In this document: positions 1 to 64,000 of the stretch, piece by piece
Layout of the letters: each line of letters starts with the position of its first letter
How positions within the stretch are numbered: the first letter of the stretch is position 1
NCBI RefSeq assembly: GCF_001729485.1
Contig: NZ_CP017157.1
Location: 6,882,001-6,946,000, forward strand
Source of the DNA: Streptomyces lydicus
GTDB lineage: Bacteria; Actinomycetota; Actinomycetes; Streptomycetales; Streptomycetaceae
Reading direction: 5' to 3'
Length of the DNA: 64,000 nt
The notes under the pieces: generated by a model
What the model was told of the DNA's origin: nothing
What the model saw: only the letters and a program-made list of their open reading frames with translations
Database searches by the model: none
Position numbers and translations under genes: made by a program

Positions 1-928
1 GGCCCCCCGCCCGCTCCGCGAGCACCGCACCCTCACCGTCGCCACCGGCACGCTGAACGCCGAGTACGTGGCGCCGCTCCGGCTGGCCGTCGCGCGGGGC
101 GAGTTCGCCAAGGAGGGCCTGGACGTCCGGCTGAAGGTGCTGCCCACCCCGGAGGCACTGCCGCTGCTGGCCAGGGGCGAGCTGGACGCCCTGTGGGCGG
201 CGCCCGAGGCCGCCGTCGTCAACGGCGTCAACGGCGGCTTCGACATCCGCTGGGTGGCCGGCAACTTCTCCCCGGACCCGCGTTCCAGGAGCGGGCTGTG
301 GGTCCGGCTCAAGGACGGGCAGCGCGCCGCCACGGCGACCCTCGAAGGCACCCGCCTGGGCACCATGATCGGCAAAGGGTCCGTGATCATGTACCCGATG
401 ACCACGGCGCTCGCCGCACACCACGCGGACCTCGGCTCCGTCGTCTTCCAGCAGCTCGGCTCCTCCGACGTGCTGACCGCGCTCACCGGCGGCGGCGTGG
501 ACGCGGCCTGGCTGCTCGACCCCGTCTGGCGCCAGGTCGACGGCGACCGTGGGTACGCGTTCCTCGGCGGCCAGCCCCGGGGCGAGCCGCTCGGCGGCGC
601 CCTGTACGGCCCGAATCTGCTGCAGCGGGACCCGGACGCCGGGGTGGCCTTCCTGCGCGCCTACATCCGCACCGTGAACACCTACTTCGCCGGCGACTAC
701 AAGGCCGACCCGGCGTTCGCCGCCGAGCTGGCCCGGCTGCTCGGGGTCGACGGCAAGGTGCTGGCCGCGGTGCCGCCGCTGCGGATGGACTGGGAGATCA
801 GGAAGGGCACCACGGACCGGCTCCAGAGCGCCTACCGCGCGGCCGGTGTCACCAAGGGGGCGCCGCTGCCGGAGAACCGGCTCGTCGACCGCAGCCTCTA
901 CGCGGAGGCGGTCGGCCACCGGCCGTGA
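1..928 (+). CDS. ABC transporter substrate-binding protein (5' end outside window)
   Basis: Periplasmic-type solute-binding protein of the NMT1/THI5/SsuA-like class, the extracytoplasmic receptor of an ABC importer for a small anion, sulfonate, nitrate or thiamine-precursor-like ligand. The frame is open from base 2, and the residues before the first possible start (TLTVATGTLNAEYVAPLRLA) already form the first beta strand of the fold, so the gene begins upstream of the window and its lipoprotein signal is not visible. The usual GEFAKEGLDV and LLARGELDALW segments (ligand-site helix and lobe I) are present. It ends at TGA 926-928. The partner permease and ATPase genes would lie upstream. The substrate cannot be told from this part. 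Confidence 0.85.
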   Translation, partial: APRPLREHRTLTVATGTLNAEYVAPLRLAVARGEFAKEGLDVRLKVLPTPEALPLLARGELDALWAAPEAAVVNGVNGGFDIRWVAGNFSPDPRSRSGLWVRLKDGQRAATATLEGTRLGTMIGKGSVIMYPMTTALAAHHADLGSVVFQQLGSSDVLTALTGGGVDAAWLLDPVWRQVDGDRGYAFLGGQPRGEPLGGALYGPNLLQRDPDAGVAFLRAYIRTVNTYFAGDYKADPAFAAELARLLGVDGKVLAAVPPLRMDWEIRKGTTDRLQSAYRAAGVTKGAPLPENRLVDRSLYAEAVGHRP

Positions 929-959
929 CGGCCACACCCCCGGAGGCGACCGCACGACG

Positions 960-988
960 AAGGCCCGGATCCATGGGATCCGGGCCTT
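960..988 (-). terminator. Hairpin terminator 3' of initiator tRNA copy 2
   Basis: Near-perfect 12-13 bp inverted repeat (AAGGCCCGGATCC / GGATCCGGGCCTT) lying just 3' of the minus-strand tRNA at 999-1072. The outer A/T pairs give a short T run on either strand. The same element with one base change recurs after the other tRNA copy at 3225-3254. It can also serve the plus-strand solute-binding gene ending at 928. Confidence 0.75.
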
Positions 989-998
989 GGCCGTTGAG

Positions 999-1072
999 TA
1001 GCGGGGACAGGATTTGAACCTGCGACCTCTGGGTTATGAGCCCAGCGAGCTACCGAGCTGCTCCACCCCGCG
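999..1072 (-). tRNA. Initiator tRNA-fMet (CAT), copy 2
   Basis: 74-nt cloverleaf read on the minus strand, with anticodon loop CTCATAA. The anticodon stem has three consecutive G:C pairs (CTGGG / CCCAG), and the end of the acceptor stem is unpaired (C1 opposite U72). Both are hallmarks of initiator rather than elongator methionine tRNA. The T loop GGTTCAAATC is canonical. The 3' CCA is not encoded; the DNA reads CTC after discriminator A73. It is followed by the terminator at 960-988. The sequence appears identical over the tRNA to the copy at 3265-3338. Confidence 0.96.
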
Positions 1073-1195
1073 TCGGTGCCCCAACTCTAACCCCGGCCCG
1101 ACGACCAGCGCAAATTCCTTCCGGACGGCCCGGAAGCCGCCACCCGCGGGCCCCGCGACGCCCGGGCCCCGCACGGCCCCCGCCCCGCGCGGCCG

Positions 1196-3046
1196 CTACG
1201 CGCTGAGCTCGTCCTGCAGCGCCGTACGCAGCCGCGCCGCGCGCTCCGCCACCTCCGGCGGCCCCAGCTCGACGGCCCGCGCACACCAGCTCTGCGCCTC
1301 GGCGAGCGCACCGCGCCGCGCGGCGAGCAGCGCCAGCCGCAGGGCGGCCCGGCCGTGCCCGGACTCGGCGGCGCGCTGCCACCACAGGGCGGCCTCCGGG
1401 AGGCTGCCCTCGCGGGCCAGCAGCAGCCCGAGGTTGAAGGCCCCGTTGCGGCTGCCCGCCTCGGCCGCCGCGCGGTACCAGTTCGCCGCCTCGACGACCT
1501 CACCGCGGGCCGCCGCGAACATGCCGATCCGCACCTGGGCGCGGCGGTGGCCCTGCCGGGCGGCCCGCTCGTACCACTGCATGCTCTCGTCGTCCGCGGC
1601 CCGCTCGTCGTCCGCCGGGGCCGCGCCCGCCGCCGACGCCATGCGGTCCAGCAGGTCCGCGAGCCGGAAGGCCGCCTCGGCGCTGCCGCCGCCGGCCGCG
1701 CAGCGCAGATTGCGCTCCGCGTCCCGCAGCTCGCCGTCCCGCAGCTGCACGATGGCGACCTGGAGCGCCGCCTCGGTGTGCCCGGCCGCGGCGGCCCGCT
1801 CGTACCAGGAGTGCGCCAGCCGCTCCTCGCCGCGGCCCGCGAAGAGGATGCCGAGGTTGAACGCGGCGTCCACGCTGCCCGCCTCGGCCGCCTTGGAGAA
1901 CCACGGCTCGGCCCCCGAGGCGTCGCCGCGCTGCAGCAGCAGGATGGCCAGCGCGTTGGCGGCCTCCCGGTGGCCCGCGTAGGCGGCCCGCCGGTACCAC
2001 TGCTCGCCGCGGCCGGCCCGGCCCTGCCGGGCGCACAGCAGCCCGATGTTGTACGCGCCGTTGACGTCCCCGGCGTCCAGCGCGGCGCGGTACCAGCGCT
2101 CGGCGCTCTGCAGCTCGCCGCGCTCCGCGTGCAGCGCGCCCAGCGCGTTGGCGGCGTTGCCGTCACCGTCCTGGGCGGCGCGCCGCCACCACTCCGCGGC
2201 GCTCTCCTCGTCACCGGCGTCCCGCAGCAGGTAGCCCAGCGCACAGGCGGCGCGCGCCTCCCCGTCCTTGGCGGCGGAGAGGTACCAGCGGCCCGCCTCC
2301 TGGACGTCCCCGCGGTCCTCCAGCAGGCCACCCAGCTGCAGCGCGGCCCGGCGGTGCCCCCGCGCGGCGGCCTGGCGGTACCACTGCTCGGCCTCCTCCT
2401 GCTGGTTCAGCTCGCCGTACGCGGTGGCCGCCGGGCGGTCCGGGTCACGACCGTCCTCGATGAGCCGGGCGAGGCGGTACGCGGCCTCGCGGTGGCCGCG
2501 CTCGGCGGCGGCCCGGAACCAGCGCTCGGCGCCGATGTCACCGCGGTGCTCCAGCAGGTCGGCGAGGGCGTAGGCACCCAGGCAGTGCCCGGACTCGGCG
2601 GACTGGCGCAGCCAGTACTCGGCGGCCGGCTCGTCACCGCGCTCGCGGTGGTGCCGGCCGAGGGCGTGGGCGGCGGCCGCGGAGCCGGCGACGGCGGCGA
2701 TCCGCCACCAGCCGGCCGCCTCGTCCCCGTAACCGCGCTGATGGAGCAGGACGCCCAGGTTGTTGGCGGCGGCGCGGTCCCCGGCGGCGGCCGCGGAACG
2801 CAGGTGCGGTTCGGCGCCGTCGAGGTCACCGCGGCGCAGCAGCATCGCGCCGAGCGCGCTCATCGCGGCGGTGTCCCCGGCCTCGGCGGCCCGGCGGTGA
2901 CCGGTCTCGGTCACCGCTTCGGACGCCTCGGCGGCCTCCACGGCCTCCATCACGTCCATCTGCAGCTCGGATTCGCGCCCGTCGTCGGGCGCATGCACAA
3001 ACCGGTCCGTCTCCAACAACCTTGCCTTGTCCCCCATAAGACCCAT
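1196..3046 (-). CDS. Sel1/TPR-repeat protein, 616 aa
   Basis: Cytoplasmic solenoid made almost entirely of about sixteen roughly 36-residue Sel1-like (TPR-related) repeats, each with an A-A-x-x-L-G-x-L-L helix and a W-Y-x-x-A-A-x-A-G turn (for example GDRAAANNLGVLLHQRG near the N-terminus). Such scaffolds bind proteins; no catalytic domain, signal peptide or membrane segment is visible. The first 45 residues are non-repeat and charged. Start ATG 3046 is preceded by AGGTGA about 7 nt upstream; an in-frame ATG three codons later is an alternative. The gene lies between two initiator tRNA genes on the same strand. Its partner is unknown; a role tied to the tRNAs is not supported by anything in the sequence beyond position. 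Confidence 0.9.
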   Translation of the reverse strand: MGLMGDKARLLETDRFVHAPDDGRESELQMDVMEAVEAAEASEAVTETGHRRAAEAGDTAAMSALGAMLLRRGDLDGAEPHLRSAAAAGDRAAANNLGVLLHQRGYGDEAAGWWRIAAVAGSAAAAHALGRHHRERGDEPAAEYWLRQSAESGHCLGAYALADLLEHRGDIGAERWFRAAAERGHREAAYRLARLIEDGRDPDRPAATAYGELNQQEEAEQWYRQAAARGHRRAALQLGGLLEDRGDVQEAGRWYLSAAKDGEARAACALGYLLRDAGDEESAAEWWRRAAQDGDGNAANALGALHAERGELQSAERWYRAALDAGDVNGAYNIGLLCARQGRAGRGEQWYRRAAYAGHREAANALAILLLQRGDASGAEPWFSKAAEAGSVDAAFNLGILFAGRGEERLAHSWYERAAAAGHTEAALQVAIVQLRDGELRDAERNLRCAAGGGSAEAAFRLADLLDRMASAAGAAPADDERAADDESMQWYERAARQGHRRAQVRIGMFAAARGEVVEAANWYRAAAEAGSRNGAFNLGLLLAREGSLPEAALWWQRAAESGHGRAALRLALLAARRGALAEAQSWCARAVELGPPEVAERAARLRTALQDELSA

Positions 3047-3224
3047 CGTCGCATCACCTGTAACCCGCGTACACCTGGTATACCGCAGCCAGTGAGGTCA
3101 CTTCAGCGGTTTGTCGACTTCCCGACACGACGACATGTCAAACTCAAGCACACAGGTTCCCTACATGGGCCGCGCGACCCGGCCTGGACCAGGATCGAAC
3201 CGAAACGTATGACGACGCATGACG

Positions 3225-3254
3225 AAGGCCCGGATCCCATGGAATCCGGGCCTT
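3225..3254 (-). terminator. Hairpin terminator 3' of initiator tRNA copy 1
   Basis: Inverted repeat AAGGCCCGGAT / ATCCGGGCCTT around a CCCATGGA centre, directly 3' of the minus-strand tRNA at 3265-3338. It is almost the same sequence as the element at 960-988, so the tRNA and its terminator were duplicated as one unit. Confidence 0.75.
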
Positions 3255-3264
3255 TGCCTGAGAG

Positions 3265-3338
3265 TAGCGGGGACAGGATTTGAACCTGCGACCTCTGGGT
3301 TATGAGCCCAGCGAGCTACCGAGCTGCTCCACCCCGCG
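3265..3338 (-). tRNA. Initiator tRNA-fMet (CAT), copy 1
   Basis: Same 74-nt initiator tRNA as at 999-1072: anticodon CAT, GGG:CCC anticodon-stem pairs, C1 opposite U72, no encoded CCA. It is transcribed on the minus strand, upstream of the Sel1-repeat gene, and followed by its own terminator. Two initiator tRNA genes per chromosome are usual for streptomycetes; here they are 2.27 kb apart in direct orientation. Confidence 0.96.
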
Positions 3339-3448
3339 TCGTTGTGCCCTTAACGTATCACGGTGCCGGGCCGCCCCCGCACCGCCCTGGCCGCGCGGCC
3401 ACCGGTTCGCACCGGCGGCCGCACGGCCCGCGGGACGTCGCCGGCGGC

Positions 3449-6346
3449 TCAGCCGCCCGACTTGCCGGCCTTCTCGGATGCCTTGGCGGCCCGGTCCAGC
3501 GCCGCCTTCAGCTTCTTCTTGGCCTCGTCGTACGCCGCCAGGTCACGCCGCCCGAGAGCCTTCTCGCCGTCGTCGTACGCCTTCTCGGCGTCGGCCAGCG
3601 CCTGCTGCACCGTCTGGTCGGCCGGCGGCTGCTTGCCCGTGTCGCCGCCGGGCGGCTGCTCCGTGCCGGTGCTGGGCGCCTTCTTGCCGAAGACCACGTC
3701 GAGCGCGTCCTTGAGGGAGTCCTCCAGGACGGGCTTGTTGTCGCCGTAGCTGACCAACACCTTCTTCAGCAACGGGTAGTTGGTGTTGGCACCGCGCAGA
3801 TACACCGGTTCGACGTAGAGCAGCCCGCCGTCCAGCGGCACCGTCAGCAGATTGCCGTACTCGATTTCCGAGTCACCGAACTTCTTGAGGATGTTGAGCT
3901 CGTTGGCGATGACCGGGTCGGAGTTGAACTTCGACTGCACCAGCTGGGGGCCGGGCACCGGTGTCTCCGACGGGAGCTTCAGCAGTCTGATCCGGCCGTA
4001 GTCGCCGCTGGTGGCGTTGGCGTCGACCGACATGAACGCCCCGAGGTTCTCCCGTTTGTTGGGCGTGAACGTCGTCGTCAGCGAGAAGGACTGGTCCTTC
4101 TGGTCCGGCATCTTCATGCTCAGGTAGTACGGCGGCACCGCGTTGCCCGACTTGGTCGTCGGGTCGCTGGGGATCTGCCAGCGCTCGGAGCCGGTGTAGA
4201 AGGTCCCCGGGTCCGTGACGTGGTACGTGGTCAGCAGCTGGCGCTGCACCTTGAACAGGTCCTGCGGGTAGCGCAGGTGCTCCTTGAGCGAGCCGCTTAT
4301 GGCGCTCTTCTTCTCGACCGTGCCGGGGAACGCCTTCATCCAGGTCTTGAGGACCGGGTCCTTCTCGTCCCACTGGTAGAGCTTGACCGAACCGTCGTAG
4401 GCGTCGACCGTCGCCTTCACGGAGTTGCGGATGTAGTTGACCTGGTTCTGCTGGGCCACCACCGCCCGCTGCCCGTCGGTGAGCGAGTCGGCGGTGGTGT
4501 CGCCGAGCGTGGTGCGCGAGGCGTACGGGTAGCCGTTGCTCGTGGTGTAGGCGTCCACGATCCACTTGATGCGGCCGTCGATGACCGCCGGGTAGGCGTC
4601 GCCGTCGATGGTCAGCCACGGGGCGACGGCTTCGACGCGGTCCTTGGGCGTGCGGTTGTACAGGATCCGCGAGCCGTCGCCGATGGCGCCGGAGTAGAGG
4701 ATCTGCGGCTCCCCGAACGCCACCGCGTAGGCCGCGCGGTTGACGGGGTTGGACAGGCTGACGCCGCTGCCGCCCCGGTAGCTGTAGCTCTTCTCGCTGC
4801 CGTCGTCGGAGTAGTCCAGTTCCTTCTGGGGGCCGCCGACGATGGAGTACTGCGTGGTCTTCTCGCCGTAGTACACCCGCTGCTGGTAGTCGGGGAGCTG
4901 CCCCTTGGACGGCAGGTCCGACTCGGTGTACTGCGGGCCGCCGCCGTCGGCGGTCTCCGTGCCCTTGGCCGCGACCGCGCCGTAGCCGTGGGTGTACTTG
5001 AAGTGGTCGTTGATCCAGTTGTGCTCGGGGATACCGGCGATGTTCAGCTCACGCAGGCCGATCACGGTGTCCTGCTCGGCGCCGTCCCGGTCCTTGTACC
5101 GGTCGACGTCGAGGGTCGAGGGGAACTGGTAGTAGCCCTTGACCTGCTGCTGTTGCTGGAAGGCCGGCGAGACCACGTTCGGGTCGAGCAGCCGCAGACT
5201 GGCCGTGGAGTCGGCGTCGTCCCGCAGCCGCTGGCTGTCCGCCTTGCCGGTGGGCTTGTAGTTGCCCTTGTACGGCGTGACCTGGGAGTCCTGGATGTCG
5301 TACGCGTCCCGGGTCGCCTTGATGTTCTGCTTGATGTACGGCGCTTCCTTGGCCTGCTCGTTCGGCTGGACCTGGAACTTCTGCACGATGGCGGGGTACA
5401 GCCCACCGATCAGGATCGCGGAGAGCACCATCAGACCGAAGCCGATCACCGGCAGCTGCCAGGTGCGCCGCCACAGCGTCGCGAAGAACAGCACCGCGCA
5501 GATCGCCGCGATGAAGAACAGGATGGTCTTCGCCGGGAGGTAGGCGTTGGCGTCCACATACCGCAGGCCCGTCCAGTTATCGGCCGACTTCAGGCCGCTG
5601 GACTTGACCGCGAGTCCGTACCGGTCGAGCCAGTACGCGATCGCCTTCAGCGAGACGAACAGGCCCAGCAGCACCGACAGATGGCCGGTGGCCGCGGCCG
5701 TCGCCCGCGAACCCGGGCTCGTCAGCCGCAGCCCGCCGTAGAGGTAGTGCGTCAACGCCGCGGCGACCAGGCACAGCACGGTGCAGGCGAAGCCGAAGCT
5801 CAACAGGAAGCGGTACCACGGCAGATCGAAGGCGTAGAACGCGACGTCCATGCCGAACTGCGGGTCCGTCTTGCCGAACGGGACGCCGTTGACCCACTGC
5901 AGCCACGTACGCCACTCACCGGAGGCGGAGGCACCGGCGATCAGCCCGATCACGGCGGTGATCGCGATCAGCGCCCACTTCTTGAACGGCGCGATGCTCA
6001 TCCGGTAGCGGTCCAGGCTCTGCTGCTCCATGGACATCGCGCTCAGCGGCGGCCGCAGCCGGTGCGCCAGCCAGATGTTGAGGCCGACGGCCAGCGCCAT
6101 CAGCACACCGAAGACGGCGAAGAGGCCGATCTTGGTCCACAGGGTGGTGGTGAAGACCGACGAGTACTTGACCGAGCGATACCAGAGCCAATCGGTCCAG
6201 AACCCCGAAAACATCACAAAGAGCATGGCCAGTACGGCCAGCACACCCAGTGTCATCAGCAGGGTCCGGATCCGCCGCGAAGGTCGGCCGACTCTGATCC
6301 GTGGCCCTGAGGGGCCTGAGCCGCGGTCCGGCATCTGGAAAGCCAA
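3449..6346 (-). CDS. UPF0182 family large membrane protein, 965 aa
   Basis: Conserved actinobacterial/cyanobacterial membrane protein of unknown function. The N-terminal third has about seven transmembrane helices (first near residues 24-44, then [33 protein letters not shown] and others). The rest is a large predicted extracytoplasmic domain, ending in a Lys/Ala-rich helical tail after a Pro/Gly linker with [15 protein letters not shown]. The open frame extends to 6412. I prefer TTG 6346, which has GAGGTG 6 nt upstream and gives an [11 protein letters not shown] start like relatives; ATG 6334 is the alternative. It is divergent from the PPA1309-like gene (6462), with a 115-bp shared promoter region. 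Mycobacterial relatives sit in the same neighbourhood. Confidence 0.9.
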
Positions 6347-6461
6347 GGTGCGCACCTCGAAGTTCGCTGTCGTGTGGAGCAGGCCCCGCGATCGTAGGAC
6401 CCACTGATGCAACTTACGAAGGCTTTACTCGGTTCCCGCTTTCCGGGGTGGACAAGGCACG

Positions 6462-7025
6462 ATGTTGAGCATGACCAACCTCCCCGTTGACGGCACCCCC
6501 CTCGCCGCCGACCCGCTGACCCGCGCGGTACTCGAAATCGACGAGTACGCCGCCGGGCTCGGCTGGGATCAGCCCGCCCGACTGTTCGCCCTCGTCGACT
6601 CCGCCAAGCTGCGCGCGCAGGAACCCTCGCTCGCCGCTCAGCTCGGCATCGACGACTCCACCACCGCTTCCCTGACCCCCGTGGAACAGGACGAGATCCC
6701 GGCCGAGGTGCCGCTGGACGAGTTCCTGGCCACCATCGCCTGGCCGGACGCCGTCGCCGGCTGCGCGCTGAGCGTGGAGCGGCTGATGCTGCCGCCGGCC
6801 GCCGAGGACTCCGAGCCCGCGGGCATGGACGAGGCCCAGCTCGCCAAGTGGGTCGCCGGGCATCCGGACCGCCAGGAGGTCCGCATGACGGTGGCCGTGC
6901 TGCGCGACGGCCGGCGCGAATCGGCGCTGCGGCTGCGCGAGAAGGACTCCACGGCCGAGGTGCTCACCGGTGCGGCGCTCGTGCCGGGCCTGGCCGAAGC
7001 CCTCGCCGCGACCTTCGAGAGCTGA
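6462..7025 (+). CDS. PPA1309 family protein, 187 aa
   Basis: Small acidic cytoplasmic protein matching the actinobacterial PPA1309-like family. The conserved parts are the N-terminal LTRAVLEIDEYAAGLGWDQP and the C-terminal RMTVAVLRDGRRESALRLR. No enzyme motif, signal peptide or membrane helix is visible and the function is unknown. ATG 6462 has AAGG about 6 nt upstream; ATG 6471 (MTNLPVDG) is an alternative. It is divergently oriented to the UPF0182 gene and convergent with the PDZ protease gene at 7113. Confidence 0.85.
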   Translation: MLSMTNLPVDGTPLAADPLTRAVLEIDEYAAGLGWDQPARLFALVDSAKLRAQEPSLAAQLGIDDSTTASLTPVEQDEIPAEVPLDEFLATIAWPDAVAGCALSVERLMLPPAAEDSEPAGMDEAQLAKWVAGHPDRQEVRMTVAVLRDGRRESALRLREKDSTAEVLTGAALVPGLAEALAATFES

Positions 7026-7112
7026 CCGGCGCTCCGCCCCCGCCGCGCCCCGAGGGGTGGCGGCGGGGCCCGCCGGACCCGCGTACGGAACCTCCGGGCC
7101 GGCGTACGGACC

Positions 7113-8210
7113 CTACGCCCGGCCGGCCGGGCTGCAGCTCGGCAGGCCGGCCAGGTCGCCCTTGCGGATCTTGTCCAGTGCCTTGACAGCGTCGCCGATG
7201 GTGTCGACCTTGACCAGGCGGAGCCCGGCCGGGGTGTCCTTCGCGGCGGTGGCGCAGTTGTCCTTGGGCGTCAGGAAGAACTCCGCGCCCTTGTCGCGCG
7301 CGCCGACCGTCTTCATCGAAATGCCACCGATCGGGCCGACCTTGCCCTTGTCGTCGATGGTGCCCGTACCGGCCACGAACCTGCCGCCGGTCATGTCCCC
7401 CGGCGTGAGCTTGTCGACGATGCCGAGCGCGAACATCAGCCCGGCGCTCGGGCCGCCCACATCGGCCAGCTTGACGTCGATGGGGAACGGGAAGGCGTGG
7501 TCCACGCCGGCCTGGATGCCGACGATGGCACGGCCGTCCGGGGCCTTCTGCGTCGTGATCGCCACCTGCTTCTCGCCGCCCGCGGGCTTCTTGCCCTGCT
7601 TCTCCGCCGCGGCCGCGACCTTGGCGGGGATGATCGTGAAGACGACCCGCTCGCCCGGCTTGTGCTTGGTCACGAACTTGGCGACGTCACCGGCCTGCTT
7701 GACCTCCGTGCCGTCCACCGCCTTGATCACGTCGCCGGCGTGCAGCCGCCCGTCGGCCGGCTTGTCCTTGACGACGGTGCCGACGACGGTCTGCGCGGCC
7801 ACCGGGATGTGCAGTTGGTTCAGGGCGGCCGCCTTGGCGCTCTCCTGGGACTGGCTGAACTCCTCGGCGTTCTCCTGGTCGGCCTGCTCGGCCGTCTGAC
7901 CCTCGGGGTAGAGCGTCTTGTGCGGCACCACGGCGTTGTCGTGGTCCAGCCAGCCGTAGACCGCCTCGAAGAGGTTCATGCGGTAGTCGGGGCCGGTGAC
8001 CCGGACGGTGGTCATGTTGAGGTGCCCGGTCGTCGGGTACGTCTTGCGACCGGAGATCTGCAGCACCGGCTCGCCGTCGTGCTCACCGAGCGTGTTGACC
8101 GTCGGGCCCGGCGACATCTCGGAGTACGGCACGGGAATCAGGACCCCGGCGCAGAGCAGCGCGATCAGCATCAGGGTCGAGGCGAGCAGCGTCGCGGTGC
8201 GGCGTGGCAT
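7113..8210 (-). CDS. Membrane-anchored PDZ / Lon-type (S16) serine protease, YlbL family, 365 aa
   Basis: One N-terminal hydrophobic helix (residues about 7-27) anchors the protein with its body outside the membrane. A PDZ domain (about 140-200) is followed by a Lon-like proteolytic domain with the catalytic Ser255 in GGPSAG and Lys300 in GGISMK, the Ser-Lys dyad of family S16. No ATPase domain is present, so proteolysis is ATP-independent, as in Bacillus YlbL. Substrates are unknown. ATG 8210 is preceded by AACCGGTTGTCATACC-like sequence with no strong ribosome site. It lies downstream of the small membrane ORF (8334-8525) and moaE, possibly in one unit. The mycobacterial orthologue also neighbours UPF0182. 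Confidence 0.9.
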   Translation of the reverse strand: MPRRTATLLASTLMLIALLCAGVLIPVPYSEMSPGPTVNTLGEHDGEPVLQISGRKTYPTTGHLNMTTVRVTGPDYRMNLFEAVYGWLDHDNAVVPHKTLYPEGQTAEQADQENAEEFSQSQESAKAAALNQLHIPVAAQTVVGTVVKDKPADGRLHAGDVIKAVDGTEVKQAGDVAKFVTKHKPGERVVFTIIPAKVAAAAEKQGKKPAGGEKQVAITTQKAPDGRAIVGIQAGVDHAFPFPIDVKLADVGGPSAGLMFALGIVDKLTPGDMTGGRFVAGTGTIDDKGKVGPIGGISMKTVGARDKGAEFFLTPKDNCATAAKDTPAGLRLVKVDTIGDAVKALDKIRKGDLAGLPSCSPAGRA

Positions 8211-8333
8211 GGAACGACAGTACGGGACGGGTATGACAACCGGCCCGCGGGGCCGTCCGTACGGGGCGCACAGCCGCCCGCCCTCGGGCCCGGCACGGGA
8301 CCGGCCGTGCCACCGCGTACGGACCGGCGAATG

Positions 8334-8525
8334 TCAGGCGGAGTCCGACCCGGCCCGGACAGGTTCGGAAGCGGGATGCTCTTTTTCCATCGCGTCCCGG
8401 AAACGGGCGTAGCCCGCGAGTTCCGCGACGTCCCCGGCCTTGCGGTTCCGCAGGGCCCAGCTGCTCCACGCCGCGGCGACCAGCCCGGCACCCACCGGAA
8501 TCAGCAACCAGAGGAGCGCACCCAT
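8334..8525 (-). CDS. Small membrane protein, 63 aa
   Basis: One N-terminal transmembrane helix (residues 3-22, LLWLLIPVGAGLVAAAW) followed by a charged tail RNRKAGDVAELAGYARFRDAMEKE. ATG 8525 has GGGAGG with 6-nt spacing, a strong ribosome site, supporting a real gene. No known domain; similar short proteins occur in other Streptomyces. It lies between moaE and the PDZ protease in the same orientation, with gaps of 180 and 123 bp. Confidence 0.75.
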   Translation of the reverse strand: MGALLWLLIPVGAGLVAAAWSSWALRNRKAGDVAELAGYARFRDAMEKEHPASEPVRAGSDSA

Positions 8526-8705
8526 CAGCGACCTCCCAACCCCTTGTACGACCGCGATCGACGAATAAGCAGATTAACCATCTACCAGGTCAACGCTTAT
8601 GCCAGGGGGCCGGTTACGCAACCGGGAACATCCGGAACGCAATGCACCGGTACGGCTCCGCGCCCGGGCGCTGATCCCCTGGTGCAGGGGCTTCTACCCG
8701 GAACT

Positions 8706-9188
8706 TCAGCAGGCTCCCACCCATTCCTCGGTTCCGTCCGAGAACGTCTGGTGCTTCCAGATCGGCACCTCGTGCTTGAGGTCGTCGATCATCCGCCGGC
8801 AGGCGTCGAACGCCTCGCCCCGGTGCGGGCAGGAGACCGCGACGACGACGGCCAGATCACCGATCCGCAGCTCGCCCACCCGGTGCACGGCCGCCAGCGC
8901 CCGCACGGGGAAGTCCGCGACGACCTTCTCGGCGATCCGGCGCATCTCCGCCACGGCCGTCGGGTGCGCGGAGTAGCCCAGGCCCTCGACGTCGGCGCCG
9001 TTGTCGTGCGAGCGGACCGTGCCCACGAAAAGGGCCGTGCCGCCGGCCGCCGCGTCACCCACCGCGGCGAACACCTCGTCCACGGACAGCGCGCTGTCGC
9101 GGATCTCCAGGAGCCGGATGGGGTCCGCCGCGGCCCGCTCACCGGGGTGGTCGCGGCCGGGGGTCGAGTCAGAAGGCGTGCCAGACAT
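8706..9188 (-). CDS. moaE: Molybdopterin synthase catalytic subunit MoaE, 160 aa
   Basis: Large subunit of molybdopterin synthase, which with MoaD converts cyclic pyranopterin monophosphate to molybdopterin. The fold signature runs from LFVGTVRSHDNG through the Arg-rich core (HRVGELRIGD, VSCPHRGEAFDACR) to the active-site segment KHEVPIWKHQ containing the conserved lysines. The open frame reaches 9287, but ATG 9188 has GGAGG 5 nt upstream and gives a family-like length. MoaD is not in this window; MoeZ, which charges MoaD with sulfur, is 30 kb away (38332-39510). Confidence 0.93.
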   Translation of the reverse strand: MSGTPSDSTPGRDHPGERAAADPIRLLEIRDSALSVDEVFAAVGDAAAGGTALFVGTVRSHDNGADVEGLGYSAHPTAVAEMRRIAEKVVADFPVRALAAVHRVGELRIGDLAVVVAVSCPHRGEAFDACRRMIDDLKHEVPIWKHQTFSDGTEEWVGAC

Positions 9189-9309
9189 GCCTCCATCGTG
9201 CCGTACGCGCACCCGCGGCGGAATGGCCGTTTCCACCGGTCGTCCCGCCCCCGGTATGGAGACTTCTCCAGCCCCGGAGGCCGTCACGGCCCGGCCTGCC
9301 CGGTGCCGC

Positions 9310-10461
9310 TCAGATGCGGCGGCGGGCCTTACGGGCGCGCCGCACGAGAGCGGCGGTTCCCAGGAGGGCGACGGTGGCGCCGGCGGCGCCCGCGGCGGTG
9401 GCGTCCTTGCGGCCCAGCCGGCGGCCGGCGACGGTGTGGCGTCCGGCGACCTCCTCCAGCAGCTCGGCGAGCACCTCCTCGTTCGTCCACCGGGGCCGCC
9501 AGCCCGCCTCGTGCAGCCGGCTGCCGCTGACCACCCACGGGTGCATGGTGTACGCGAGGTCCCCGGCGGGCGACGGGGTCAGCCCGATGCGGTGCAGGCG
9601 GGCGGCGGCGCCCAGGGCCACCGAGGACGGCAGCTCCATGCGCCGGATCCCGGACAGCTCCTCGACCTCCTCCTGCTCCAGCCACCCGTCGCAGCCCACC
9701 GCCAGCTCCCCGTCGACCTTCTCCAGCGCCGCGTACTCCAGGGCGCTGACCAGGTCCTCGACGTGGCAGAACTGCCAGGAGGGGCGGGATCCGGCGACGA
9801 CCAGCAGGCGGGGCGACTCGAAGTAGCGGGTCAGCGCGGTGTCGGTGCCGCCCACCAGGACGGCGGGGCGCAGAACGGTGACGTTCAGCCCGGGGTGTGC
9901 GCGGGGCGCGCGGCGCGCGAGGTGCTCGATCTCCAGGAGGTCGCCGACGCCGGTGGCGTCCGCGGTGGCCCGCAACTCGGCGTCCTCGGCCAGCGGCACG
10001 TCGTTGTCGGGCAGCGCCCCGTAGACCATCGCGGAGGTGCACAGCACCACCCGGTGGACGCCGGCGGCCGCGGCGGCGGTCAGCACGGTCTGGGTGCCGC
10101 GCACGTTGTAGGCGGTGCGCGCGGTGGCGTCGGTCTCCAGGTCGAGGTCGAGCGCCAGGTGGACGACGACGTCCGCGCCGCGCAGCTTGTCGGCGATGGC
10201 GGGGTCGCGTACGTCCAGGACGTGCCACTGCGCCCCGGCGACGTCGCCGCGCCGCTCGTCGAGCGCCACCACCTCCTTGACCTCGTCGGAGTCGACCAGG
10301 GCACGGGTGAGCTGCGCACCGACCCCGGAGGCGGCGCCGGTCACGGCGACGACGGGCCGACGCAGCGGCCGGTCCGGGGCGCCGCCCGCGGTGTCGCCTG
10401 TCTTCTCGGTCTGGTCCGCAGCGTTTCGCGCTGCGCGAACGGTCGGATCTGGGGAACTCAC
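9310..10461 (-). CDS. NAD(P)-binding SDR-family protein with C-terminal membrane anchor, 383 aa
   Basis: Extended short-chain dehydrogenase/epimerase fold with nucleotide-binding GAASGVG near residues 41-47, followed by VVALDERRGDVAGAQWHVLD and the NVRGTQTVLTAAAAAGV helix. The usual catalytic YxxxK is not found: the tyrosine of LCTSAMVYGALPDN has no lysine four residues on, so it may bind nucleotide without normal oxidoreductase chemistry. A hydrophobic C-terminal helix (AGAAGATVALLGTAALV) followed by Arg/Lys suggests tail anchoring. GTG 10461 has GGAG 7 nt upstream; the frame is open to 10557. It is divergent from the Zincin_2 gene. Confidence 0.85.
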   Translation of the reverse strand: MSSPDPTVRAARNAADQTEKTGDTAGGAPDRPLRRPVVAVTGAASGVGAQLTRALVDSDEVKEVVALDERRGDVAGAQWHVLDVRDPAIADKLRGADVVVHLALDLDLETDATARTAYNVRGTQTVLTAAAAAGVHRVVLCTSAMVYGALPDNDVPLAEDAELRATADATGVGDLLEIEHLARRAPRAHPGLNVTVLRPAVLVGGTDTALTRYFESPRLLVVAGSRPSWQFCHVEDLVSALEYAALEKVDGELAVGCDGWLEQEEVEELSGIRRMELPSSVALGAAARLHRIGLTPSPAGDLAYTMHPWVVSGSRLHEAGWRPRWTNEEVLAELLEEVAGRHTVAGRRLGRKDATAAGAAGATVALLGTAALVRRARKARRRI

Positions 10462-10652
10462 CGGGCGTCTCCAGCGGTTGTCTTCAGTACGGGCGCGTGC
10501 TGACGCGTCCGCACCAGGTGGCTCCATCCTGCCGCAGCCACCGGGCCAGCGAAGCACCGAGCCCCGAAGCGGTCCGGGTGTCTACGCTGGAGGTGATGTC
10601 GGGCAGCCGCCGTCGGCCACCTGGTCGGCGGCCCTACGAGCCGAGGAAACCC

Positions 10653-12113
10653 GTGAGTGACACCCCATTCGGATTCGGCCTTCCGCCGGAGGAGCCGGAG
10701 GACGGCGACAACGGCAAGAAGAAGGGCGGCCAGGGAGGTAGCCAGGGCCCCGCGGACCCCTTCGGGTTCGGTGGCGGGAGCGGCGCGGACAATCCGTTCG
10801 CGGCGCTCTTCGGCGGCATGGGCGGCCCCGGTGGCGAGATGAACCCCGGCGATCTGGGCGCCGCCTTCCAGAAGCTCGGCCAGATGCTCTCCTACGAGGG
10901 CGGCCCGGTGAACTGGGAGATGGCCAAGGACATCGCCCGGCAGACCGTCTCGCAGGGCGCGCAGGACGGCAGCAAGGACGCGAGCCTGTCGCCGGGCGAG
11001 CGCTCGGCCGTCGAGGAGGCGGTGCGGCTGGCGGACCTGTGGCTGGACGGTGTGACGTCGCTGCCCTCGGGCTCGGGCTCGGTGGTGGCGTGGAGCCGCG
11101 CCGAGTGGGTCGAGGAGACCCTTCCGGTGTGGAAGGACCTGGTCAATCCGCTCGCCGAGCGCGTCGGGGCGGCCATGGGCGATGTGCTGCCCGAGGAGAT
11201 GCAGGCCATGGCGGGCCCGCTGCTCGGGATGATGCGCTCCATGGGCGGCGCGATGTTCGGCACCCAGATCGGGCAGGCGCTGGGCGTCCTGGCCGGTGAG
11301 GTCGTCGGTTCGACGGACATCGGGCTGCCGCTGGGCCCGGCCGGGAAGGCGGCGCTGCTGCCCGGGAACATCGCGACGTTCGGCGCGGGCCTGGGCGTGC
11401 CGCAGGAGGAGGTGCGGCTGTATCTGGCCCTGCGCGAGGCCGCCCACCAGCGGCTCTTCGCCCATGTGCCGTGGCTGCGCTCGCATCTGTTCGGCGCCGT
11501 CGAGGGGTACGCGCGCGGCATCAAGGTCGACACGACCAAGCTGGAGGACGTGGTCGGCCAGATCGACCCCCAGCACCCCGAGGAGCTGCAGAACGCGCTG
11601 CAGCAGGGCATGTTCCAGCCCGAGGACACCCCGGAGCAGAAGGCGGCGCTGGCCCGGCTGGAGACCGCGCTGGCGCTGGTCGAGGGCTGGGTGGACGCGG
11701 TGGTGCACGCCGCCGCCAAGCCGCATCTGCCGTCCGCGGACAAGCTCCGCGAGACGCTGCGGCGGCGCCGGGCGAGCGGCGGCCCCGCGGAGCAGACGTT
11801 CTCGACGCTGATCGGTCTGCAGCTGCGTCCGCGCCGGCTGCGGGACGCCTCACGGCTGTGGGCGTCGCTGACGGACGCACGTGGCCTGGACGGCCGCGAC
11901 GGCCTGTGGGAGCACCCTGACATGCTGCCGACGGCGGCCGACCTGGACGACCCGGACGGCTTCGTGCACCACGAGCAGCCGGACTTCTCCGAGCTCGACA
12001 AGATGCTCGGCGAGGCGGCCCGGGACCGCGGGCCGGACCTCGGCAAGCCCGGCCGGGAGGGCGAAGGCCCGGACGGGACGCCCGGCGAGGGCAAGGGTGA
12101 CGGCGACAAGTGA
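10653..12113 (+). CDS. Zincin_2 (DUF2342) family protein, 486 aa
   Basis: Actinobacterial family annotated as zinc-dependent metalloprotease/putative hydrolase. The N-terminal 60 residues are Gly/Pro-rich and disordered; the rest is helical. The position expected for a zinc HExxH reads LREAAHQRLF, with Arg in place of the first His, so zinc binding is doubtful. GTG 10653 is chosen because GAGGAAA lies 5 nt upstream and the product starts MSDTPFGFGLPP; the open frame extends to 10497. Its stop overlaps the Nudix start (GTGA), so the two are translationally coupled. The mycobacterial orthologue lies in the same conserved block. Confidence 0.85.
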   Translation: MSDTPFGFGLPPEEPEDGDNGKKKGGQGGSQGPADPFGFGGGSGADNPFAALFGGMGGPGGEMNPGDLGAAFQKLGQMLSYEGGPVNWEMAKDIARQTVSQGAQDGSKDASLSPGERSAVEEAVRLADLWLDGVTSLPSGSGSVVAWSRAEWVEETLPVWKDLVNPLAERVGAAMGDVLPEEMQAMAGPLLGMMRSMGGAMFGTQIGQALGVLAGEVVGSTDIGLPLGPAGKAALLPGNIATFGAGLGVPQEEVRLYLALREAAHQRLFAHVPWLRSHLFGAVEGYARGIKVDTTKLEDVVGQIDPQHPEELQNALQQGMFQPEDTPEQKAALARLETALALVEGWVDAVVHAAAKPHLPSADKLRETLRRRRASGGPAEQTFSTLIGLQLRPRRLRDASRLWASLTDARGLDGRDGLWEHPDMLPTAADLDDPDGFVHHEQPDFSELDKMLGEAARDRGPDLGKPGREGEGPDGTPGEGKGDGDK

Positions 12114-12640
12114 GTCTGCACGCCGAGGCGGCGCGGGTGCTCAAGGAGTGGCCCGCGCCGTCGCCCGATCAGGAGCAGCTGCGGCTGGCGTATCTGGATC
12201 ATCTGGCCGCCCACCGGGACGGCATGTGGAAGCCCTGCAAGGAGGGGCATCTCACGGCGAGCGCGCTGGTGATCGACCCGGCCGCGGGCCGGGTGCTGCT
12301 GACGCTGCACCGCAAGCTGGAGATGTGGCTGCAGATGGGCGGCCACTGCGAGCCGGAGGACGCCTCGCTGGCCGACGCGGCGCTGCGTGAGGCGCGCGAG
12401 GAGTCGGGCATCGCCCGGGGGCTGACGCTGCTGCCCGGCGGCCCGGTGCGGCTGGACCGTCACCGCACGCCGTGCGCGGTGCATCTGGACGTGCAGTACG
12501 CGGCGCTGGCGCCCGCGGGCGCGGTCGCGGCGATCAGCGACGAGTCGCTGGACCTGAAGTGGTTCGGGTACGACGAGGTGCCGGGCGTCGCCGACGACTC
12601 GGTGGTGCGCCTGGTGGAAGCCGCCCGCGCGCTCCTCTAG
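12110..12640 (+). CDS. Nudix hydrolase, 176 aa
   Basis: Hydrolyses a nucleoside-diphosphate-linked substrate, typically with Mg2+. The Nudix box spans residues 78-100 (GGHCEPEDAS then REAREESGI), with the catalytic glutamates intact. GTG 12110 overlaps the stop of the Zincin_2 gene by four bases, so the pair is coupled. The substrate is not predictable from sequence. A strong convergent terminator follows at 12654-12683. Confidence 0.93.
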   Translation: MSLHAEAARVLKEWPAPSPDQEQLRLAYLDHLAAHRDGMWKPCKEGHLTASALVIDPAAGRVLLTLHRKLEMWLQMGGHCEPEDASLADAALREAREESGIARGLTLLPGGPVRLDRHRTPCAVHLDVQYAALAPAGAVAAISDESLDLKWFGYDEVPGVADDSVVRLVEAARALL

Positions 12641-12653
12641 AGGGAACTTGCGG

Positions 12654-12683
12654 ATCCGGCGCCCCTTCCGGGGCGCCGGATTT
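12654..12683. terminator. Bidirectional terminator between Nudix and AIM24 genes
   Basis: 12-bp perfect stem ATCCGGCGCCCC / GGGGCGCCGGAT with a TTCC loop, followed by TTT on the plus strand. It separates the convergent Nudix (ends 12640) and AIM24 (ends 12698) genes. Confidence 0.8.
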
Positions 12684-12697
12684 CCGTCCGCGGCGGG

Positions 12698-13456
12698 TCA
12701 GTTGGTGAAGATGTTGCCCTGGTTGGCTCCCCTGACGCCCTGCTGGCCCATGCCGAACTGGGCGGCCAGGCCGGAGCCGATGACCGCGTTCTGCGGCGGC
12801 AGCAGCTCGCTGGGCTGGACCAGTGCATAGCCCTGGCCGAGGAAGCTGAGCTCCCAGCCCTCGCCGGTGCTGCCGCGGCGCCGCCACACCCCGGAGGAGT
12901 GCGTCTGCGCCTGCATCTGCACCCGTAGCGACGCGGACCAGGCGACCACCGCGTCGGCGTCGGCGTTGACGTACTTGTCGGGCGTGACCTGGAGCATCAG
13001 CGGCTGCCCCGAGGTCATCAGGGCGACCTTGCCCTGCCCGGAGATGTTGAGCTGGTACTTGCCGGTGCCGGAGATCCCGTACTGGCTGTCGACGGAGACC
13101 ACCTCCCAGTGGAGGCCGGAGTCCAGCGCCAGCACGTAGCTGCTGTCGACGGTCAGGCCGTCGTGGTCGACGTCGACGACGTGCACGTACTGGGCGAGGT
13201 TGGCCAGGTAGACGGTGCCCTGCCCGGAGACGCGCATCAGGTCGAGGCCCTCACCGGAGTGGGCGCGGGCCCGGTGCTGGCCGGGCGTCTGGTAGTTGCC
13301 GTCGAATTCGAGCAGCCCCTGATAGGCGACCATCGATCCCTTGCGGGCGAGGACGTCGTCGTGGCCCTGGAGGGCGACCCGCAGCAGCTGGCTGTTCTGC
13401 AGGGCGTAGCGGTCCTGGGTGTGTGCCTCGGTGAAGGCGAAAAGCGGACTCTGCAT
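12698..13456 (-). CDS. AIM24 family protein, 252 aa (third gene of AIM24 operon)
   Basis: Single AIM24 (DUF124/TIGR00266-like) beta-rich trypsin-like-fold domain covering nearly the full length, recognised by repeated G-x-G-x-V/L strands such as MRVSGQGTVYLAN, NISGQGKVALM and ELSFLGQGYALVQPSE. The function is unknown in bacteria; the yeast homologue is a mitochondrial inner-membrane organising protein. No signal peptide or membrane helix. ATG 13456 lies 18 bp after the stop of the preceding AIM24 gene, so the genes are co-transcribed. About 35-45 residues of Gln/Gly-rich tail follow the domain. Confidence 0.9.
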   Translation of the reverse strand: MQSPLFAFTEAHTQDRYALQNSQLLRVALQGHDDVLARKGSMVAYQGLLEFDGNYQTPGQHRARAHSGEGLDLMRVSGQGTVYLANLAQYVHVVDVDHDGLTVDSSYVLALDSGLHWEVVSVDSQYGISGTGKYQLNISGQGKVALMTSGQPLMLQVTPDKYVNADADAVVAWSASLRVQMQAQTHSSGVWRRRGSTGEGWELSFLGQGYALVQPSELLPPQNAVIGSGLAAQFGMGQQGVRGANQGNIFTN

Positions 13457-13474
13457 GGCGTTCGGTCCTCCCCC

Positions 13475-14158
13475 TCAGCCCCGGGCCCGGAGCCGGTCGG
13501 TGCTGTCCTCGCTGGGCTGGACGACGACGAACCCCTGGCCGGAGAAGCCGAGTTGGTACGCCTCGCCGCTGCCGCGCCCGATCATCGAGGACGCCTTGAA
13601 GCTGCGCTTGCCCTTCATCTTCAGGTGCGTCGACCAGGCGACCAGCGCGTCCGGGTCCACATAGGTCTCGTCCTCGCCGCGGCCGCAGTCGACGACGACG
13701 GGCGTGCCCCGGGAGGTCAGCGCGACCCAGCCGGTGCCGGAGATCCCGACGTTGAACAGGCCCTGGCCGGCGAACTTGGCCATGCCCTTGACGCGCTGCA
13801 CGCCCCACTGGAGGTGTGCGTCGAAGGCGAGGAGGTTGGTGCCGTTGACGGAGAGCGCGTCACCGTTGAGGTTGATGCAGACCACGTCGGCGCCGTAGTC
13901 GGCGAGGTAGAGCAGGCCGTCGCCGGAGCACTTCATCAGGGGCGCGCCCTCACCGGTGAGCCACTGGGAGGCCATCTGGCGCACGGCGGGCGGGTTCGGC
14001 TCGTACTGAACGAAGCCCTCGTAGGCGACCATCGAGCCGGTGCGGGCGAAGACGTCCTGGCCGCTCTGCATGGCGATTTTCACCATGGCGCTGCCGTGGT
14101 TCTCCATACGGGCGGCGGGCGGGGTCGGGACGTAGCCCGACAGCTGCTGCTGGGTCAT
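13475..14158 (-). CDS. AIM24 family protein, 227 aa (second gene of AIM24 operon)
   Basis: A second stand-alone AIM24 domain, divergent from its neighbours but with the same strand signatures (GSMVAYEGFVQYEPN, MKCSGDGLLYLADYG, GFSGQGFVVVQPSE). No transmembrane helix or signal peptide. ATG 14158 is 11 bp downstream of the TerD-AIM24 stop and has GAGGG-like sequence in between. Products of this family are usually encoded as two or three paralogues side by side, which suggests a hetero-oligomer; this is inference. Confidence 0.9.
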   Translation of the reverse strand: MTQQQLSGYVPTPPAARMENHGSAMVKIAMQSGQDVFARTGSMVAYEGFVQYEPNPPAVRQMASQWLTGEGAPLMKCSGDGLLYLADYGADVVCINLNGDALSVNGTNLLAFDAHLQWGVQRVKGMAKFAGQGLFNVGISGTGWVALTSRGTPVVVDCGRGEDETYVDPDALVAWSTHLKMKGKRSFKASSMIGRGSGEAYQLGFSGQGFVVVQPSEDSTDRLRARG

Positions 14159-14169
14159 GACGGGCTCCC

Positions 14170-15861
14170 TCAGACCTCGTAGGGCTGGACGACGATGAAG
14201 TTGCCGGGCGCACCGCGGAACTGGAGGTTCACGGTCTCGCCGGAGTGGCCCGGATAGGCGTGCCGGCGCAGGCTCACCTGACTGGAGATGATCACCTGGG
14301 AGGCGGCGGACCAGGCCACGACGGCGTTGGCGTCGGCGAAGGTGGTCGGGGTGACCGGCAGCACGACCGGGGTGCCGTGGGTCTTGACGACGAGGGTGCC
14401 GGTCCCCTGGAACTGCATGGTGAACAGGGCGCCACCGGGGATGCCGTGGCCCTCGATGCGGCGCACCTCGTGCTGCAGCGACTCGTCGAAGGCGAGCACG
14501 GACTCGGCGGACACGCAGATCGCGTCGCCCTGCAGCTCGATGGGGTGGACGTGGGCGCTGTTGTCGGCGAAGAAGACCTGACCCTGGCCGGTGCAGCGCA
14601 TCAGCTGCATCTCCTGGCCGGTGGCGTTGCCGACGATCCGGCCGCGGAACCCGGCGCCCTTGTAGCCGAAGTCGACCTTGCCCTGGTAGAGGACCATGCT
14701 GCCCTGGCGGGCGAGCACCGGCTGGCCGTCGACACCGAGGTCGACCCGGATCAGCTTGCTGTTCTGCGGGGTCCAGCGCTGACCGGTGGGCGCCTCCTTG
14801 TACTTGTCCAGCACGACACCGAGACCGGGACCGCCCCCCTGGGGCAGCGTGGGGGCCTGCCCGGCATACGGGGCGCCGAGGGGCTGCGGTGCCGGCTGCC
14901 CGTACGGGGCGGGGCCGCCGTACGGGGCCGGCTGGCCCGGGTGGCCGCCACCGGGCGGGGCGGCCGGAGGCTGCGGCGGCCCGTACGGGTCCTGGCCGGG
15001 CGCCGGTTGACCGTAGGGCGCCGGCTGGCCGTGGGGGGCCGGCGGCTGCTGGCCGGGCGGCGGCACCGGGCCAGCGGGCGGGGCCAGCGGGGCGGCGATG
15101 GTGGGGGCGTTGTGCACCTGCGGCGCGGTGGGCTGCGGGGCCTGGGGCGCGGGGGCGGGCTGCGCGGCCGCCGGGGGCGGGTGCGGCGCCCCCTGGGGCG
15201 GGCCGAAGTCGGGCGCGGGCTGCGGGGCCGCGGGCGCCCCGAAGGACGGAGCGGGGGCGGCGGGCCCGGAGGGCGGCGCGAAGCCGGGCACGCCCTGGGC
15301 GGCGGCGGGCGGTTCGGGCTGCGCCTCCGCCTCCTCGGCGACCTCGCCGCCGAAGTTCTTCAGCAGCGCCTCCAGGCCGCCGTCGAATCCCTGGCCGACG
15401 GCGGCGAACCGCCAGACGTCCTTGAGGTAGAAGTCGCCGAGCATGACGGCGCGTTCGGTGCTGAACTCGCTGCCGGTGAAGGAGTAGCGGGCGACTTCCT
15501 CGCCGCCGGCCACGATCCGGAGGTAGCCGGGGCCGATCTGCGAGACCTGGCCGGCGCCGTCGAGGGCGGCGGTGAAGGTGAGCTTCTCGATGTGCGGCGG
15601 GATCTTGTCGAGGGTGACACGGAAGGACTCGTTGTCGCCCGCCTGCGGGCCGAGCAGCTGGATCGACTCCTCGGGCGAGGCGGGCTGGTTGAAGAAGATG
15701 AAGTACCGGTCGTCGGAGAGCCGTTCCTCGGCGTCCAGGCCGAAGCAGCTGATGTCGAAGGTCAGGCCGGGCCCGGCGATCTGCACGCCGACGTACAGAT
15801 CCGTCCCCGCCGTCAGATCAGCGATCCTGGCCTTGTGGCCGCGCTGGAATTCCCTGGCCAT
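14170..15861 (-). CDS. TerD domain - proline-rich linker - AIM24 fusion protein, 563 aa
   Basis: First gene of the AIM24 operon. Residues about 1-180 form a TerD/CABP domain (stress and tellurite-resistance family, calcium-binding in studied members), with LTAGTDLYVGVQIAGPGL, the loop DDRYFIFFNQPASPE and MLGDFYLKDVWRFAAVGQGF. Residues about 185-330 are a Pro/Ala/Gly/Gln-rich disordered linker. Residues about 340-563 are an AIM24 domain ending FRGAPGNFIVVQPYEV. The frame is open to 16785, but that would overlap the metallopeptidase gene; ATG 15861 (MAREFQRGHK) matches TerD N-termini. It links cytoplasmic Ter-type stress signalling to the two downstream AIM24 proteins. Confidence 0.9.
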   Translation of the reverse strand: MAREFQRGHKARIADLTAGTDLYVGVQIAGPGLTFDISCFGLDAEERLSDDRYFIFFNQPASPEESIQLLGPQAGDNESFRVTLDKIPPHIEKLTFTAALDGAGQVSQIGPGYLRIVAGGEEVARYSFTGSEFSTERAVMLGDFYLKDVWRFAAVGQGFDGGLEALLKNFGGEVAEEAEAQPEPPAAAQGVPGFAPPSGPAAPAPSFGAPAAPQPAPDFGPPQGAPHPPPAAAQPAPAPQAPQPTAPQVHNAPTIAAPLAPPAGPVPPPGQQPPAPHGQPAPYGQPAPGQDPYGPPQPPAAPPGGGHPGQPAPYGGPAPYGQPAPQPLGAPYAGQAPTLPQGGGPGLGVVLDKYKEAPTGQRWTPQNSKLIRVDLGVDGQPVLARQGSMVLYQGKVDFGYKGAGFRGRIVGNATGQEMQLMRCTGQGQVFFADNSAHVHPIELQGDAICVSAESVLAFDESLQHEVRRIEGHGIPGGALFTMQFQGTGTLVVKTHGTPVVLPVTPTTFADANAVVAWSAASQVIISSQVSLRRHAYPGHSGETVNLQFRGAPGNFIVVQPYEV

Positions 15862-15973
15862 ACGTAACGCCCGTCCCCCGCTCCCGCCGTGATGTGCTCT
15901 GCGCGGCCAGGCTAACCGCTGACACCGACAGCAAGCGATGCCGGGGCGCACGGCAACGCCGCGGACGCCCCCG

Positions 15974-16600
15974 CTATTCGGGGCGGGCCGGGGGCAGATG
16001 GGGCAGCCGCTCCGCCGCCACCACCCCTTCGAGGTAGCCGCGGGCGCGTTCCGTACGCGGATAGGACTCCAGCAGGCTCCAGAACGAGGGGCCGTGGCCG
16101 GGGACGAGCAGATGCGCCAGCTCGTGCAGCAGGACGTAGTCGACGACGTACTCCGGCATGCCCTGGAGGCGGTGCGAGAGCCGGATGCTGCCCTCGGCCG
16201 GGGTGCACGATCCCCAGCGGGTGTTCTGGTTGGTGACCCAGCGCACCGAAGCGGGCCGGGCCCGGCCGCCCAGGAACTGGTCCGACAGCCGCCCGGCGCG
16301 CTCGGCCAGCTCGCTGTCGCCGAGCATCCGCTTGCTCTCCTGGGCGGCGAGCTTGTCGAGCATGACGGTGACCCAGCGCTGCTCCTCCGCCTCCGACATC
16401 CGGGCCGGGATGAGCACCACCGTGCGGTCCCCCTCGCGGTAGGCGGAGACCGTTCTGCGGCGCCGCTGGCTGCGCCGCACCTCGACCGCGCTGGTTCCCG
16501 ATCCGCGGGCCTTGGGGCCGGGCGCGGCCCCGCGCGAGGGGTCGGCGGCGCGGCGCAGGGGTGTCTCCCCGAAGCCGTGAGCGGGAGGGTCGGCGGGCAC
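15974..16600 (-). CDS. YgjP-type (M48/DUF45) zinc metallopeptidase, 208 aa
   Basis: Soluble zinc metallopeptidase-like protein. The zinc motif HELAH is at residues 159-163, the third ligand His lies in VPGHGPSFW (about 169), and the family signature RWGSC is at 128-132. No membrane helix. The frame is open to 17275 through the ThiF gene on the other strand, so a start near GTG 16600 is chosen (MPADPPAHGFGETP); no strong ribosome site is seen. It lies upstream of the AIM24 operon with a 112-bp gap and is divergent from the ThiF gene. The substrate is unknown. Confidence 0.88.
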   Translation of the reverse strand: MPADPPAHGFGETPLRRAADPSRGAAPGPKARGSGTSAVEVRRSQRRRRTVSAYREGDRTVVLIPARMSEAEEQRWVTVMLDKLAAQESKRMLGDSELAERAGRLSDQFLGGRARPASVRWVTNQNTRWGSCTPAEGSIRLSHRLQGMPEYVVDYVLLHELAHLLVPGHGPSFWSLLESYPRTERARGYLEGVVAAERLPHLPPARPE

Positions 16601-16778
16601 GCGCCCGACGTTACCCGCTGGCCCTGCGGGAAGTCCCGCCTCGCGGTCGGTTCGCCACCGAACCACTCCATGGCGTGCAGCGCTTGTACGACTAATGCCG
16701 CTCCGGCCTGTGGATAACTCCGGGCGTGCTCCGCCGCGGGGGGCATGCTGGGGGCCGGACGACGAAGGACGGGGGCGG

Positions 16779-17921
16779 ATGGCAATGCATCCGATGCTCA
16801 AGCCCGCGCTGCGGCGCGGCTGGCGGGACAGGGAAACGGTGCGGTTCGGTGTGGCGCCGGCCCACGCGATGGTGGTCGGCCCGGTCGACACGGCCACCGG
16901 CAGCTTCCTCTCACTGATCGACGGCACCCGCACCGTGCGGCAGCTCGTCGCGGAGGCGGCGCGGCTGGACCTCCCGGCCGAGCACGCCCGCGGTGTGGTG
17001 GACCGGCTCGGCGCGGCCGGGCTGCTGGAGGCGCCCACCGCCGGCGGTCCGGCGGCCGACGCCGTCCGGGCGGACCAGCCCGCCGTCGAGCGGCTCCGGC
17101 CCGACCTGGCCTCCCTCTCGGTGCAGTACCGCGAACCGGCCGGCGCGCTGGAGCGGACAGGGGCCCGCCGGGCGGTCCGGGTGAAGGTCAAGGGCGCGGG
17201 GCGGGTGGGCGCCGCCGTCGCGGCACTGCTCTCGGCCGCCGGCCTGGGGCGGGTGGAGGTGGTCGACGGGGGCAAGGTCGCCCCGGGGGACGTCCTGCCC
17301 GGCGGGCTGGGGGCCGAGCGGATCGGTGAGCCGCGCGCCGCGGCGGCCGGAGCGCTGGTCCGCCGCTCCTCCCCCTGGAGCCGCCGGCCGAGGCCGAGGG
17401 TCCCGGTCAGCGAATCGGGCGAGCCGGGACTGTCCCTGGTGGTGCTCGCCCCGCGGGACGGGCTCGCCGCGTACGCCCCCGACCCGGTGCTGGCCGAGCC
17501 GCTGCTGACCGCCGGGATCCCGCATCTTTACGCGGGAGTGATCGAGGGCACGGGTGTGGTGGGTCCGCTGGTGCTGCCCGGCGGCTCGGCCTGCGCCGGC
17601 TGCGACGAACTGCGCCGCACGGACGCGGAACCGGCCTGGCCGCGGCTGCTCGCGCAGTGGCGGTCGGGACGGGCCGCACCCGCGGTGCCGGCGTGCGACG
17701 CCGCGCTGGCAACGGCGGTCGCCGGGCTCGCCGCCGTGCAGGCGCTGACGTTCCTCGACGGTGAACTGCCGCCGTCCACAGGGGCGCGGATGGAGCTCGC
17801 CCTGCCGTGTGCGACCGTGCGGACGGTGCGGATCGAGCCGCATCCGGAGTGCGCGTGCGGTACTGCCGCTTCACCGTCTGCGACAGCGCCTCGGATCCTC
17901 GGCCGTGACACGCCACAATGA
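16779..17921 (+). CDS. Orphan RRE/PqqD-like + ThiF (E1-like) protein, 380 aa
   Basis: Residues about 1-90 resemble the winged-helix peptide-recognition region of RiPP enzymes (RFGVAPAHAMVVGPVDTATG, then a helical RTVRQLVAEAARLD). From residue 135 a Rossmann fold begins with VKGAGRVGAAVAALL (GxGxxG at 139-144), as in ThiF/MoeB E1-like enzymes and TOMM cyclodehydratase partner proteins. CAGC and CAC near the C-terminus could bind zinc. No precursor peptide or cyclodehydratase lies nearby. ATG 16779 follows GGGGGCGG. The ABC1 kinase gene follows 42 bp later in the same orientation, as in mycobacteria. Its role is unknown. Confidence 0.82.
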   Translation: MAMHPMLKPALRRGWRDRETVRFGVAPAHAMVVGPVDTATGSFLSLIDGTRTVRQLVAEAARLDLPAEHARGVVDRLGAAGLLEAPTAGGPAADAVRADQPAVERLRPDLASLSVQYREPAGALERTGARRAVRVKVKGAGRVGAAVAALLSAAGLGRVEVVDGGKVAPGDVLPGGLGAERIGEPRAAAAGALVRRSSPWSRRPRPRVPVSESGEPGLSLVVLAPRDGLAAYAPDPVLAEPLLTAGIPHLYAGVIEGTGVVGPLVLPGGSACAGCDELRRTDAEPAWPRLLAQWRSGRAAPAVPACDAALATAVAGLAAVQALTFLDGELPPSTGARMELALPCATVRTVRIEPHPECACGTAASPSATAPRILGRDTPQ

Positions 17922-17963
17922 CGGAGTAACCCCGGTAGGGGACAGTGTGAGTTGGAGGGGCGC

Positions 17964-19412
17964 ATGTCTGATCTTCCCCGCAAGGCGGTCACCCGCACCG
18001 CCAAGCTGGCCGCGCTGCCACTGGGGTTCGCCGGCCGTGCCACCTGGGGCCTCGGCAAGCGGATCGGCGGCAGATCCGCCGAGATCGTGGGCCGTGAGCT
18101 GCAACAGCGCACCGCCGAACAGCTCTTCAAGGTACTCGGGGAGCTCAAGGGCGGAGCGATGAAGTTCGGGCAGGCCCTGTCGGTCTTCGAGTCGGCCCTG
18201 CCCGAGGAGATCGCCGGGCCCTACCGCGCCGCGCTGACCAAACTCCAGGAGGCGGCGCCGCCGATGCCGACGAGCACGGTGCACGCGGTGCTCACGGAGC
18301 GGCTCGGCGAGGACTGGCGGGAGCTGTTCGAGGAGTTCGAGGACAAACCGGCCGCGGCGGCGTCGATCGGTCAGGTGCACCGGGCGGTGTGGCACGACGG
18401 CCGGGAGGTCGCCGTCAAGGTGCAGTACCCGGGCGCCGGTCAGGCACTGCTGTCGGATCTGTCGCAGTTGAGCCGGTTCGCCCGGCTGCTGGGGCCGCTG
18501 ATCCCGGGCATGGACATCAAGCCGCTGATCACCGAGTTGCGCGACCGGGTCTCCGAGGAGCTCGACTACGGCCTGGAGGCCGAGGCCCAGCAGGCGCACG
18601 CCGAGGAGTTCGCCGACGACCCGGACGTGACCGTGCCGGCCGTCGTGCACCAGTGCGAGCAGGTCCTGGTGACGGAGTGGCTGGAGGGGGTGCCGCTGTC
18701 CGAGGTCATCGCGGACGGCACGGACGAGCAGCGCGACCGGGCCGGGCAGCTGCTGGCACGGTTCCTGTTCTCCGGCCCGGCCCGCACCGGGCTGCTGCAC
18801 GCCGACCCGCATCCGGGCAACTTCCGGCTGCTCCCCGGGGACTCCCCGGACGCGCCCGCCGCGGAATGGCGGCTGGGCGTGCTCGACTTCGGCACCGTCG
18901 ACCGGCTGCCCGACGGGCTGCCCCCGACGATCGGCACCTCACTGCGGATGACGCTGGACGGCGAGGCGGAGGCGGTCTACCAGCAGCTGTGCGACGAGGG
19001 CTTCGTCAAGGAATCCATCGACCTGGACCCGGACGCGGTGCTGGAGTATCTGCTGCCGATCATCGAGCCCGCGCAGGTGGACGCGTTCACCTTCACCCGC
19101 GGCTGGATGCGGCAGCAGGCGACCCGCATCGGAGACCCGCGCTCCCCCGCCTACCAACTGGCCAAGCGGCTCAACCTGCCGCCCGCGTATCTGCTCATCC
19201 ACCGTGTGACGTTGAGCACCATCGGCGTGCTGTGCCAGCTGGGCGCGACGGTGCGGCTGCGGGACGAGCTGGAGGCGTGGATGCCGGGCTTCGTGCCCGA
19301 GGAGGAGCCGGCCGGCGCCGACCTCCCCGACGTCGCCGCGTCCGTCCCGGCGGACCGTGCGAAGACCGGCGCCGACGCGCGTGCGGAAGAAGTCGAGGAG
19401 TCCACCGCCTGA
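17964..19412 (+). CDS. ABC1/UbiB/ADCK-family atypical kinase, 482 aa
   Basis: Atypical protein-kinase-like ATPase. The family KxGQ motif (MKFGQALSVFE, residues about 66-76) replaces the usual N-lobe entry. The Ala-rich loop is AAASIGQVHRA, the catalytic segment LLHADPHPGNF, and the metal site VLDFGTVDRLP. Relatives support quinone or lipid metabolism; the substrate here is unknown, and actinobacteria without ubiquinone retain this gene. ATG 17964 has GGAGGGG 5 nt upstream. The C-terminal 40 residues are a charged disordered tail. It is likely co-transcribed with the ThiF-like gene. Confidence 0.93.
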   Translation: MSDLPRKAVTRTAKLAALPLGFAGRATWGLGKRIGGRSAEIVGRELQQRTAEQLFKVLGELKGGAMKFGQALSVFESALPEEIAGPYRAALTKLQEAAPPMPTSTVHAVLTERLGEDWRELFEEFEDKPAAAASIGQVHRAVWHDGREVAVKVQYPGAGQALLSDLSQLSRFARLLGPLIPGMDIKPLITELRDRVSEELDYGLEAEAQQAHAEEFADDPDVTVPAVVHQCEQVLVTEWLEGVPLSEVIADGTDEQRDRAGQLLARFLFSGPARTGLLHADPHPGNFRLLPGDSPDAPAAEWRLGVLDFGTVDRLPDGLPPTIGTSLRMTLDGEAEAVYQQLCDEGFVKESIDLDPDAVLEYLLPIIEPAQVDAFTFTRGWMRQQATRIGDPRSPAYQLAKRLNLPPAYLLIHRVTLSTIGVLCQLGATVRLRDELEAWMPGFVPEEEPAGADLPDVAASVPADRAKTGADARAEEVEESTA

Positions 19413-19419
19413 CCCCGCC

Positions 19420-19445
19420 GCCGGGCGCCGACCGCGGCGCCCGGC
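19420..19445. terminator. Convergent hairpin between ABC1 kinase and zinc-ribbon genes
   Basis: 10-bp perfect stem GCCGGGCGCC / GGCGCCCGGC with a GACCGC loop in the short space between the convergent genes ending at 19412 and 19447. There is no T tract, so termination strength is uncertain. Confidence 0.5.
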
Positions 19446-19446
19446 C

Positions 19447-19644
19447 TCACCACCAGCTGGAATCCAGGCGTCCCTCGATCGCCCGGATGTTCTCCCGCGC
19501 GCAGGCGTCACAGAAGTAGCGGCGCTCACCGTTCTCCACGGAGCAGGTCCAGGTCGGCAAGGTGCCCTCGGCCACCGCACCGCATCCGGCGCACACCGTG
19601 CGCCCGTCGGCCAACTCCGCCTGTTCGTGCGTCTTCTGGTTCAC
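19447..19644 (-). CDS. Small zinc-ribbon protein, 65 aa
   Basis: Two CxxC knuckles (Cys18/Cys21 and Cys45/Cys48) plus Cys34 predict a single zinc ribbon. The C-terminus is EGRLDSSWW. No catalytic motif. ATG 19644 begins MNQKTHEQAELADGR. It lies downstream of the wblC operon, beyond a hairpin at 19692-19723. The function is unknown; short zinc ribbons of this kind often bind nucleic acid or protein. Confidence 0.8.
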   Translation of the reverse strand: MNQKTHEQAELADGRTVCAGCGAVAEGTLPTWTCSVENGERRYFCDACARENIRAIEGRLDSSWW

Positions 19645-19691
19645 CGTCCGACGATATCCCCGTCAACCGCACGAAGCCGGATACAACGCAC

Positions 19692-19723
19692 CACGGGGCC
19701 CGCCCTGTCGGACGGGCCCCGTG
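19692..19723 (-). terminator. Terminator of the wblC operon
   Basis: 11-bp perfect stem CACGGGGCCCG / CGGGCCCCGTG with a 10-nt loop, 27 bp after the stop of the last wblC-operon gene. There is no clear T run. Confidence 0.6.
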
Positions 19724-19749
19724 AAGGGCGGCGGTGTCAGCGGACCGCG

Positions 19750-20067
19750 TTACTGCATCACGGCCATGGCCAGCGCACGGCGGGCCCGCAGCGAAGCGCG
19801 CTCGGCGCGCCGCTGCATCCGCCGCGCGGCGGCGAGCCGCTGCCCCCTGCGTTCGGACTCGGCCTCCCGCAGGCGTTCATGCATATGCGCACGCGCCAAG
19901 GCTTCTGGGATGAGTTGCATGGCGTGGTTCCTGTTCTGACGCGACTCGATCGCGTCGGCGTTCGCGGGGACGGGGGTGTCGGTGAAGAGGGAGTTCATCG
20001 TGGGGTCCTGCTTCTTGGGATCCCGTGTGACGGGACGGTCGATCGTTCCTGTGCCGGTGGTGTTCAT
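19750..20067 (-). CDS. Small basic protein translationally coupled to wblC, 105 aa
   Basis: ATG 20067 overlaps the wblC stop (ATGA), so its translation is coupled to WblC. The C-terminal half is a long, very basic amphipathic helix (RLAAARRMQRRAERASLRAR). There is no known domain. Two internal in-frame starts deserve attention: ATG 19998 (MNSLFTDTPVP) and ATG 19920 (MQLIPEALARAHMHERL). The latter has AGGAA about 7 nt upstream and would give a 56-residue product, so the shorter form may be the main one. Its Arg-rich nature suggests nucleic-acid or ribosome contact; this is inference. Confidence 0.7.
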   Translation of the reverse strand: MNTTGTGTIDRPVTRDPKKQDPTMNSLFTDTPVPANADAIESRQNRNHAMQLIPEALARAHMHERLREAESERRGQRLAAARRMQRRAERASLRARRALAMAVMQ

Positions 20068-20417
20068 GCCGCGACCGGGTTCTTGCGCGGACGGCCACGC
20101 GGGCGCTTCCGCGGCACCACGACGCCCTGGACGAAGAGCTCGCCACCCCAGACGCCCCACGGCTCACGGCGGTCCTTGGCGCCGGCGAGGCAAGCCTCAC
20201 GGACCGGACAGGTCTGGCACAGCGTCTTGGCGTACTCGACGTCGGCCGGGGACTCGGCGAAGAAGACCTCCGGGTCATAGGTGCGGCACGGAACCGCGGC
20301 GCCGAGGCGGTCGATCTCGTCGTCGAGCTCGGTGAGGGGCAGCAAGGAGTTCTCCTGGGGGTCGGGCGGAGGGATCAGGTCGGTCGCTACGGACGGGGTG
20401 TGCGTCTGCAGTTGCAC
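20064..20417 (-). CDS. wblC: WblC/WhiB7-type transcription regulator, 117 aa
   Basis: Iron-sulfur WhiB-like protein that acts with the primary sigma factor to switch on intrinsic antibiotic-resistance genes after ribosome inhibition. The four cluster cysteines are 44, 67, 70 and 76 (C-x22-C-x2-C-x5-C), followed by the GVWGG turn at 88-92. The AT-hook RGRPRK at 107-112 distinguishes WhiB7/WblC from other Wbl proteins. GTG 20417 has GAGGAA about 9 nt upstream. A leader ORF and an intrinsic terminator precede it (20467-20861). Its stop overlaps the next gene. Expression should depend on read-through of that terminator. Confidence 0.95.
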   Translation of the reverse strand: MQLQTHTPSVATDLIPPPDPQENSLLPLTELDDEIDRLGAAVPCRTYDPEVFFAESPADVEYAKTLCQTCPVREACLAGAKDRREPWGVWGGELFVQGVVVPRKRPRGRPRKNPVAA

Positions 20418-20466
20418 GGTGTGTGTTCCTCGTCTGTTTCGGCCCGCTGGTGGCGGACGGCTGGGG

Positions 20467-20508
20467 CAAACAAAAGGGCCGCGGATCCCGGTGTGGGTTC
20501 CGCGGCCC
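20467..20508 (-). promoter_or_regulatory. Intrinsic terminator in wblC leader (attenuator)
   Basis: On the minus strand, GGGCCGCGGAACCC and GGGATCCGCGGCCC form a 14-bp stem with one mismatch and an ACACC loop, followed at once by TTTTGTTT. This is a textbook Rho-independent terminator, but it lies inside the wblC transcript, between the leader ORF stop (20535) and the wblC start (20417). A second perfect hairpin, CCTGATC-loop-GATCAGG at 20522-20539, contains the leader ORF stop codon. The layout fits ribosome-controlled attenuation as described for whiB7/wblC leaders. Confidence 0.88.
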
Positions 20509-20534
20509 TGGAAGGTGCCGACCTGATCTGCCGA

Positions 20535-20861
20535 TCAGGCTGGATCTCTCCAGGGTTCGAGGCCGCGGTAGGCCCACATTGCATGCTGCGTCTGGTACTG
20601 CTCCCGGGATTCGGCACCGTTGGCCGCCGCGAAGGCAAAGGCATTCGCCTTGGCCGCCACTGCTACTGCCGCAGGTGCCTCGGTCGGTCGCGCGGTGCGC
20701 TCGCTGCGCGTCAGCACGGCGAGGGACTCGGGGCGCGCGACCTCGGTACCGGAGGGGCGGCCGAAGCCGGACAGACCGGTGCCCAGGAGCGAGGAGCCGA
20801 GAGTGCAGGTGGCGACGACCGACAGATCGGTCATTTTGTTGGTCTCGTTAATGCTGATCAC
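20535..20861 (-). CDS. wblC leader ORF (uORF), 108 codons
   Basis: GTG 20861 has GAGGAGG 8 nt upstream, one of the strongest ribosome sites in the window, so this frame is probably translated. It begins ISINETNKMTDLSVVATCTL with AT-rich codons, then continues with normal high-GC codons, and ends in the Trp/Arg-bearing AMWAYRGLEPWRDPA. The stop lies in a small hairpin just before the attenuator. The peptide has no domain or signal; its likely job is to couple ribosome movement to folding of the leader RNA so that stalling by translation inhibitors prevents termination before wblC. ATG 20834 is an alternative start. Confidence 0.75.
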   Translation of the reverse strand: MISINETNKMTDLSVVATCTLGSSLLGTGLSGFGRPSGTEVARPESLAVLTRSERTARPTEAPAAVAVAAKANAFAFAAANGAESREQYQTQHAMWAYRGLEPWRDPA

Positions 20862-20973
20862 TGGTCTCGCCTCCTCTCGGCGTCTCGGTGGACCGGGAAT
20901 CCCGTTCCAGGGTGTTCAAGTACAGCACGGATCGATCGGATCTCGGAAGGTTCCGTTGTCTCCGTGCTTCCGA

Positions 20974-21010
20974 AGGCTATGGGGATGCGCTCCGCGCGCG
21001 CAAACTATTT
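20974..21010 (-). promoter_or_regulatory. Predicted wblC promoter with AT-rich upstream element
   Basis: Minus strand: AAAAATAG (overlapping the uvrD2 stop codon), then -35 TTGCGC (21003-20998), an 18-bp spacer, and -10 TAGCCT (20979-20974, fitting TANNNT). An AT-rich patch just upstream of the -35 is the feature by which WhiB7/WblC with its AT-hook recognises target promoters, so autoregulation is likely. Predicted start near 20967, about 105 nt before the uORF. Confidence 0.55.
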
Positions 21011-23233
21011 TTCCGACGAGTTTTTCGCGGCGCCCCCGGACCCGTCCCCGGAGGCTTCCATGAGCTCCTCGCCGGCGCAGAGCGCCAGCACAGCACTGCC
21101 GTAGCGGTCGAACTTGCGCCGCCCCACACCTGAGATGACCGCAAGCTCCGCTTCGGTTCCCGGAACGGCCTCCGCGATCGCCATCAACGTCTTGTCGGTG
21201 AAGATGCAGTAGGCCGGCTGGCGCAGGCGCGCCGCCTGCCCGGCCCGCCACTCGCACAGCCGCTCGTACAGCGCCTCGTCCAGCTCGGACGGGCAGTCCT
21301 CACACCGCATCAGCTTCATCTCGCCGGCGTCCGTCAGCGTGCGGTTGCAGACCCGGCAGCGGGCCGGGCTGCGGTGCCGGGGCCGCCCGGCCGCCGCCGG
21401 AGCCCCGCTGCCGCGCTCGACGCCCCCGGAGACCGCGCCCGGCGTACGCCGCCCCGCACCGGTCCCTGAACCGGGCCGCAGGCCCCTCAGGAAGCGGCTG
21501 GCGCTGCGGGAGGCCCGTCCGCCGGGGGACCGCGCCAGCGACCACGAGAGCGCCAGATGCTGCCGGGCGCGGGTGACGCCGACATACAGCAGCCGGCGCT
21601 CCTCCTCGACCTGCTCCTCGGTCCGCGCGTAGGTGATCGGCATCATGCCTTCGGTGAGGCCCACCAGGAAGACGGCATCCCACTCCAGGCCCTTGGCGGC
21701 GTGCAGGGAGGCGAGCGTCACCCCCTCGACCGTCGGGGCGTGCTGGGCATGGGCACGCTCGTCCAGCTCCGCGACGAGATCGGCGAGCGACGCCGCGGGC
21801 CGGGCCCGCGCGAAGTCCTCCGCCAGCCGCACCAGGGCCGCCAGCGACTCCCAGCGGTCCCGCGCCGCCCCCGCACCGGCCGGCGGTTCACCCGTCCAGC
21901 CCATGTCGCTGAGCACCGCCCGCACCTCGGACGGCAGGTCCACCGCATCGTCCAGCAGCGTGTCGTTCGCCCCGAAGCGAGCCGCACCACGCAGCTTGAT
22001 GCCCGCCTCACGCACCTCGGGCCGCTCGAAGAACCGCTCCGCGCCCCGCAGCTGGTACGACACCCCGGCATCGGCCAGCGCCTGCTCGTAGACCTCGGAC
22101 TGGGCGTTGACGCGGAAGAGCACCGCGATCTCACTGGCCGGCACCCCCGACGCGATCAGGTCACGGATGCGGCGGGCGGTGCCCTCGGCCTCGGCCGGCC
22201 CGTCCGAGTACTCCGTGTACACCGGCTCCGGACCGGCCGCCCGCTGCGAGATCAGCTCCAGGCGGTGCTCCGCGGCGCGCCCCTTGGCCTGCGAGAGCAG
22301 CCCGTTGGCGAGGTGCACGACCTGTGGGGTGGAGCGGTAGTCGCGGACGAGTTTGACGACCGTCGCGTTCGGGTGGCGGGTGCGGAAATTGAGGAGGTGG
22401 TCGGGGGTGGCGCCGGTGAAGCTGTAGATCGTCTGGCTGGCGTCGCCCACCACGCACAGGTTGTCGCGGTCGCCGAGCCACAGCTCCAGCAGCCGCTGCT
22501 GCAGCGGGCTGACGTCCTGGTACTCGTCGACGACGAAGTGCTGATACTGGGCGCGGACCTGTTCGGCGATGTCGTGCCGGTCCTGCAGCACGCCCACGGT
22601 GAGCAGCAGCACGTCCTCGAAGTCGATCGTGCCGCGGTCACGCTTGAGCTGTTCGTACGTGCCGTAGATCTGCCCGATCTCCGCCGGATCACGAGGGGCC
22701 TCGCGGGCCGCCTTGACGACGGCCGCCGGATAGTCGGCCGGTACGGTCTGCGTCACCTTGGACCATTCGATCTCGGCGGTGACATCCCGCAGCTCGTTGC
22801 GGTCGAGCCGGATCCGGCAGCGGGCCGCCGCCTCCGACACGAGCTGGACCTTGCGCTCCAGCAGCCGCGGCACCTCCCCGCCGACGGCCTTCGGCCAGAA
22901 GAACTGCAGTTGCCGCAGCGCGGCGGAGTGGAACGTCCGCGCCTGGACCCCGCCGGCGCCGAGCTGCCGCAGCCGGCCCCGCATCTCGCCGGCCGCGCGG
23001 GCGGTGAAAGTGACAGCGAGCACACTCGCGGGCTGCAGAATGCCCGCCCGGACCCCGTACGCGATCCGGTGCGTGATCGCCCGCGTCTTGCCCGTACCGG
23101 CACCGGCCAGCACACACACCGGACCGTGCAGAGCCGTCGCGACCTCCCGCTGCTCGGGGTCGAGCCCGTCGAGCACCCCGTCGGCCGAGTCCGGCACCCG
23201 CGGGAAGAGAGAGGAGTCTGTTGCTGCTGTCAC
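21005..23233 (-). CDS. uvrD2: ATP-dependent DNA helicase UvrD2, 742 aa
   Basis: Superfamily 1A 3'-5' helicase. Walker A GAGTGKT is at residues 44-50, the DExx box is VVDEYQD, the SF1 motif is VVGDASQTIYSFTG, and motif V/VI contains TLASLHAAKGLEWD and YVGVTRARQHL. The C-terminal part carries a tetracysteine zinc site (CRVC and CEDC, about residues 612-635), then an HRDC domain ending SGVGRRKFDRYG. This architecture defines the actinobacterial UvrD2 class rather than UvrD1/PcrA. ATG 23233. It stops at TAG 21005, inside the predicted wblC promoter. It is upstream of wblC on the same strand, as in mycobacteria. Confidence 0.93.
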   Translation of the reverse strand: MTAATDSSLFPRVPDSADGVLDGLDPEQREVATALHGPVCVLAGAGTGKTRAITHRIAYGVRAGILQPASVLAVTFTARAAGEMRGRLRQLGAGGVQARTFHSAALRQLQFFWPKAVGGEVPRLLERKVQLVSEAAARCRIRLDRNELRDVTAEIEWSKVTQTVPADYPAAVVKAAREAPRDPAEIGQIYGTYEQLKRDRGTIDFEDVLLLTVGVLQDRHDIAEQVRAQYQHFVVDEYQDVSPLQQRLLELWLGDRDNLCVVGDASQTIYSFTGATPDHLLNFRTRHPNATVVKLVRDYRSTPQVVHLANGLLSQAKGRAAEHRLELISQRAAGPEPVYTEYSDGPAEAEGTARRIRDLIASGVPASEIAVLFRVNAQSEVYEQALADAGVSYQLRGAERFFERPEVREAGIKLRGAARFGANDTLLDDAVDLPSEVRAVLSDMGWTGEPPAGAGAARDRWESLAALVRLAEDFARARPAASLADLVAELDERAHAQHAPTVEGVTLASLHAAKGLEWDAVFLVGLTEGMMPITYARTEEQVEEERRLLYVGVTRARQHLALSWSLARSPGGRASRSASRFLRGLRPGSGTGAGRRTPGAVSGGVERGSGAPAAAGRPRHRSPARCRVCNRTLTDAGEMKLMRCEDCPSELDEALYERLCEWRAGQAARLRQPAYCIFTDKTLMAIAEAVPGTEAELAVISGVGRRKFDRYGSAVLALCAGEELMEASGDGSGGAAKNSSEK

Positions 23234-23407
23234 CCCGCCATGCTGCCAGGTCCGCGAAGCCGCCCGTGAAGCCTGCCCACAGCCCCGGCCCCCCGGTCAT
23301 ACGCATCCCACTCCCTGTGCACGACCGACAGCAGCCGGCGAGGGCGAGTGCTTTGCTGAGTCTGTGATTACGGCGCGGACCGGGCTCGGGGCTGGGGCGG
23401 GCGGGGC

Positions 23408-23500
23408 GGCCTCGGGGGTGGGGCGCGAGGGGCGCGGCCTCGGGCATGGGGCGCGAGGAGCGGCCTCGAAGCCGGGGCATGAGGGCGGCCTCGGGGATGG
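23408..23500 (+). repeat. Degenerate tandem repeat, about 4 units of 25-28 bp
   Basis: Units begin GGCCTCG at 23408, 23436, 23462 and 23487 and continue as variants of GGCATGGGGCGCGAGG. Spacing is 28, 26 and 25 bp. G-runs on the plus strand could form quadruplexes. Confidence 0.7.
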
Positions 23501-23521
23501 GGGCCTGCGGTTGCCTCTCCG

Positions 23522-23605
23522 CTGCGTCGGGCAGTTGTCCCTCCCGCATGAGGGCCGGGCGGTTGGCCCTCCCCGGTGAGGGCCGGGCGGCTGCCCCTCC
23601 CCTGG
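23522..23605 (+). repeat. Degenerate tandem repeat, 3 units of 28 bp
   Basis: GAGGGCCGGGCGG followed by T/C-rich GCCCCTCCC starts at 23550 and 23578, with a weaker unit before. The period is 28 bp. It is unrelated in sequence to the other two blocks but has the same period. Confidence 0.65.
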
Positions 23606-23940
23606 GCCACGGGAGGGAGGGGGAGCGACGGCTGAGGGGTATGGGGGCGGGAGTGGGTGGGGGTGGGGGTCCCCCCCGGGGAGTCAGGGCGCGGGGAGCC
23701 GCGGGGTCCGGGCAGGAAGGCGGAGCAGGGGCGCAGATCACGGGGGCAGGGCAGGGGCAGATCAGGAGGGCGGGGGCAGAGGGACGAAGCAGGAAGGCGG
23801 GGGCACCGGGGCGCGGGAGCGCCCGAGGCGAGCAGGCGGGAGCCCCGGGGCCGGAGCGGCCCCGGCGGCGGGCGGGAGCACCCCGGGCAGGCAGGAGCGC
23901 CCCAGGCGGGCAGGAGCGCGGGAACGCCCGGGACGGGCCG

Positions 23941-24082
23941 GGAACGCAGGAACGCCCCCAGACAGGCGAGGAACGCAGGAACGCCCAGGACAGGCGGGGA
24001 ACGCAGGAACGCCCAGGACGGGCCGGGAACGCAGGAACGCCCAGGACAGGCGAGGAACGCAGGAACGCCCCGGGCGGGGCGC
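23941..24082 (+). repeat. Minisatellite, 5 units of 28 bp
   Basis: Units start GGAACGCAGGAACGCC at 23941, 23970, 23998, 24026 and 24054 and continue CAGGACAGGCGA with few changes. Degenerate relatives reach back to about 23850. The 28-bp period is not a multiple of three, which argues against a coding role. Confidence 0.85.
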
Positions 24083-24274
24083 AGGGAAAGCGGGGAGGGG
24101 CGGGGCGCAGGGAAAGCGGGAGGGGCGGCGGGGACGGGCGGGTTGCGGGCGAAAGCGGGGAGAGGGATGGGTTGCGGGGCCGGGTGGGAATTGCTTGGGG
24201 GGTGGTGTGCGTTGTGGTCTGTGGCCGCGCCGAGTGGGCGGTATGGATCATGACTTCGAAGGAGCGCGGGGCGC

Positions 24275-24520
24275 ATGGCGGGAACTGTGACGATGTACAG
24301 CACGACCTGGTGCGGTTACTGCCGTCGGCTGAAGGGCCAGATGGACCGTGAGGGAATCGCGTACACCGAGATCAACATCGAGCAGGACCCGGAGTCCGCG
24401 GCGTTCGTGGAGAAGGCGAACGGCGGCAACCAGACGGTGCCGACCGTGCTGTTCCCCGACGGTACGACGCTGACCAACCCGTCTCTGGCGCAGGTCAAGC
24501 AGAAGGTGGGCGCGGCCTGA
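24275..24520 (+). CDS. mrx1: Mycoredoxin (glutaredoxin-like), 81 aa
   Basis: Thioredoxin-fold reductase that removes mycothiol from S-mycothiolated proteins. The active site is Cys13-Gly-Tyr-Cys16 in TTWCGYCRRLK, the cis-proline segment is QTVPTVLFPDGT, and the length is typical of actinobacterial mycoredoxin 1. ATG 24275 follows AGGAGCGCGGGGCGC with GGAG about 9 nt upstream. A strong terminator follows at 24542-24587. It is divergent from uvrD2 across the repeat block; in mycobacteria the same gene also neighbours uvrD2 and whiB7. Confidence 0.92.
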   Translation: MAGTVTMYSTTWCGYCRRLKGQMDREGIAYTEINIEQDPESAAFVEKANGGNQTVPTVLFPDGTTLTNPSLAQVKQKVGAA

Positions 24521-24541
24521 GAGCCGTACGCGCACTGCTGA

Positions 24542-24587
24542 GGGCCGTCGGCCGGTCCCGTTGAGGGGTCCGGCCGACGGCCCTTTT
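24542..24587 (+). terminator. Intrinsic terminator of the mycoredoxin gene
   Basis: 14-bp perfect stem GGGCCGTCGGCCGG / CCGGCCGACGGCCC with a 14-nt loop, followed by TTTT. Confidence 0.9.
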
Positions 24588-24633
24588 GTGTGCTCGGGCC
24601 GCGCAGCGCTGTGTGCGCGGGCCGGTCAGCCCG

Positions 24634-25569
24634 TCACGGCTTCGGCAGCGGCTTGCCGTACCAGAGTTCGATCAGGCGGGCGGCGATGGAGATGCCGTAG
24701 GGCGGAAGGACCTCGCCGGATTCGAAGGCGGCGCGGAGGTCCTCGCGGGAGAACCAGCGGGCCTCCTCGATCTCCTCGCCGTCGACCTGGATCTCGGAGG
24801 ACGTGGCGCGGGCCATGAAGCCGAGCATCAGGCTGGACGGGAAGGGCCAGGGCTGGCTGGCGACGTACTCGACGTCACCGACGATCACTCCCGCCTCCTC
24901 GAAGACCTCGCGGGCCACCGACTGCTCGATGGACTCGCCCGGCTCGACGAAGCCCGCGAGGGTGGAGAAGCGGCCCTCGGGCCAGTGGACCTGGCGGCCG
25001 AGGAGCGCGCGGTCCTCCTCGTCGGTGACGAGCATGATCACGGCCGGGTCGGTACGGGGGTAGTGCTCGGCGCCGCAGGCGGGGCAGCGGCGGATGTGGC
25101 CGGCGGCGGCGATGACGGTGCGTTCGCCGCAGCGGGAGCAGAAGCGGTGCAGCCGCTGCCAGTTCTCCAGGGCGACGGCGTGCACGAGCAGGCCGGCGTC
25201 GCGGGGGGACAGCAGGAGGCCCGCCTCGCGGAGGCCGGCCGGGCGCGCGGACTGGTCCATGCGCCCGGGGAGGGTGTCCTTCTGGAGGGCGAAGTAGCTG
25301 ACGCCGTCGTCGTCGGTCCCGAGGTAGTAGCGGTGGGCCTCGGTCAGCGGCGCCTCGAAGGACGGCGTCATGATCAGTTCGGTGCGGCCGTCGGGGGTGT
25401 CGTCGATCAGCGCCTGGCCGCCGGACACCACGAAGACGCGCGTCGTCGGGTGGCTCCACGCCGCCGCCAGCCATGCCTCGTCGAGGCGGTGGTGGGCGGA
25501 GCGGTCGATGCCGCTCGGCGCGCTGAAGGTGATCGGCCGGTCGGCGGTGTGGTCGGTCCAGGTGGTCAC
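24634..25569 (-). CDS. nudC: NADH pyrophosphatase / NAD-cap decapping hydrolase NudC, 311 aa
   Basis: Cleaves the pyrophosphate of NADH to NMNH and AMP; homologues also remove NAD caps from RNA. A four-cysteine zinc ribbon (CSRCGER and CPACGAEHYPR) precedes the Nudix box (GFVEPGESIE, then REVFEEAG). The family-specific SQPWPFPSS substrate motif follows. GTG 25569 (MTTWTDHTADRP) is chosen from family N-termini; GGGGGAG lies 13 nt upstream. The frame is open to 26475 through the neighbouring gene. It is downstream of the M20 dipeptidase with a 77-bp gap. Confidence 0.93.
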   Translation of the reverse strand: MTTWTDHTADRPITFSAPSGIDRSAHHRLDEAWLAAAWSHPTTRVFVVSGGQALIDDTPDGRTELIMTPSFEAPLTEAHRYYLGTDDDGVSYFALQKDTLPGRMDQSARPAGLREAGLLLSPRDAGLLVHAVALENWQRLHRFCSRCGERTVIAAAGHIRRCPACGAEHYPRTDPAVIMLVTDEEDRALLGRQVHWPEGRFSTLAGFVEPGESIEQSVAREVFEEAGVIVGDVEYVASQPWPFPSSLMLGFMARATSSEIQVDGEEIEEARWFSREDLRAAFESGEVLPPYGISIAARLIELWYGKPLPKP

Positions 25570-25646
25570 TGCTGTTTCCAACTCCCCCTGAGGCGTGGGT
25601 GGGTGCTGCGTGATACGGGCGCGGAAGGTGGGCGGGGTGAGCGCGG

Positions 25647-27053
25647 TCAGGTCCTGGGCCAGGTCTCCGCCAGGTCGCCCCACAGGTGGGCGGCGGTCTC
25701 GACGCCCTTCATCAGCAGGTCGAGTTCGACTTTTTCGTTCGGTGCGTGCCAGCCGTCGGACGGGACGGAGATGCCGAGGAAGAGGACCGGGACACCGAGG
25801 ACGTCCTGGAGGTCGGCGGCCGGGCCGGAGCCGCCCTCGCGGGTGAAGCGGATCTTCTGGCCGAAGGCGCGCCCCATGGCGCGGACGACGGACTGGAGCG
25901 CGGGGTGGTCGAGCGGGGTGAGGCAGGGGCGGGTGGCGCCCCAGAAGGTGATCTTGTGGCGGATGCCCGCCGGGAGCCGGTCGGCGACCCAGTCGCGTAC
26001 GGACTGCTGGACGGCGTCGGCGTCCTGGCCGGCGACCAGCCGGAAGGACAGCTTCAGCTGGGCGGTGGACGGGACGATGGTCTTGCCGCCGGGGCCCTGG
26101 TAGCCGCCGCCGATGCCGTTGACCTCGGCGGTCGGGCGGGCCCAGATGCGTTCCAGGGTGGTGCTGCCGGCCTCGCCGAGGGCGGCGTGGGAGTGGGCGG
26201 TGCGCAGCCACTGCTCCTCGTCGAAGGGCAGCTCGGCGAAGAGTTCGCGCTCGCGGTCGGTGAGCTCGATCACGCCGTCGTAGAAGCCGGGGACGGCGAC
26301 GCGGCGGTCGGCGTCGTGGAGTGCGGCGGCCAGGCGGGCGGCTTCGGTGGCGGGGTTGGGCACCGCGCCGCCGAACGAGCCGGAGTGGATGTCCTGGTCC
26401 GGGCCGTACAGGTCGATCTGACAGTCCGTCAGGCCGCGCATGCCGGTGCAGACGGTGGGGGTGTCCCGGGACCACATGCCGGTGTCGGAGACGATCACCA
26501 CGTCACAGGCGAGGCGTCCGGCGTGCTTCTCGATCAGGGCGGGGAAGTTCGGCGAGCCGGACTCCTCCTCCCCCTCGATGAGCAGCTTGAGGTTGACGGC
26601 GGGGGCGGTGCGGCCGGTGGCGGCGAGGTGCGCGCGGACGCCGAGGGTGTGGAAGAAGACCTGCCCCTTGTCGTCGGCCGCGCCTCGGGCGTAGAGCTTG
26701 CCGTCGACGGTCTGCGGCTCGAAGGGGTCGGTGTGCCAGCCGTCCTCGCGGGCGGCGGGCTGGACGTCGTGGTGGCCGTAGACGAGCACGGTCGGCGCGG
26801 ACGGGTCGCCGGAGGGCCACTCGGCGAAGACGGCGGGCAGGCCGTCGCCTTCGGTCTCCCAGATCTCGGCGGTGGGGAAGCCGGTGTCGGTGAGCTTGGC
26901 GGCGAGCCATTCGGCGCTGCGGCGGACCTCGCCGGCGCGCTCCGGGTCGGCGGACACGGAGGGGATGCGCAGCCAGTCGGCGAGGTCGTCGAGGAATGCC
27001 TCGCGGTGGCCGGTGAGGTACGCGCGGACGGCGCTGTCCGGGGTTGTGCTCAT
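25647..27053 (-). CDS. M20-family dipeptidase, 468 aa
   Basis: Cytoplasmic dizinc dipeptidase of the M20A/carnosinase-like group. The first metal His lies in VYGHHDVQPA, the bridging Asp in ARGAADDKGQ, the catalytic Glu pair in LIEGEEESGSPNF, and another ligand Asp in VIVSDTGMW. The lid domain sits between about residues 205 and 310, with HSGSFGGAVPNP. No signal peptide. ATG 27053 is 10 bp after the adnB stop, so it is likely co-transcribed with adnB. Mycobacteria carry a different gene (a potassium-channel-like protein) at this place. Confidence 0.92.
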   Translation of the reverse strand: MSTTPDSAVRAYLTGHREAFLDDLADWLRIPSVSADPERAGEVRRSAEWLAAKLTDTGFPTAEIWETEGDGLPAVFAEWPSGDPSAPTVLVYGHHDVQPAAREDGWHTDPFEPQTVDGKLYARGAADDKGQVFFHTLGVRAHLAATGRTAPAVNLKLLIEGEEESGSPNFPALIEKHAGRLACDVVIVSDTGMWSRDTPTVCTGMRGLTDCQIDLYGPDQDIHSGSFGGAVPNPATEAARLAAALHDADRRVAVPGFYDGVIELTDRERELFAELPFDEEQWLRTAHSHAALGEAGSTTLERIWARPTAEVNGIGGGYQGPGGKTIVPSTAQLKLSFRLVAGQDADAVQQSVRDWVADRLPAGIRHKITFWGATRPCLTPLDHPALQSVVRAMGRAFGQKIRFTREGGSGPAADLQDVLGVPVLFLGISVPSDGWHAPNEKVELDLLMKGVETAAHLWGDLAETWPRT

Positions 27054-27063
27054 ACGACCGAGC

Positions 27064-30000
27064 CTATCGGCCTTTCGGAGGGGGACGGTCGGCGGTCTCG
27101 CCGAGCAGGATGCGCTCCAGTCCGGCGCGGCCGGGCAGGTGCCGGGGCCGGATGACCTCGCCGCTGCGTACGTGGACGAAGGCGGCGCCCACGGCGGAGG
27201 GGGGCAGGCCGTAGCGCTCGGCCCAGGCGAGGCGGTAGACGGCGAGCTGGAGGGGGTCGGCGGTGGGGGCGCCTCCCGTGCCCGTGCGGCTGTGGGGGTG
27301 GGCGCGGCCGGTCTTCCAGTCGATGATCTCGAAGCGGTCGCCGTCGGGGCCGGGCTCCTTGTAGACGGCGTCGATGCGGCCGCGGATCAGTCGTCCGGCG
27401 AGCGTCAGCTGGAAGGGGGCTTCGACGCGGAAGGGGGTGCGGTGGGCGTAGGGGGTGCGGGCGAAGGCTTCCTTGAGGGCTTCGAGGTCGCTTTCATCGG
27501 CGATGTCTGCTTCGTCGGCCTCGTCGGCGCCGGGGAGTTCGTCGGGGCCGAGCAGCGGCAGGGTCAGTTCTTCGAAGCGGGATTCGACCCAGGCGTGGAA
27601 GCGGATGCCCCGGCGGGCGCCGGGGCGGGGCGGGCGCGGCATGGGGCGGGCGAGTTCGCGGGCGAAGCCGTCGGGGTCGGCGGCGAGGTGCAGCAGTTGG
27701 GTGGCGCTGAGGGCGGCGGGCAGCGGGACGTCGCGGACGGTGGCGCGGGAGCGGCGCAGCTCGGCGGTGAGGGCGTCGAGGTCGCGGTCCCAGGAGCCGA
27801 TGGTGCGGCGCTCCTCGGGGAGGAGGGTGTGCGGGCCGCGGTCGGTGTCGTCGGGGTGCGGGGCGGTGGGGTCGTCCGGGGCGGCGGTGGTCGCGGGGTC
27901 GGCGGCGTCGCGGGGTGCGCTGCGGGCGGGTGGTGTGAGGTCGGGTTCGGTGGAGCGCTGGGCGATGATCCGGGCGGGGTGCGGGGCGGTGCCGGTCGCG
28001 GGGCGGTCCTCGTCCTGGGTCGGGTGGTCGTACGCGGGTGCGGGCCCGTGCGCCGGGTCGTGGTCCGCCCGGGCGGGTGCGTGCGCGGCGGCGGCGTCGA
28101 AGAGGTCGGACGGGCCGAAGGGGGCGGCGGGATCGAAGGGGTCCGAGGGGTCTGAGGAGGCGAACGGGTCGTCCTCGGGGAGGGCCTCGGGAGCGCCGTC
28201 GAGGGCTTCGGGGTGGTCGTACGGCTCGTCCTCCCACGGCTCCCACTCCTCGTCGGCGGGCGGCGGTGGCCACTCGGGGTCGTGCGCGGGGGGCTGCGGC
28301 GGGACGGCTCCGGTGCCGTTGCCCGAAGCGGTGCCGGAGCCGGAGGGGGCGCCGGGGCCGGAGCCGGTGTCGGCCATGGTCGTGGCGAGGCGGCGGGCCA
28401 GGTGGGCGCGGACCGTGGCGGCTGCGGCGCGGCGGCGGTCCGTCGCGGTGGGGTCGAGGGGCAGCGGCCAGACCTGGTCGGCGGCGGCCTCGGTGAGGGC
28501 GGGGTTCTCGGCGCCGTCCTCGGGGGCGGCGGCCCAGTGCTCGATCTCGCCGTGGCCCGCCTCGCAGTGCGCGCGCAGCGCCTCCAGGAAGGCGGACGGG
28601 CCGCGGGGGCGCTTCTGGTTGGGGCCCCACCAGTGGCCGGAGCCGAGCAGCAGGCTGCGGGGGCGGGTGAAGGTGACGTAGCCGAGGCGGAGCTCCTCGG
28701 TTTCCTGGTGGTGCTTCATCGCCTCCTTGAAGGACTTCAGGCCGCGGGCGGCCCATTCGTCGACGTCGGGGAGGGTCGCGGCGTCGCCGCGCAGGGAGTG
28801 CGGCAGGACGCGGGCGCGGCTGATCCAGGACTCGCGGGCCTGTTCGCTGGGGAACTGCTTGCTGACCAGGCCGGGGACGGCGACGACGTCCCATTCCAGG
28901 CCCTTGGACTTGTGGGCGGTGAGGACCTTGACGGTGTTGTCGCCGCCGGGGAGGGAGCTGTCGAGTCCCTTTTCGTACTGGACGGCGGTGCGCAGGAAGC
29001 CGAGGAAGGCGAGGAGGGTGGCCTCGCCGTCGAGGGCTTCGCCGCCCTGTTTGGCGGCGAAGCCGGCGGCGATGTCGAGGAAGGTGCCGAGGGTTTCGCG
29101 GCGGCGGGCGGCGAGGGCGTGCGGGGAGGCGGACAGTTCGACCTCCAGGCCGGTGGTGGCCAGGATCCGGTGGAGGACGTCCATGAGGGGGTCGGCGAGG
29201 GAGCGCCGCAGCTCGCGGAGTTCGGTGGCGAGGTAGGCGAAGCGCACCCGGGCCTCGGCAGAGAACGGCAGCCCGTCGTCGGGGCCTTCGGCTTCGAGGA
29301 AGGTGTCGAGGGCGTCGGCGAGGGAGACGGTCTCCGCCGGGTCGACGCCTTCGACGGCTTCGGCGAGGCGGGTGGCGGGGTCGTCGGAGGGGCCGGTGCG
29401 GTGGACGAGGGTGCGGGCGCGGCGGCCGAGGAGGGCGAGGTCGCGGGGGCCGATGCGCCAGCGCGGGCCGATCAGCAGGCGGACCAGGGAGGCGTTGGCG
29501 GTGGGGTCCTGGAGGACTTCGCAGACGGCGACGAGGTCGGCGATCTCGGGGAGGTGCAGCAGCCCGGAGAGGCCGACGACCTCGACGGGGACGTCCCGGG
29601 CGACGAGGGCGCCCTGGATGCGGGCGAAGTCCGCGGCGGTGCGGCACAGGACGGCGATCTCGCCGGGCGGGGTGCCGGTGCGGACGAGGTGGGCGAGGGA
29701 GTCGGCGAGCCAGTCGATCTCTTCGGCGTGGGTGGGCAGCAGGGCGCAGCGCACGATGCCGTCGCGTTCGGCGCCGGGGGCGGGGCGCAGGGCTTCGACG
29801 CCTTCGTGCATGGCGCGGAGGGGGGCGGCGAGGCCGTTGGCGAGGTCGAGGAGGCGGCCGCCGCTGCGGCGGTTCTCGCTGAGGGCGAAGCGGCGGGCGG
29901 GGGTGCCGTCCCGGAAGGGGAAGTGCTGGGGGAAGTCGTCGAGGTTGGCGACGGAGGCGCCGCGCCAGCCGTAGATGGCCTGGCAGGGGTCGCCGACGGC

Positions 30001-30924
30001 GGTGACGGCGTGGCCGGTCGGGGCGCCGCCGGTGCCGGCGCCGAAGAGGCCGGAGAGCAGCAGCCGCTGGGCGACGGAGGTGTCCTGGTACTCGTCGAGC
30101 AGGACGACGCGGAATTCGTCGCGCAGGATGCGGCCGGTTTCCGGGCGGGTGGTGGCGAGGGTCGCGGAGTGGGCGATCTGGTCGCCGAAGTCGAGCAGGT
30201 CGCGGTGGCGCTTCTCGCTGCGGTAGGCGGTGACGAGGTCGAGGAGTTCCAGGCGGCCGCGGGCGGTGTCGGGGACCTTGCGCAGGTCGGCGTTGGTGAG
30301 TTTGACGCCGTCGAGGGCGGCGAGCAGCGCGGTGTCGTGGGCGCGGAGCTCGGCGGGGTCGACGAGGTGCTCGGCGAGTTCGGCGTCGAGGGCGAGGAGG
30401 TCCTCCACGAGGGAGGGCAGGGAGGTGGTGAGCGAGGGGTAGGGGCCGGGGGCGGTGCGCAGGGTGCGGGCGGCGAGCTGGAAGCGGGTGGCGTCGGCCA
30501 GCAGCCGGGCACTGGGTTCCAGCCCGATGCGCAGGCCGTGGTCCTTGAGGAGCTGGCCGGCGAAGGCGTGGTAGGTGGAGATCCGTGGTTCTCCGGGGGG
30601 CTGGTCGGCTGCCGGGTCGCCGTCGGCCGGGGAGGCGTCGGGGTCGGTGACGCCGGCGGCCAGCAGGGCGGCCCGGACGCGTTCGGCGAGTTCGCCGGCG
30701 GCCTTGTTCGTGAACGTCAGCCCGAGGACCTGCTCGGGGGCGACCTGGCCGGTGCCCACCAGCCACACCACCCGGGCGGCCATGACGGTGGTCTTCCCGG
30801 AGCCGGCTCCGGCCACGATGACCTGCGGGGCGGGCGGGGCGGTGATGCACGCCGTCTGCTCCGGGGTGAACGGGATCCCGAGGAGCTCCTTGAGCTGCTC
30901 GGGGTCGGTGATGCGGGCTGACAC
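27064..30924 (-). CDS. adnB: AdnB-like helicase-nuclease subunit, 1286 aa
   Basis: UvrD-type motor plus C-terminal RecB-like nuclease. In mycobacteria AdnA and AdnB form the heterodimeric motor that resects double-strand breaks. Walker A is GAGSGKTT (residues about 39-46), the DExx box LLDEYQDTS, and motif V LTAHKSKGLEWD. After the motor comes an approximately 200-residue acidic Pro/Asp/Glu-rich insertion (EWEPWEDEPYDHPEA), then the nuclease with GRIDAVYKEP, IIDWKTGR and QLAVYRLAW, all catalytic residues present. GTG 30924 gives MSARITDPEQL; the frame is open to TTG 30954. It lies 166 bp after adnA. Confidence 0.9.
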   Translation of the reverse strand: MSARITDPEQLKELLGIPFTPEQTACITAPPAPQVIVAGAGSGKTTVMAARVVWLVGTGQVAPEQVLGLTFTNKAAGELAERVRAALLAAGVTDPDASPADGDPAADQPPGEPRISTYHAFAGQLLKDHGLRIGLEPSARLLADATRFQLAARTLRTAPGPYPSLTTSLPSLVEDLLALDAELAEHLVDPAELRAHDTALLAALDGVKLTNADLRKVPDTARGRLELLDLVTAYRSEKRHRDLLDFGDQIAHSATLATTRPETGRILRDEFRVVLLDEYQDTSVAQRLLLSGLFGAGTGGAPTGHAVTAVGDPCQAIYGWRGASVANLDDFPQHFPFRDGTPARRFALSENRRSGGRLLDLANGLAAPLRAMHEGVEALRPAPGAERDGIVRCALLPTHAEEIDWLADSLAHLVRTGTPPGEIAVLCRTAADFARIQGALVARDVPVEVVGLSGLLHLPEIADLVAVCEVLQDPTANASLVRLLIGPRWRIGPRDLALLGRRARTLVHRTGPSDDPATRLAEAVEGVDPAETVSLADALDTFLEAEGPDDGLPFSAEARVRFAYLATELRELRRSLADPLMDVLHRILATTGLEVELSASPHALAARRRETLGTFLDIAAGFAAKQGGEALDGEATLLAFLGFLRTAVQYEKGLDSSLPGGDNTVKVLTAHKSKGLEWDVVAVPGLVSKQFPSEQARESWISRARVLPHSLRGDAATLPDVDEWAARGLKSFKEAMKHHQETEELRLGYVTFTRPRSLLLGSGHWWGPNQKRPRGPSAFLEALRAHCEAGHGEIEHWAAAPEDGAENPALTEAAADQVWPLPLDPTATDRRRAAAATVRAHLARRLATTMADTGSGPGAPSGSGTASGNGTGAVPPQPPAHDPEWPPPPADEEWEPWEDEPYDHPEALDGAPEALPEDDPFASSDPSDPFDPAAPFGPSDLFDAAAAHAPARADHDPAHGPAPAYDHPTQDEDRPATGTAPHPARIIAQRSTEPDLTPPARSAPRDAADPATTAAPDDPTAPHPDDTDRGPHTLLPEERRTIGSWDRDLDALTAELRRSRATVRDVPLPAALSATQLLHLAADPDGFARELARPMPRPPRPGARRGIRFHAWVESRFEELTLPLLGPDELPGADEADEADIADESDLEALKEAFARTPYAHRTPFRVEAPFQLTLAGRLIRGRIDAVYKEPGPDGDRFEIIDWKTGRAHPHSRTGTGGAPTADPLQLAVYRLAWAERYGLPPSAVGAAFVHVRSGEVIRPRHLPGRAGLERILLGETADRPPPKGR

Positions 30925-31090
30925 AGCGAAAACCGTAACGGGCGGCACTGACAATCACCGCCGCCGGCCGCATCGATGCAGGTCACAGGGTTATGGGTGG
31001 CGGGCGCGGCGGCGGGGTCCGGTTGCCGCGGCGGGTCCCGTCCGGCCGTCGCGTCGCCCGGGCGTCGTGCGCCGCGGCGGGCCGCCGTGG

Positions 31091-34000
31091 CTATTCGACG
31101 ACGTGCCGGCCCTCCGGCTGGGCGCTGCACGAGGCACGGAACGCGCAGTGGGTGCAGTGGGTGCCGGTGCTGGGCGTGAACCGTTCCTCCAGGACGCGGC
31201 CCGCGGCGGTGGCGAGGAGTTCGGCGGCCCACTCCCCTTCGAGCGGCGGCTGCGCCTGTACGGAGGGCAGCGCGTCGCCGCCTTCCTTCTGGGGTGCGCC
31301 GAGGCGCAGGTGGACCAGTTCGGCGCCGCCGGGTTCCGGGGTGCGGCCGTCGAAGGCGTCGTCGACGGCGCCCTCGCGCACCGCGAGCTGGTAGACGGCG
31401 AGCTGGGGGTGGCGGGCGACTTCCGGGCCGGTGGGCTTCTGTTTGCCGGTCTTGAAGTCGACGACGTATGCCTTGCCCTGCGCGTCCCGTGAGACGTGGT
31501 CCATGCTGCCGCGGATCCGGACCTCGTAGCCGCCGGCGCCGAGGGTGACGTCGAAGTCGTGCTCGGTGGCGACGGTGTCGCGGCCGTGGGTGTCGCGTTC
31601 CATGACGTGCCAGCGCAGGAAGCGTTCCAGGGCGGCGCGGGCGTTGTCCTTCTCCTGGCGGGACTTCCAGGGGGCGTCGAAGGCGAGCGCGTCCCATACG
31701 GAGTCCAGGCGCTCCATGAGGACGGTCAGGTCGGCGGGGGTGCTGCCGGAGGCGACCTCGTCGGCGAGGACGTGGACGACGTTGCCGAAGCCCTGGGCGG
31801 CGGTGGCGGGGGCGTCCGCCTTGACCTCGCGGCCCAGGAACCACTGGAGCGAGCAGGTGTTGGCGAGCTGGTGGAGGGCGCTGCCGGACAGGGCGACGGG
31901 CCGGTCGCGGTCGCGCAGCGGGACGGCGCTGTGGGTGGGTTCGGCCAGGCCCCACCAGTTGTCGGGGTGGGCGGCCGGTACCAGGGGCCGGTGGTCGTCG
32001 TCGTGCAGCGCGGCGAGGGTGGCGAGCCGCTGGGCGGCGGCCTCGCGCAGTGCGGGGCCGGCGTCCGGGTCGACGGTGGTGGCGCGGAGTTCGGCGACGA
32101 GCGCGGCGACGGAGAGGGGGCGGCGGGGGCGGCCGGTGACGTCCTGGGGGGTGACGCCGAGTTCGGTGAGGAAACGGGAGGGCTGGTCGCCGTCGTCGGC
32201 GGCGGCCTTGACGGCGGTGACGACCAGCCGTTCGCGGGCGCGGGTGGCGGCCACGTAGAACAGCCGGCGTTCCTCGGCGAGCAGCGCGCCGGGGGTGAGG
32301 GGTTCGGCGAGGCCGTCGCGGCCGATGCGGTCGGCCTCCAGGAGGGAGCCGCGGCGGCGCAGGTCGGGCCAGAGTCCTTCCTGGACGCCGGCGACGACGA
32401 CGAGCCGCCATTCCAGGCCCTTGGCGCGGTGCGCGGTCATCAGGCGGACGGCGTCGGGGCGGACGGTGCGGCGGGTGAGGGTGTCGGCGGCGATGTCCTG
32501 GGCGTCGAGTTCCTCCAGGAAGTTGAGGGCGCCGCGGCCGCCGGTGCGTTCCTCGGCGCGGGCGGCGGTCTCGAAGAGGGTGACCACCGCGTCGAGGTCG
32601 CGGTCGGCGTTGCGGCCGGCGGCGCCGCCGCGCCGGGCGGCCCGCTCCAGGCGCTGCGGCCAGGGGGTGCCGTCCCACAGTTCCCAGAGGGCCTGTTCGG
32701 CGGTGCCACCGCCGGCGAGCAGTTCGCGGGCCTTGTGCAGCAGCGTTCCGAGCCGCTGGGCGCCGCGGGCGTAGCCGGGGTCGTGGGTGACCAGGCGCCG
32801 GGGTTCGGCGAGGGCGCGGGCGAGGAGCTGGTCGGAGGGGGGCGGCAGCGGTTGTCCGGCGGCGCGTTCCTCCTCGCGCAGGGCGCGGCCGAGGCGGCGC
32901 AGGTCGGCGGAGTCCATCCCGCCCAGGGGGGAGGTGAGCAGGTCGAGGGCGGTTTCGGCGTCGAGCCAGGGGGCGGGGGCGGCGTCCCGGGGGGCCGGGG
33001 CCCGCTCGCCGTCGGGGGCGGTCGCGGTCGTTGCGTCGTCGGGGGTGGTGGGCTCCGGCGGAGTTGCCAGGGCTGCCCGGGCGGCGGCGCGCAGGGCCGT
33101 CAGCAGCGGGGCGACGGCCGGTTCGTGGCGCAGCGGTAGGTCGTCGCCGTCGATGTCGAGGGGGACCCCGGCGGAGGTGAGCGCGCGCCGCACGGCGGGT
33201 ATCGAGCGGCCGCCGGCGCGCACCAGCACGGCCATCTCGCGCCAGGGGACGCCGTCCTCCAGGTGGGCGCGGCGCAGGATGTCGGCGACGTTGTCCAGTT
33301 CGGTGCCGGGGGTCGGGTACGTGTACACCTCGACGCGGCCGCCGTCCCGTACGGGGGACGGTTCGCGGTGGGCGCGTACCTTGTCGGCGGGCAGCCGGGT
33401 GAGCGGCATCCGGCGGGTCAGCAGCCGGGTGGCCGCGAGCAGGGTGGCGCCGGAGCGCCGGGAGGTGCCGAGCACCGCCACCGGGGCGGGGGTGCCGTCG
33501 CCTCGCCGGAAGGTCTCGGGGAAGTCGAGGATGCCGTTGACGTCGGCGCCGCGGAAGGCGTAGATCGACTGGTCGGGGTCGCCGAAGGCGATCAGGGTGC
33601 GGCCCGGGGAGCCCGGTGCGCCGGCCGTGGTGTGGTTGCCGGCGAGCGCCCGCAGCAGCCGTACCTGGGCGACGTCGGTGTCCTGGTACTCGTCGACGTA
33701 GACGGCGTCGTAACGGGCGGCGAGGCCGGCGGCGACGTCGGTGCGCCCGGCGAGGAGGACCGCGCGGTGCACCAACTCGGCGTAGTCCAGGACGCCCTGG
33801 GCGTCGAGGACGTCGAGGTATTCGGCGAGGAAGCCCGCGGCGGCGGTCCAGTCGGGGCGTCCGGTGCGGCGGGCGAAGTCGCCGAGGGCGTCCGGGCCCA
33901 GGCCCAGTTCGCGGCTGCGGGCCAGTACCGCGCGGACCTCGTCGGCGAAACCTCGGGTGGTCAGGCAGGCGCGCAGTTCGTCGGGCCAGCTGATCGCGGC

Positions 34001-34498
34001 GCGGTCGGCGCCGGCCAGTTCGGCCTGTCCTTCGAGGAGCTCACGGACGACGAGGTCCTGCTCGGGGCCGGACAGCAGCCGCAGCGGGTCGGCGAAGAGG
34101 TCCGCGTCCTGGTGGGCGCGGACCAGGGCGTAGCAGTAGGAGTGGAAGGTGGTGGCCTGCGGGACGAAGCCGGTGCCGAGGCGGGCGGCGAGCCGGTCGC
34201 GGAGGGCGACGGCGGCCTTGCGGCTGAAGGTGAGGACGAGGATCCGGTCGGGGTCGGCGCCGGCGCGTACCCGGCGCGCGACGGACTCCACCAGCGTGGT
34301 GGTCTTGCCGGTGCCGGGGCCCGCCAGCACCAGCAGCGGGCCGTGCCGGTGGTCAACCACGGCCTGCTGGGCTGCGTCCAAGGCAGGAGGATCCACCTGT
34401 GCCGGCGGTGTGCGCACCAGGCGGTACGCGCCGGGGGCAGCCCGCCGCGCCGCCTGGTGGGGCTGCGTCGGCGGGGCGGCCGAGAAGGAGGAACTCAC
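31091..34498 (-). CDS. adnA: AdnA-like helicase-nuclease subunit, 1135 aa
   Basis: Second subunit of the AdnAB-type recombination motor. Walker A GPGTGKTT is at residues 60-67, the DExx box is YVDEYQDTD, the SF1 motif is AFGDPDQSIYAFRG, and motif V LMTAHRAKGLEW. The C-terminal RecB-like nuclease has IRGSMDHVS, VVDFKTGKQ and HPQLAVYQLAV. One cysteine in NTCSLQWFLGRE plus the C-terminal CTHCAFRASC give the four-cysteine pattern of iron-sulfur AddB-type nucleases. GTG 34498 (MSSSFSAAPPTQ) avoids overlap with the alkyltransferase-like gene; the frame is open to 34945. Gene order adnA-adnB is as in mycobacteria. Confidence 0.9.
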   Translation of the reverse strand: MSSSFSAAPPTQPHQAARRAAPGAYRLVRTPPAQVDPPALDAAQQAVVDHRHGPLLVLAGPGTGKTTTLVESVARRVRAGADPDRILVLTFSRKAAVALRDRLAARLGTGFVPQATTFHSYCYALVRAHQDADLFADPLRLLSGPEQDLVVRELLEGQAELAGADRAAISWPDELRACLTTRGFADEVRAVLARSRELGLGPDALGDFARRTGRPDWTAAAGFLAEYLDVLDAQGVLDYAELVHRAVLLAGRTDVAAGLAARYDAVYVDEYQDTDVAQVRLLRALAGNHTTAGAPGSPGRTLIAFGDPDQSIYAFRGADVNGILDFPETFRRGDGTPAPVAVLGTSRRSGATLLAATRLLTRRMPLTRLPADKVRAHREPSPVRDGGRVEVYTYPTPGTELDNVADILRRAHLEDGVPWREMAVLVRAGGRSIPAVRRALTSAGVPLDIDGDDLPLRHEPAVAPLLTALRAAARAALATPPEPTTPDDATTATAPDGERAPAPRDAAPAPWLDAETALDLLTSPLGGMDSADLRRLGRALREEERAAGQPLPPPSDQLLARALAEPRRLVTHDPGYARGAQRLGTLLHKARELLAGGGTAEQALWELWDGTPWPQRLERAARRGGAAGRNADRDLDAVVTLFETAARAEERTGGRGALNFLEELDAQDIAADTLTRRTVRPDAVRLMTAHRAKGLEWRLVVVAGVQEGLWPDLRRRGSLLEADRIGRDGLAEPLTPGALLAEERRLFYVAATRARERLVVTAVKAAADDGDQPSRFLTELGVTPQDVTGRPRRPLSVAALVAELRATTVDPDAGPALREAAAQRLATLAALHDDDHRPLVPAAHPDNWWGLAEPTHSAVPLRDRDRPVALSGSALHQLANTCSLQWFLGREVKADAPATAAQGFGNVVHVLADEVASGSTPADLTVLMERLDSVWDALAFDAPWKSRQEKDNARAALERFLRWHVMERDTHGRDTVATEHDFDVTLGAGGYEVRIRGSMDHVSRDAQGKAYVVDFKTGKQKPTGPEVARHPQLAVYQLAVREGAVDDAFDGRTPEPGGAELVHLRLGAPQKEGGDALPSVQAQPPLEGEWAAELLATAAGRVLEERFTPSTGTHCTHCAFRASCSAQPEGRHVVE

Positions 34499-34598
34499 GT
34501 GGATCGCCGGTCCTGAGGAGGTGCTGGTCGTGGTGCGGAAGCGGTGCGGGGCGCGCCGCGGTGCGGGCCGCCCGTGCGGCGGCCGCGCGCCCTCCACG

Positions 34599-35060
34599 CT
34601 AAGGGGCGCCGCCGTCGTCCTGGCGGCCGTCCCAGCGGGCCCGGCGCATGTCGATCTTCGGTATGTGGTCGTCGGCGGCCCGCGCGGCGTCGCGCAGCGG
34701 GGTGCCCTCCTCGCGGTAGTGGGCCAGCGCCCGCAGCTCGCTGCCGGGCAGCAGCCGGCCGTCCGCGCGCACCACCCGCCACCAGGGCACCGCGCCACCG
34801 TAGAGGGCCATGGCCCGGCCGACCTGCCGGGGGCCCACCCGGCGGCCGCCGCCGGGAGGTGCCGCGGGTCCGCCGCCGTCCGCCGCCGGACCTGCTCCGG
34901 GCTGCCCGTCGTCCGGTCCGTCGTCGTCGAGCCACTCCGCGACATCGCCGTACGTCATCACCCGGCCCGCCGGGATCAGTTCGGCGACGGCCAGGACACG
35001 CTCGGCGTAGTCGGGGTACTCGGGCGGTTCACCCCGTGCCGTGTCTCCGGTCCCACTCAT
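34599..35060 (-). CDS. Alkyltransferase-like protein (ATL, MGMT family), 153 aa
   Basis: DNA-binding domain of O6-alkylguanine methyltransferase without the acceptor cysteine: the PCHR active-site motif reads PWWRVVR (residues 92-98). ATL proteins bind O6-alkylguanine and flag it for nucleotide excision repair rather than repairing it. The winged-helix part is VLAVAELIPAGRVMTYGDVA. An unusual Gly/Pro/Asp-rich insertion (residues about 46-73) splits the helix-turn-helix from QVGRAMALYGG. ATG 35060 has AGGATGG upstream. The stop lies 100 bp before adnA in the same orientation, so co-expression with the repair motor is plausible. Confidence 0.88.
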   Translation of the reverse strand: MSGTGDTARGEPPEYPDYAERVLAVAELIPAGRVMTYGDVAEWLDDDGPDDGQPGAGPAADGGGPAAPPGGGRRVGPRQVGRAMALYGGAVPWWRVVRADGRLLPGSELRALAHYREEGTPLRDAARAADDHIPKIDMRRARWDGRQDDGGAP

Positions 35061-35284
35061 TCGGTCCATCCTGCCCTACGGCACCGACAATGGGAGCGGA
35101 CAGACGGTCCGGGACCACCTCAGGGTGACCGGCGGCACGGTGCCGCCGGCCGCGGTGCGGGGCGGGGCGGCACCCGCACCCGCCCGGCAGCGGGGGCGGA
35201 CGTTCCGCTTCCCGTACCCCCGAAATGCACCCTGATGCCCCCCTCCACCGGTCGGCCGTGCCACCATCTTCCGGACGGTGACTG

Positions 35285-38230
35285 GTGATACGAGATCAAG
35301 AAGAGACGGCCGAGCAGCAGGGTGCGGCGCCTCCGCGGGAGGCGGGCGCCCCTGACGTGCTGCCCGTCGAGGGGAAGCACCAACGGAGGCCGGTCACGGC
35401 TTCCGCTACCGAAAAGGCGAGCACGATCGAGAAGGCCGAACGACCAGGGGCCTCCGAGAGGCCGGAAGGGCCCGAGGAGCCCGTGCCATCCGAGCGCGAC
35501 GAGGAGGAGCGCGACGACGAGCGGGGACGGGACGAGCACGTCGAGCACGACAAGGACGCGGGACCGGCGTCCGGAGCGGCCCGGAGCCGGGCCCGCACGG
35601 GTTCGCACCGTGCCGACCTGACGCCCGACGAGTGCGGCGAGTTCCACGTCGACCGGGTCTCCGGCGACGAGCCGCTGCTGCCCGCCCGGGTGCACCGGCC
35701 CGCGGACCTGCTGCGGCTGCTGCTGGGCATGGCCGGGATCGCCCTGGTCCTGGGGCTCGCGACGTTCGCCCACGGCACCACCCAGGGCCTGGCGCGGGAC
35801 ATCGGGACGGGCGCGAAGGCGGCGCCGCCGCTGCTGATCAACCTGGCGGGGCTGACGTCCAGCGTCGCGGTGCTGATCGTGCCGGTGGCGTTCGCCGTCG
35901 AGCGGTTGATCAAGCGTGACGGGCTGCGGATCGCCGACGGTGTGCTCGCCGCCGTCCTCGCCCACGGGGTGTCGCTCGCCACCGACCTGTGGGTGGCCGA
36001 GGCGGCGCCCGCCTCCATCCGGGTCGCGCTGACCCAGCCGCTCGCGAACGGTTCGCTGTCCGCGCCGGTGCACAGCTATCTGGCGCCGGTGATCGCCTAT
36101 ATGACGGCGGTGGGGATGTCCCGGCGGCCGCGCTGGCGGGTCGCGATGTGGGCGGTGGTGCTGCTCGACGTCGTCGCGGTGCTGGTGGGGCGGTACTCCA
36201 CGCCGTTCGCCATCATCACGACGGTGCTGATCGGCTGGACCGTCGCCTACGGCACGCTCTACGCCGTCGGCTCCCCCAACGTCCGCCCCACCGGCCAGAA
36301 CCTCCTGGCGGGTCTGCGCCGGGTCGGCTTCCACCCGGTGAGCGCGCTGCGCGCCGAGGACACCGCGGGGCCGGAGAACAACGAGCACGCCGACCGCGGC
36401 CGCCGCTACATCGTCACCCTGGAGGACGGCCCGCCGATCGACGTCACCGTCGTCGACCGCGAGCAGCAGGCGCAGGGCTTCTTCTACCGGGTGTGGCGGC
36501 GGCTGTCGCTGCGCGGCATCAACCAGCGCCGGAGCCTGCAGTCGCTGCGCCAGGCGCTGGAGCAGGAGGCGCTGCTGGCGTACGCGGCCATCGCGGCCGG
36601 CGCCAACGCGCCCAAGCTGATCGCCGCCTCGGAGCTCGGTCCGGACGCGGTGATGCTGGTCTACGAGCACGTCGGGGGCCGCACCTTCGACACGCTGGCC
36701 GACGAGGAGATCACCGACGCGCTGATGCACAGCGCCTGGCGGCAGGTGCAGGCGCTGCAGTCGCGGCGGATCGCGCACCGCCGGCTGGTCGGTGACGCGC
36801 TGCTGGTGGATCGTTCCGGCGACATCGTCCTGACGGAGCTGCGCGGCGGTGAGATCGCGGCCGGTGACCTGGTGCTGCGGATGGACATCGCGCAGCTGCT
36901 GGCCACCTGCGGGCTGCGGGTCGGCGCCGAGCGGGCGGTCGCCGCGGCCGTCGAGGTGCTCGGCCCGGACGCGGTCGCCGACAGCCTGCCGATGCTCCAG
37001 CCGATCGCGCTCAGCCGCACCACCCGCGCCACCCTGCGGCAGCTGGCCCGGGAACGCTCCAAGCGGGAGCGGGAGGCGGTGCTGGCGGCGTCGCAGGCCG
37101 CCAAGGAGGCCCGGGAGGCCCGTGACGCGGCGGCGGCGAAGGACCGCAGGACGCTGCGGGCCGAGCGGCACGCGGAGAAGAACGCCGAGAAGCGGGCGCT
37201 GGACGAGGCGTCGGAGGAGGCCCGCGAGGAGGACCTGCTGGCGCAGATCCGCCGGCAGGTGCTGCTGATCCGGCCGACCGCGGTGATCGAACCGGCGAAG
37301 CTGGAGCGGCTCAGCCCGCGCATCCTGATCAGCTGGATCGCCGGTGCCTTCGCGGTGTACCTGCTGCTGTCGCAGCTCACCAACTTCAACCTCGGTGACG
37401 TGATCAGCGAGGCCCAGTGGGTGTGGGTGCTGGTGGCGATGTTCTTCTCGGTGGTGACGTACATCGCGGCGGCGATGAGCCTGCTGGGCTTCGTCACGGA
37501 GAAGGTGTCGTTCGTCAAGGCGGTCGTCGCGCAGGTCGCGGGCGACTTCGTGAAGCTGGTGGCGCCCGCGGCGATCGGCGGCGTGGCGCTCAACACCCGC
37601 TTCCTCCAGCGGGCCGGGGTGCGTCCCGGTCTGGCGGTGGCGAGCGTCGGCGCGTCCCAGCTGTTCGGGCTGGGCAGCCACATCGTGCTGCTGCTGGCCT
37701 TCGGCTACCTCACCGGCACCGAGCACGCGCCGCAGATCTCACCGTCCCGTACGGTCATCGCCGGGCTGCTGACCGTCGCCGTACTGGTGCTGGTCGTCAC
37801 GGCCGTCCCGGTGCTGCGGAAGTTCGTCTCGACGCGGGTGCGCTCGCTGTTCGCCGGGGTGGTCCCCCGCATGCTGGACATCCTCCAGCGGCCGCGGAAG
37901 CTGGTCACCGGCATCGGCGGGATGCTGCTGCTGACCGCGGCGAACGTGATGTGCCTGGACGCCTCGATCCGGGCGTTCGGCGGCGACCAGCTCAGTTACG
38001 CGAGTATCGCGGTCGCCTTCCTCGCCGGTAACGCGATCGGCTCCGCCGCCCCCACGCCGGGCGGTGTGGGCGCCGTCGAGGGCGCCCTGATCGGTGCGCT
38101 GACGTTCGCGGGGCTCCCCGGCGACACGGCGTTCCCGGCGGTGCTGCTGTTCCGGCTGATGGTGTTCTGGCTGCCGGTGCTGCCGGGCTGGCTGGCCTTC
38201 ACCTACCTGACGCGCAAGGGGGAGATCTGA
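35285..38230 (+). CDS. Pseudokinase fused to LPG-synthase/flippase-like membrane protein, 981 aa
   Basis: Order of parts: acidic disordered N-terminus (1-115); a first bundle of about six transmembrane helices (140-315); a kinase-like domain (about 345-600) with EQEALLAYAAIAAG as alpha-C; a charged coiled coil (605-655, ERSKREREAVLAASQAAKEA); and a second membrane domain (675-975) of the lysylphosphatidylglycerol-synthase TM/UPF0104 flippase family, with NAIGSAAPTPGGVGAVEGAL. The kinase catalytic loop reads HRRLVGDALLVD and the DFG position TELRGG, so phosphotransfer is unlikely. There is no lysyl-transferase domain. GTG 35285; ribosome site weak. A strong terminator follows. Substrate unknown, probably a lipid-linked molecule. 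Confidence 0.85.
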   Translation: MIRDQEETAEQQGAAPPREAGAPDVLPVEGKHQRRPVTASATEKASTIEKAERPGASERPEGPEEPVPSERDEEERDDERGRDEHVEHDKDAGPASGAARSRARTGSHRADLTPDECGEFHVDRVSGDEPLLPARVHRPADLLRLLLGMAGIALVLGLATFAHGTTQGLARDIGTGAKAAPPLLINLAGLTSSVAVLIVPVAFAVERLIKRDGLRIADGVLAAVLAHGVSLATDLWVAEAAPASIRVALTQPLANGSLSAPVHSYLAPVIAYMTAVGMSRRPRWRVAMWAVVLLDVVAVLVGRYSTPFAIITTVLIGWTVAYGTLYAVGSPNVRPTGQNLLAGLRRVGFHPVSALRAEDTAGPENNEHADRGRRYIVTLEDGPPIDVTVVDREQQAQGFFYRVWRRLSLRGINQRRSLQSLRQALEQEALLAYAAIAAGANAPKLIAASELGPDAVMLVYEHVGGRTFDTLADEEITDALMHSAWRQVQALQSRRIAHRRLVGDALLVDRSGDIVLTELRGGEIAAGDLVLRMDIAQLLATCGLRVGAERAVAAAVEVLGPDAVADSLPMLQPIALSRTTRATLRQLARERSKREREAVLAASQAAKEAREARDAAAAKDRRTLRAERHAEKNAEKRALDEASEEAREEDLLAQIRRQVLLIRPTAVIEPAKLERLSPRILISWIAGAFAVYLLLSQLTNFNLGDVISEAQWVWVLVAMFFSVVTYIAAAMSLLGFVTEKVSFVKAVVAQVAGDFVKLVAPAAIGGVALNTRFLQRAGVRPGLAVASVGASQLFGLGSHIVLLLAFGYLTGTEHAPQISPSRTVIAGLLTVAVLVLVVTAVPVLRKFVSTRVRSLFAGVVPRMLDILQRPRKLVTGIGGMLLLTAANVMCLDASIRAFGGDQLSYASIAVAFLAGNAIGSAAPTPGGVGAVEGALIGALTFAGLPGDTAFPAVLLFRLMVFWLPVLPGWLAFTYLTRKGEI

Positions 38231-38276
38231 CCTCCCGCGCCCGGGGGTGAGCGCGTGGCCGCCCCGCGGCACGCGG

Positions 38277-38310
38277 AAGGCGCCGGTCCGTTTCGACGGA
38301 CCGGCGCCTT
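38277..38310. terminator. Convergent terminator between flippase-like gene and moeZ
   Basis: 14-bp perfect stem AAGGCGCCGGTCCG / CGGACCGGCGCCTT with a TTTCGA loop, A/T-flanked on both sides so it can act in both directions. Confidence 0.82.
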
Positions 38311-38331
38311 GCGCGTGGACGAAGCAGTGGC

Positions 38332-39510
38332 CTAGTAGACCGGCTTCTCCGGCTCGACGGTGTTCACCCAGCCGATGACGCCGCCGCCGACGTGCACCGC
38401 GTCGGCGAAGCCCGCGGACTTCAGCACCGCCAGCACCTCCGCCGAGCGGACGCCCGTCTTGCAGTGCAGGACGATCTTCCGGTCCTGCGGCAGGTCCTGC
38501 AGGGCGCTGCCCATCAGGAACTCGTTCTTCGGGATCAGGCGGGCGCCGGGGATGGAGACGATCTCGAACTCGTTCGGCTCGCGGACGTCGATGATGTCGA
38601 TCTTCTCGTCGGCGTCGATCCACTCCTTGAGCTGCCGCGGAGTGATCGTCGAGCCGGCCGCCGCCTCCTGGGCCTCCTCGGACACGACGCCGCAGAACGC
38701 CTCGTAGTCGATGAGCTCGGTGACGGTCGGGTTCTCCCCGCAGACCGCGCAGTCCGGGTCCTTGCGGACCTTGACCTGGCGGTACGTCATCTCCAGGGCG
38801 TCGTAGATCATCAGGCGGCCGACGAGCGGGTCGCCGATGCCGGCCAGGAGCTTGATGGCCTCGTTGACCTGGATGGAGCCGATGGAGGCGCACAGCACGC
38901 CGAGGACGCCACCCTCGGCGCAGGAGGGCACCATGCCCGGCGGCGGGGGCTCCGGGTACAGGCAGCGGTAGCAGGGGCCGTGCTCGGACCAGAAGACCGA
39001 CGCCTGGCCGTCGAAGCGGTAGATCGAGCCCCAGACGTACGGCTTGTTCAGCAGCACGCAGGCGTCGTTGACCAGGTAGCGGGTGGCGAAGTTGTCCGTG
39101 CCGTCCACGATGAGGTCGTACTGGGCGAAGAGCTCCATGACGTTCGTGGAGTCGAGGCGCTCTTCGTGCAGGTTGACCGTGACGTACGGGTTGATGCCCA
39201 GGACCGTGTCCTTGGCGGACGCGGCCTTGGAGCGGCCGATGTCCGCCTGGCTGTGGATGATCTGGCGCTGCAGGTTCGACTCGTCGACCTCGTCGAACTC
39301 CACGATGCCGAGCGTGCCCACGCCGGCCGCGGCCAGATACATCAGCGCGGGCGAGCCCAGGCCGCCGGCGCCGACACAGAGCACCTTGGCGTTCTTCAGC
39401 CGCTTCTGCCCGTCCATCCCGACATCGGGGATGATCAGGTGGCGGGAGTACCTGCGGACCTCGTCGACGGTGAGCTCCGAAGCGGGCTCGACCAGGGGTG
39501 GCAGCGACAC
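38332..39510 (-). CDS. moeZ: Adenylyltransferase/sulfurtransferase MoeZ, 392 aa
   Basis: E1-like domain fused to a rhodanese domain. It adenylates the C-terminal Gly-Gly of sulfur-carrier proteins (MoaD, ThiS, CysO) and loads sulfur. The nucleotide site is VGAGGLGSPALMYLAAAG, the zinc knuckles are CYRC and CAVC, and the rhodanese active-site Cys lies in LHCKTGVRSAE. GTG 39510 has GAGGT 5 nt upstream and gives a family-typical 392 aa; the frame is open to 39525. It lies between the polysaccharide-type cassette and the flippase-like gene. In mycobacteria it sits directly beside the DUF3152 gene, which here is 6 kb away. Confidence 0.95.
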   Translation of the reverse strand: MSLPPLVEPASELTVDEVRRYSRHLIIPDVGMDGQKRLKNAKVLCVGAGGLGSPALMYLAAAGVGTLGIVEFDEVDESNLQRQIIHSQADIGRSKAASAKDTVLGINPYVTVNLHEERLDSTNVMELFAQYDLIVDGTDNFATRYLVNDACVLLNKPYVWGSIYRFDGQASVFWSEHGPCYRCLYPEPPPPGMVPSCAEGGVLGVLCASIGSIQVNEAIKLLAGIGDPLVGRLMIYDALEMTYRQVKVRKDPDCAVCGENPTVTELIDYEAFCGVVSEEAQEAAAGSTITPRQLKEWIDADEKIDIIDVREPNEFEIVSIPGARLIPKNEFLMGSALQDLPQDRKIVLHCKTGVRSAEVLAVLKSAGFADAVHVGGGVIGWVNTVEPEKPVY

Positions 39511-39584
39511 GGATGACCTCAACAAGGGGGTTGGTCGGGTATCTCAGGATTGATTGTCTTCCCGTAACACTGCCACGCCCTTCT

Positions 39585-40352
39585 TCATTCCGAGACACCT
39601 GTTCCGATGCGCGAGACACATTCGTCCCAGTAGCCGGGCAGCGACTCCCAGGCGTCACCGGCGGCACCCGCCGCCCCGGCGGCCCGGCGGTCGGTGACGT
39701 ACACGGTGCCCGCCCCCTGCCAGCGGGCGATCCGCAGCGCCTCCTCCACATGGGTGCGCGGCACGCTGTGGACGAGGTGGCAGAACCGCTGCGGAGGGTG
39801 GTCGGCGGTCCACTCCGCCACCTGTGACCAGCGGTAGTCGGCCCAGCGCCCGGCGAAGGTGACGAGCTGGTCGGCGTACTCGGCGTAGCCGGGGTGCGGG
39901 TGGCTGCCGTGCCCGAGGACCAGGTGGCCGCCGTCGCTCAGGGCCCGCAGGGTGGCGGTGGTCCGCCGGGTCGCGGGCAGGTGGACCGGGCCGTTGGGGG
40001 CGCGGTCGAGCCAGAAGCCGTCGACCTTGTACCACTCCAGGTAGCGGTGGGCGTCGGAGACCAGCTCGGCGTAGGGGCGCGCGCCACGCCCCAGGTCCAG
40101 GTGTCCCAGCACTCGGACACCCGTCTCACGCAGCCGGGCGGCGGCCGGCAGGCAGTACGGGTCGGGCCGGGCACCGGGCCCGTTGGACACGTTGAGCACC
40201 GCCCAGTGCAGCGTCCCCGGCGGGCAGCGCAGCAGTTCGGCCCACTCGGCGGCGGCCAGCAGCGGATGCCCGAAGCCGGGGGCGCCGAGGCCCAGCGGGG
40301 CGGCCCCGGTCGGCGCGCGGGTGCCACCGGCCGGGGTGGTCAGATGCGACAT
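39585..40352 (-). CDS. Spherulation-specific family 4 (spherulin-4-like) protein, 255 aa
   Basis: TIM-barrel-like protein of the spherulin-4 family, related to endo-alpha-1,4-polygalactosaminidase-type (GH114-like) glycosidases. Conserved acidic positions are in LGHLDLGRGARPY, KVDGFWLDRAPNGP and WTADHPPQRFCHLVHSV. Unlike many relatives it has no signal peptide or membrane helix; the N-terminus is Gly/Pro/Ala-rich. ATG 40352 overlaps the 3' end of the epimerase gene by 13 bp, so the two are coupled. It is last in the five-gene minus-strand cassette. It probably trims or recognises an amino-sugar polymer or lipid-linked intermediate; this is inference from the family. Confidence 0.85.
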   Translation of the reverse strand: MSHLTTPAGGTRAPTGAAPLGLGAPGFGHPLLAAAEWAELLRCPPGTLHWAVLNVSNGPGARPDPYCLPAAARLRETGVRVLGHLDLGRGARPYAELVSDAHRYLEWYKVDGFWLDRAPNGPVHLPATRRTTATLRALSDGGHLVLGHGSHPHPGYAEYADQLVTFAGRWADYRWSQVAEWTADHPPQRFCHLVHSVPRTHVEEALRIARWQGAGTVYVTDRRAAGAAGAAGDAWESLPGYWDECVSRIGTGVSE

Positions 40353-41296
40353 GCCGCCTCCATCCAGATGTCGGCCAGCGACTCCTCCAGGCCGATCCGG
40401 GGGCGCCAGCCGAGCCGGTCGCGGGCGGTGCGCACATCGGCCTGCTGCCAGGTGCCGCAGCCGTCCGGGTACGGGTAGGTGGCGGGCGGCGAGCCCACGG
40501 GGTGCTCGGCGGCCGGGCCGGGGATCACCAGCCGGGCCGGCGGCGAGTCCAGCTCGTGCAGCGCGCCGCCGAAGCCGGCGACCCGGGCGAGCACCGAAGC
40601 GGCCTCGCGCAGCCGCACCGCGCGGCCGGTACCGATGTTGACCACGCCCTGCGCGGCGGACAGCGAGGCGGCGTGCACGGCCCGGGCCACGTCGCGCACG
40701 TCGACGAAGTCCCGCTGCACGCCGAGCCCGCCGAGCTTGAGTTCGCTGTCGCCGGACTGCATGGCGCGGCGCATGGCCTCGGCGAGCCGGCCGAGCGGCG
40801 AGCCGGCCGGCGTTCCGGGCCCGACCGGGGAGAAGACCCGCAGCACCACCGCGTCCAGCCCGGAGCCCAGGACGAGTTCGGTGGCGGCGAGCTTGCTGAC
40901 GCCGTACGGGCCGCCGGGGCGCGGCACCGCGTCCTCGGCGGTCGACGAGCCGGGCTGCGAGGGCCCGTACTCGGAGGCGCAGCCCAGGTGGACGAGGCGG
41001 GCGCCGCAGCCGCTGCGGCGCAGCGACTCGCAGATGGTGGCGACCGCGACGGTGTTGTGCCGGGTCAGTTCCCGGGCGCCGCCCCGGGTGGCGCCGGCGC
41101 AGTTGACGACCACGCCGGGGTGCACCGCGTCGAGGAAGCGGGTGAGCGCGCCGGGGCTGCCGGTGGCCAGGTCGAAGCGGACGTCGGCGTCGTCGCCCCG
41201 CCCGAGGGCGGTGAGCTGGACGGCGGGGTCGGCGAGCAGGCGGTCGGCGACGTAGCGGCCGAGGTAGCCGTTGGCGCCGATGAGCAGCACCCTCAT
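40340..41296 (-). CDS. NAD-dependent nucleotide-sugar epimerase/reductase, 318 aa
   Basis: Extended SDR with NAD-binding GANGYLG at residues 8-14, then VVNCAGATRG, the catalytic Ser in LGCASEYG and YGVSK providing Tyr and Lys. This is typical of UDP- or dTDP-sugar 4-epimerases/reductases and GDP-sugar enzymes; the exact sugar cannot be read. ATG 41296. It is preceded by a 243-bp gap after the 8-TM protein gene and overlaps the spherulin-4-like gene by 13 bp. It is the likely source of a modified sugar nucleotide for the cassette glycosyltransferase. Confidence 0.9.
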   Translation of the reverse strand: MRVLLIGANGYLGRYVADRLLADPAVQLTALGRGDDADVRFDLATGSPGALTRFLDAVHPGVVVNCAGATRGGARELTRHNTVAVATICESLRRSGCGARLVHLGCASEYGPSQPGSSTAEDAVPRPGGPYGVSKLAATELVLGSGLDAVVLRVFSPVGPGTPAGSPLGRLAEAMRRAMQSGDSELKLGGLGVQRDFVDVRDVARAVHAASLSAAQGVVNIGTGRAVRLREAASVLARVAGFGGALHELDSPPARLVIPGPAAEHPVGSPPATYPYPDGCGTWQQADVRTARDRLGWRPRIGLEESLADIWMEAACRI

Positions 41297-41539
41297 CGTG
41301 CGGCCCCCCGGTGCGCGTGGCGTGTGGTCGGCTGGACGTTCATGGTGTCGTGCTCCTCATGCGGATGGTGGGAAGTACGTCGGCTCCGGCCGCGGGGCCG
41401 GGCGCGCCGTGGGGGCGGGCCGGGTGGGGAGTGGGATCCGCGGCGGAGGGGCCGAAGGGGCCGTTTCGGGGTGCCTCTTCGGGGGTGGGTGGCGGGGCGC
41501 CCCGTATGGGGGTGCGGGCGCCCGCGGCGGGGCGGGGGA

Positions 41540-42892
41540 TCACGGCCGGGGCGTCCCCGCCGGTCCGGTGGGGGCGGACGCGTGCGCGCAGGCGCCGGTG
41601 AGCGCCCGCAGGCCGTATCCGAGGAGGCCGAGGGCCGCGACGCCGGCGGCCACGGCGGGTACCGCGGCCGGGCCCGCGGCGGTGGTCAGCGTCTCGACGG
41701 GGAGGCCGAGCGGGGTGAGGCCGGGGAGCCGGGCGCTCAGGACCAGGGCGGCGGCGAGTGCCTCCAGGGCCGCGGCGCAGGCGAGGCCGGTGGCGGCCGC
41801 CTCGGGGAAGCCGTGGACGGCGAGCAGCCGGGCGAGGAAGAGCAGCACCCCCAGGGCGGCCGGCGCCACGACGGCCGGGGCCGGCGCGCCGTGGCTCCCG
41901 AGGACCGCCCGCGCGCCGAGCAGCAGCGCCGTCAGCGCGCCCAGGAAGAGCAGGGTGGCACCGAGCAGCAGCGGCCGGACGCGGGCGGCGAACTCCTCCA
42001 GGCCGCGGCTGGTCGCGAGGGCGCGCCGGCCGCGCCGGGCGAACCAGCGGGCGCCGCCGGCCGCCGGGAGGACGGCGAGGGAGAGCGCCAGGGCGGCGGC
42101 GACGTCGGCCCGTGGCGTCGCGGACGGCAGGTCGGGGCCGCCGGCCAGCAGCTGCCCGAGCAGCCAGTCGCCGTACACCGCGTAGCCGGCCGCCCAGCAG
42201 ACGCAGACCCACAGGGCCGCGGTGCGCGCCGCCCCGGTGCCGCGGTGGCGGACGCGCAGCGGTCCGGAGCGTACGGCCAGCCGGACGGCGAGGACGATCA
42301 GTACGACGCCCGCGGCACCGACCGCCGTACGGACGGCGGGGGTTGCCGGAGCGGCGGGGAAGGCGCGGGGGGCCGCGCCGGGCGGGGAGGCGAGGGCGGC
42401 CAGGGCGACGACGGTGGCGGTCGTGACGGCGCCGGGGAGGAGCTGGAGCACGGCGGCGCAGCGTCCGCCCCACCCCCGGACCGGCCTCCCACCCGCCTCC
42501 GGAATGCCGGCTTCCGGGTACGCGTCCCCGGCGTCCGGTCCGCCCGCGGGCCGGTCCCCTGGAGCGCCACCGCCCCCCGGCGCCGCCGCCGCGGCGCCCT
42601 GGTCCGCGCGGGGCACCCGGGCGTAGAGCTCCTCGGCGAGGGAGAAGACGTCGCGGTGCCGGAAGCGGGCGGCCGTGCGGTCGGTGACGCCGTGGGCCTC
42701 CAGGCCGGCGGCGATCTCCAGCGCGTCGACGGCGTGGGCGCACAGCGCGTGGTGGCGGTGCATCAGGGCGCGTACGGGGTCGGCGGACCCCCGGCGCGCG
42801 GGCCGGCCGGCGGCGCGCTCGCCCCCCGTACCGTCGTGGCCTTCCGCCGTGTCCTTCAGGGCACGGGCGGAGCCGCCTTCGGGCGCGTTCAT
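41540..42892 (-). CDS. Polytopic membrane protein of the glycan cassette, 450 aa
   Basis: The N-terminal 150 residues are cytoplasmic: a helical histidine-rich segment (MHRHHALCAHAVDALEIAAG), FRHRDVFSLAEELYARVPR, then a Gly/Pro-rich linker. Eight predicted transmembrane helices follow between about residues 155 and 435. The length is close to PelG-type Wzx/MATE-like exporters (about 455 aa), but the N-terminal domain differs and no family could be assigned. ATG 42892 overlaps the stop of the 88-aa ORF (ATGA) and has GGAGG 9 nt upstream. Position in the cassette suggests export or polymerisation of the glycan. Confidence 0.8.
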   Translation of the reverse strand: MNAPEGGSARALKDTAEGHDGTGGERAAGRPARRGSADPVRALMHRHHALCAHAVDALEIAAGLEAHGVTDRTAARFRHRDVFSLAEELYARVPRADQGAAAAAPGGGGAPGDRPAGGPDAGDAYPEAGIPEAGGRPVRGWGGRCAAVLQLLPGAVTTATVVALAALASPPGAAPRAFPAAPATPAVRTAVGAAGVVLIVLAVRLAVRSGPLRVRHRGTGAARTAALWVCVCWAAGYAVYGDWLLGQLLAGGPDLPSATPRADVAAALALSLAVLPAAGGARWFARRGRRALATSRGLEEFAARVRPLLLGATLLFLGALTALLLGARAVLGSHGAPAPAVVAPAALGVLLFLARLLAVHGFPEAAATGLACAAALEALAAALVLSARLPGLTPLGLPVETLTTAAGPAAVPAVAAGVAALGLLGYGLRALTGACAHASAPTGPAGTPRP

Positions 42893-43155
42893 ACGTCGTC
42901 CCCCTCCCCCGGGGCCTGCGGGCGGGCGGCCCGTCCGGGGCGGAGGCGGCCGGCGAGCGTCCGGAGGACGGCCGGGGCGGGGTGCGCCGCCGCGGAGGCC
43001 GGCGCGTCGGGCCGGCCGCGGCGCCGGAGACCCTCGCGGTTGCCGGCCTGCGCCACATCGGCCATGCCCGTCACGAGCGCCACACCCACCACACCCATCG
43101 CACACATCACGTCCAGCACACCCGTCATGACTGCCATCTCCCTCACGCTGATCAC
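42889..43155 (-). CDS. Small membrane protein of the glycan cassette, 88 aa
   Basis: One hydrophobic helix near the N-terminus (TGVLDVMCAMGVVGVALVTG) followed by a basic Pro/Arg-rich tail. GTG 43155 has GAGG about 6 nt upstream; the internal ATG 43137 has GAGGGAG immediately before it. The stop overlaps the start of the 8-TM gene (ATGA), which supports translation. There is no recognisable domain. It starts 41 bp downstream of the glycosyltransferase stop. Confidence 0.65.
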   Translation of the reverse strand: MISVREMAVMTGVLDVMCAMGVVGVALVTGMADVAQAGNREGLRRRGRPDAPASAAAHPAPAVLRTLAGRLRPGRAARPQAPGEGDDV

Positions 43156-43195
43156 GCCTGCCTCATCGCTCTGCCGCCCCGTCCCGCCGGTCGTC

Positions 43196-45007
43196 TCATG
43201 GCTCGGACATCACCGGGACCCCGGCGCCCCGCTCCGGCGCCGGCGCCGCCCAGCTCGGCGTACGGCCGGCCGGCGCACCCGGCCCGGTCGGCCCGGTGGC
43301 GGCGCCGGACCGGTGGGCGGCCCCGGTCGCCGCCCACCGGCCGGGGACGTGGGACTCGGCGGGGCGGTCGAAGGGCCGCGGCAGGCCCTGGGCGTGCCGC
43401 CCGCGGCGGTCGGCGGGGCGGGCCGGGGCGTGCGACATCAGCTCCAGGTAGATGCCACGAAATGCCGCGATGTTCTGCTCGACGGTGAAGAGTTCGAGCG
43501 CCCGCGCCCGGGCCGCCGCGCCCAGCCGGGCCCGGCGGTCGGGGTCGCCGAGCAGCGCCCGGCACGCCTCGGCGAGCGCCCGGGGGTTGCGCGGCGGCAC
43601 GACCAGCCCGGTGCCGCCGATGACTTCGCAGACCGCGCCGGCGTCGGTGGACACCGTGGCGCGGCCGCAGAACATCGCCTCCACCAGGGAGCGCGGAAAG
43701 CCCTCGACGACGCTGGAGAGCACCACCACCGTGGCGGAGGCGTAGGCGTCCGCCAGGGCCGGTACGTCGGGGCCGCCGATCTCCTCGAAGCTGACCGGGT
43801 TCTCGCCGACGGTGCGGGCGTCGGCCGCCTCGTCGGGGAAGAGCTGGGCGGCCAGCGCCCGGCAGTGCGCGAGGTAGCCGGGCGCCTGCGGGTCGCGGCC
43901 GAGGCCGCCGACGATGCGGAGGGTGGCGGCCGGCTCGGTCCTCCGCAGTTCGGCGAACGCGTGCAGCAGTGCCACCAGGTCCTTGGCGGGCTCGATGGCG
44001 CCGACCCACACCAGCGTCCGGGAGTCGTCTGCGGGGGCGTCCGCGACGGCGGCGAACGGGGCCGTGTCCATGCCGGGGTAGACCGTGCGCAGCCGGGCCC
44101 GGTCGGCGCCGCAGCGCTCCTGCCAGCGGCGGGCGTGGGTGTTGCCGGGGGTGATCAGGGCGGCCCGGGCGTAGGTCTCGGCGGCGAGCGCGCCCTGGAA
44201 GGCGGCGAGCAGGGCGCGTACCGGCGCGCTCATCGGGGTCGCGGCGCGCGCGAGGTAGTGCTCGCGCAGCCGGACGCCGTACTCGGTGACCAGGAGCGGC
44301 GTGTCGAAGAAGCGTTTGGCCAGCAGCCCGGGCAGGGCGGCCGCGCCGCCGGAGGTGGCGTGGCAGAGGTCGACGGCGTCGAGGCCGGGGGTGGGCCCGT
44401 CGCCGTACCAGTCCAGCGACAGCGGGCGCAGGGCGAGTTCGAGCTGTTCCGCGACCGCCAGCAGGTCGTTGACCTGGGCGCCGTGGGCGGCGGGCAGCGC
44501 GCGGGGGCCGTGGCAGACGGCCTCCAGGGTGCGGACCGCGTCCTCGGAGCGGAGCAGGGCGGGCAGTCCGCCGTGCTCGCGAGCCTGTTCGGCCAGCCCG
44601 TACAGACCAGCGGCGAAACGGTCCGCCTTACTGGTCAGCGCGTTGTCGGGGATCTCTTCCCGGTCCGCGGGACGGCCGCCGGCGGGGCCCGCGGCGAAGG
44701 CCGACACCAGCGCGCCGAAGTGCTCGGCGAAGCGGCGGCGGGCCCGCCGTCCGGGCGCGCGGCCCCGGCGTTCCTCGGCGGCCCGGAGGTGGGCGGCGGG
44801 AAAGTCGCCCCACAGGGGGGCGCCGTGCCCCCGCCGTACGTGCTCCGGCAGGCGGGGCCCTCCGCGCGCGGCCCGGCCGGGCCGCGCGTTCAGGGCGTAG
44901 ACCTCGAAGTCATGTCCGGTGAGCCCGCGCACGAGCCGGTCGCACCACGCGTGCGACTCACCGGACGCATATGGATGGCCACCCTCGGTGAGGAGTCCAA
45001 TGCGCAC
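43196..45007 (-). CDS. GT4 glycosyltransferase, PelF-like (DUF3492), 603 aa
   Basis: Cytoplasmic GT-B retaining glycosyltransferase. The N-terminal DUF3492 part begins MRIGLLTEGGHPYASGESHA, the donor-binding half has TLVWVGAIEPAKDL and the E-x7-E signature EGFPRSLVE followed by STDAGAVCEVIGGTG. PelF relatives polymerise amino-sugar exopolysaccharide from UDP-sugars. The C-terminal 90 residues are Pro/Arg-rich and disordered. ATG 45007. It is the first gene of the minus-strand cassette, with a strong hairpin and T run 120 bp upstream (45127-45171). It ends 41 bp before the small membrane ORF. Confidence 0.9.
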   Translation of the reverse strand: MRIGLLTEGGHPYASGESHAWCDRLVRGLTGHDFEVYALNARPGRAARGGPRLPEHVRRGHGAPLWGDFPAAHLRAAEERRGRAPGRRARRRFAEHFGALVSAFAAGPAGGRPADREEIPDNALTSKADRFAAGLYGLAEQAREHGGLPALLRSEDAVRTLEAVCHGPRALPAAHGAQVNDLLAVAEQLELALRPLSLDWYGDGPTPGLDAVDLCHATSGGAAALPGLLAKRFFDTPLLVTEYGVRLREHYLARAATPMSAPVRALLAAFQGALAAETYARAALITPGNTHARRWQERCGADRARLRTVYPGMDTAPFAAVADAPADDSRTLVWVGAIEPAKDLVALLHAFAELRRTEPAATLRIVGGLGRDPQAPGYLAHCRALAAQLFPDEAADARTVGENPVSFEEIGGPDVPALADAYASATVVVLSSVVEGFPRSLVEAMFCGRATVSTDAGAVCEVIGGTGLVVPPRNPRALAEACRALLGDPDRRARLGAAARARALELFTVEQNIAAFRGIYLELMSHAPARPADRRGRHAQGLPRPFDRPAESHVPGRWAATGAAHRSGAATGPTGPGAPAGRTPSWAAPAPERGAGVPVMSEP

Positions 45008-45126
45008 GACTGCACCCCCGTCCTCCCATGTCGACGTCCCGGGTGGCGGGGGTCCCCCGGGCCGAAACCTGGCGAAGGTTCCTGGGGGGCGACCGCACCG
45101 CCGTCACCTGCAGGAAGAAGCTATGC

Positions 45127-45171
45127 AAAAGGGCCGGTGGCGCGATGGACGGTTGTCCGTCGCGCCACCGG
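45127..45171 (-). terminator. Intrinsic terminator or attenuator upstream of the glycosyltransferase gene
   Basis: Minus strand: 11-bp perfect stem CCGGTGGCGCG / CGCGCCACCGG, extended by an inner GGAC/GTCC stem, followed by CCCTTTTGC. It lies 120 bp before the glycosyltransferase start on the same strand, so it either stops transcription from the ABC remnant/DUF3152 side or attenuates a transcript that begins upstream of it. Confidence 0.75.
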
Positions 45172-45229
45172 AAGGGGTGAAAGCACGTAACTTTCCGACC
45201 GTAGGGGCGTTTCGACGCGGTATGTGCGC

Positions 45230-45555
45230 GCTGTGCGGCGACGCGCAGCGCCCGGCGGTCCGCGGCGACCCCGGGGTCGAGCACCGGTACCGCCGCCAGC
45301 AGGCCCTGGGTGCACGGGTGTTGGGGCCGGTCGTACACCGCTCCGACCGGGCCCTACCCGCCGATCGCCCCGGACCGCGTCACCGCGACCCGGTCGCCGG
45401 CCGCCCGTACGACGGCCGGGTCGTGGGCGAGGAAAGCCGGCGACAGGACCGGTTCGCGGCGCAGTTGGCCGAGTACTTCCCTGACCTGCGCCCGGGTGGT
45501 GACGTCGAGCGCGCAGACCGGTTCGCCGCGGACCGGCCCCCGGGCGCGGGGGCCG
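45230..45555 (-). pseudogene. Remnant of oligopeptide-type ABC transporter ATPase (C-terminal part)
   Basis: Reading minus from 45540 gives GPVRGEPVCALDVTTRAQVR, the D-loop region of Opp/Dpp ATPases (usual EPVSALDVTTQAQ). It continues with LAHDPAVVRAAGDRVAV (usual SHDLAVVRHLADRVAV) and, in the same frame, GPVGAVYDRPQHPCTQGLLA, the Opp C-terminal signature. A TAG at 45354-45356 interrupts it, both nucleotide-binding Walker motifs are missing, and several conserved residues are changed. The piece abuts the DUF3152 stop at 45559. It is a decayed fragment of a formerly larger gene, not a functional ATPase. Confidence 0.82.
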
Positions 45556-45558
45556 GGT

Positions 45559-47037
45559 TCAGCGCTGGGTGGGGAACGGCCAGGAGTTGGGCCGGCAGGT
45601 CACGCCGTCGGTCGTCAGGAACTTGGTCTGCTGCATCATCACCGGCGCCAGGGCGCCCTGCCGGGAGCAGATCTCGTGGTTGTGACCGAGCCGGTGACCG
45701 ACCTCGTGGTTGATCAGCATCTGCCGGTAGGCGAGCATCTTGTCGCGCCCGTAGGTCTTGGCACCCTGCGCCCACCGGTAGGCGTTGATCATGACGCGGT
45801 CGGTGGCCGCCGAGTCGCAGGAGACGTTGTCCTCGGTGGTGTCGAGACCGGACTTGGCACACCACTTGGCGGTGGTGCCCGGGCTCGCCAGCGTGATCAC
45901 GAAGTCGGCGGGGCCGGAGGCCACCCGCTGGAAGGTCCGCTGCCCGCCGTGCGCCCAACTGCGGTCGTCGTTGAGGGTCTTGTGCACCGCCTCGGCGAAC
46001 AGCTTGCCGTCCAGCGGCAGCCCCTCCTCGATGTCGACCCGGTAGCGCAGCAGCTTGCCGTGGCCGGGCGCCTTGGCGTCGCTGCCGACCGGCTTGAACC
46101 GGCCGCTGGCCGTCAGGTCGGCGGCCAGCGGGAAGACCTGGGTCATCTGCTCGTCGTAACCGGCGGCCTTGGCGTCCTGGGTGGGCCGGGCGTTCGACCG
46201 GGAGGTCTCGTCGCCGGCGCCGTCGGTACGGTCGTTGCCGCTGCGCGGCTGCGGGTCCGCGCCGTCCTTGTGCTGCTCGGCCACCTGGCCCGCGATGACC
46301 ACGGCGAGCACGGTGGTCACCGCGGCGGCCGCCGCACCGGTGAACGTCCGGCCCATGCTGCCCTTCCTGGCGCCGTGCCGTGCCTCGTCCGGGTCGGCGC
46401 CCACCGCGTCGGCCGGGTCCTGGCCCGCCGGGTCCTGACCGACCGTAACGCCGGGCTCCGCGCCGTCGGCGCCCGCCGCGCCGGAGCCGGCGTAAGCGCC
46501 CGGCCCGTCGGGGCCGTCGGGGCCGAAGCCGGCCCCCTCGCGGGCGAAGACCACCGAGCGTCCGGTGAACCGGGCGCCGGGCGGTACGACAGGGGCCGCC
46601 CGCCGGACGGGGGCGTCGGGCGCACCGGCCCGGAACACGTCGTCCTCGGGGTCGGCCGGACCGTCGGCCGCGCCGGGGCGTCCCGGCCCGGCCGGGTACA
46701 CGCCGGCGTCGAAGGCGTCGACGTACTCGCGGCGGGGGCCCGGGCCGCTGCCCGGCGCGGCGAGCGGCCGGCCGGCGGGCATCTCCGCGCGCGGCCGGGG
46801 AATCCTCGGCCCGTCGGCGGCGCCGGGCGGGGTCGCCGGGGCGCCGGGAAGCGTGCCCCAGCCGCCGCCCGGCTCGTGCTGTTCGGGGTGCCCGCCGCGC
46901 ACCGGGGCGCCCTCGGCCGGCTCGCGTCTGCGGCGGCCCGGCCCCGGCGCGGGCTCCCGCGGGCCGCTGCCCGGGGGTACGGCCGGCTGCGCGGGGTTCT
47001 CGGTCTCCGGCCGGCTCCGGCGGCTATGGCGTCCCAC
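45559..47037 (-). CDS. DUF3152 membrane-anchored zincin-like protein, 492 aa
   Basis: Residues 1-235 are a Pro/Gly/Ala-rich cytoplasmic region, one transmembrane helix follows (about 238-258, AAAAAVTTVLAVVIAGQVA), and the extracellular C-terminal domain is DUF3152. The domain carries HEVGHRLGHNH, matching the HExxHxxGxxH zinc signature of metzincins, and cysteines that could pair (DNVSCDSA, CSRQG, VTCRPNSW). Catalysis is unproven. ATG 47037 is 8 bp after the stop of the alpha/beta hydrolase, so they form an operon. The mycobacterial orthologue also lies beside the TetR/DUF3107 pair. Confidence 0.88.
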   Translation of the reverse strand: MGRHSRRSRPETENPAQPAVPPGSGPREPAPGPGRRRREPAEGAPVRGGHPEQHEPGGGWGTLPGAPATPPGAADGPRIPRPRAEMPAGRPLAAPGSGPGPRREYVDAFDAGVYPAGPGRPGAADGPADPEDDVFRAGAPDAPVRRAAPVVPPGARFTGRSVVFAREGAGFGPDGPDGPGAYAGSGAAGADGAEPGVTVGQDPAGQDPADAVGADPDEARHGARKGSMGRTFTGAAAAAVTTVLAVVIAGQVAEQHKDGADPQPRSGNDRTDGAGDETSRSNARPTQDAKAAGYDEQMTQVFPLAADLTASGRFKPVGSDAKAPGHGKLLRYRVDIEEGLPLDGKLFAEAVHKTLNDDRSWAHGGQRTFQRVASGPADFVITLASPGTTAKWCAKSGLDTTEDNVSCDSAATDRVMINAYRWAQGAKTYGRDKMLAYRQMLINHEVGHRLGHNHEICSRQGALAPVMMQQTKFLTTDGVTCRPNSWPFPTQR

Positions 47038-47045
47038 GGGGCGTG

Positions 47046-48056
47046 TCAGCTCCTGCCCGCATCAGCGGTCACGTCGTTCACTTCACTGTCCAGCAGCTCG
47101 CGGACGGCCCGCGCCACCGCCTCCGGGTATTCCATCATCGCCACGTGCCCCGCCTCCGGGAGCGTCAGCAGTCGCGAACCGCGGAACGCCGCGGCCGCCC
47201 GCCGCGCCATCCGGAAGGAGACCAGGCGGTCGCGTCCACCGTAGACGAGAAGCGTCGGCGCGAGCACGCGCTCTGCCTGACGCCACAAATTGTGCTGTCC
47301 GCCGAGCGTGTAGGCGTTCACCAGACCGCGCGCCGAGCGCTCCATCACCTCCCAGAAATACGGGAGTTCGAGCCGGCGGCGGTACTCGTCGACCGCGGCG
47401 TTGAACCCTTCCGGGGTGACCCGGCCGGGGTCGCCGTAACAGAGCGCCATCACCTCGCGGGTGCGGCGCTCGGGCGTCCAGTCGCGGGTGAGCCGGCCGA
47501 AGAGCCCGGCGAGGCCGGGGACCGCGAGCAGCGCGGTGGGCACCGCCGTCCGCTGCGGCCGCAGCTCGGGCAGGGCCGGCGAGATCAGCGTCAGGGTGCG
47601 CACGAGGTCCGGGCGGACGGCCGCCACGCGGGTCGCCGCGGCGCCGCCCATCGAGTTGCCGAGGAGGTGGACGGGGCCGCGGTCGGCCGCGTCGAGGTAG
47701 CGGATGACCGCCCGGGCCTGCGCGGAGACCGAGTAACTGCCGTCGTCCGGCGGGGGTGACTGGCCGAAGCCGGGCAGGTCGAGGGCCTCCCCGTCGAGCC
47801 GGTCGGCGAGCAGCGGCATCAGCGCGGACCAGTTCTGCGAGGAACCGCCGAGGCCGTGGAGGTAGAGGGCGGGTGCCCGGTCCGCCTCGTCGCCGCCCGC
47901 CGGCCCGCCGTCCCTCTCCAACGGCGCCCGCACACTCAGCGTCAGGCCCGGCAGGGTCACGGTGCGCACCGCCTCCGCCGCGGCGCGGCCGCCGGGGCCG
48001 GCCGGCGGGACCGGAAGGGCGGCGGTCGCGGTGTCCGGCGACTCGGTCGAAGACAT
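47046..48056 (-). CDS. Alpha/beta hydrolase, 336 aa
   Basis: Alpha/beta hydrolase fold with oxyanion-hole segment LYLHGLGGSS, nucleophile elbow GNSMGG, acid in VYGGRDRLVSF and catalytic His in LPEAGHVAMMEYPE. The extended N-terminus (about 45 residues) is Ala/Pro-rich and low-complexity, not a clear signal peptide. It probably acts as an esterase/lipase; substrate unknown. ATG 48056. It is first gene of a two-gene operon with DUF3152 and divergent from the small acidic protein, sharing a 169-bp region with a Crp-like palindrome. Confidence 0.9.
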   Translation of the reverse strand: MSSTESPDTATAALPVPPAGPGGRAAAEAVRTVTLPGLTLSVRAPLERDGGPAGGDEADRAPALYLHGLGGSSQNWSALMPLLADRLDGEALDLPGFGQSPPPDDGSYSVSAQARAVIRYLDAADRGPVHLLGNSMGGAAATRVAAVRPDLVRTLTLISPALPELRPQRTAVPTALLAVPGLAGLFGRLTRDWTPERRTREVMALCYGDPGRVTPEGFNAAVDEYRRRLELPYFWEVMERSARGLVNAYTLGGQHNLWRQAERVLAPTLLVYGGRDRLVSFRMARRAAAAFRGSRLLTLPEAGHVAMMEYPEAVARAVRELLDSEVNDVTADAGRS

Positions 48057-48091
48057 GGGTCGATGTTACGAGACGATCACGCCCCCGATTG

Positions 48092-48107
48092 TGTGTTCGC
48101 GGTCACA
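48092..48107. promoter_or_regulatory. Candidate Crp-type operator
   Basis: TGTGTTCGCGGTCACA, a dyad matching GTG(N)6GNCAC, the motif I recall for Streptomyces Crp, and differing by one base from TGTGA-N6-TCACA. It lies between the divergent alpha/beta hydrolase gene (start 48056) and the acidic-protein gene (start 48226), within a larger TGTGTG/CACACA repeat. Confidence 0.45.
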
Positions 48108-48225
48108 CACCGCATCGCGCCTTCGCTGCGGCTCTCCTAGGCTCGTAGGCAAGGGCAGCCGCCCGGGTCCCCTGCTTTCCTGCCAGGAACAGCCGACGCA
48201 GCGAGTCCGTGAGAAGGGAACCACC

Positions 48226-48444
48226 ATGCCTGTCGACCCGACAGACCCGGACACTTTCGAGGACGAGGCCGACGACGTCACCGAGATCGACGTGGAGGCG
48301 CCGGAGGCGGACGCCGCGGAGCAGTACACCGATATCGCGCCGCAGCGTGACGAGCCGCTCACCGAGGTCAGCCCGGAGGCCAACGAGGCCGATCTCGTCG
48401 AGCAGGCCCGCGTCGTGCAGCTCAACGAAGACGAATACCGATGA
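48226..48444 (+). CDS. Small acidic protein, 72 aa
   Basis: Very acidic, mostly disordered protein (MPVDPTDPDTFEDEADDV, ending VVQLNEDEYR) without cysteines or hydrophobic helices. ATG 48226 has AAGGGA about 6 nt upstream; the open frame extends further upstream but without ribosome site. It precedes the TetR gene by 148 bp on the same strand. Function unknown; similar short acidic proteins are found in other Streptomyces. Confidence 0.75.
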   Translation: MPVDPTDPDTFEDEADDVTEIDVEAPEADAAEQYTDIAPQRDEPLTEVSPEANEADLVEQARVVQLNEDEYR

Positions 48445-48592
48445 CCTGGGGCGTTATGTCGCATTGTCGGGGCGGCGCCGAGGAGAAATTCTCGCCCCGG
48501 GCCGCGCACAGCCGGGTTACCCAAAAGTACGATGGCGGGCGCGGTGCACCACCTTGTACGGGCCGCGAACGGAACCACTTCTGGGAGGCAGC

Positions 48593-49234
48593 GTGAGCGC
48601 CATCGAGCAGACCGAGGCGGCACGCCCGCGGGGCACGCGCCTGCCACGACGGGCCCGGCGCAACCAGCTCCTGGGCGCCGCCCAGGAAGTGTTCGTCGCA
48701 CAGGGCTACCACGCGGCCGCGATGGACGACATCGCGGAGCGGGCGGGCGTCAGCAAGCCGGTGCTCTACCAGCACTTCCCGGGCAAGCTCGACCTCTACC
48801 TCGCCCTGCTCGACCAGCACTGCGAGGCACTGCTGCACTCGGTGCGCTCGGCGCTGGCGTCGACCAACGACAACAAGCAGCGGGTCGCGGCGACCATGGA
48901 CGCCTACTTCGCGTACGTGGAGGACCCGGGCGGCGCCTTCCGACTGGTGTTCGAGTCGGACCTGACCAACGAGCCGGCGGTCCGCGAGCGGGTGGACAAG
49001 GTGTCGCTGGAGTGCGCCGAGGCCATAAGCGCGGTGATCGCCGAGGACACCGGCCTGTCGCAGGACGAGTCGATGCTGCTGGCCGTGGGGCTGGGCGGGG
49101 TCTCGCAGGTGGTGGCGCGCTACTGGCTCTCCTCCAAGAGCGAGGTGCCGCGGGACACCGCGGTGGCGCTGCTGACCTCCCTCGCCTGGAAGGGCATCGC
49201 GGGCTTCCCGCTGCACGGCAACGACACGCACTGA
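48593..49234 (+). CDS. TetR-family transcription regulator, 213 aa
   Basis: N-terminal TetR helix-turn-helix at about residues 22-66 (LLGAAQEVFVAQGYHAAAMD, then VSKPVLYQHFPGK), with a ligand-binding helical domain after. GTG 48593 has GGGAGGCAGC upstream. The pair TetR then DUF3107 is conserved through actinobacteria; the mycobacterial homologue is associated with regulation of the neighbouring genes. The inducer is unknown. Confidence 0.93.
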   Translation: MSAIEQTEAARPRGTRLPRRARRNQLLGAAQEVFVAQGYHAAAMDDIAERAGVSKPVLYQHFPGKLDLYLALLDQHCEALLHSVRSALASTNDNKQRVAATMDAYFAYVEDPGGAFRLVFESDLTNEPAVRERVDKVSLECAEAISAVIAEDTGLSQDESMLLAVGLGGVSQVVARYWLSSKSEVPRDTAVALLTSLAWKGIAGFPLHGNDTH

Positions 49235-49373
49235 CCGTGTTCGCTGCTGGCGTGGTCCACGGCGTCCTGTGCATCCCCGTACCGGGCTAATGTGTGCTGC
49301 GTACAGCGCGGATCGCCGCGCACCCTCCCCCAGCTGACGCTGGGGGGCACCAGACCGTCGGAGGGACAAAGCC

Positions 49374-49601
49374 GTGGAGGTCAAGATCGGCGTGCAGCAC
49401 GCGCCCCGCGAGATCGTTCTGGAGAGCGGGCAGTCTGCCGAGGAGGTCGAGCGCGCGGTGTCCGAGGCGCTGGCCGGCAAGTCGGAGCTGCTGAAGCTGG
49501 TGGACGAACACGGCCGCAAGGTCCTGGTCCCGGCGGACCGGCTGGCCTATGTGGAGCTCGGCGAGCCGGCCGGCCGGAAGGTCGGCTTCGGCGCGCTCTG
49601 A
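49374..49601 (+). CDS. DUF3107 family protein, 75 aa
   Basis: Short ATP-independent cytoplasmic protein of the actinobacterial DUF3107 family (MEVKIGVQHAPREIVLESGQ, then RKVLVPADRLAYVELG). GTG 49374 has GGAGGGACAAAGCC upstream. It lies 139 bp after the TetR gene with a palindrome (CCCCCAGC/GCTGGGGG-type, 49326-49350) and a possible -10 TAATGT at 49289 between them. A strong terminator follows at 49639-49681. Function unknown. Confidence 0.88.
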   Translation: MEVKIGVQHAPREIVLESGQSAEEVERAVSEALAGKSELLKLVDEHGRKVLVPADRLAYVELGEPAGRKVGFGAL

Positions 49602-49638
49602 CCGACGCGGCGCCGACCGCGGCGCGTGGGTGAGAACA

Positions 49639-49681
49639 AGGGCGGCGGCCCGGGGGATTCCCTCCGGGCCGCCGCCCTTTT
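49639..49681 (+). terminator. Intrinsic terminator after DUF3107
   Basis: 14-bp stem GGGCGGCGGCCCGG / CCGGGCCGCCGCCC followed by five T. Confidence 0.92.
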
Positions 49682-49870
49682 CGCAGATCAGGCCGTTCGA
49701 GTCGGACCGGCTGCGCTGATCAGGCAGCTGACCCGCGGCGGGAGGGTTGCTGCCGCAGCCCCCTGGGTACGACCGCCTACGACCGATTTGTTCGTCCGGT
49801 CGGCACGCACCACCGGCACCGCCGGTTCGGTGCCGCCACCCGGGCACGCAGACTCGCGGGAGGGGAAAGC

Positions 49871-50161
49871 ATGATCCTGGAAGCGCTCGGAGCCGTCCTC
49901 ATCGGGCTCGCCATCGCCCTGTTCGCCATGCGCAGGCTGCCCGACCGCTTCCCCGCGCGCACCCTCACCCTCGCGACGGGCCCGGTCGCGGCGCTGCTCG
50001 GCGCCCTGCTGACCCGCTCGATCCTCGGCCCCGGTCATCCCGTCCAGGTGATGGTGGCCGCGGTCGCCGTGGGCGCGGCGCTGCTGTCGGTCCTGGTGCG
50101 CCCGCCGCGCTCCCGTCTTCGGCGGCCGGCGGCACCGCTGAAGGGGCACCGGACGGCCTGA
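49871..50161 (+). CDS. Small membrane protein, 96 aa
   Basis: Three predicted transmembrane helices (residues 3-20 VLIGLAIALFAM, about 34-52, and about 58-77 VMVAAVAVGAALLSVLV) and a basic tail. ATG 49871 has GGGAGGGG about 8 nt upstream. Convergent with the ferritin-like gene. No family assigned. Confidence 0.8.
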   Translation: MILEALGAVLIGLAIALFAMRRLPDRFPARTLTLATGPVAALLGALLTRSILGPGHPVQVMVAAVAVGAALLSVLVRPPRSRLRRPAAPLKGHRTA

Positions 50162-50208
50162 GCCGCCCGGCACCCCCGTGGGCCGCGGTCAGAGACGGTG
50201 CGGCGGCG

Positions 50209-50946
50209 TCAGGCCGCCAGCCCCAGTGCCGCCATCCGCTTGGTGTGCGCCTCCGTGATCCGGGAGAACATCCGGCCCACCTCCGCCAGGTCGAAGCCGT
50301 CGGCGACGCCGCCCACCAGCATCGTGGAGAGCGCGTCGCGGTCCGCGACGACCCGCTGGGCCTGCGAGAGGGCCTCGCCCATCAGCCGCCGCGCCCACAG
50401 CGCGAGCCGCCCGCCGACCCGCGGCTCGGCCTCGATCGCCGCGCGCACCTTCTCCACGGCGAAGGTCGCGTGCCCGGTGTCGTCGAGCACGGCCAGCACC
50501 AGGTCGCGGGTGTCGGAGTCCAGGCGGGCGGCGACCTCGCGGTAGAAGTCGCTGGCGATCGAGTCGCCGACGTACGCCTTGACCAGGCCCTCCAGCCAGT
50601 CGGACGGCGCGGTCTGGCGGTGGAACTCGTCGAGGGCGGCGGCGAACGGCTCCATCGCCTCGTTCGGCTCCGCCTCGATCTGCGCGAGCCGCTCCCGCAG
50701 CCGCTCGAAGTGGTGGAACTCCGCCGAGGCCATCTTGGCCAGTTCGGCCTTGTCGTCCATGGTCGGCGCGAGCTTTGCGTCCTCCGCCAGGCGCTCGAAG
50801 GCGGACAGCTCGCCGTATGCGAGCGCGCCGAGCAGGTCGATCACGGCGGCCCGGTACTGCGGGTCGGCGGATGCCTGCGCCCAGTCCTGGGCGGCGATCC
50901 CGGTGTGTTCTTGCGCGTCAGCCGCGGCGTTGTCAGGCGTTCCCAT
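50209..50946 (-). CDS. Ferritin-like / tRNA-hydroxylase-like fold protein, 245 aa
   Basis: Four-helix-bundle protein annotated in actinobacteria as ferritin-like fold-containing, related to diiron tRNA hydroxylases. Candidate metal ligands are in LAYGELSAFERLAED, MASAEFHHFERL and the later LDDTGHATFAVEKV. ATG 50946 gives MGTPDNAAADAQEH; the frame is open to 50997 and the ribosome site is weak. It is divergent from the DEAD-box helicase gene, an arrangement also seen in mycobacteria beside rhlE. Confidence 0.88.
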   Translation of the reverse strand: MGTPDNAAADAQEHTGIAAQDWAQASADPQYRAAVIDLLGALAYGELSAFERLAEDAKLAPTMDDKAELAKMASAEFHHFERLRERLAQIEAEPNEAMEPFAAALDEFHRQTAPSDWLEGLVKAYVGDSIASDFYREVAARLDSDTRDLVLAVLDDTGHATFAVEKVRAAIEAEPRVGGRLALWARRLMGEALSQAQRVVADRDALSTMLVGGVADGFDLAEVGRMFSRITEAHTKRMAALGLAA

Positions 50947-51259
50947 GACCGGCACAATAGCCCGCTCCGGGGCCCGGGGAAGGCCCTGGTCAGCCACTTC
51001 CGTTCACCCGTACGAACGGCCCGGAGGCCGGCCGCCCGGCGGTCCGGGCCGGCGTGACGTATTCCTCACTCATACAAGCCTTCGGATGGGGGCGCCGTAT
51101 CCGGGGTACAGTGGTATTGGACCTGCCGAGGAGTCGGTGGGTTTTCCACGAAGCGGATGCCCGGTCGGTGGCCCGATCGGCTCCAAACCGACCGCCCTCC
51201 GCGGCGGCGCGTACGAGAGGTACGCACCGCAGGAGGCACACCGCTCGCGGCATGAGTGC

Positions 51260-53530
51260 TTGAGCGTTGGCAGTGGTCCCGCCCCACCGGCCGCCATCAG
51301 GCCGGCCCCGTACAACCCGTACGACGGAGCGGTACGACCCCCTTCGCCGCCTCACGCCGCGTCTCACAGAAGAGGCAAGATTCTGTCTACGTTTCGAGAC
51401 CTCGGGATTTTCCCCGAGACGGCCGAGGCCCTGGAGGCCGTCGGCATCATCTCCCCCTTTCCCATCCAGGAGCTGACGCTCCCCGTCGCCCTCTCCGGTA
51501 ACGACGTCATCGGCCAGGCCAAGACCGGCACCGGCAAGACCCTGGGCTTCGGCCTGCCGCTCATCGAGCGCGTCACGGTCCCGGTGGACGTCGAGGCGGG
51601 CCGGTCCCGGCCCGAGGAGCTGACCGAGGCGCCGCAGGCGCTCGTCGTCGTCCCGACCCGCGAGCTGTGCCAGCAGGTCACCAACGACCTGCTCACCGCC
51701 GGCAAGGTGCGCAACGTCCGGGTGCTGGCCATCTACGGCGGCCGGGCCTACGAGCCGCAGGTCGAGGCGCTGAAGAAGGGCGTCGACGTGGTCGTCGGCA
51801 CGCCCGGGCGGCTGCTGGACCTCGCCGGCCAGCGGAAGCTGGACCTGTCGCAGGTCCGCACGCTGGTCCTGGACGAGGCCGACGAGATGCTCGACCTGGG
51901 CTTCCTGCCCGACGTCGAGAAGATCATCCAGCTGCTGCCGGCCAAGCGGCAGACCATGCTGTTCTCCGCGACGATGCCCGGCCAGGTCATCTCGCTGGCC
52001 CGCCGCTACATGTCGCAGCCCACGCACATCCGCGCCACCGCGCCGGACGACGAGGGCCAGACCGTCGCCAACACCACCCAGCACGTCTTCCGCGCGCACT
52101 CCATGGACAAGCCGGAGATGGTCGCGCGGATCCTGCAGGCCGAGGGCCGCGGCCTGGCGATGGTGTTCTGCCGTACGAAGCGGACCGCCGCCGACATCGC
52201 CGACCAGCTCGCCCGGCGCGGCTTCGCGTCCGGCGCGGTGCACGGCGACCTCGGCCAGGGCGCCCGTGAGCAGGCGCTGCGCGCCTTCCGCAACGGCAAG
52301 GTGGACGTCCTGGTCTGCACCGACGTCGCCGCCCGCGGCATCGACGTCGAGGGTGTGACCCACGTCATCAACTACCAGTCCCCCGAGGACGAGAAGACCT
52401 ACCTGCACCGCATCGGCCGGACCGGCCGGGCGGGCGCCAAGGGCACCGCGGTCACCCTCGTCGACTGGGACGACATCCCGCGCTGGAAGCTGATCAACAA
52501 GGCGCTGGACCTGGCGTTCGACGAGCCGGAGGAGACCTACTCCACCTCGCCGCACCTCTACGAGCAGCTCAACATCCCGGCAGGCACCAAGGGCGTGCTG
52601 CCGCGCGCCGAGCGCACCCGGGCGGGGCTCGCCGCGGAGGAGCTGGAGGACCTGGGCGAGACCGGCGGCCGCGGTCGCGGACCCCGCCGGGGCAACACCG
52701 TCGAGGAGGAGCGCCCGCAGCGCACCCGTACGCCGCGGCAGCGCCGCCGTACGCGTGGCGGCGCGACGCTGGACGCCCCGGCCGGATCCGAGGCGCAGGC
52801 GACCGGGTCGCTCGATGCCGCCGAGGGCACGGACGCCGGGGACGCGCCGGCCGCGCCGCGTCAGCCGCGCCGCCGCCGTCGTACCCGCGCCGGGCAGTCG
52901 TCCGCGGTGACGGCTCCCGCCGAGACCACCTCCCCCGCCGCCGCGGCGGTCGCCGTGTCGGCCGACGCGGTGGCCGACACGGTCGCCGAGGCCGAGGCCG
53001 CGCCCGCCAAGCCGCGCCGCCGCCGGACCCGCAGCGCCGCCAAGGCCGCGGTGGAGACCGCCCCGGCCGTCGTGACGGAAACCGTGACGGAGCCCGTCCA
53101 GGCCGCGGAGCCCGTGGCGGAGGCGGCCCCCGCCAAGCCCAAGCGGACCCGCAAGAGCGCCGCGGCGAAGGCCGCGGAGGCCGCCGTGGACACCGCCGAG
53201 GGTGCCGAGGCCGCTCCGGCCAAGCCCAAGCGGACCCGGAAGACCGCCGCCGCCAAGGCCGCCGAGGCCGCCGTGGACACCGCCGAGGGTGCCGAGGCCG
53301 CTCCGGCCAAGCCCAAGCGGACGCGGAAGACCGCCGCCGCCAAGGCCGCCGAGGCCGCCGTGGACGCCGCCGAAGGCACCGAGGCCGCCCCGGCCAAGCC
53401 CAAGCGGACGCGGAAGACCGCCGCCGCCAAGCCGGCCGTGGACGGCGCGGACGCCGCCGAAGCCAAGCCGGTGCGCCGCCGCACCCGGGCCAAGGCGCCC
53501 GTGGCGGCAGAGGCGACGCCCGAGAGCTGA
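51260..53530 (+). CDS. DEAD-box RNA helicase, RhlE-like, with H1-like repeats, 756 aa
   Basis: Superfamily 2 ATP-dependent RNA helicase. Motif I AKTGTGKT, Ia VPTRELCQQ, II LDEADEMLDLGF, III FSATMPG and VI HRIGRTGRAG are intact. The basic C-terminal tail (about 470-756) is Ala/Lys/Arg-rich and includes three to four approximately 29-residue repeats with KPKRTRKTAAAKAAEAAVD, like histone H1/HupS tails that bind nucleic acid. The start is uncertain: no ATG or GTG is in frame near the fold, so TTG 51260 (AGGAGG at 51230, far upstream) or CTG 51383/ATT 51380 behind GAGGCAAG are possible. Relatives participate in rRNA maturation and cold adaptation. Confidence 0.9.
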   Translation: MSVGSGPAPPAAIRPAPYNPYDGAVRPPSPPHAASHRRGKILSTFRDLGIFPETAEALEAVGIISPFPIQELTLPVALSGNDVIGQAKTGTGKTLGFGLPLIERVTVPVDVEAGRSRPEELTEAPQALVVVPTRELCQQVTNDLLTAGKVRNVRVLAIYGGRAYEPQVEALKKGVDVVVGTPGRLLDLAGQRKLDLSQVRTLVLDEADEMLDLGFLPDVEKIIQLLPAKRQTMLFSATMPGQVISLARRYMSQPTHIRATAPDDEGQTVANTTQHVFRAHSMDKPEMVARILQAEGRGLAMVFCRTKRTAADIADQLARRGFASGAVHGDLGQGAREQALRAFRNGKVDVLVCTDVAARGIDVEGVTHVINYQSPEDEKTYLHRIGRTGRAGAKGTAVTLVDWDDIPRWKLINKALDLAFDEPEETYSTSPHLYEQLNIPAGTKGVLPRAERTRAGLAAEELEDLGETGGRGRGPRRGNTVEEERPQRTRTPRQRRRTRGGATLDAPAGSEAQATGSLDAAEGTDAGDAPAAPRQPRRRRRTRAGQSSAVTAPAETTSPAAAAVAVSADAVADTVAEAEAAPAKPRRRRTRSAAKAAVETAPAVVTETVTEPVQAAEPVAEAAPAKPKRTRKSAAAKAAEAAVDTAEGAEAAPAKPKRTRKTAAAKAAEAAVDTAEGAEAAPAKPKRTRKTAAAKAAEAAVDAAEGTEAAPAKPKRTRKTAAAKPAVDGADAAEAKPVRRRTRAKAPVAAEATPES
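53180..53440 (+). repeat. In-frame 87-bp tandem repeat in helicase tail
   Basis: Units of about 87 bp (29 codons) with the core KPKRTRKTAAAKAAEA begin near 53130, 53215, 53302 and 53390; two central units are nearly identical at DNA level. Copy number may vary between strains. Confidence 0.8.
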
Positions 53531-53542
53531 CGCCCGTACGGT

Positions 53543-53584
53543 CCGACGACCCGGCCCCGCACACCGCGGGTGCCGGGTCGTCGG
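53543..53584 (+). terminator. Hairpin after the helicase gene
   Basis: 13-bp perfect stem CCGACGACCCGGC / GCCGGGTCGTCGG with an inner short stem in the 16-nt loop. No T tract, but it is the obvious 3' structure between the helicase stop (53530) and the next gene (53629). Confidence 0.6.
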
Positions 53585-53628
53585 CGTCCCGGCCCGGTTT
53601 TGCCGTCCGGCCCGGATAATCTCGGTCC

Positions 53629-54495
53629 ATGAGCAGGCCCACCGACCTCACGCTGCCCCCGTGCGCCCGCGCGTACCGACTCGACACCGAGCGCGGCTCG
53701 TTCGCCGTGCACGACGCCCGGCCGGAGGGCGCACCGATCGGGACCGCGGTGCTGGTGCCCGGGTTCACCGGCAGCAAGGAGGACTTCATCGCCTTGCTGG
53801 AGCCGCTCGCCGCTGCCGGGTTCCGCGCGGTCGCGGTGGACGGTCGCGGCCAGCACGAGTCACCGGGCCCGCGCGAGGAACAGGCTTACGCACAACGGGA
53901 GTTGGCGCTGGACGTGCTGGCCCAGGCGCGGGCGGTGCGGGAGGCGGACGGCGGTCCGCTGCATCTGCTGGGGCACTCGCTGGGCGGCCTGATCACCCGG
54001 GCCGCGGTGCTGCTGGACGCGACCCCGTTCCGCTCGTTGACCGTGCTCAGCTCCGGGCCCGCGGCCATCGAGGCGGCCCAGCAGGCCCGGGTGCGGATGC
54101 TGATCGACGCGCTCGGCCGGCTCGACATGGAGAGCGTCTGGCAGGCGATGCGCGAGCTGGACCCGCCGGAGGCGGCGGACGCGGCGACGCCCCCGGAGAT
54201 CGGCGCGTTCCTGCACCGCCGTTGGCTGAACACCGTTCCCGAGCAGCTGATCGCCACCGGCCGGCAGATGCTGGAGGAGCCCGACCGGGTGGCGGAACTG
54301 TCCCGTACGGGGCTGCCGGTGCACGTGGTGTCCGGGGCGGTCGACTACGCCTGGCCGGTGCCGTCGATGGACGCGATGGCGGTGCGGCTGTCGGCCCGCC
54401 GCACGGTCGTCGAGGGCGCGGAGCACTCGCCCAACACGGAGCGCCCGGAGAAGACGGCCGAGGCGCTGACGGGGTTCTGGAGCGGGGTGGGATAG
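53629..54495 (+). CDS. Alpha/beta hydrolase, 288 aa
   Basis: Alpha/beta hydrolase with oxyanion segment LVPGFTGSKEDF, nucleophile elbow LLGHSLGGL, acid Asp in VVSGAVDYAWPVPS and catalytic His in VVEGAEHSPNTERPE. No signal peptide. ATG 53629. Independent of the downstream SRPBCC gene (166-bp gap). Substrate unknown. Confidence 0.92.
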   Translation: MSRPTDLTLPPCARAYRLDTERGSFAVHDARPEGAPIGTAVLVPGFTGSKEDFIALLEPLAAAGFRAVAVDGRGQHESPGPREEQAYAQRELALDVLAQARAVREADGGPLHLLGHSLGGLITRAAVLLDATPFRSLTVLSSGPAAIEAAQQARVRMLIDALGRLDMESVWQAMRELDPPEAADAATPPEIGAFLHRRWLNTVPEQLIATGRQMLEEPDRVAELSRTGLPVHVVSGAVDYAWPVPSMDAMAVRLSARRTVVEGAEHSPNTERPEKTAEALTGFWSGVG

Positions 54496-54661
54496 CCCGC
54501 GCCGCTCCCCATCGCCCGCCCCGGCCCGGGCCGGGCGGCGCTGCCGGTTCGGCCGGGTGGGCGGTGCCGTCAGGACAGCGCGCGACGGCTGGGCGAGCAT
54601 CGAAGGGGGCGGGCGGCCACCGGCGGCCGGCCGCCACCGGCTCCGTACGAAGGGCTCGACC

Positions 54662-55123
54662 ATGACCGAGAGTTCCCGGGAAGACCCGCACGGCATCGCG
54701 CTCAACCGGACCTTCGACGCCCGGCGTGAGCTGGTCTACGAGGCGTGGACGACGCCCGCGCACTTCGCGTACTGGTTCGGCGGGGAGCTGCCGGTGCCGG
54801 TGGAGCGGATGACGATGGACGTGCGGCCCGGCGGGGTGTGGAGCCTGGTGATGCTGGCGCCGGACGGCGGCGAACTGCCGTTCTCGGGGATCTACCGCGA
54901 GGTGGCGCCGCCCGAGCACCTGGAGTTCACGCTCACCGACGACGCGGTGCCACGCGGCGAGGAGGGCGAGCTGGTCCGGGTCTGGCTGACCGACCTCGGG
55001 GACCGTACGGAGATGGCGTTCCGTCAGGTCGGCGGCCATCTCGGCGCGGAGCAGTACCAGCAGGCCGAGGCCGGCTGGGCGGGCTTCTTCGACCGGCTCG
55101 GCGAACTGCTCGCCCGGGCCTGA
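54662..55123 (+). CDS. SRPBCC/AHSA1-domain protein, 153 aa
   Basis: Activator-of-Hsp90-like START-fold protein with the family signature VYEAWTTPAHFAYWFGGE near residues 26-43, MDVRPGGVW in the middle and QVGGHLGAEQYQQAEAGWAG near the end. Such proteins bind a hydrophobic ligand in a deep pocket. ATG 54662 has GAAGGG about 8 nt upstream. Convergent with the NYN gene (18-bp gap). Function unknown. Confidence 0.9.
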   Translation: MTESSREDPHGIALNRTFDARRELVYEAWTTPAHFAYWFGGELPVPVERMTMDVRPGGVWSLVMLAPDGGELPFSGIYREVAPPEHLEFTLTDDAVPRGEEGELVRVWLTDLGDRTEMAFRQVGGHLGAEQYQQAEAGWAGFFDRLGELLARA

Positions 55124-55141
55124 GCGGCGCCGGCGGCCGGC

Positions 55142-56068
55142 TCAGTACTGCCCCTGTACGTGCTCCCAGAAGCCGTCCCGCAGGACCCGGCGCAGGTCCG
55201 CGTGGCCGCGCAGGGAGTGCCGCAGCAGCGCCTCCGCGGCGGTCAGCAGCTCCTGGTCGACGGTGCCGGGCAGATAGGGGTGGCCGGGCAGGAGCTCGGC
55301 GACCCACTCCCGGCCGCGCTCCGACAGCCACTGGGCGGCGACCCGGGCCCCGACGAAGCGGACCTCCTCGCGGCTGGGCGCCGGGCCCTCGCCGGCCGTC
55401 GGGTCGGCGTATTCGGCGCCGGTGCGGCGGGTGACGTAGGGCTTGCAGAACGCCAGGTCGAAGGTGCGGGCGCTGTCGACCTCCCACAGCAGCGGCTCGG
55501 CCTGGTTGCGGCCGCCCGGCGCCTCGATGCCCCACAGGTGCACCCGCGCGCCGTAGCCCTGGGCCGCCTCGACGGCGGAGACCAAGTCCTCGTCGCCGCC
55601 GATGAGGACGGCGTCGCTGATCGCGCGGTGCCGGGCCAGCGACTCCAGGTCCGAGCGGATCAGGGAGTCGACGCCCTTCTGCTGGTTGTTGGCGTTGAGG
55701 TTGCCGAGCCTGACCTTCACGTCGGGCAGCTCGGCGATCCGCTGCTGCTCCTGGGTGTGGATGCGGCGGCGGGCGCCGTCGTACCAGTAGACGCGCAGCA
55801 GCCGGCTGTCCGCGAAGATCGTCCTGGCCTTGTCGATGAACGCCTCGATGAGCCCTTCGGCGTCCAGTTCGAAGCCCTTGCGGTCCTCCGTGCCGGTGAC
55901 GAGCCTGCCGACCGCGGCGTAGACGTAGCCCGCGTCGACGAAGGCCGCATGGGTGGACGGAGAGGTGGCGACCTCGGCGAGCACCCGGGTGAGCAGCTCG
56001 TTGGTGCGCTCGATGCCCGCGGCGAGCGCGGCGAGGTCGGTGGGGCCCGTGGGCTGGACGTCGTTCAT
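55142..56068 (-). CDS. NYN (PIN-like) domain protein, 308 aa
   Basis: Predicted RNA-processing nuclease of the NYN/LabA-like PIN superfamily. Acidic residues for metal binding lie in AAFVDAGYVYAAV, QQKGVDSLIRSDLE and LIGGDEDLVSAVEA. The last 90 residues form a helical extension. ATG 56068 is the start; the frame is open to 56116. It is divergent from a 50-aa ORF with its own strong ribosome site. No toxin-antitoxin partner is visible. Confidence 0.88.
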   Translation of the reverse strand: MNDVQPTGPTDLAALAAGIERTNELLTRVLAEVATSPSTHAAFVDAGYVYAAVGRLVTGTEDRKGFELDAEGLIEAFIDKARTIFADSRLLRVYWYDGARRRIHTQEQQRIAELPDVKVRLGNLNANNQQKGVDSLIRSDLESLARHRAISDAVLIGGDEDLVSAVEAAQGYGARVHLWGIEAPGGRNQAEPLLWEVDSARTFDLAFCKPYVTRRTGAEYADPTAGEGPAPSREEVRFVGARVAAQWLSERGREWVAELLPGHPYLPGTVDQELLTAAEALLRHSLRGHADLRRVLRDGFWEHVQGQY

Positions 56069-56273
56069 ACCGGACCCATTGTCCGGGCGCTCACTCCGCG
56101 CGCACAAGCGCTTCACCAGGCAGTATTTAGACCGTCGAAAATTTTCTTTAGCGTAGGGAATGATTGCAGGGTGCGGGTCGTTGTACCCCGTGGAACGCCT
56201 GGCAGCGACGCCACGCCCTCCACCTCATTTGTGAAGTTCTCCGCAGGAGGATCAGACGAAGGGAGAAGCCCTT

Positions 56274-56426
56274 ATGCGCTTCGAGATCATGCGCCTGGAC
56301 GATGCCGACGGCACCGCCGTGGACAGCACCGTCGTGGACGCCGCCTCCGTCAACCGGATCGTGCAGCAGGCCGCCGCAATCGGCCAGCGCATCTACATCC
56401 GCCCGGCCGACACCGCCGCCCGTTGA
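56274..56426 (+). CDS. Short conserved-looking protein, 50 aa
   Basis: ATG 56274 begins MRFEIMRLDDADGTAV and the product ends IGQRIYIRPADTAAR. Ribosome-site candidates GGGAG (about 8 nt upstream) and AGGAGG further up are present. Codon use has high third-position GC throughout, and a strong terminator follows the stop (56466-56509), so a short genuine gene is likely. No cysteines, no hydrophobic helix. Function unknown. Confidence 0.75.
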   Translation: MRFEIMRLDDADGTAVDSTVVDAASVNRIVQQAAAIGQRIYIRPADTAAR

Positions 56427-56465
56427 TTCCTTACGACGCCCGCTGACACGCGACATACCGACGCC

Positions 56466-56509
56466 GCGGCGCCCCCGTACGAACACGTCGTACGGGGGCG
56501 CCGCCGTTT
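56466..56509. terminator. Strong convergent terminator
   Basis: 17-bp perfect stem GCGGCGCCCCCGTACGA / TCGTACGGGGGCGCCGC with an ACACG loop, then CGTTT on the plus strand. It separates the 50-aa gene and marC. Confidence 0.88.
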
Positions 56510-56523
56510 CCGGGGCCGGCGGA

Positions 56524-57129
56524 TCAGGCCGCCTTGATCACCTGCAGCACGCCGTTGATGATCTGCTGCACGGCCAGCGCGGAGAGCATCATGCCCGCGA
56601 GCCGCGTCACCAGGACCACCCCGCCGTCCTTGATCACCCGGATGATCACCAGCGAGAACCGCATCACCAGGTAGAGCACCACGTGGATCGCGGCGATCGC
56701 CACCCACACCGAGACCTGCGCCGCGAACCCGTGCGCGTGCTGCACCGCGAGGATCACCGACACGATGGCGCCCGGACCGGCCAGCAGCGGCATGCCCAGC
56801 GGCACCAGCGCCACATTGACGTCCTTGGTCTGGGTGGGCTCCTCCGACTTCCCGGTGAGCAGGTCCAGCGCGACGAGCAGGAGCAGCAGGCCGCCCGCGA
56901 TCATCAGCGCGGGGGTCGAGATGTGCAGCCGGCCCAGGATCTGCCGGCCGAAGAGGCCGAAGACGGCGATGACGCAGAAGGCGACGGTGGCCGCCTGCCA
57001 GGCCATCCGGCGCTGCACCTTGGCGGGCCGGCCGGAGGTCAGGGCCAGGAAGATCGGGGTGATGCCGGGCGGGTCCATGATCACGAAAAGCGTGACGAAG
57101 AGGGTACTGAAGACGGCGACGTCGAACAC
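56524..57129 (-). CDS. MarC family membrane protein, 201 aa
   Basis: Six-helix inner-membrane protein of the MarC/UPF0056 family (FSTLFVTLFVIMDPPGITPI at the N-terminus with the family DPPG; GMPLLAGPGAIVSVILAV in the middle). Role unknown despite the historical multiple-antibiotic-resistance name. GTG 57129 with AAGG about 8 nt upstream gives the usual length; the frame is open to 57399 into the PHP gene. It is 94 bp downstream of the PHP gene on the same strand. Confidence 0.92.
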   Translation of the reverse strand: MFDVAVFSTLFVTLFVIMDPPGITPIFLALTSGRPAKVQRRMAWQAATVAFCVIAVFGLFGRQILGRLHISTPALMIAGGLLLLLVALDLLTGKSEEPTQTKDVNVALVPLGMPLLAGPGAIVSVILAVQHAHGFAAQVSVWVAIAAIHVVLYLVMRFSLVIIRVIKDGGVVLVTRLAGMMLSALAVQQIINGVLQVIKAA

Positions 57130-57223
57130 GGTGATGGCCTTGCGAGAGGTGGTACGGACGAGCGGGGGTGACGGGCCGGCGCGGCGCGCACGGGCCCGTG
57201 GGAGGGGAAAAGCCGAGCGGTCG

Positions 57224-58075
57224 TCAGCCGCCCGCGCCGGGAACGGGGAAGGCGCCGGTCGCACGGCGCACGATCTCGCCGTAGATCTCGGGGTCGGTGG
57301 TGTACTCGCCGAGGTGACAGGTCTTACGGCTGCCGTGGTAGTCGCTGGAGCCGGTGGTGAGCAGGCCGAGGTCGGCGGCCGTGCCGCGCAGCCGCGCACG
57401 GGTCGGCGCGTCGTGGTCCATGTGGTCGACCTCGATGCCGTCGAGGCCGGCCGCGGCGAGTGCGGCGATCGCGCTCTCCGGTACGCAGCGGCCGCGCTTG
57501 ACGGCCAGCGGGTGCGCGAACACCGCGACCCCGCCCGCGCCCTTGATCAGCCGGAGCGCCTCGAACGGGTCGAGCTCGTGCTTCTCCACGTACGCCGGGC
57601 CGTCGCTGGCGAGCAGCGAGCCGAAGGCGTCGTTGACCGAGCCGACCACGCCCAGCTCCACGAGGGCGGTGGCGATGTGCGGCCGTCCCACGGCGCCGTC
57701 CCCGGCGATCCGCGCGACCTGCTCCCAGGTGACGGGGATGCCGAGGTCCTGCAGCTTGGCGACGATGCCGCGGGCGCGCGGCACCCGGTCGTCGCGCACC
57801 AGCTCGCGCTCCCGGGCGAGTTCGGGCTCCTCGGGGTCGAAGAGGTAGGCGAGCATGTGGAGGCTCACCCCGTCGAGCCGGCAGGAGAGTTCGGCGCCGG
57901 TGACCAGCGTCAGCCCCTCGGGCAGCGCGGCGCGCGCCTCGGCGTGCCCGGCGACGGTGTCGTGGTCGGTCAGCGCGACGACGTCCAGCCCGCTGGCCGC
58001 CGCGTTGCGCACCAGCTCCGCGGGGGTGTCCGTGCCGTCGGACGCCGTGGAGTGGGCGTGCAGGTCGATGCGCAC
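57224..58075 (-). CDS. PHP-domain phosphoesterase, 283 aa
   Basis: Metal-dependent phosphoesterase of the PHP family, possibly acting on oligonucleotide or nucleotide 3'-5' bisphosphate substrates like RnAM/YciV. Ligand motifs are in DLHAHSTASDG, ALTDHDTVAGH, GAELSCRLDG, FAHPLAVKRG, EVDHMDHDAP and GSSDYHGSRK. GTG 58075 has GGAGG 8 nt upstream, clearly deciding against the longer frame to 58117. Probably co-transcribed with marC. Confidence 0.92.
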   Translation of the reverse strand: MRIDLHAHSTASDGTDTPAELVRNAAASGLDVVALTDHDTVAGHAEARAALPEGLTLVTGAELSCRLDGVSLHMLAYLFDPEEPELARERELVRDDRVPRARGIVAKLQDLGIPVTWEQVARIAGDGAVGRPHIATALVELGVVGSVNDAFGSLLASDGPAYVEKHELDPFEALRLIKGAGGVAVFAHPLAVKRGRCVPESAIAALAAAGLDGIEVDHMDHDAPTRARLRGTAADLGLLTTGSSDYHGSRKTCHLGEYTTDPEIYGEIVRRATGAFPVPGAGG

Positions 58076-58252
58076 GACACGGACCTCCGAACTGCTGCGG
58101 GACGGGCGGACGGGCACGGGGCCGGCTCCGGTGGTACGCCGGGCGCGGGGGCACCGTGGGGGGACCTCAGAAGGATACCGGCCGGCCGGCGCCCGCCGTC
58201 GGGGTACCGCACCGGGGCGGCGCCCCGCCCCGGCCGGATCGGGCTCCGCGGT

Positions 58253-58891
58253 TCAGCTCAGGATCCGCGGCGAGAGCGCCCCGCACGGCAGCAGGTCCAC
58301 CTCGGCGCCGGCCTCGCGCAGATCCGTCAGCACCAGCTCGTCGTACATCAGCACCCCGGACTTCTCGGGCCAGGCGATCGCCCACAGCCACAGCCCGCGC
58401 GCCTCGCCCGCGTAGACCGCGCGGTCCGCGGGCGCGCCGTCGACGTGCCACAGCGGGGTCGGGCGGCCGGCGGCGAGCACCTTGGCGTGCGGCGCGGTGT
58501 CGACCCGCATCCGGGAGCCGGGGTCGGGGCCGTCGATGCCGGCGTAGCGCGCACCCAGCCCGACGCCCAGTTCCTCGGCGATCAGCAGGAGTTCACCGGG
58601 GCCGCCGAGCGGGCCGGGGCCGGTGCAGGCCACCGCGGTCGCCCGGCCGCCGCCGCGGTCGTCGCCCGCGCAGGCCACGCCGGTGAACAGCCAGCCCACC
58701 GGCAGCGGCCACGGCATCCACACGGGCACCTGTGCGCGGTGCACGACGACGCCGAGCGCCTCGACGCTCGGCGGGACGACCGGCTGCAGCGGGTGCACGG
58801 TGCCGTGCACGGCGCACTGCCAGGTGTCGGAGAAGAGACCGGGCGCCCGCACCCGGCCTCCGCACTTCGGGCAACTGGGTTCGCCCCTCAT
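58253..58891 (-). CDS. DUF6758 family protein with N-terminal zinc knuckle, 212 aa
   Basis: Streptomyces-type conserved protein with CPKCGG at residues 6-11 and a second Cys/His cluster (WQCAVHGTVH) suggesting zinc. The rest has Trp/Gly-rich segments (VWMPWPLPVGWLFTG, GLWLWAIAWPEKSG). ATG 58891 gives the expected MRGEPSCPKCGG; TTG 58900 has the better ribosome site (GGAGG 4-5 nt before) and cannot be excluded. Function unknown. A 178-bp gap follows before the PHP gene. Confidence 0.82.
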   Translation of the reverse strand: MRGEPSCPKCGGRVRAPGLFSDTWQCAVHGTVHPLQPVVPPSVEALGVVVHRAQVPVWMPWPLPVGWLFTGVACAGDDRGGGRATAVACTGPGPLGGPGELLLIAEELGVGLGARYAGIDGPDPGSRMRVDTAPHAKVLAAGRPTPLWHVDGAPADRAVYAGEARGLWLWAIAWPEKSGVLMYDELVLTDLREAGAEVDLLPCGALSPRILS

Positions 58892-59030
58892 AAGGACCAA
58901 CGGTCCTCCCCGCCCGCCGTCGCGTCAAGGACGATCACTCGACCGATGTGCCCAAAATCACGTACCGCGCCCCGGATTTGAGCCCTTTCCGGTCGCGCCG
59001 GATCCCCGCCCGAAGAGTAGTTGCAGCTTG

Positions 59031-59060
59031 CACCCTTTAGGTGGTCTAACTTATTGTGTG
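59031..59060 (+). promoter_or_regulatory. Candidate operator/promoter of MFS gene
   Basis: TTAG-GTGGT-CTAA palindrome at 59037-59049 within an unusually AT-rich stretch, with TAACTT as a possible -10 at 59047. It lies about 95 bp upstream of the MFS start. It could bind a MarR- or TetR-type repressor; none is encoded beside it. Confidence 0.4.
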
Positions 59061-59143
59061 TAAACGTCAACGATCTCGTGCGGCCGCCCGCCGGCCGCCG
59101 CGGATCACGCCACGCACCCGGCAACGGAAGGGGAACCCGCACC

Positions 59144-60397
59144 ATGAGCGGCACGAAGAGCGGCGGCCACGCGGACGATCCGTTCCAGGAGGGCGGCGGC
59201 TCCCTCCTGCGCCAGCCGAAGGCCGTCTGGGCCACGGCCGGCGCCTCGGTCGTGGCCTTCATGGGCATCGGCCTGGTCGACCCGATCCTCCCGTCGATCG
59301 CCCGGGGCCTGCACGCCTCCAACAGCCAGGTCTCCCTCCTGTTCACCTCGTACTTCCTGATCACCGCCTTCGCGATGCTGGTCACCGGCTTCGTCTCCAG
59401 CCGCATCGGCGGCCGCAGGACACTGCTGGCCGGACTCGCGCTGGTGGTGGTCTTCGCGGCGCTCTCCGGCATGTCCGGTTCGGTCGGCGAACTCGTCGGC
59501 TTCCGCGCCGGCTGGGGACTGGGCAACGCCCTGTTCGTCTCCACCTCGTTGGCGGTCATCGTGGGCGCCGCGGCCGGGGGCAGCGCTGCGGCGATCCTGC
59601 TGTACGAGTCCGCACTGGGGCTCGGCATGGCCTGCGGCCCGCTGCTGGGCGCGATCCTCGGCGACATGAAGTGGCGCTACCCGTTCTTCGGCACCGCCGC
59701 TCTGATGGCCATCGGCTTCGTCGCCATCACCGCCTTCCTCAAGGAACAGCCCAGGCCGGCCCGGAAGACCTCGCTGCTCGACCCGATCCGCGCGCTGGGC
59801 CACGGCGGCCTCGCCTCCGCCGCCGTCGCCGCCTTCTTCTACAACTACGCGTTCTTCACGGTGCTGGCCTTCACGCCGTTCGTGCTCGACATGTCGCCCT
59901 ACAAGTCCGGGGGCGTCTTCTTCGCCTGGGGCGTGCTGCTCGCGGTGTTCTCGGTGCTCGTGGCCCCCAGGCTGCAGCACCGCTTCGGCTCGCTGAAGGT
60001 GCTCGGCGGCTCCCTGCTGCTGCTCGCCGCCGACCTGCTCGTACTGGGCTACGGCGACCACACCACCGCCGTCGTCTGCACGGTCCTCTCCGGTGCCTTC
60101 ATCGGCCTGAACAACACCGTGTTCACCGAGCTGGCGCTGGGCGTCTCGGACGCGCCGCGCCCGGTGGCCAGCGCCGGCTACAACTTCGTGCGGTGGTTCG
60201 CGGCGGCCGCCGCGCCCTTCCTCGCGCCGAAGATCGAGGAGTGGACCGACCTCCACATCCCGTTCGTGGTCGCCGCCGCGGCGGCCGCGGTGGGCGCCGG
60301 CATCGTCGCCGTACGCCGGCGGCCGCTGACCGTCGAGGCGGAGGAGCTGGAGCCGCGGCACGCGGCGCAGGACGGGGTCTCCGCCTTCGCCAACTGA
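59144..60397 (+). CDS. MFS efflux transporter, 417 aa
   Basis: Twelve predicted transmembrane helices of the major facilitator superfamily, drug:proton antiporter type. Early VAFMGIGLVDPILPSIARGL (helix 1 with antiporter-like DPILP), the loop GFVSSRIGGRRTLL between helices 2 and 3, and the helix-5 region LYESALGLGMACGPLLGAIL are visible. ATG 59144 has GGAAGGGG about 9 nt upstream. Its AT-rich promoter contains a palindrome. The exported compound is unknown. Confidence 0.92.
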   Translation: MSGTKSGGHADDPFQEGGGSLLRQPKAVWATAGASVVAFMGIGLVDPILPSIARGLHASNSQVSLLFTSYFLITAFAMLVTGFVSSRIGGRRTLLAGLALVVVFAALSGMSGSVGELVGFRAGWGLGNALFVSTSLAVIVGAAAGGSAAAILLYESALGLGMACGPLLGAILGDMKWRYPFFGTAALMAIGFVAITAFLKEQPRPARKTSLLDPIRALGHGGLASAAVAAFFYNYAFFTVLAFTPFVLDMSPYKSGGVFFAWGVLLAVFSVLVAPRLQHRFGSLKVLGGSLLLLAADLLVLGYGDHTTAVVCTVLSGAFIGLNNTVFTELALGVSDAPRPVASAGYNFVRWFAAAAAPFLAPKIEEWTDLHIPFVVAAAAAAVGAGIVAVRRRPLTVEAEELEPRHAAQDGVSAFAN

Positions 60398-60400
60398 CCG

Positions 60401-60434
60401 CGCCGCGGGGCCGGTTGGGGCCGACCCCGCGGCG
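60401..60434. terminator. Convergent terminator between MFS and SUFU genes
   Basis: 10-bp perfect stem CGCCGCGGGG / CCCCGCGGCG with a 14-nt loop directly between the stops of the convergent genes. Confidence 0.65.
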
Positions 60435-60436
60435 GC

Positions 60437-61021
60437 TCAGTCCAGCGGTACGCCGCCGCGCAGCGGATCGCGCAGGTCCGTGCCGTGCCGCAGCCAGCGG
60501 TCCTGGAGGGCCTCGGCGCCGTGCACCCGCTTCCAGGCGGCCTCGTTGGGCGTCATCGGCAGCAGCGGCAGGAAGCGCACCGGCTCCCTGGGCTCGTCCA
60601 GCGCGAGGTCCTCGACCAGCCCGCCCGGCTCGGCGACCAGGACGGAGCTGAAGGGCGCCCCGGGCCACAGCGGTTCGCCCACGTCCAGCGAGGCTCCGGG
60701 AGCCACGACCACGCCCTCGACCTGCGGGGACGCCGCGAGCACGGCGAGCGGGCGGAGCACCTTGTCGGTGTCCGCGCGGCCGGCGCGCACCGACAGCACC
60801 AGTTCGGCCCGCGGGCCCCGCAGCGGATCCGCGAGCACGGCGGTGGGATCGGACATGGGCTGGGCGGACATCCCGAGCGTGGCGTAGCGCACCACTTCGC
60901 CGTCCACGAAGCGGAGCACCTCGATGCGGTCGGTGCCGAGGAAGGTGACGGCGGCGCGCGCATCCGGCTCGCCCAGGCTCATCCGCAGCCGGGCTTCGAC
61001 CAGCTCAAGAACGTCAGACAT
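60437..61021 (-). CDS. SUFU-domain (suppressor of fused-like) protein, 194 aa
   Basis: Matches the bacterial suppressor-of-fused domain: N-terminal LVEARLRMSLGEPDARAAV, central YATLGMSAQPM, RAELVLSVRAGRADT and the C-terminal FLPLLPMTPNEAAWKRVHGA. Bacterial SUFU proteins often serve as immunity or accessory proteins to toxins, but no toxin gene is nearby. ATG 61021 is chosen; the frame is open to 61120 and the ribosome site is weak. Function here unknown. Confidence 0.85.
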   Translation of the reverse strand: MSDVLELVEARLRMSLGEPDARAAVTFLGTDRIEVLRFVDGEVVRYATLGMSAQPMSDPTAVLADPLRGPRAELVLSVRAGRADTDKVLRPLAVLAASPQVEGVVVAPGASLDVGEPLWPGAPFSSVLVAEPGGLVEDLALDEPREPVRFLPLLPMTPNEAAWKRVHGAEALQDRWLRHGTDLRDPLRGGVPLD

Positions 61022-61552
61022 GCCGCGAGCATACGGCCGGCCCGGCGCCCGGCCGACGGGCGGCCGGGGCCCGTCGGCGGGCGGTGTCGGCGCACACGGT
61101 CGTTCGTATGGAACAGGCAAAGCGGCGCCTTTGCCCGTTGGGCGGCTGATAGCCTTGCCGTCTGGTCAGGGAATGACGTCGTCCCCCAACGGGGACCGGC
61201 CGGAGGAGGTGGGGCTGCGGTGGATCCGAGTCGACCGTGCAGTACCGATAGTTCTCCCGTCATCCCCCTCGCGCAGCGCTCCTGATCCGAGAGCTTCCGT
61301 ACCCCGCCGCCGAGCGGCGAAACCAGGGAAGCGCCTTTGCGCCGGATGGAGATGACGGAAGAGCGCCTTCGACTCTTTGTTCCGTGTCTCTGCGAACTGC
61401 CGTCACTGTTTCGCACCACGCGCTGCCCGCCCCGCTCGCTCACTTCCGACGAGGGGGACTCCGCGGACGTACACCCCGATGACGCGGGTACGTCCAGGGC
61501 GGCGCCGCGCCGTGCGCCCGCAGCTGACGGCCGGCCCGTGAAGGAGCCAGCC
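61022..61552 (+). other. 530-bp gap upstream of corA, candidate long leader
   Basis: No gene is supported here. An in-frame extension of corA from ATG 61343 has low third-position GC and no ribosome site, so it is unlikely to be coding. Several inverted repeats occur (GGAAGCGCCTTTGCGCC near 61329, and CCCAACGGGG near 61191). I could not match the consensus of the M-box magnesium riboswitch. Confidence 0.5.
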
Positions 61553-62677
61553 ATGTCGATGATCCGCGACCTGCGCGCCGCCGTCCGCCCCTCCCGGCGG
61601 CGCGACGACACCCCGTACCGCTACGAGAAGACCCCCGCCTGCCCGAACAGCGCCATCGTCGACTGCGGTGTCTACCGCGAGGGCCGCCGGGTGAGCGACC
61701 ACGTCAGCCCGGCCGAGGCGATGGCCGGCGTCCGGTCCGAGGGCGGCTTCGCCTGGATCGGCCTGCACGAGCCCTCCGAGGCCGAATTCGCCGGTATCGC
61801 CAAGGAGTTCGGGCTCCACCCGCTCGCCGTCGAGGACGCCGTGCACGCCCACCAGCGGCCCAAGCTGGAGCGGTACGACGAGACCCTGTTCACCGTCTTC
61901 AAGACGGTCCACTACGTCGAGCACACCGAGCTGACCGCGACCAGTGAGGTGGTGGAGACCGGCGAGGTGATGTGCTTCACCGGCCGGGACTTCATCGTGA
62001 CCGTGCGGCACGGCGGCCAGGGCTCGCTGCGCGCCCTGCGGCACCGGCTGCAGGACGACCCGGAGCTGCTGGCCAAGGGCCCGTCCGCGGTGCTGCACGC
62101 GATCGCCGACCAGGTGGTGGACGGCTACATGGCGGTGGCCAACGCGGTGCAGGACGACATCGACGAGGTGGAGATCGACGTCTTCAGCTCCGGCACCAAC
62201 GGCAAGGGCAACGGCACCAAGGGGTCCGCGAAGGGCGGCGACGCCGGGCGGATCTACCAACTCAAGCGCGAGGTGCTGGAGTTCAAGCGCGCGGTGTCGC
62301 CGCTGCTGCGGCCCATGCAGCTGCTGAGCGAGCGGCCCATGCGGCTGGTCGACTCCGACATCCAGAAGTACTTCCGGGACGTCGCCGACCACCTGGCGCG
62401 GGTCAACGAACAGGTGCTGTCCTTCGACGACCTGCTCAACTCCATCCTGCAGGCGAACCTCTCGCAGGCGGCGGTCGCGCAGAACGAGGACATGCGCAAG
62501 ATCACGGCCTGGGCGGCGATCTTCGCCGTGCCCACGATGATCGCCGGGATCTACGGCATGAACTTCACCTACATGCCGGAGCTGCACTGGAAGTACGGCT
62601 ACCCGGCGATGATGCTGGTGACCGTCGCGATCTGTGTCGGCATCCATCGCGGCTTCAAGCGCAACGGATGGCTGTGA
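61553..62677 (+). CDS. corA: CorA-type magnesium/cobalt transporter, 374 aa
   Basis: Pentameric Mg2+ channel. Long N-terminal cytoplasmic alpha/beta and stalk-helix domain (DAVHAHQRPKLERYDETLF, then QLLSERPMRLVDSDI), then two C-terminal transmembrane helices with the selectivity motif YGMNF followed by MPELHWKYGYP in the loop. A Gly/Lys-rich insertion (GTNGKGNGTKGSAKGGD) lies in the stalk. ATG 61553 has AAGGAG 6 nt upstream, ruling against the longer open frame from 61337. Confidence 0.94.
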   Translation: MSMIRDLRAAVRPSRRRDDTPYRYEKTPACPNSAIVDCGVYREGRRVSDHVSPAEAMAGVRSEGGFAWIGLHEPSEAEFAGIAKEFGLHPLAVEDAVHAHQRPKLERYDETLFTVFKTVHYVEHTELTATSEVVETGEVMCFTGRDFIVTVRHGGQGSLRALRHRLQDDPELLAKGPSAVLHAIADQVVDGYMAVANAVQDDIDEVEIDVFSSGTNGKGNGTKGSAKGGDAGRIYQLKREVLEFKRAVSPLLRPMQLLSERPMRLVDSDIQKYFRDVADHLARVNEQVLSFDDLLNSILQANLSQAAVAQNEDMRKITAWAAIFAVPTMIAGIYGMNFTYMPELHWKYGYPAMMLVTVAICVGIHRGFKRNGWL

Positions 62678-62788
62678 CCGGCCGGCGCCGGGCCCGCCCT
62701 GGCGTCGGGACGGCCGGCCTCCGGGTCCGCCGTACCGACGCCTGGGCGGGCCCGGGCGGGCAGGGCCGGGCCCGTTAGGCTGAGCCGT

Positions 62789-63328
62789 ATGACGGAGACC
62801 GTGTCGCAGGCCCTGCAGGATCGGGCGCTCATCGAGGAGGCCACGAAGAAGTCCGGCCTCATCTGGGTGCGGGGGACGACGGGCCCGGCCCGTGCGCTGT
62901 GGCACCTGTGGCACGACGGGGCCGCGTGTCTCGTCGGCGGCCCCGGCGAACAGCCCCTGGACGACCTCGGACTGGCCGACGGCGGCGCCGCGACCGTCAC
63001 CGTACGCAGCAAGGACAAGGGCGGCCGGCTGGTCACCTGGGAGGCGCGGGTCGTCGAGCCGGAGCCGGGCGGCGACGCCTGGCGGGCCGCCGTCGAGGAG
63101 CTGAAGGGCAAGCGCCTCAACGCCCCGGACGCCGACACCCTCACCGAGCGCTGGGCGCGCGAGTGCCGGGTGCTGCGGCTGGAGCCCACGGGGGCGGAGG
63201 CCACCGAGCGCCCCGGCCGGATGCCGGAGGTCTCGCACGCCGCGCCGCCGCCGGCCTCCCCCGCGATCACCCGGCGGCCCGTACCGGCCGCGCTGCCGAA
63301 GCTGCTGCGCCGGGGCCGCAAGGGCTGA
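62789..63328 (+). CDS. Hypothetical protein, 179 aa
   Basis: Soluble protein with a beta-rich N-terminal half (SGLIWVRGTTGPARALWHLW, then AATVTVRSKDKGG) reminiscent of split-barrel flavin-binding folds, but no family can be named with confidence. The last 40 residues are Pro/Arg-rich. ATG 62789. It is 111 bp after corA and convergent with the lipoprotein gene. Function unknown. Confidence 0.75.
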   Translation: MTETVSQALQDRALIEEATKKSGLIWVRGTTGPARALWHLWHDGAACLVGGPGEQPLDDLGLADGGAATVTVRSKDKGGRLVTWEARVVEPEPGGDAWRAAVEELKGKRLNAPDADTLTERWARECRVLRLEPTGAEATERPGRMPEVSHAAPPPASPAITRRPVPAALPKLLRRGRKG

Positions 63329-63378
63329 CCGGCGCCGCCCGGCCCGATCCGGGCGCGCGCCCCTGGGGGCGTCTCCCC

Positions 63379-64000
63379 CTAGCCGGAGCTGGAGATCCGG
63401 CTGCCGTAGTCCACGACCTGGTCCTTGGACGGGGCCCTGAGGTCCACGCTCCGGCCCCACTCGGCAAACCTGACCACGCCCGCGCCGCCGGCCCGCTGCA
63501 GCCGCAGTGGATAGGGCGTGCCCTCCAGCGAGACGTCCAGGGTGCCGCCGGCGCCCGCCCCCGCGGTGAGCCGGACGGTGCGGGTGCCGTCGATGTCGCT
63601 GCGGTCGCCGGTCGCGAGTTTGCCGTGCAGCCCGAGCAGACTGGCGAGCAGCGTGTCCTTGTCGGTGAAGCCGCTGAAGCGCTTGTAGACCGGGTCGCCG
63701 GCGGGCACCTTCACGTACTTGCCGCCGAGCTTCTGTGCCGCGGCCCCGCCGTTCCCGCCGGCCGCGCCGCCCTTCTCGCCGGCCCAGAAGGCCGCGTCCG
63801 CCTTCAGGTAGAGCGCGTCGCCGACCCGCAGCAGTTGGAAGGCGGCCGCCTTGGTGGTCAGTTCGCCCTTGGCGCCGTCCTTCGCCAGGCTCATGTCGAG
63901 CTTGAAGGTCCGGCCCTGGCTGACGACGTTGCCCGACAGGTGCACCGTCTCGGCGTGCTCGGCCGCGGCCCGCGCCTTGGCCTCGATCTTCGCCGCGGGC
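63379..64000 (-). CDS. LppX/LprAFG-like lipoprotein (5' end outside window)
   Basis: Reads AAKIEAKARAAAEHAETVHL at the window edge, with the open frame continuing past 64000, so the lipoprotein signal and lipobox are not visible. The fold signatures are the amphipathic first helix, then alternating strands (VVSQGRTFKLDMSLAKDG, LKADAAFWAGEKG, DRSDIDGTRTVRLT). Mycobacterial relatives carry lipids across the periplasm. No Mce or LPS-type partner is seen in this window. Annotated start codons inside the frame (for example GTG 63945) are too late to be genuine. Confidence 0.8.
   Translation of the reverse strand, partial: PAAKIEAKARAAAEHAETVHLSGNVVSQGRTFKLDMSLAKDGAKGELTTKAAAFQLLRVGDALYLKADAAFWAGEKGGAAGGNGGAAAQKLGGKYVKVPAGDPVYKRFSGFTDKDTLLASLLGLHGKLATGDRSDIDGTRTVRLTAGAGAGGTLDVSLEGTPYPLRLQRAGGAGVVRFAEWGRSVDLRAPSKDQVVDYGSRISSSG

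Follow-up and report, generated by a model that had tools for sequence, protein, structure and literature searches.

A uORF-controlled transcription attenuator in the wblC (whiB7) leader of Streptomyces lydicus and its conservation in the genus

The wblC Leader as an Attenuator

The leader of wblC (whiB7) in the 64,000-nucleotide stretch of Streptomyces lydicus DNA analysed here (the window) is best read as a transcription attenuator under the control of translation of an upstream ORF (uORF), a reading to which we give a probability of about 0.94. The leader has the anatomy of such a switch, is conserved with compensatory changes and folds into mutually exclusive structures; the strain would be expected to respond to drugs through a switch timed during transcription. 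Intrinsic antibiotic resistance in actinomycetes is set by wblC/whiB7, with the leader of the gene as the translation sensor.

In the proposed mechanism RNA polymerase would start near position 20967 and the ribosome would load at the strong Shine-Dalgarno (SD) sequence. A ribosome on approximately the last ten codons and the stop would cover the 5' arm of the antiterminator together with the 5' side of a hairpin holding the stop codon; with that arm covered the terminator would form and transcription would end about 50 nt before wblC. Stalling or failure further upstream, caused by translation inhibitors or by lack of charged tRNA, would leave codons 98-105 free to pair, around the stop hairpin, with the emerging 5' arm of the terminator. 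Once the antiterminator is formed the terminator would come too late and wblC would be transcribed. The long uORF would offer a broad, drug-unspecific target for stalling. That stalling alters RNA folding and permits read-through was the core of the original prediction, and it is supported by the conservation of the uORF frame, the stop hairpin, the antiterminator and the terminator.

Organization of the Locus

The features of the locus are listed in Table 1. The strong SD sequence and the 108-codon uORF that had been predicted are confirmed to the base, and the small hairpin at the uORF end and the intrinsic terminator (stem 20509-20475) with its T tract, 50 nt before the GTG of wblC, are found where they were expected. 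The module had been called complete: its uORF, hairpin and terminator stand, but the antiterminator, made of codons 98-105 and the terminator 5' arm, had gone unnamed. The likely WblC-type promoter and the unusually low GC3 of the uORF also lie beyond that first account.

Table 1. Features of the wblC leader and its surroundings (window positions).
Feature	Position	Strand	Basis or remark
UvrD-like helicase gene with HRDC domain	stop codon 21007-21005	minus	Pfam; upstream of the wblC leader
Candidate wblC promoter	20974..21012	minus	read from sequence; overlaps helicase stop codon
Shine-Dalgarno GAGGAGG of the uORF, 8 nt 5' of GTG	20870..20876	minus	sequence
uORF, 108 codons, GTG 20861, TGA 20537-20535	20535..20861	minus	ORF and conservation
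Element a, GGCACC, uORF codons 61-63, tentative helix with b	20674..20679	minus	
Tentative local hairpin of codons 70-76, enclosed by a and b	20635..20654	minus	
Element b, GGTGCC, codons 82-83; partner of a, alternatively of 20521-20514	20613..20618	minus	
Antiterminator 5' arm, CCGCGG 20568-20563 and CCCTGGA 20555-20549; codons 98-105	20549..20568	minus	folding, alignment
CTGGA-GAGA-TCCAG, possible small GNRA-loop hairpin	20540..20553	minus	by eye
Stop-codon hairpin CCTGATC-GGCA-GATCAGG, holds TGA, nested in antiterminator	20522..20539	minus	compensatory changes
TCCAGGGCCGCGG, antiterminator 3' arm, most of it shared with terminator 5' arm	20500..20512	minus	
Intrinsic terminator, stem 20509-20499 x 20485-20475, T tract 20475-20468	20468..20509	minus	
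wblC (whiB7 ortholog), 117 aa, GTG at 20417, tail RKRPRGRPRK	20064..20417	minus	

The wblC product matches Pfam PF02467 (Whib) with an E value of 9.3e-16, and its basic tail is recognized by eye. An Ala/Arg-rich ORF of 82 aa (19750-19998, minus strand, ATG at 19998) begins 65 nt after wblC; it has no Pfam or NCBIfam match and, from its position, could be co-transcribed with wblC. Rfam release 15, at its gathering score, gives no match to the leader; its sole matches in the window are two tRNA genes at 999-1072 and 3265-3338 (minus strand), with equal scores of 61.7 bits.

The candidate promoter is composed of AAAAAT (21012-21007), 3 nt, a -35-like TTGCGC (21003-20998), 18 nt and a -10-like TAGCCT (20979-20974). 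The blocks GGAAAAATAGTTTGC and ATAG are almost invariant in the 84-row Streptomyces alignment. Passages of PMC7157823 report the WblC site as GAAAWY, 3 nt upstream of the -35 element, and name an autoregulated wblC promoter together with uORF attenuation. Compared as sequences, AAAAAT agrees with this site at five of six bases, with the right spacing, and is conserved. AAAAAT/TTGCGC/TAGCCT is likely the WblC-type promoter of wblC, which would place the transcription start near 20967. It is the AT-rich AAAAAT of this promoter that overlaps the helicase stop codon. Some loci outside the family (L055, L057, L136) likewise have the helicase end before whiB7.

Conservation of the Leader

A WblC match at E 1e-30 or better occurs exactly once in each of the 81 genomes of the genus sample. 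The leader set comprised 84 loci besides the window, from the 80 other genomes of this sample and four further genomes of the genus. An automatic rule asking for AGGAGG before a start codon and an in-frame uORF in the same place recovers the uORF in 84 of the 85 Streptomyces loci, window included; the sole miss (L008) has a GGAGG site and, by eye, the same uORF end, and was left out of the 84-row counts below. By this rule the frame is kept in 84/85 loci, the end residues are conserved and the stop hairpin carries compensatory changes, which bears out the cross-Streptomyces alignment proposed with the original prediction. All 84 uORFs end in TGA; they start with GTG (74) or ATG (10) and are 88 to 124 codons long. 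Their commonest peptide ends fit MWAFRG[LP]EPW[SR]DP[AV]. Among the uORF relatives listed (80, named records), all are from Streptomyces.

Other genera of the family contributed 29 loci, six without a uORF by the rule and four more dropped as too divergent; the remaining 19 make up, with the 84 Streptomyces rows, a family set of 103 rows. Outside the family (42 loci) the automatic rule, which sometimes mispicks the ORF, finds an SD-led ORF in 37 loci and a terminator after the ORF in 30. The uORF C-termini there vary by lineage (WSPPV, WREPVIP, PRGNPPV and others). The motif CCTGGAG near the uORF end, complementary to a terminator side, is present in 8 of 30 loci, and an antiterminator reaches a shuffle p of 0.05 or less in 11 of 30 by the same rule, mispicked ORFs included; the antiterminator outside the family is, by this rule, unproven.

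With 29 Streptomyces leaders as training rows, a covariance model (R1) has matches (E 0.1 or better) in 69 of 98 genomes of the class. The comparison with WblC position covered 55 full-length matches and one partial match: 51/51 and then 4/4 full-length matches, as well as the partial one, adjoin WblC on the same strand, at distances from a 35-nt overlap with the WblC match to 285 nt upstream of it. R1 has no match in 29 of the 98 class genomes, including all five of one family (f3), and this counts against the attenuator reading. Within its own 8.2-Mb genome R1 has a single strong full-length match, this leader (E 2e-23). The next-best match (E 0.004) falls on the opposite strand of the same terminator, and this search gave no convincing further copy of the module.

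Mutually Exclusive Folds

The leader end (20600-20458, 143 nt) folds at -64.1 kcal/mol (z = -3.44), a value that 1 of 200 shuffles equals or betters. RNAalifold on the 84 rows (70 distinct) pairs codons 98-105 with the terminator 5' arm, the stop hairpin being nested inside; when the terminator 3' arm is added (76 distinct rows) the terminator forms instead. The terminator stem is kept in these 76 distinct rows with at most one mismatching row per pair. At full length the terminator fold is more stable than the antiterminator, so read-through must be kinetic.

The named antiterminator structure was evaluated on 29 rows chosen for diversity, with 500 shuffles and five measures. It is paired in 98.0% of 550 cells and five of its pairs have changed on both sides. 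None of the 500 shuffles reaches its values for percentage paired, pairs changed on both sides, cells changed on both sides or covariation; the fifth measure, a count of pair types, is unremarkable (88/500 shuffles). Sliding the antiterminator partner lowers pairing to 27-41%. The stop hairpin has compensatory changes in four of its eight pairs, which are four of the five compensated pairs in these rows. The antiterminator arms are near-invariant and have one compensated pair in one row (L005), in which a third change preserves the terminator too. Mean pair probabilities over the 103 rows are 0.89 for the stop-hairpin helix, 0.75 for the inner and 0.48 for the outer antiterminator helix, and 0.60 for the local hairpin of codons 70-76. 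An unrestricted covariation test of 65,341 column pairs (107 rows, tree-based null) gives no significant RNA pair, one stop-hairpin pair having an E value of about 490. Against the attenuator reading stand this null result, the scarcity of variation in the antiterminator arms, the unremarkable pair types and the greater full-length stability of the terminator fold.

Codon 105 is AGT in 66 of the 84 rows, AGA in 11, AGC in 5 and AAA in 2. With these codons the loop of CTGGA-GAGA-TCCAG is GNGA in most rows, and this possible hairpin might sequester part of the antiterminator arm.

Selection on the uORF

The pattern of substitution suggests that the uORF end is conserved mainly for RNA folding rather than for the encoded peptide. 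Over codons 98-108 in the 84 rows, the minority fraction averages 0.022 at the 17 positions paired in the antiterminator, 13 of them nearly invariant, compared with 0.116 at the 16 other positions, three of them nearly invariant. Residues vary at codons 98, 101, 102 and 105, where bases are unpaired. Silent sites, in contrast, hold constant, with CCC at codon 103 in 84/84 rows and CCA at codon 107 in 82/84, even though CCA serves for 2.7% of the prolines encoded by 37 genes of the window. Seven rows of the family set have Arg in place of Pro at codon 107 (CCA to CGA) and retain its third base. Between close species, compared in non-independent pairs, pN/pS is 0.83 for codons 2-55, 0.68 for codons 56-84, 2.0 for codons 85-95 and 0.20 for codons 96-108, and 0.15 for wblC. 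The pS of codons 96-108 is 0.051 versus 0.150 in wblC; synonymous variation over these last 13 codons is one third of that in the gene.

The same codons could be viewed as those of a regulatory arrest peptide, whose C-terminus MWAFRG-EPW-DPA would stall the ribosome in the exit tunnel on a ligand in an erm- or SecM-like manner. R99, P103 and W104 are each conserved in 84/84 rows, the low pN/pS of the segment would fit, and codon 97 (GCC 84/84) and mostly codon 100 (GGG 79/84) are fixed although their third bases are unpaired in the antiterminator. Synonymous variation in the segment is, however, also low, residue variation sits at unpaired bases, and the uORF peptide end is different in other families. 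Protein-level selection with free silent sites, as expected of an arrest peptide, is not found in this segment, the third bases of codons 97 and 100 being the exceptions; these may pair in other folds. The silent-site constraint and the variation at unpaired bases rule out an arrest peptide as the main reading, and we consider it very improbable. The C-terminus of the leader peptide had been proposed as worth comparing across species; it is indeed conserved, but its conservation looks imposed by the RNA more than by a nascent-chain signal.

A 108-residue small protein with its own function, the terminator being a mere brake between two genes, would account for an ORF of this length behind a very good ribosome site in 84/85 loci and for some well conserved N-terminal residues. 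It agrees poorly with the pN/pS of codons 2-55 and 56-84, far from that of wblC, with a product that has no Pfam or NCBIfam match and with the use of the uORF end by the antiterminator. The chance that this is the right explanation appears minute.

The median GC3 of the uORF is 0.75 versus 0.89 for wblC, and it is lower in all 84 rows. Rare A- or T-ending codons occupy fixed places in the 84 uORFs, for example AAA at codon 9, CGA at 58, GCA at 62, TAT at 75 and GGT at 82. Some of them are explained by the helices, but not CGA 58 (83/84). Pairing of CGA 58 with codons 14-16 or 28-30 can be seen by eye; it shows no covariation and was set aside. Synonymous recoding of the uORF with genome codon usage (43 of the 84 rows used) makes the antiterminator less probable in the model for early stalls: at 90 codons before the stop the value is 0.72 against a native 0.84, the native one being higher in 32 of 43 rows. 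Recoding barely matters at 40 codons (0.72 recoded, 0.74 native) and does not lower the value at 30 or 22 codons (0.92 and 0.97 recoded versus 0.89 and 0.98 native).

Stall Position and a Tentative Central Helix

Folding was modelled for ribosomes stalled along the uORF, each with an assumed footprint of 15 nt counted from the A-site codon. With the stall 100 or 60 codons short of the stop, 77 of 84 rows have a modelled antiterminator probability above 0.5; the count is 74 rows at 80 codons and 69 at 50. It dips to 52-57 rows at 35-45 codons, rises to 80-84 rows at 11-30 codons and falls to 0/84 at 10 codons or fewer. This last drop is largely geometric since covered bases are excluded from the fold. 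In the window this dip falls at 35 codons before the stop, with a modelled probability of 0.02. At least 7 of the 84 rows do not favour the antiterminator in the model for early stalls, which counts against the attenuator reading.

The attenuator might work as proposed and yet have its read-through tuned by a central helix a:b, which would hold b off the antiterminator and make stall position matter; we entertain this refinement with clear reservations. Codons 61-63 (GGCACY) and codons 82-83 (GGTGCC) are complementary, all six a:b pairs forming in 77 of 84 rows and five in the other seven. Pair 62.3-82.3 is A-T in 96 of the 103 family rows, G-C in six and unpaired in one. In the model, blocking a at a stall 60 codons before the stop lowers the mean antiterminator probability of the 84 rows from 0.86 to 0.74, and blocking a and b at 45 codons, where a is already covered, raises it from 0.63 to 0.87. 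These blocking effects indicate that a may shield the antiterminator from b. Against the central helix, its unrestricted covariation E value is about 120, non-significant, and it has about two joint changes only. Analysis of 78 of 80 named loci found the standard pair in 77, no pair in one and no compensatory change; these loci are a non-independent sample since at least nine of their genomes are already in the set. In the window itself a ribosome stalled 90 codons before the stop leaves a:b with a modelled probability of 0.07. At 60 codons the antiterminator probability there is 0.96 with all elements free, 0.87 with a blocked and 0.79 with both blocked, blocking b being of no help. Blocking element e at the same stall lowers the 84-row mean from 0.86 to 0.76, which speaks against b:e as a simple competitor.

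A same-branch count over the 103 rows considered the 35 pairs that are paired in at least 95% and have two joint changes or more; the central-helix pair and a stop-hairpin pair are both among the best three of these, but non-pairing column pairs give much smaller p values. Covariation support for the central helix is modest, since the unrestricted test is null and non-pairing columns reach these smaller values. A conserved third state, in which b (GGTGCCGR) would pair with YCGGCRCC on the far side of the stop hairpin, was considered and rejected, because the four rows in which b has changed (GGCGCC) are uncompensated. Eight pairs can form in 63 of 84 rows, seven in 18 and six in three, and in the model blocking this downstream partner of b helps some stalls and hurts others. 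We keep the pairing solely as a competitor within the folding model.

A tentative and somewhat doubtful picture is that of the uORF as a ruler for the RNA and not for a peptide. Most of its conserved codons, many rare A- or T-ending ones among them, would be kept for building the mutually exclusive folds, a:b would shield the antiterminator from a competitor within the uORF, and read-through would depend on stall position, being weaker at about 35-50 codons before the stop.

Comparison with Known Systems

If the uORF is conserved for the RNA and not for the peptide, the sensor would read the position of the ribosome along a long frame. A sensor of this kind, if it exists, would be consistent with induction by translation inhibitors of unrelated types as well as by amino-acid starvation. 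The stall map predicts which stall positions should or should not switch wblC on. More generally, a motif conserved in a leader peptide can be the footprint of RNA.

Control of this type had been described in the original prediction as already reported for whiB7/wblC, in agreement with passages of papers that cite Lee et al. 2022 for the same mechanism. That translation of a uORF attenuates wblC and/or whiB7 is reported in passages of PMC11550727, PMC12421871, PMC13393426 and PMC9618640; a terminator and an antiterminator are named in those of PMC11550727, PMC13393426 and PMC9618640, and amino-acid starvation in those of PMC11550727, PMC12421871 and PMC13393426. A mycobacterial uORF and terminator are found in passages of PMC13236596 and PMC4128351. 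Since uORF attenuation of wblC/whiB7 is published, the core of the present system is known. Among the titles listed in literature searches none concerned the central helix or a peptide end dictated by RNA, the text of Lee et al. 2022 aside, and we claim no priority. What is added here is the coordinates of the antiterminator, the compensated stop hairpin, a peptide end that seems largely an RNA footprint and a prediction on stall position.

The closest relative is the wblC/whiB7 attenuator of Lee, Lee and Roe (2022, Mol Microbiol 117:179), which, as its citing papers present it, shares with this leader the gene, the genus, the uORF, the terminator and the antiterminator. Its logic is also the same, translation of the uORF leading to the terminator and disturbed translation to read-through, and through those citing papers no difference in kind is found. 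The mycobacterial whiB7 leader (Dinan et al. 2014; passages of PMC4128351) likewise has an SD-led uORF and a stem-loop with a U-rich tail upstream of whiB7; it differs in detail, R1 matching none of the five genomes of family f3, which we assume to be mycobacterial. The are5sc and tiaA attenuators of S. coelicolor, as presented in passages of PMC12421871, are further cases of ribosome-mediated transcription attenuation of a Streptomyces resistance gene. They have very short uORFs (MLV, MVGDDDISG), on which one group of drugs stalls the ribosome at the start codon, in contrast to the 108 codons found here. The wblC leader of the window is a faithful copy of a known switch in a known place.
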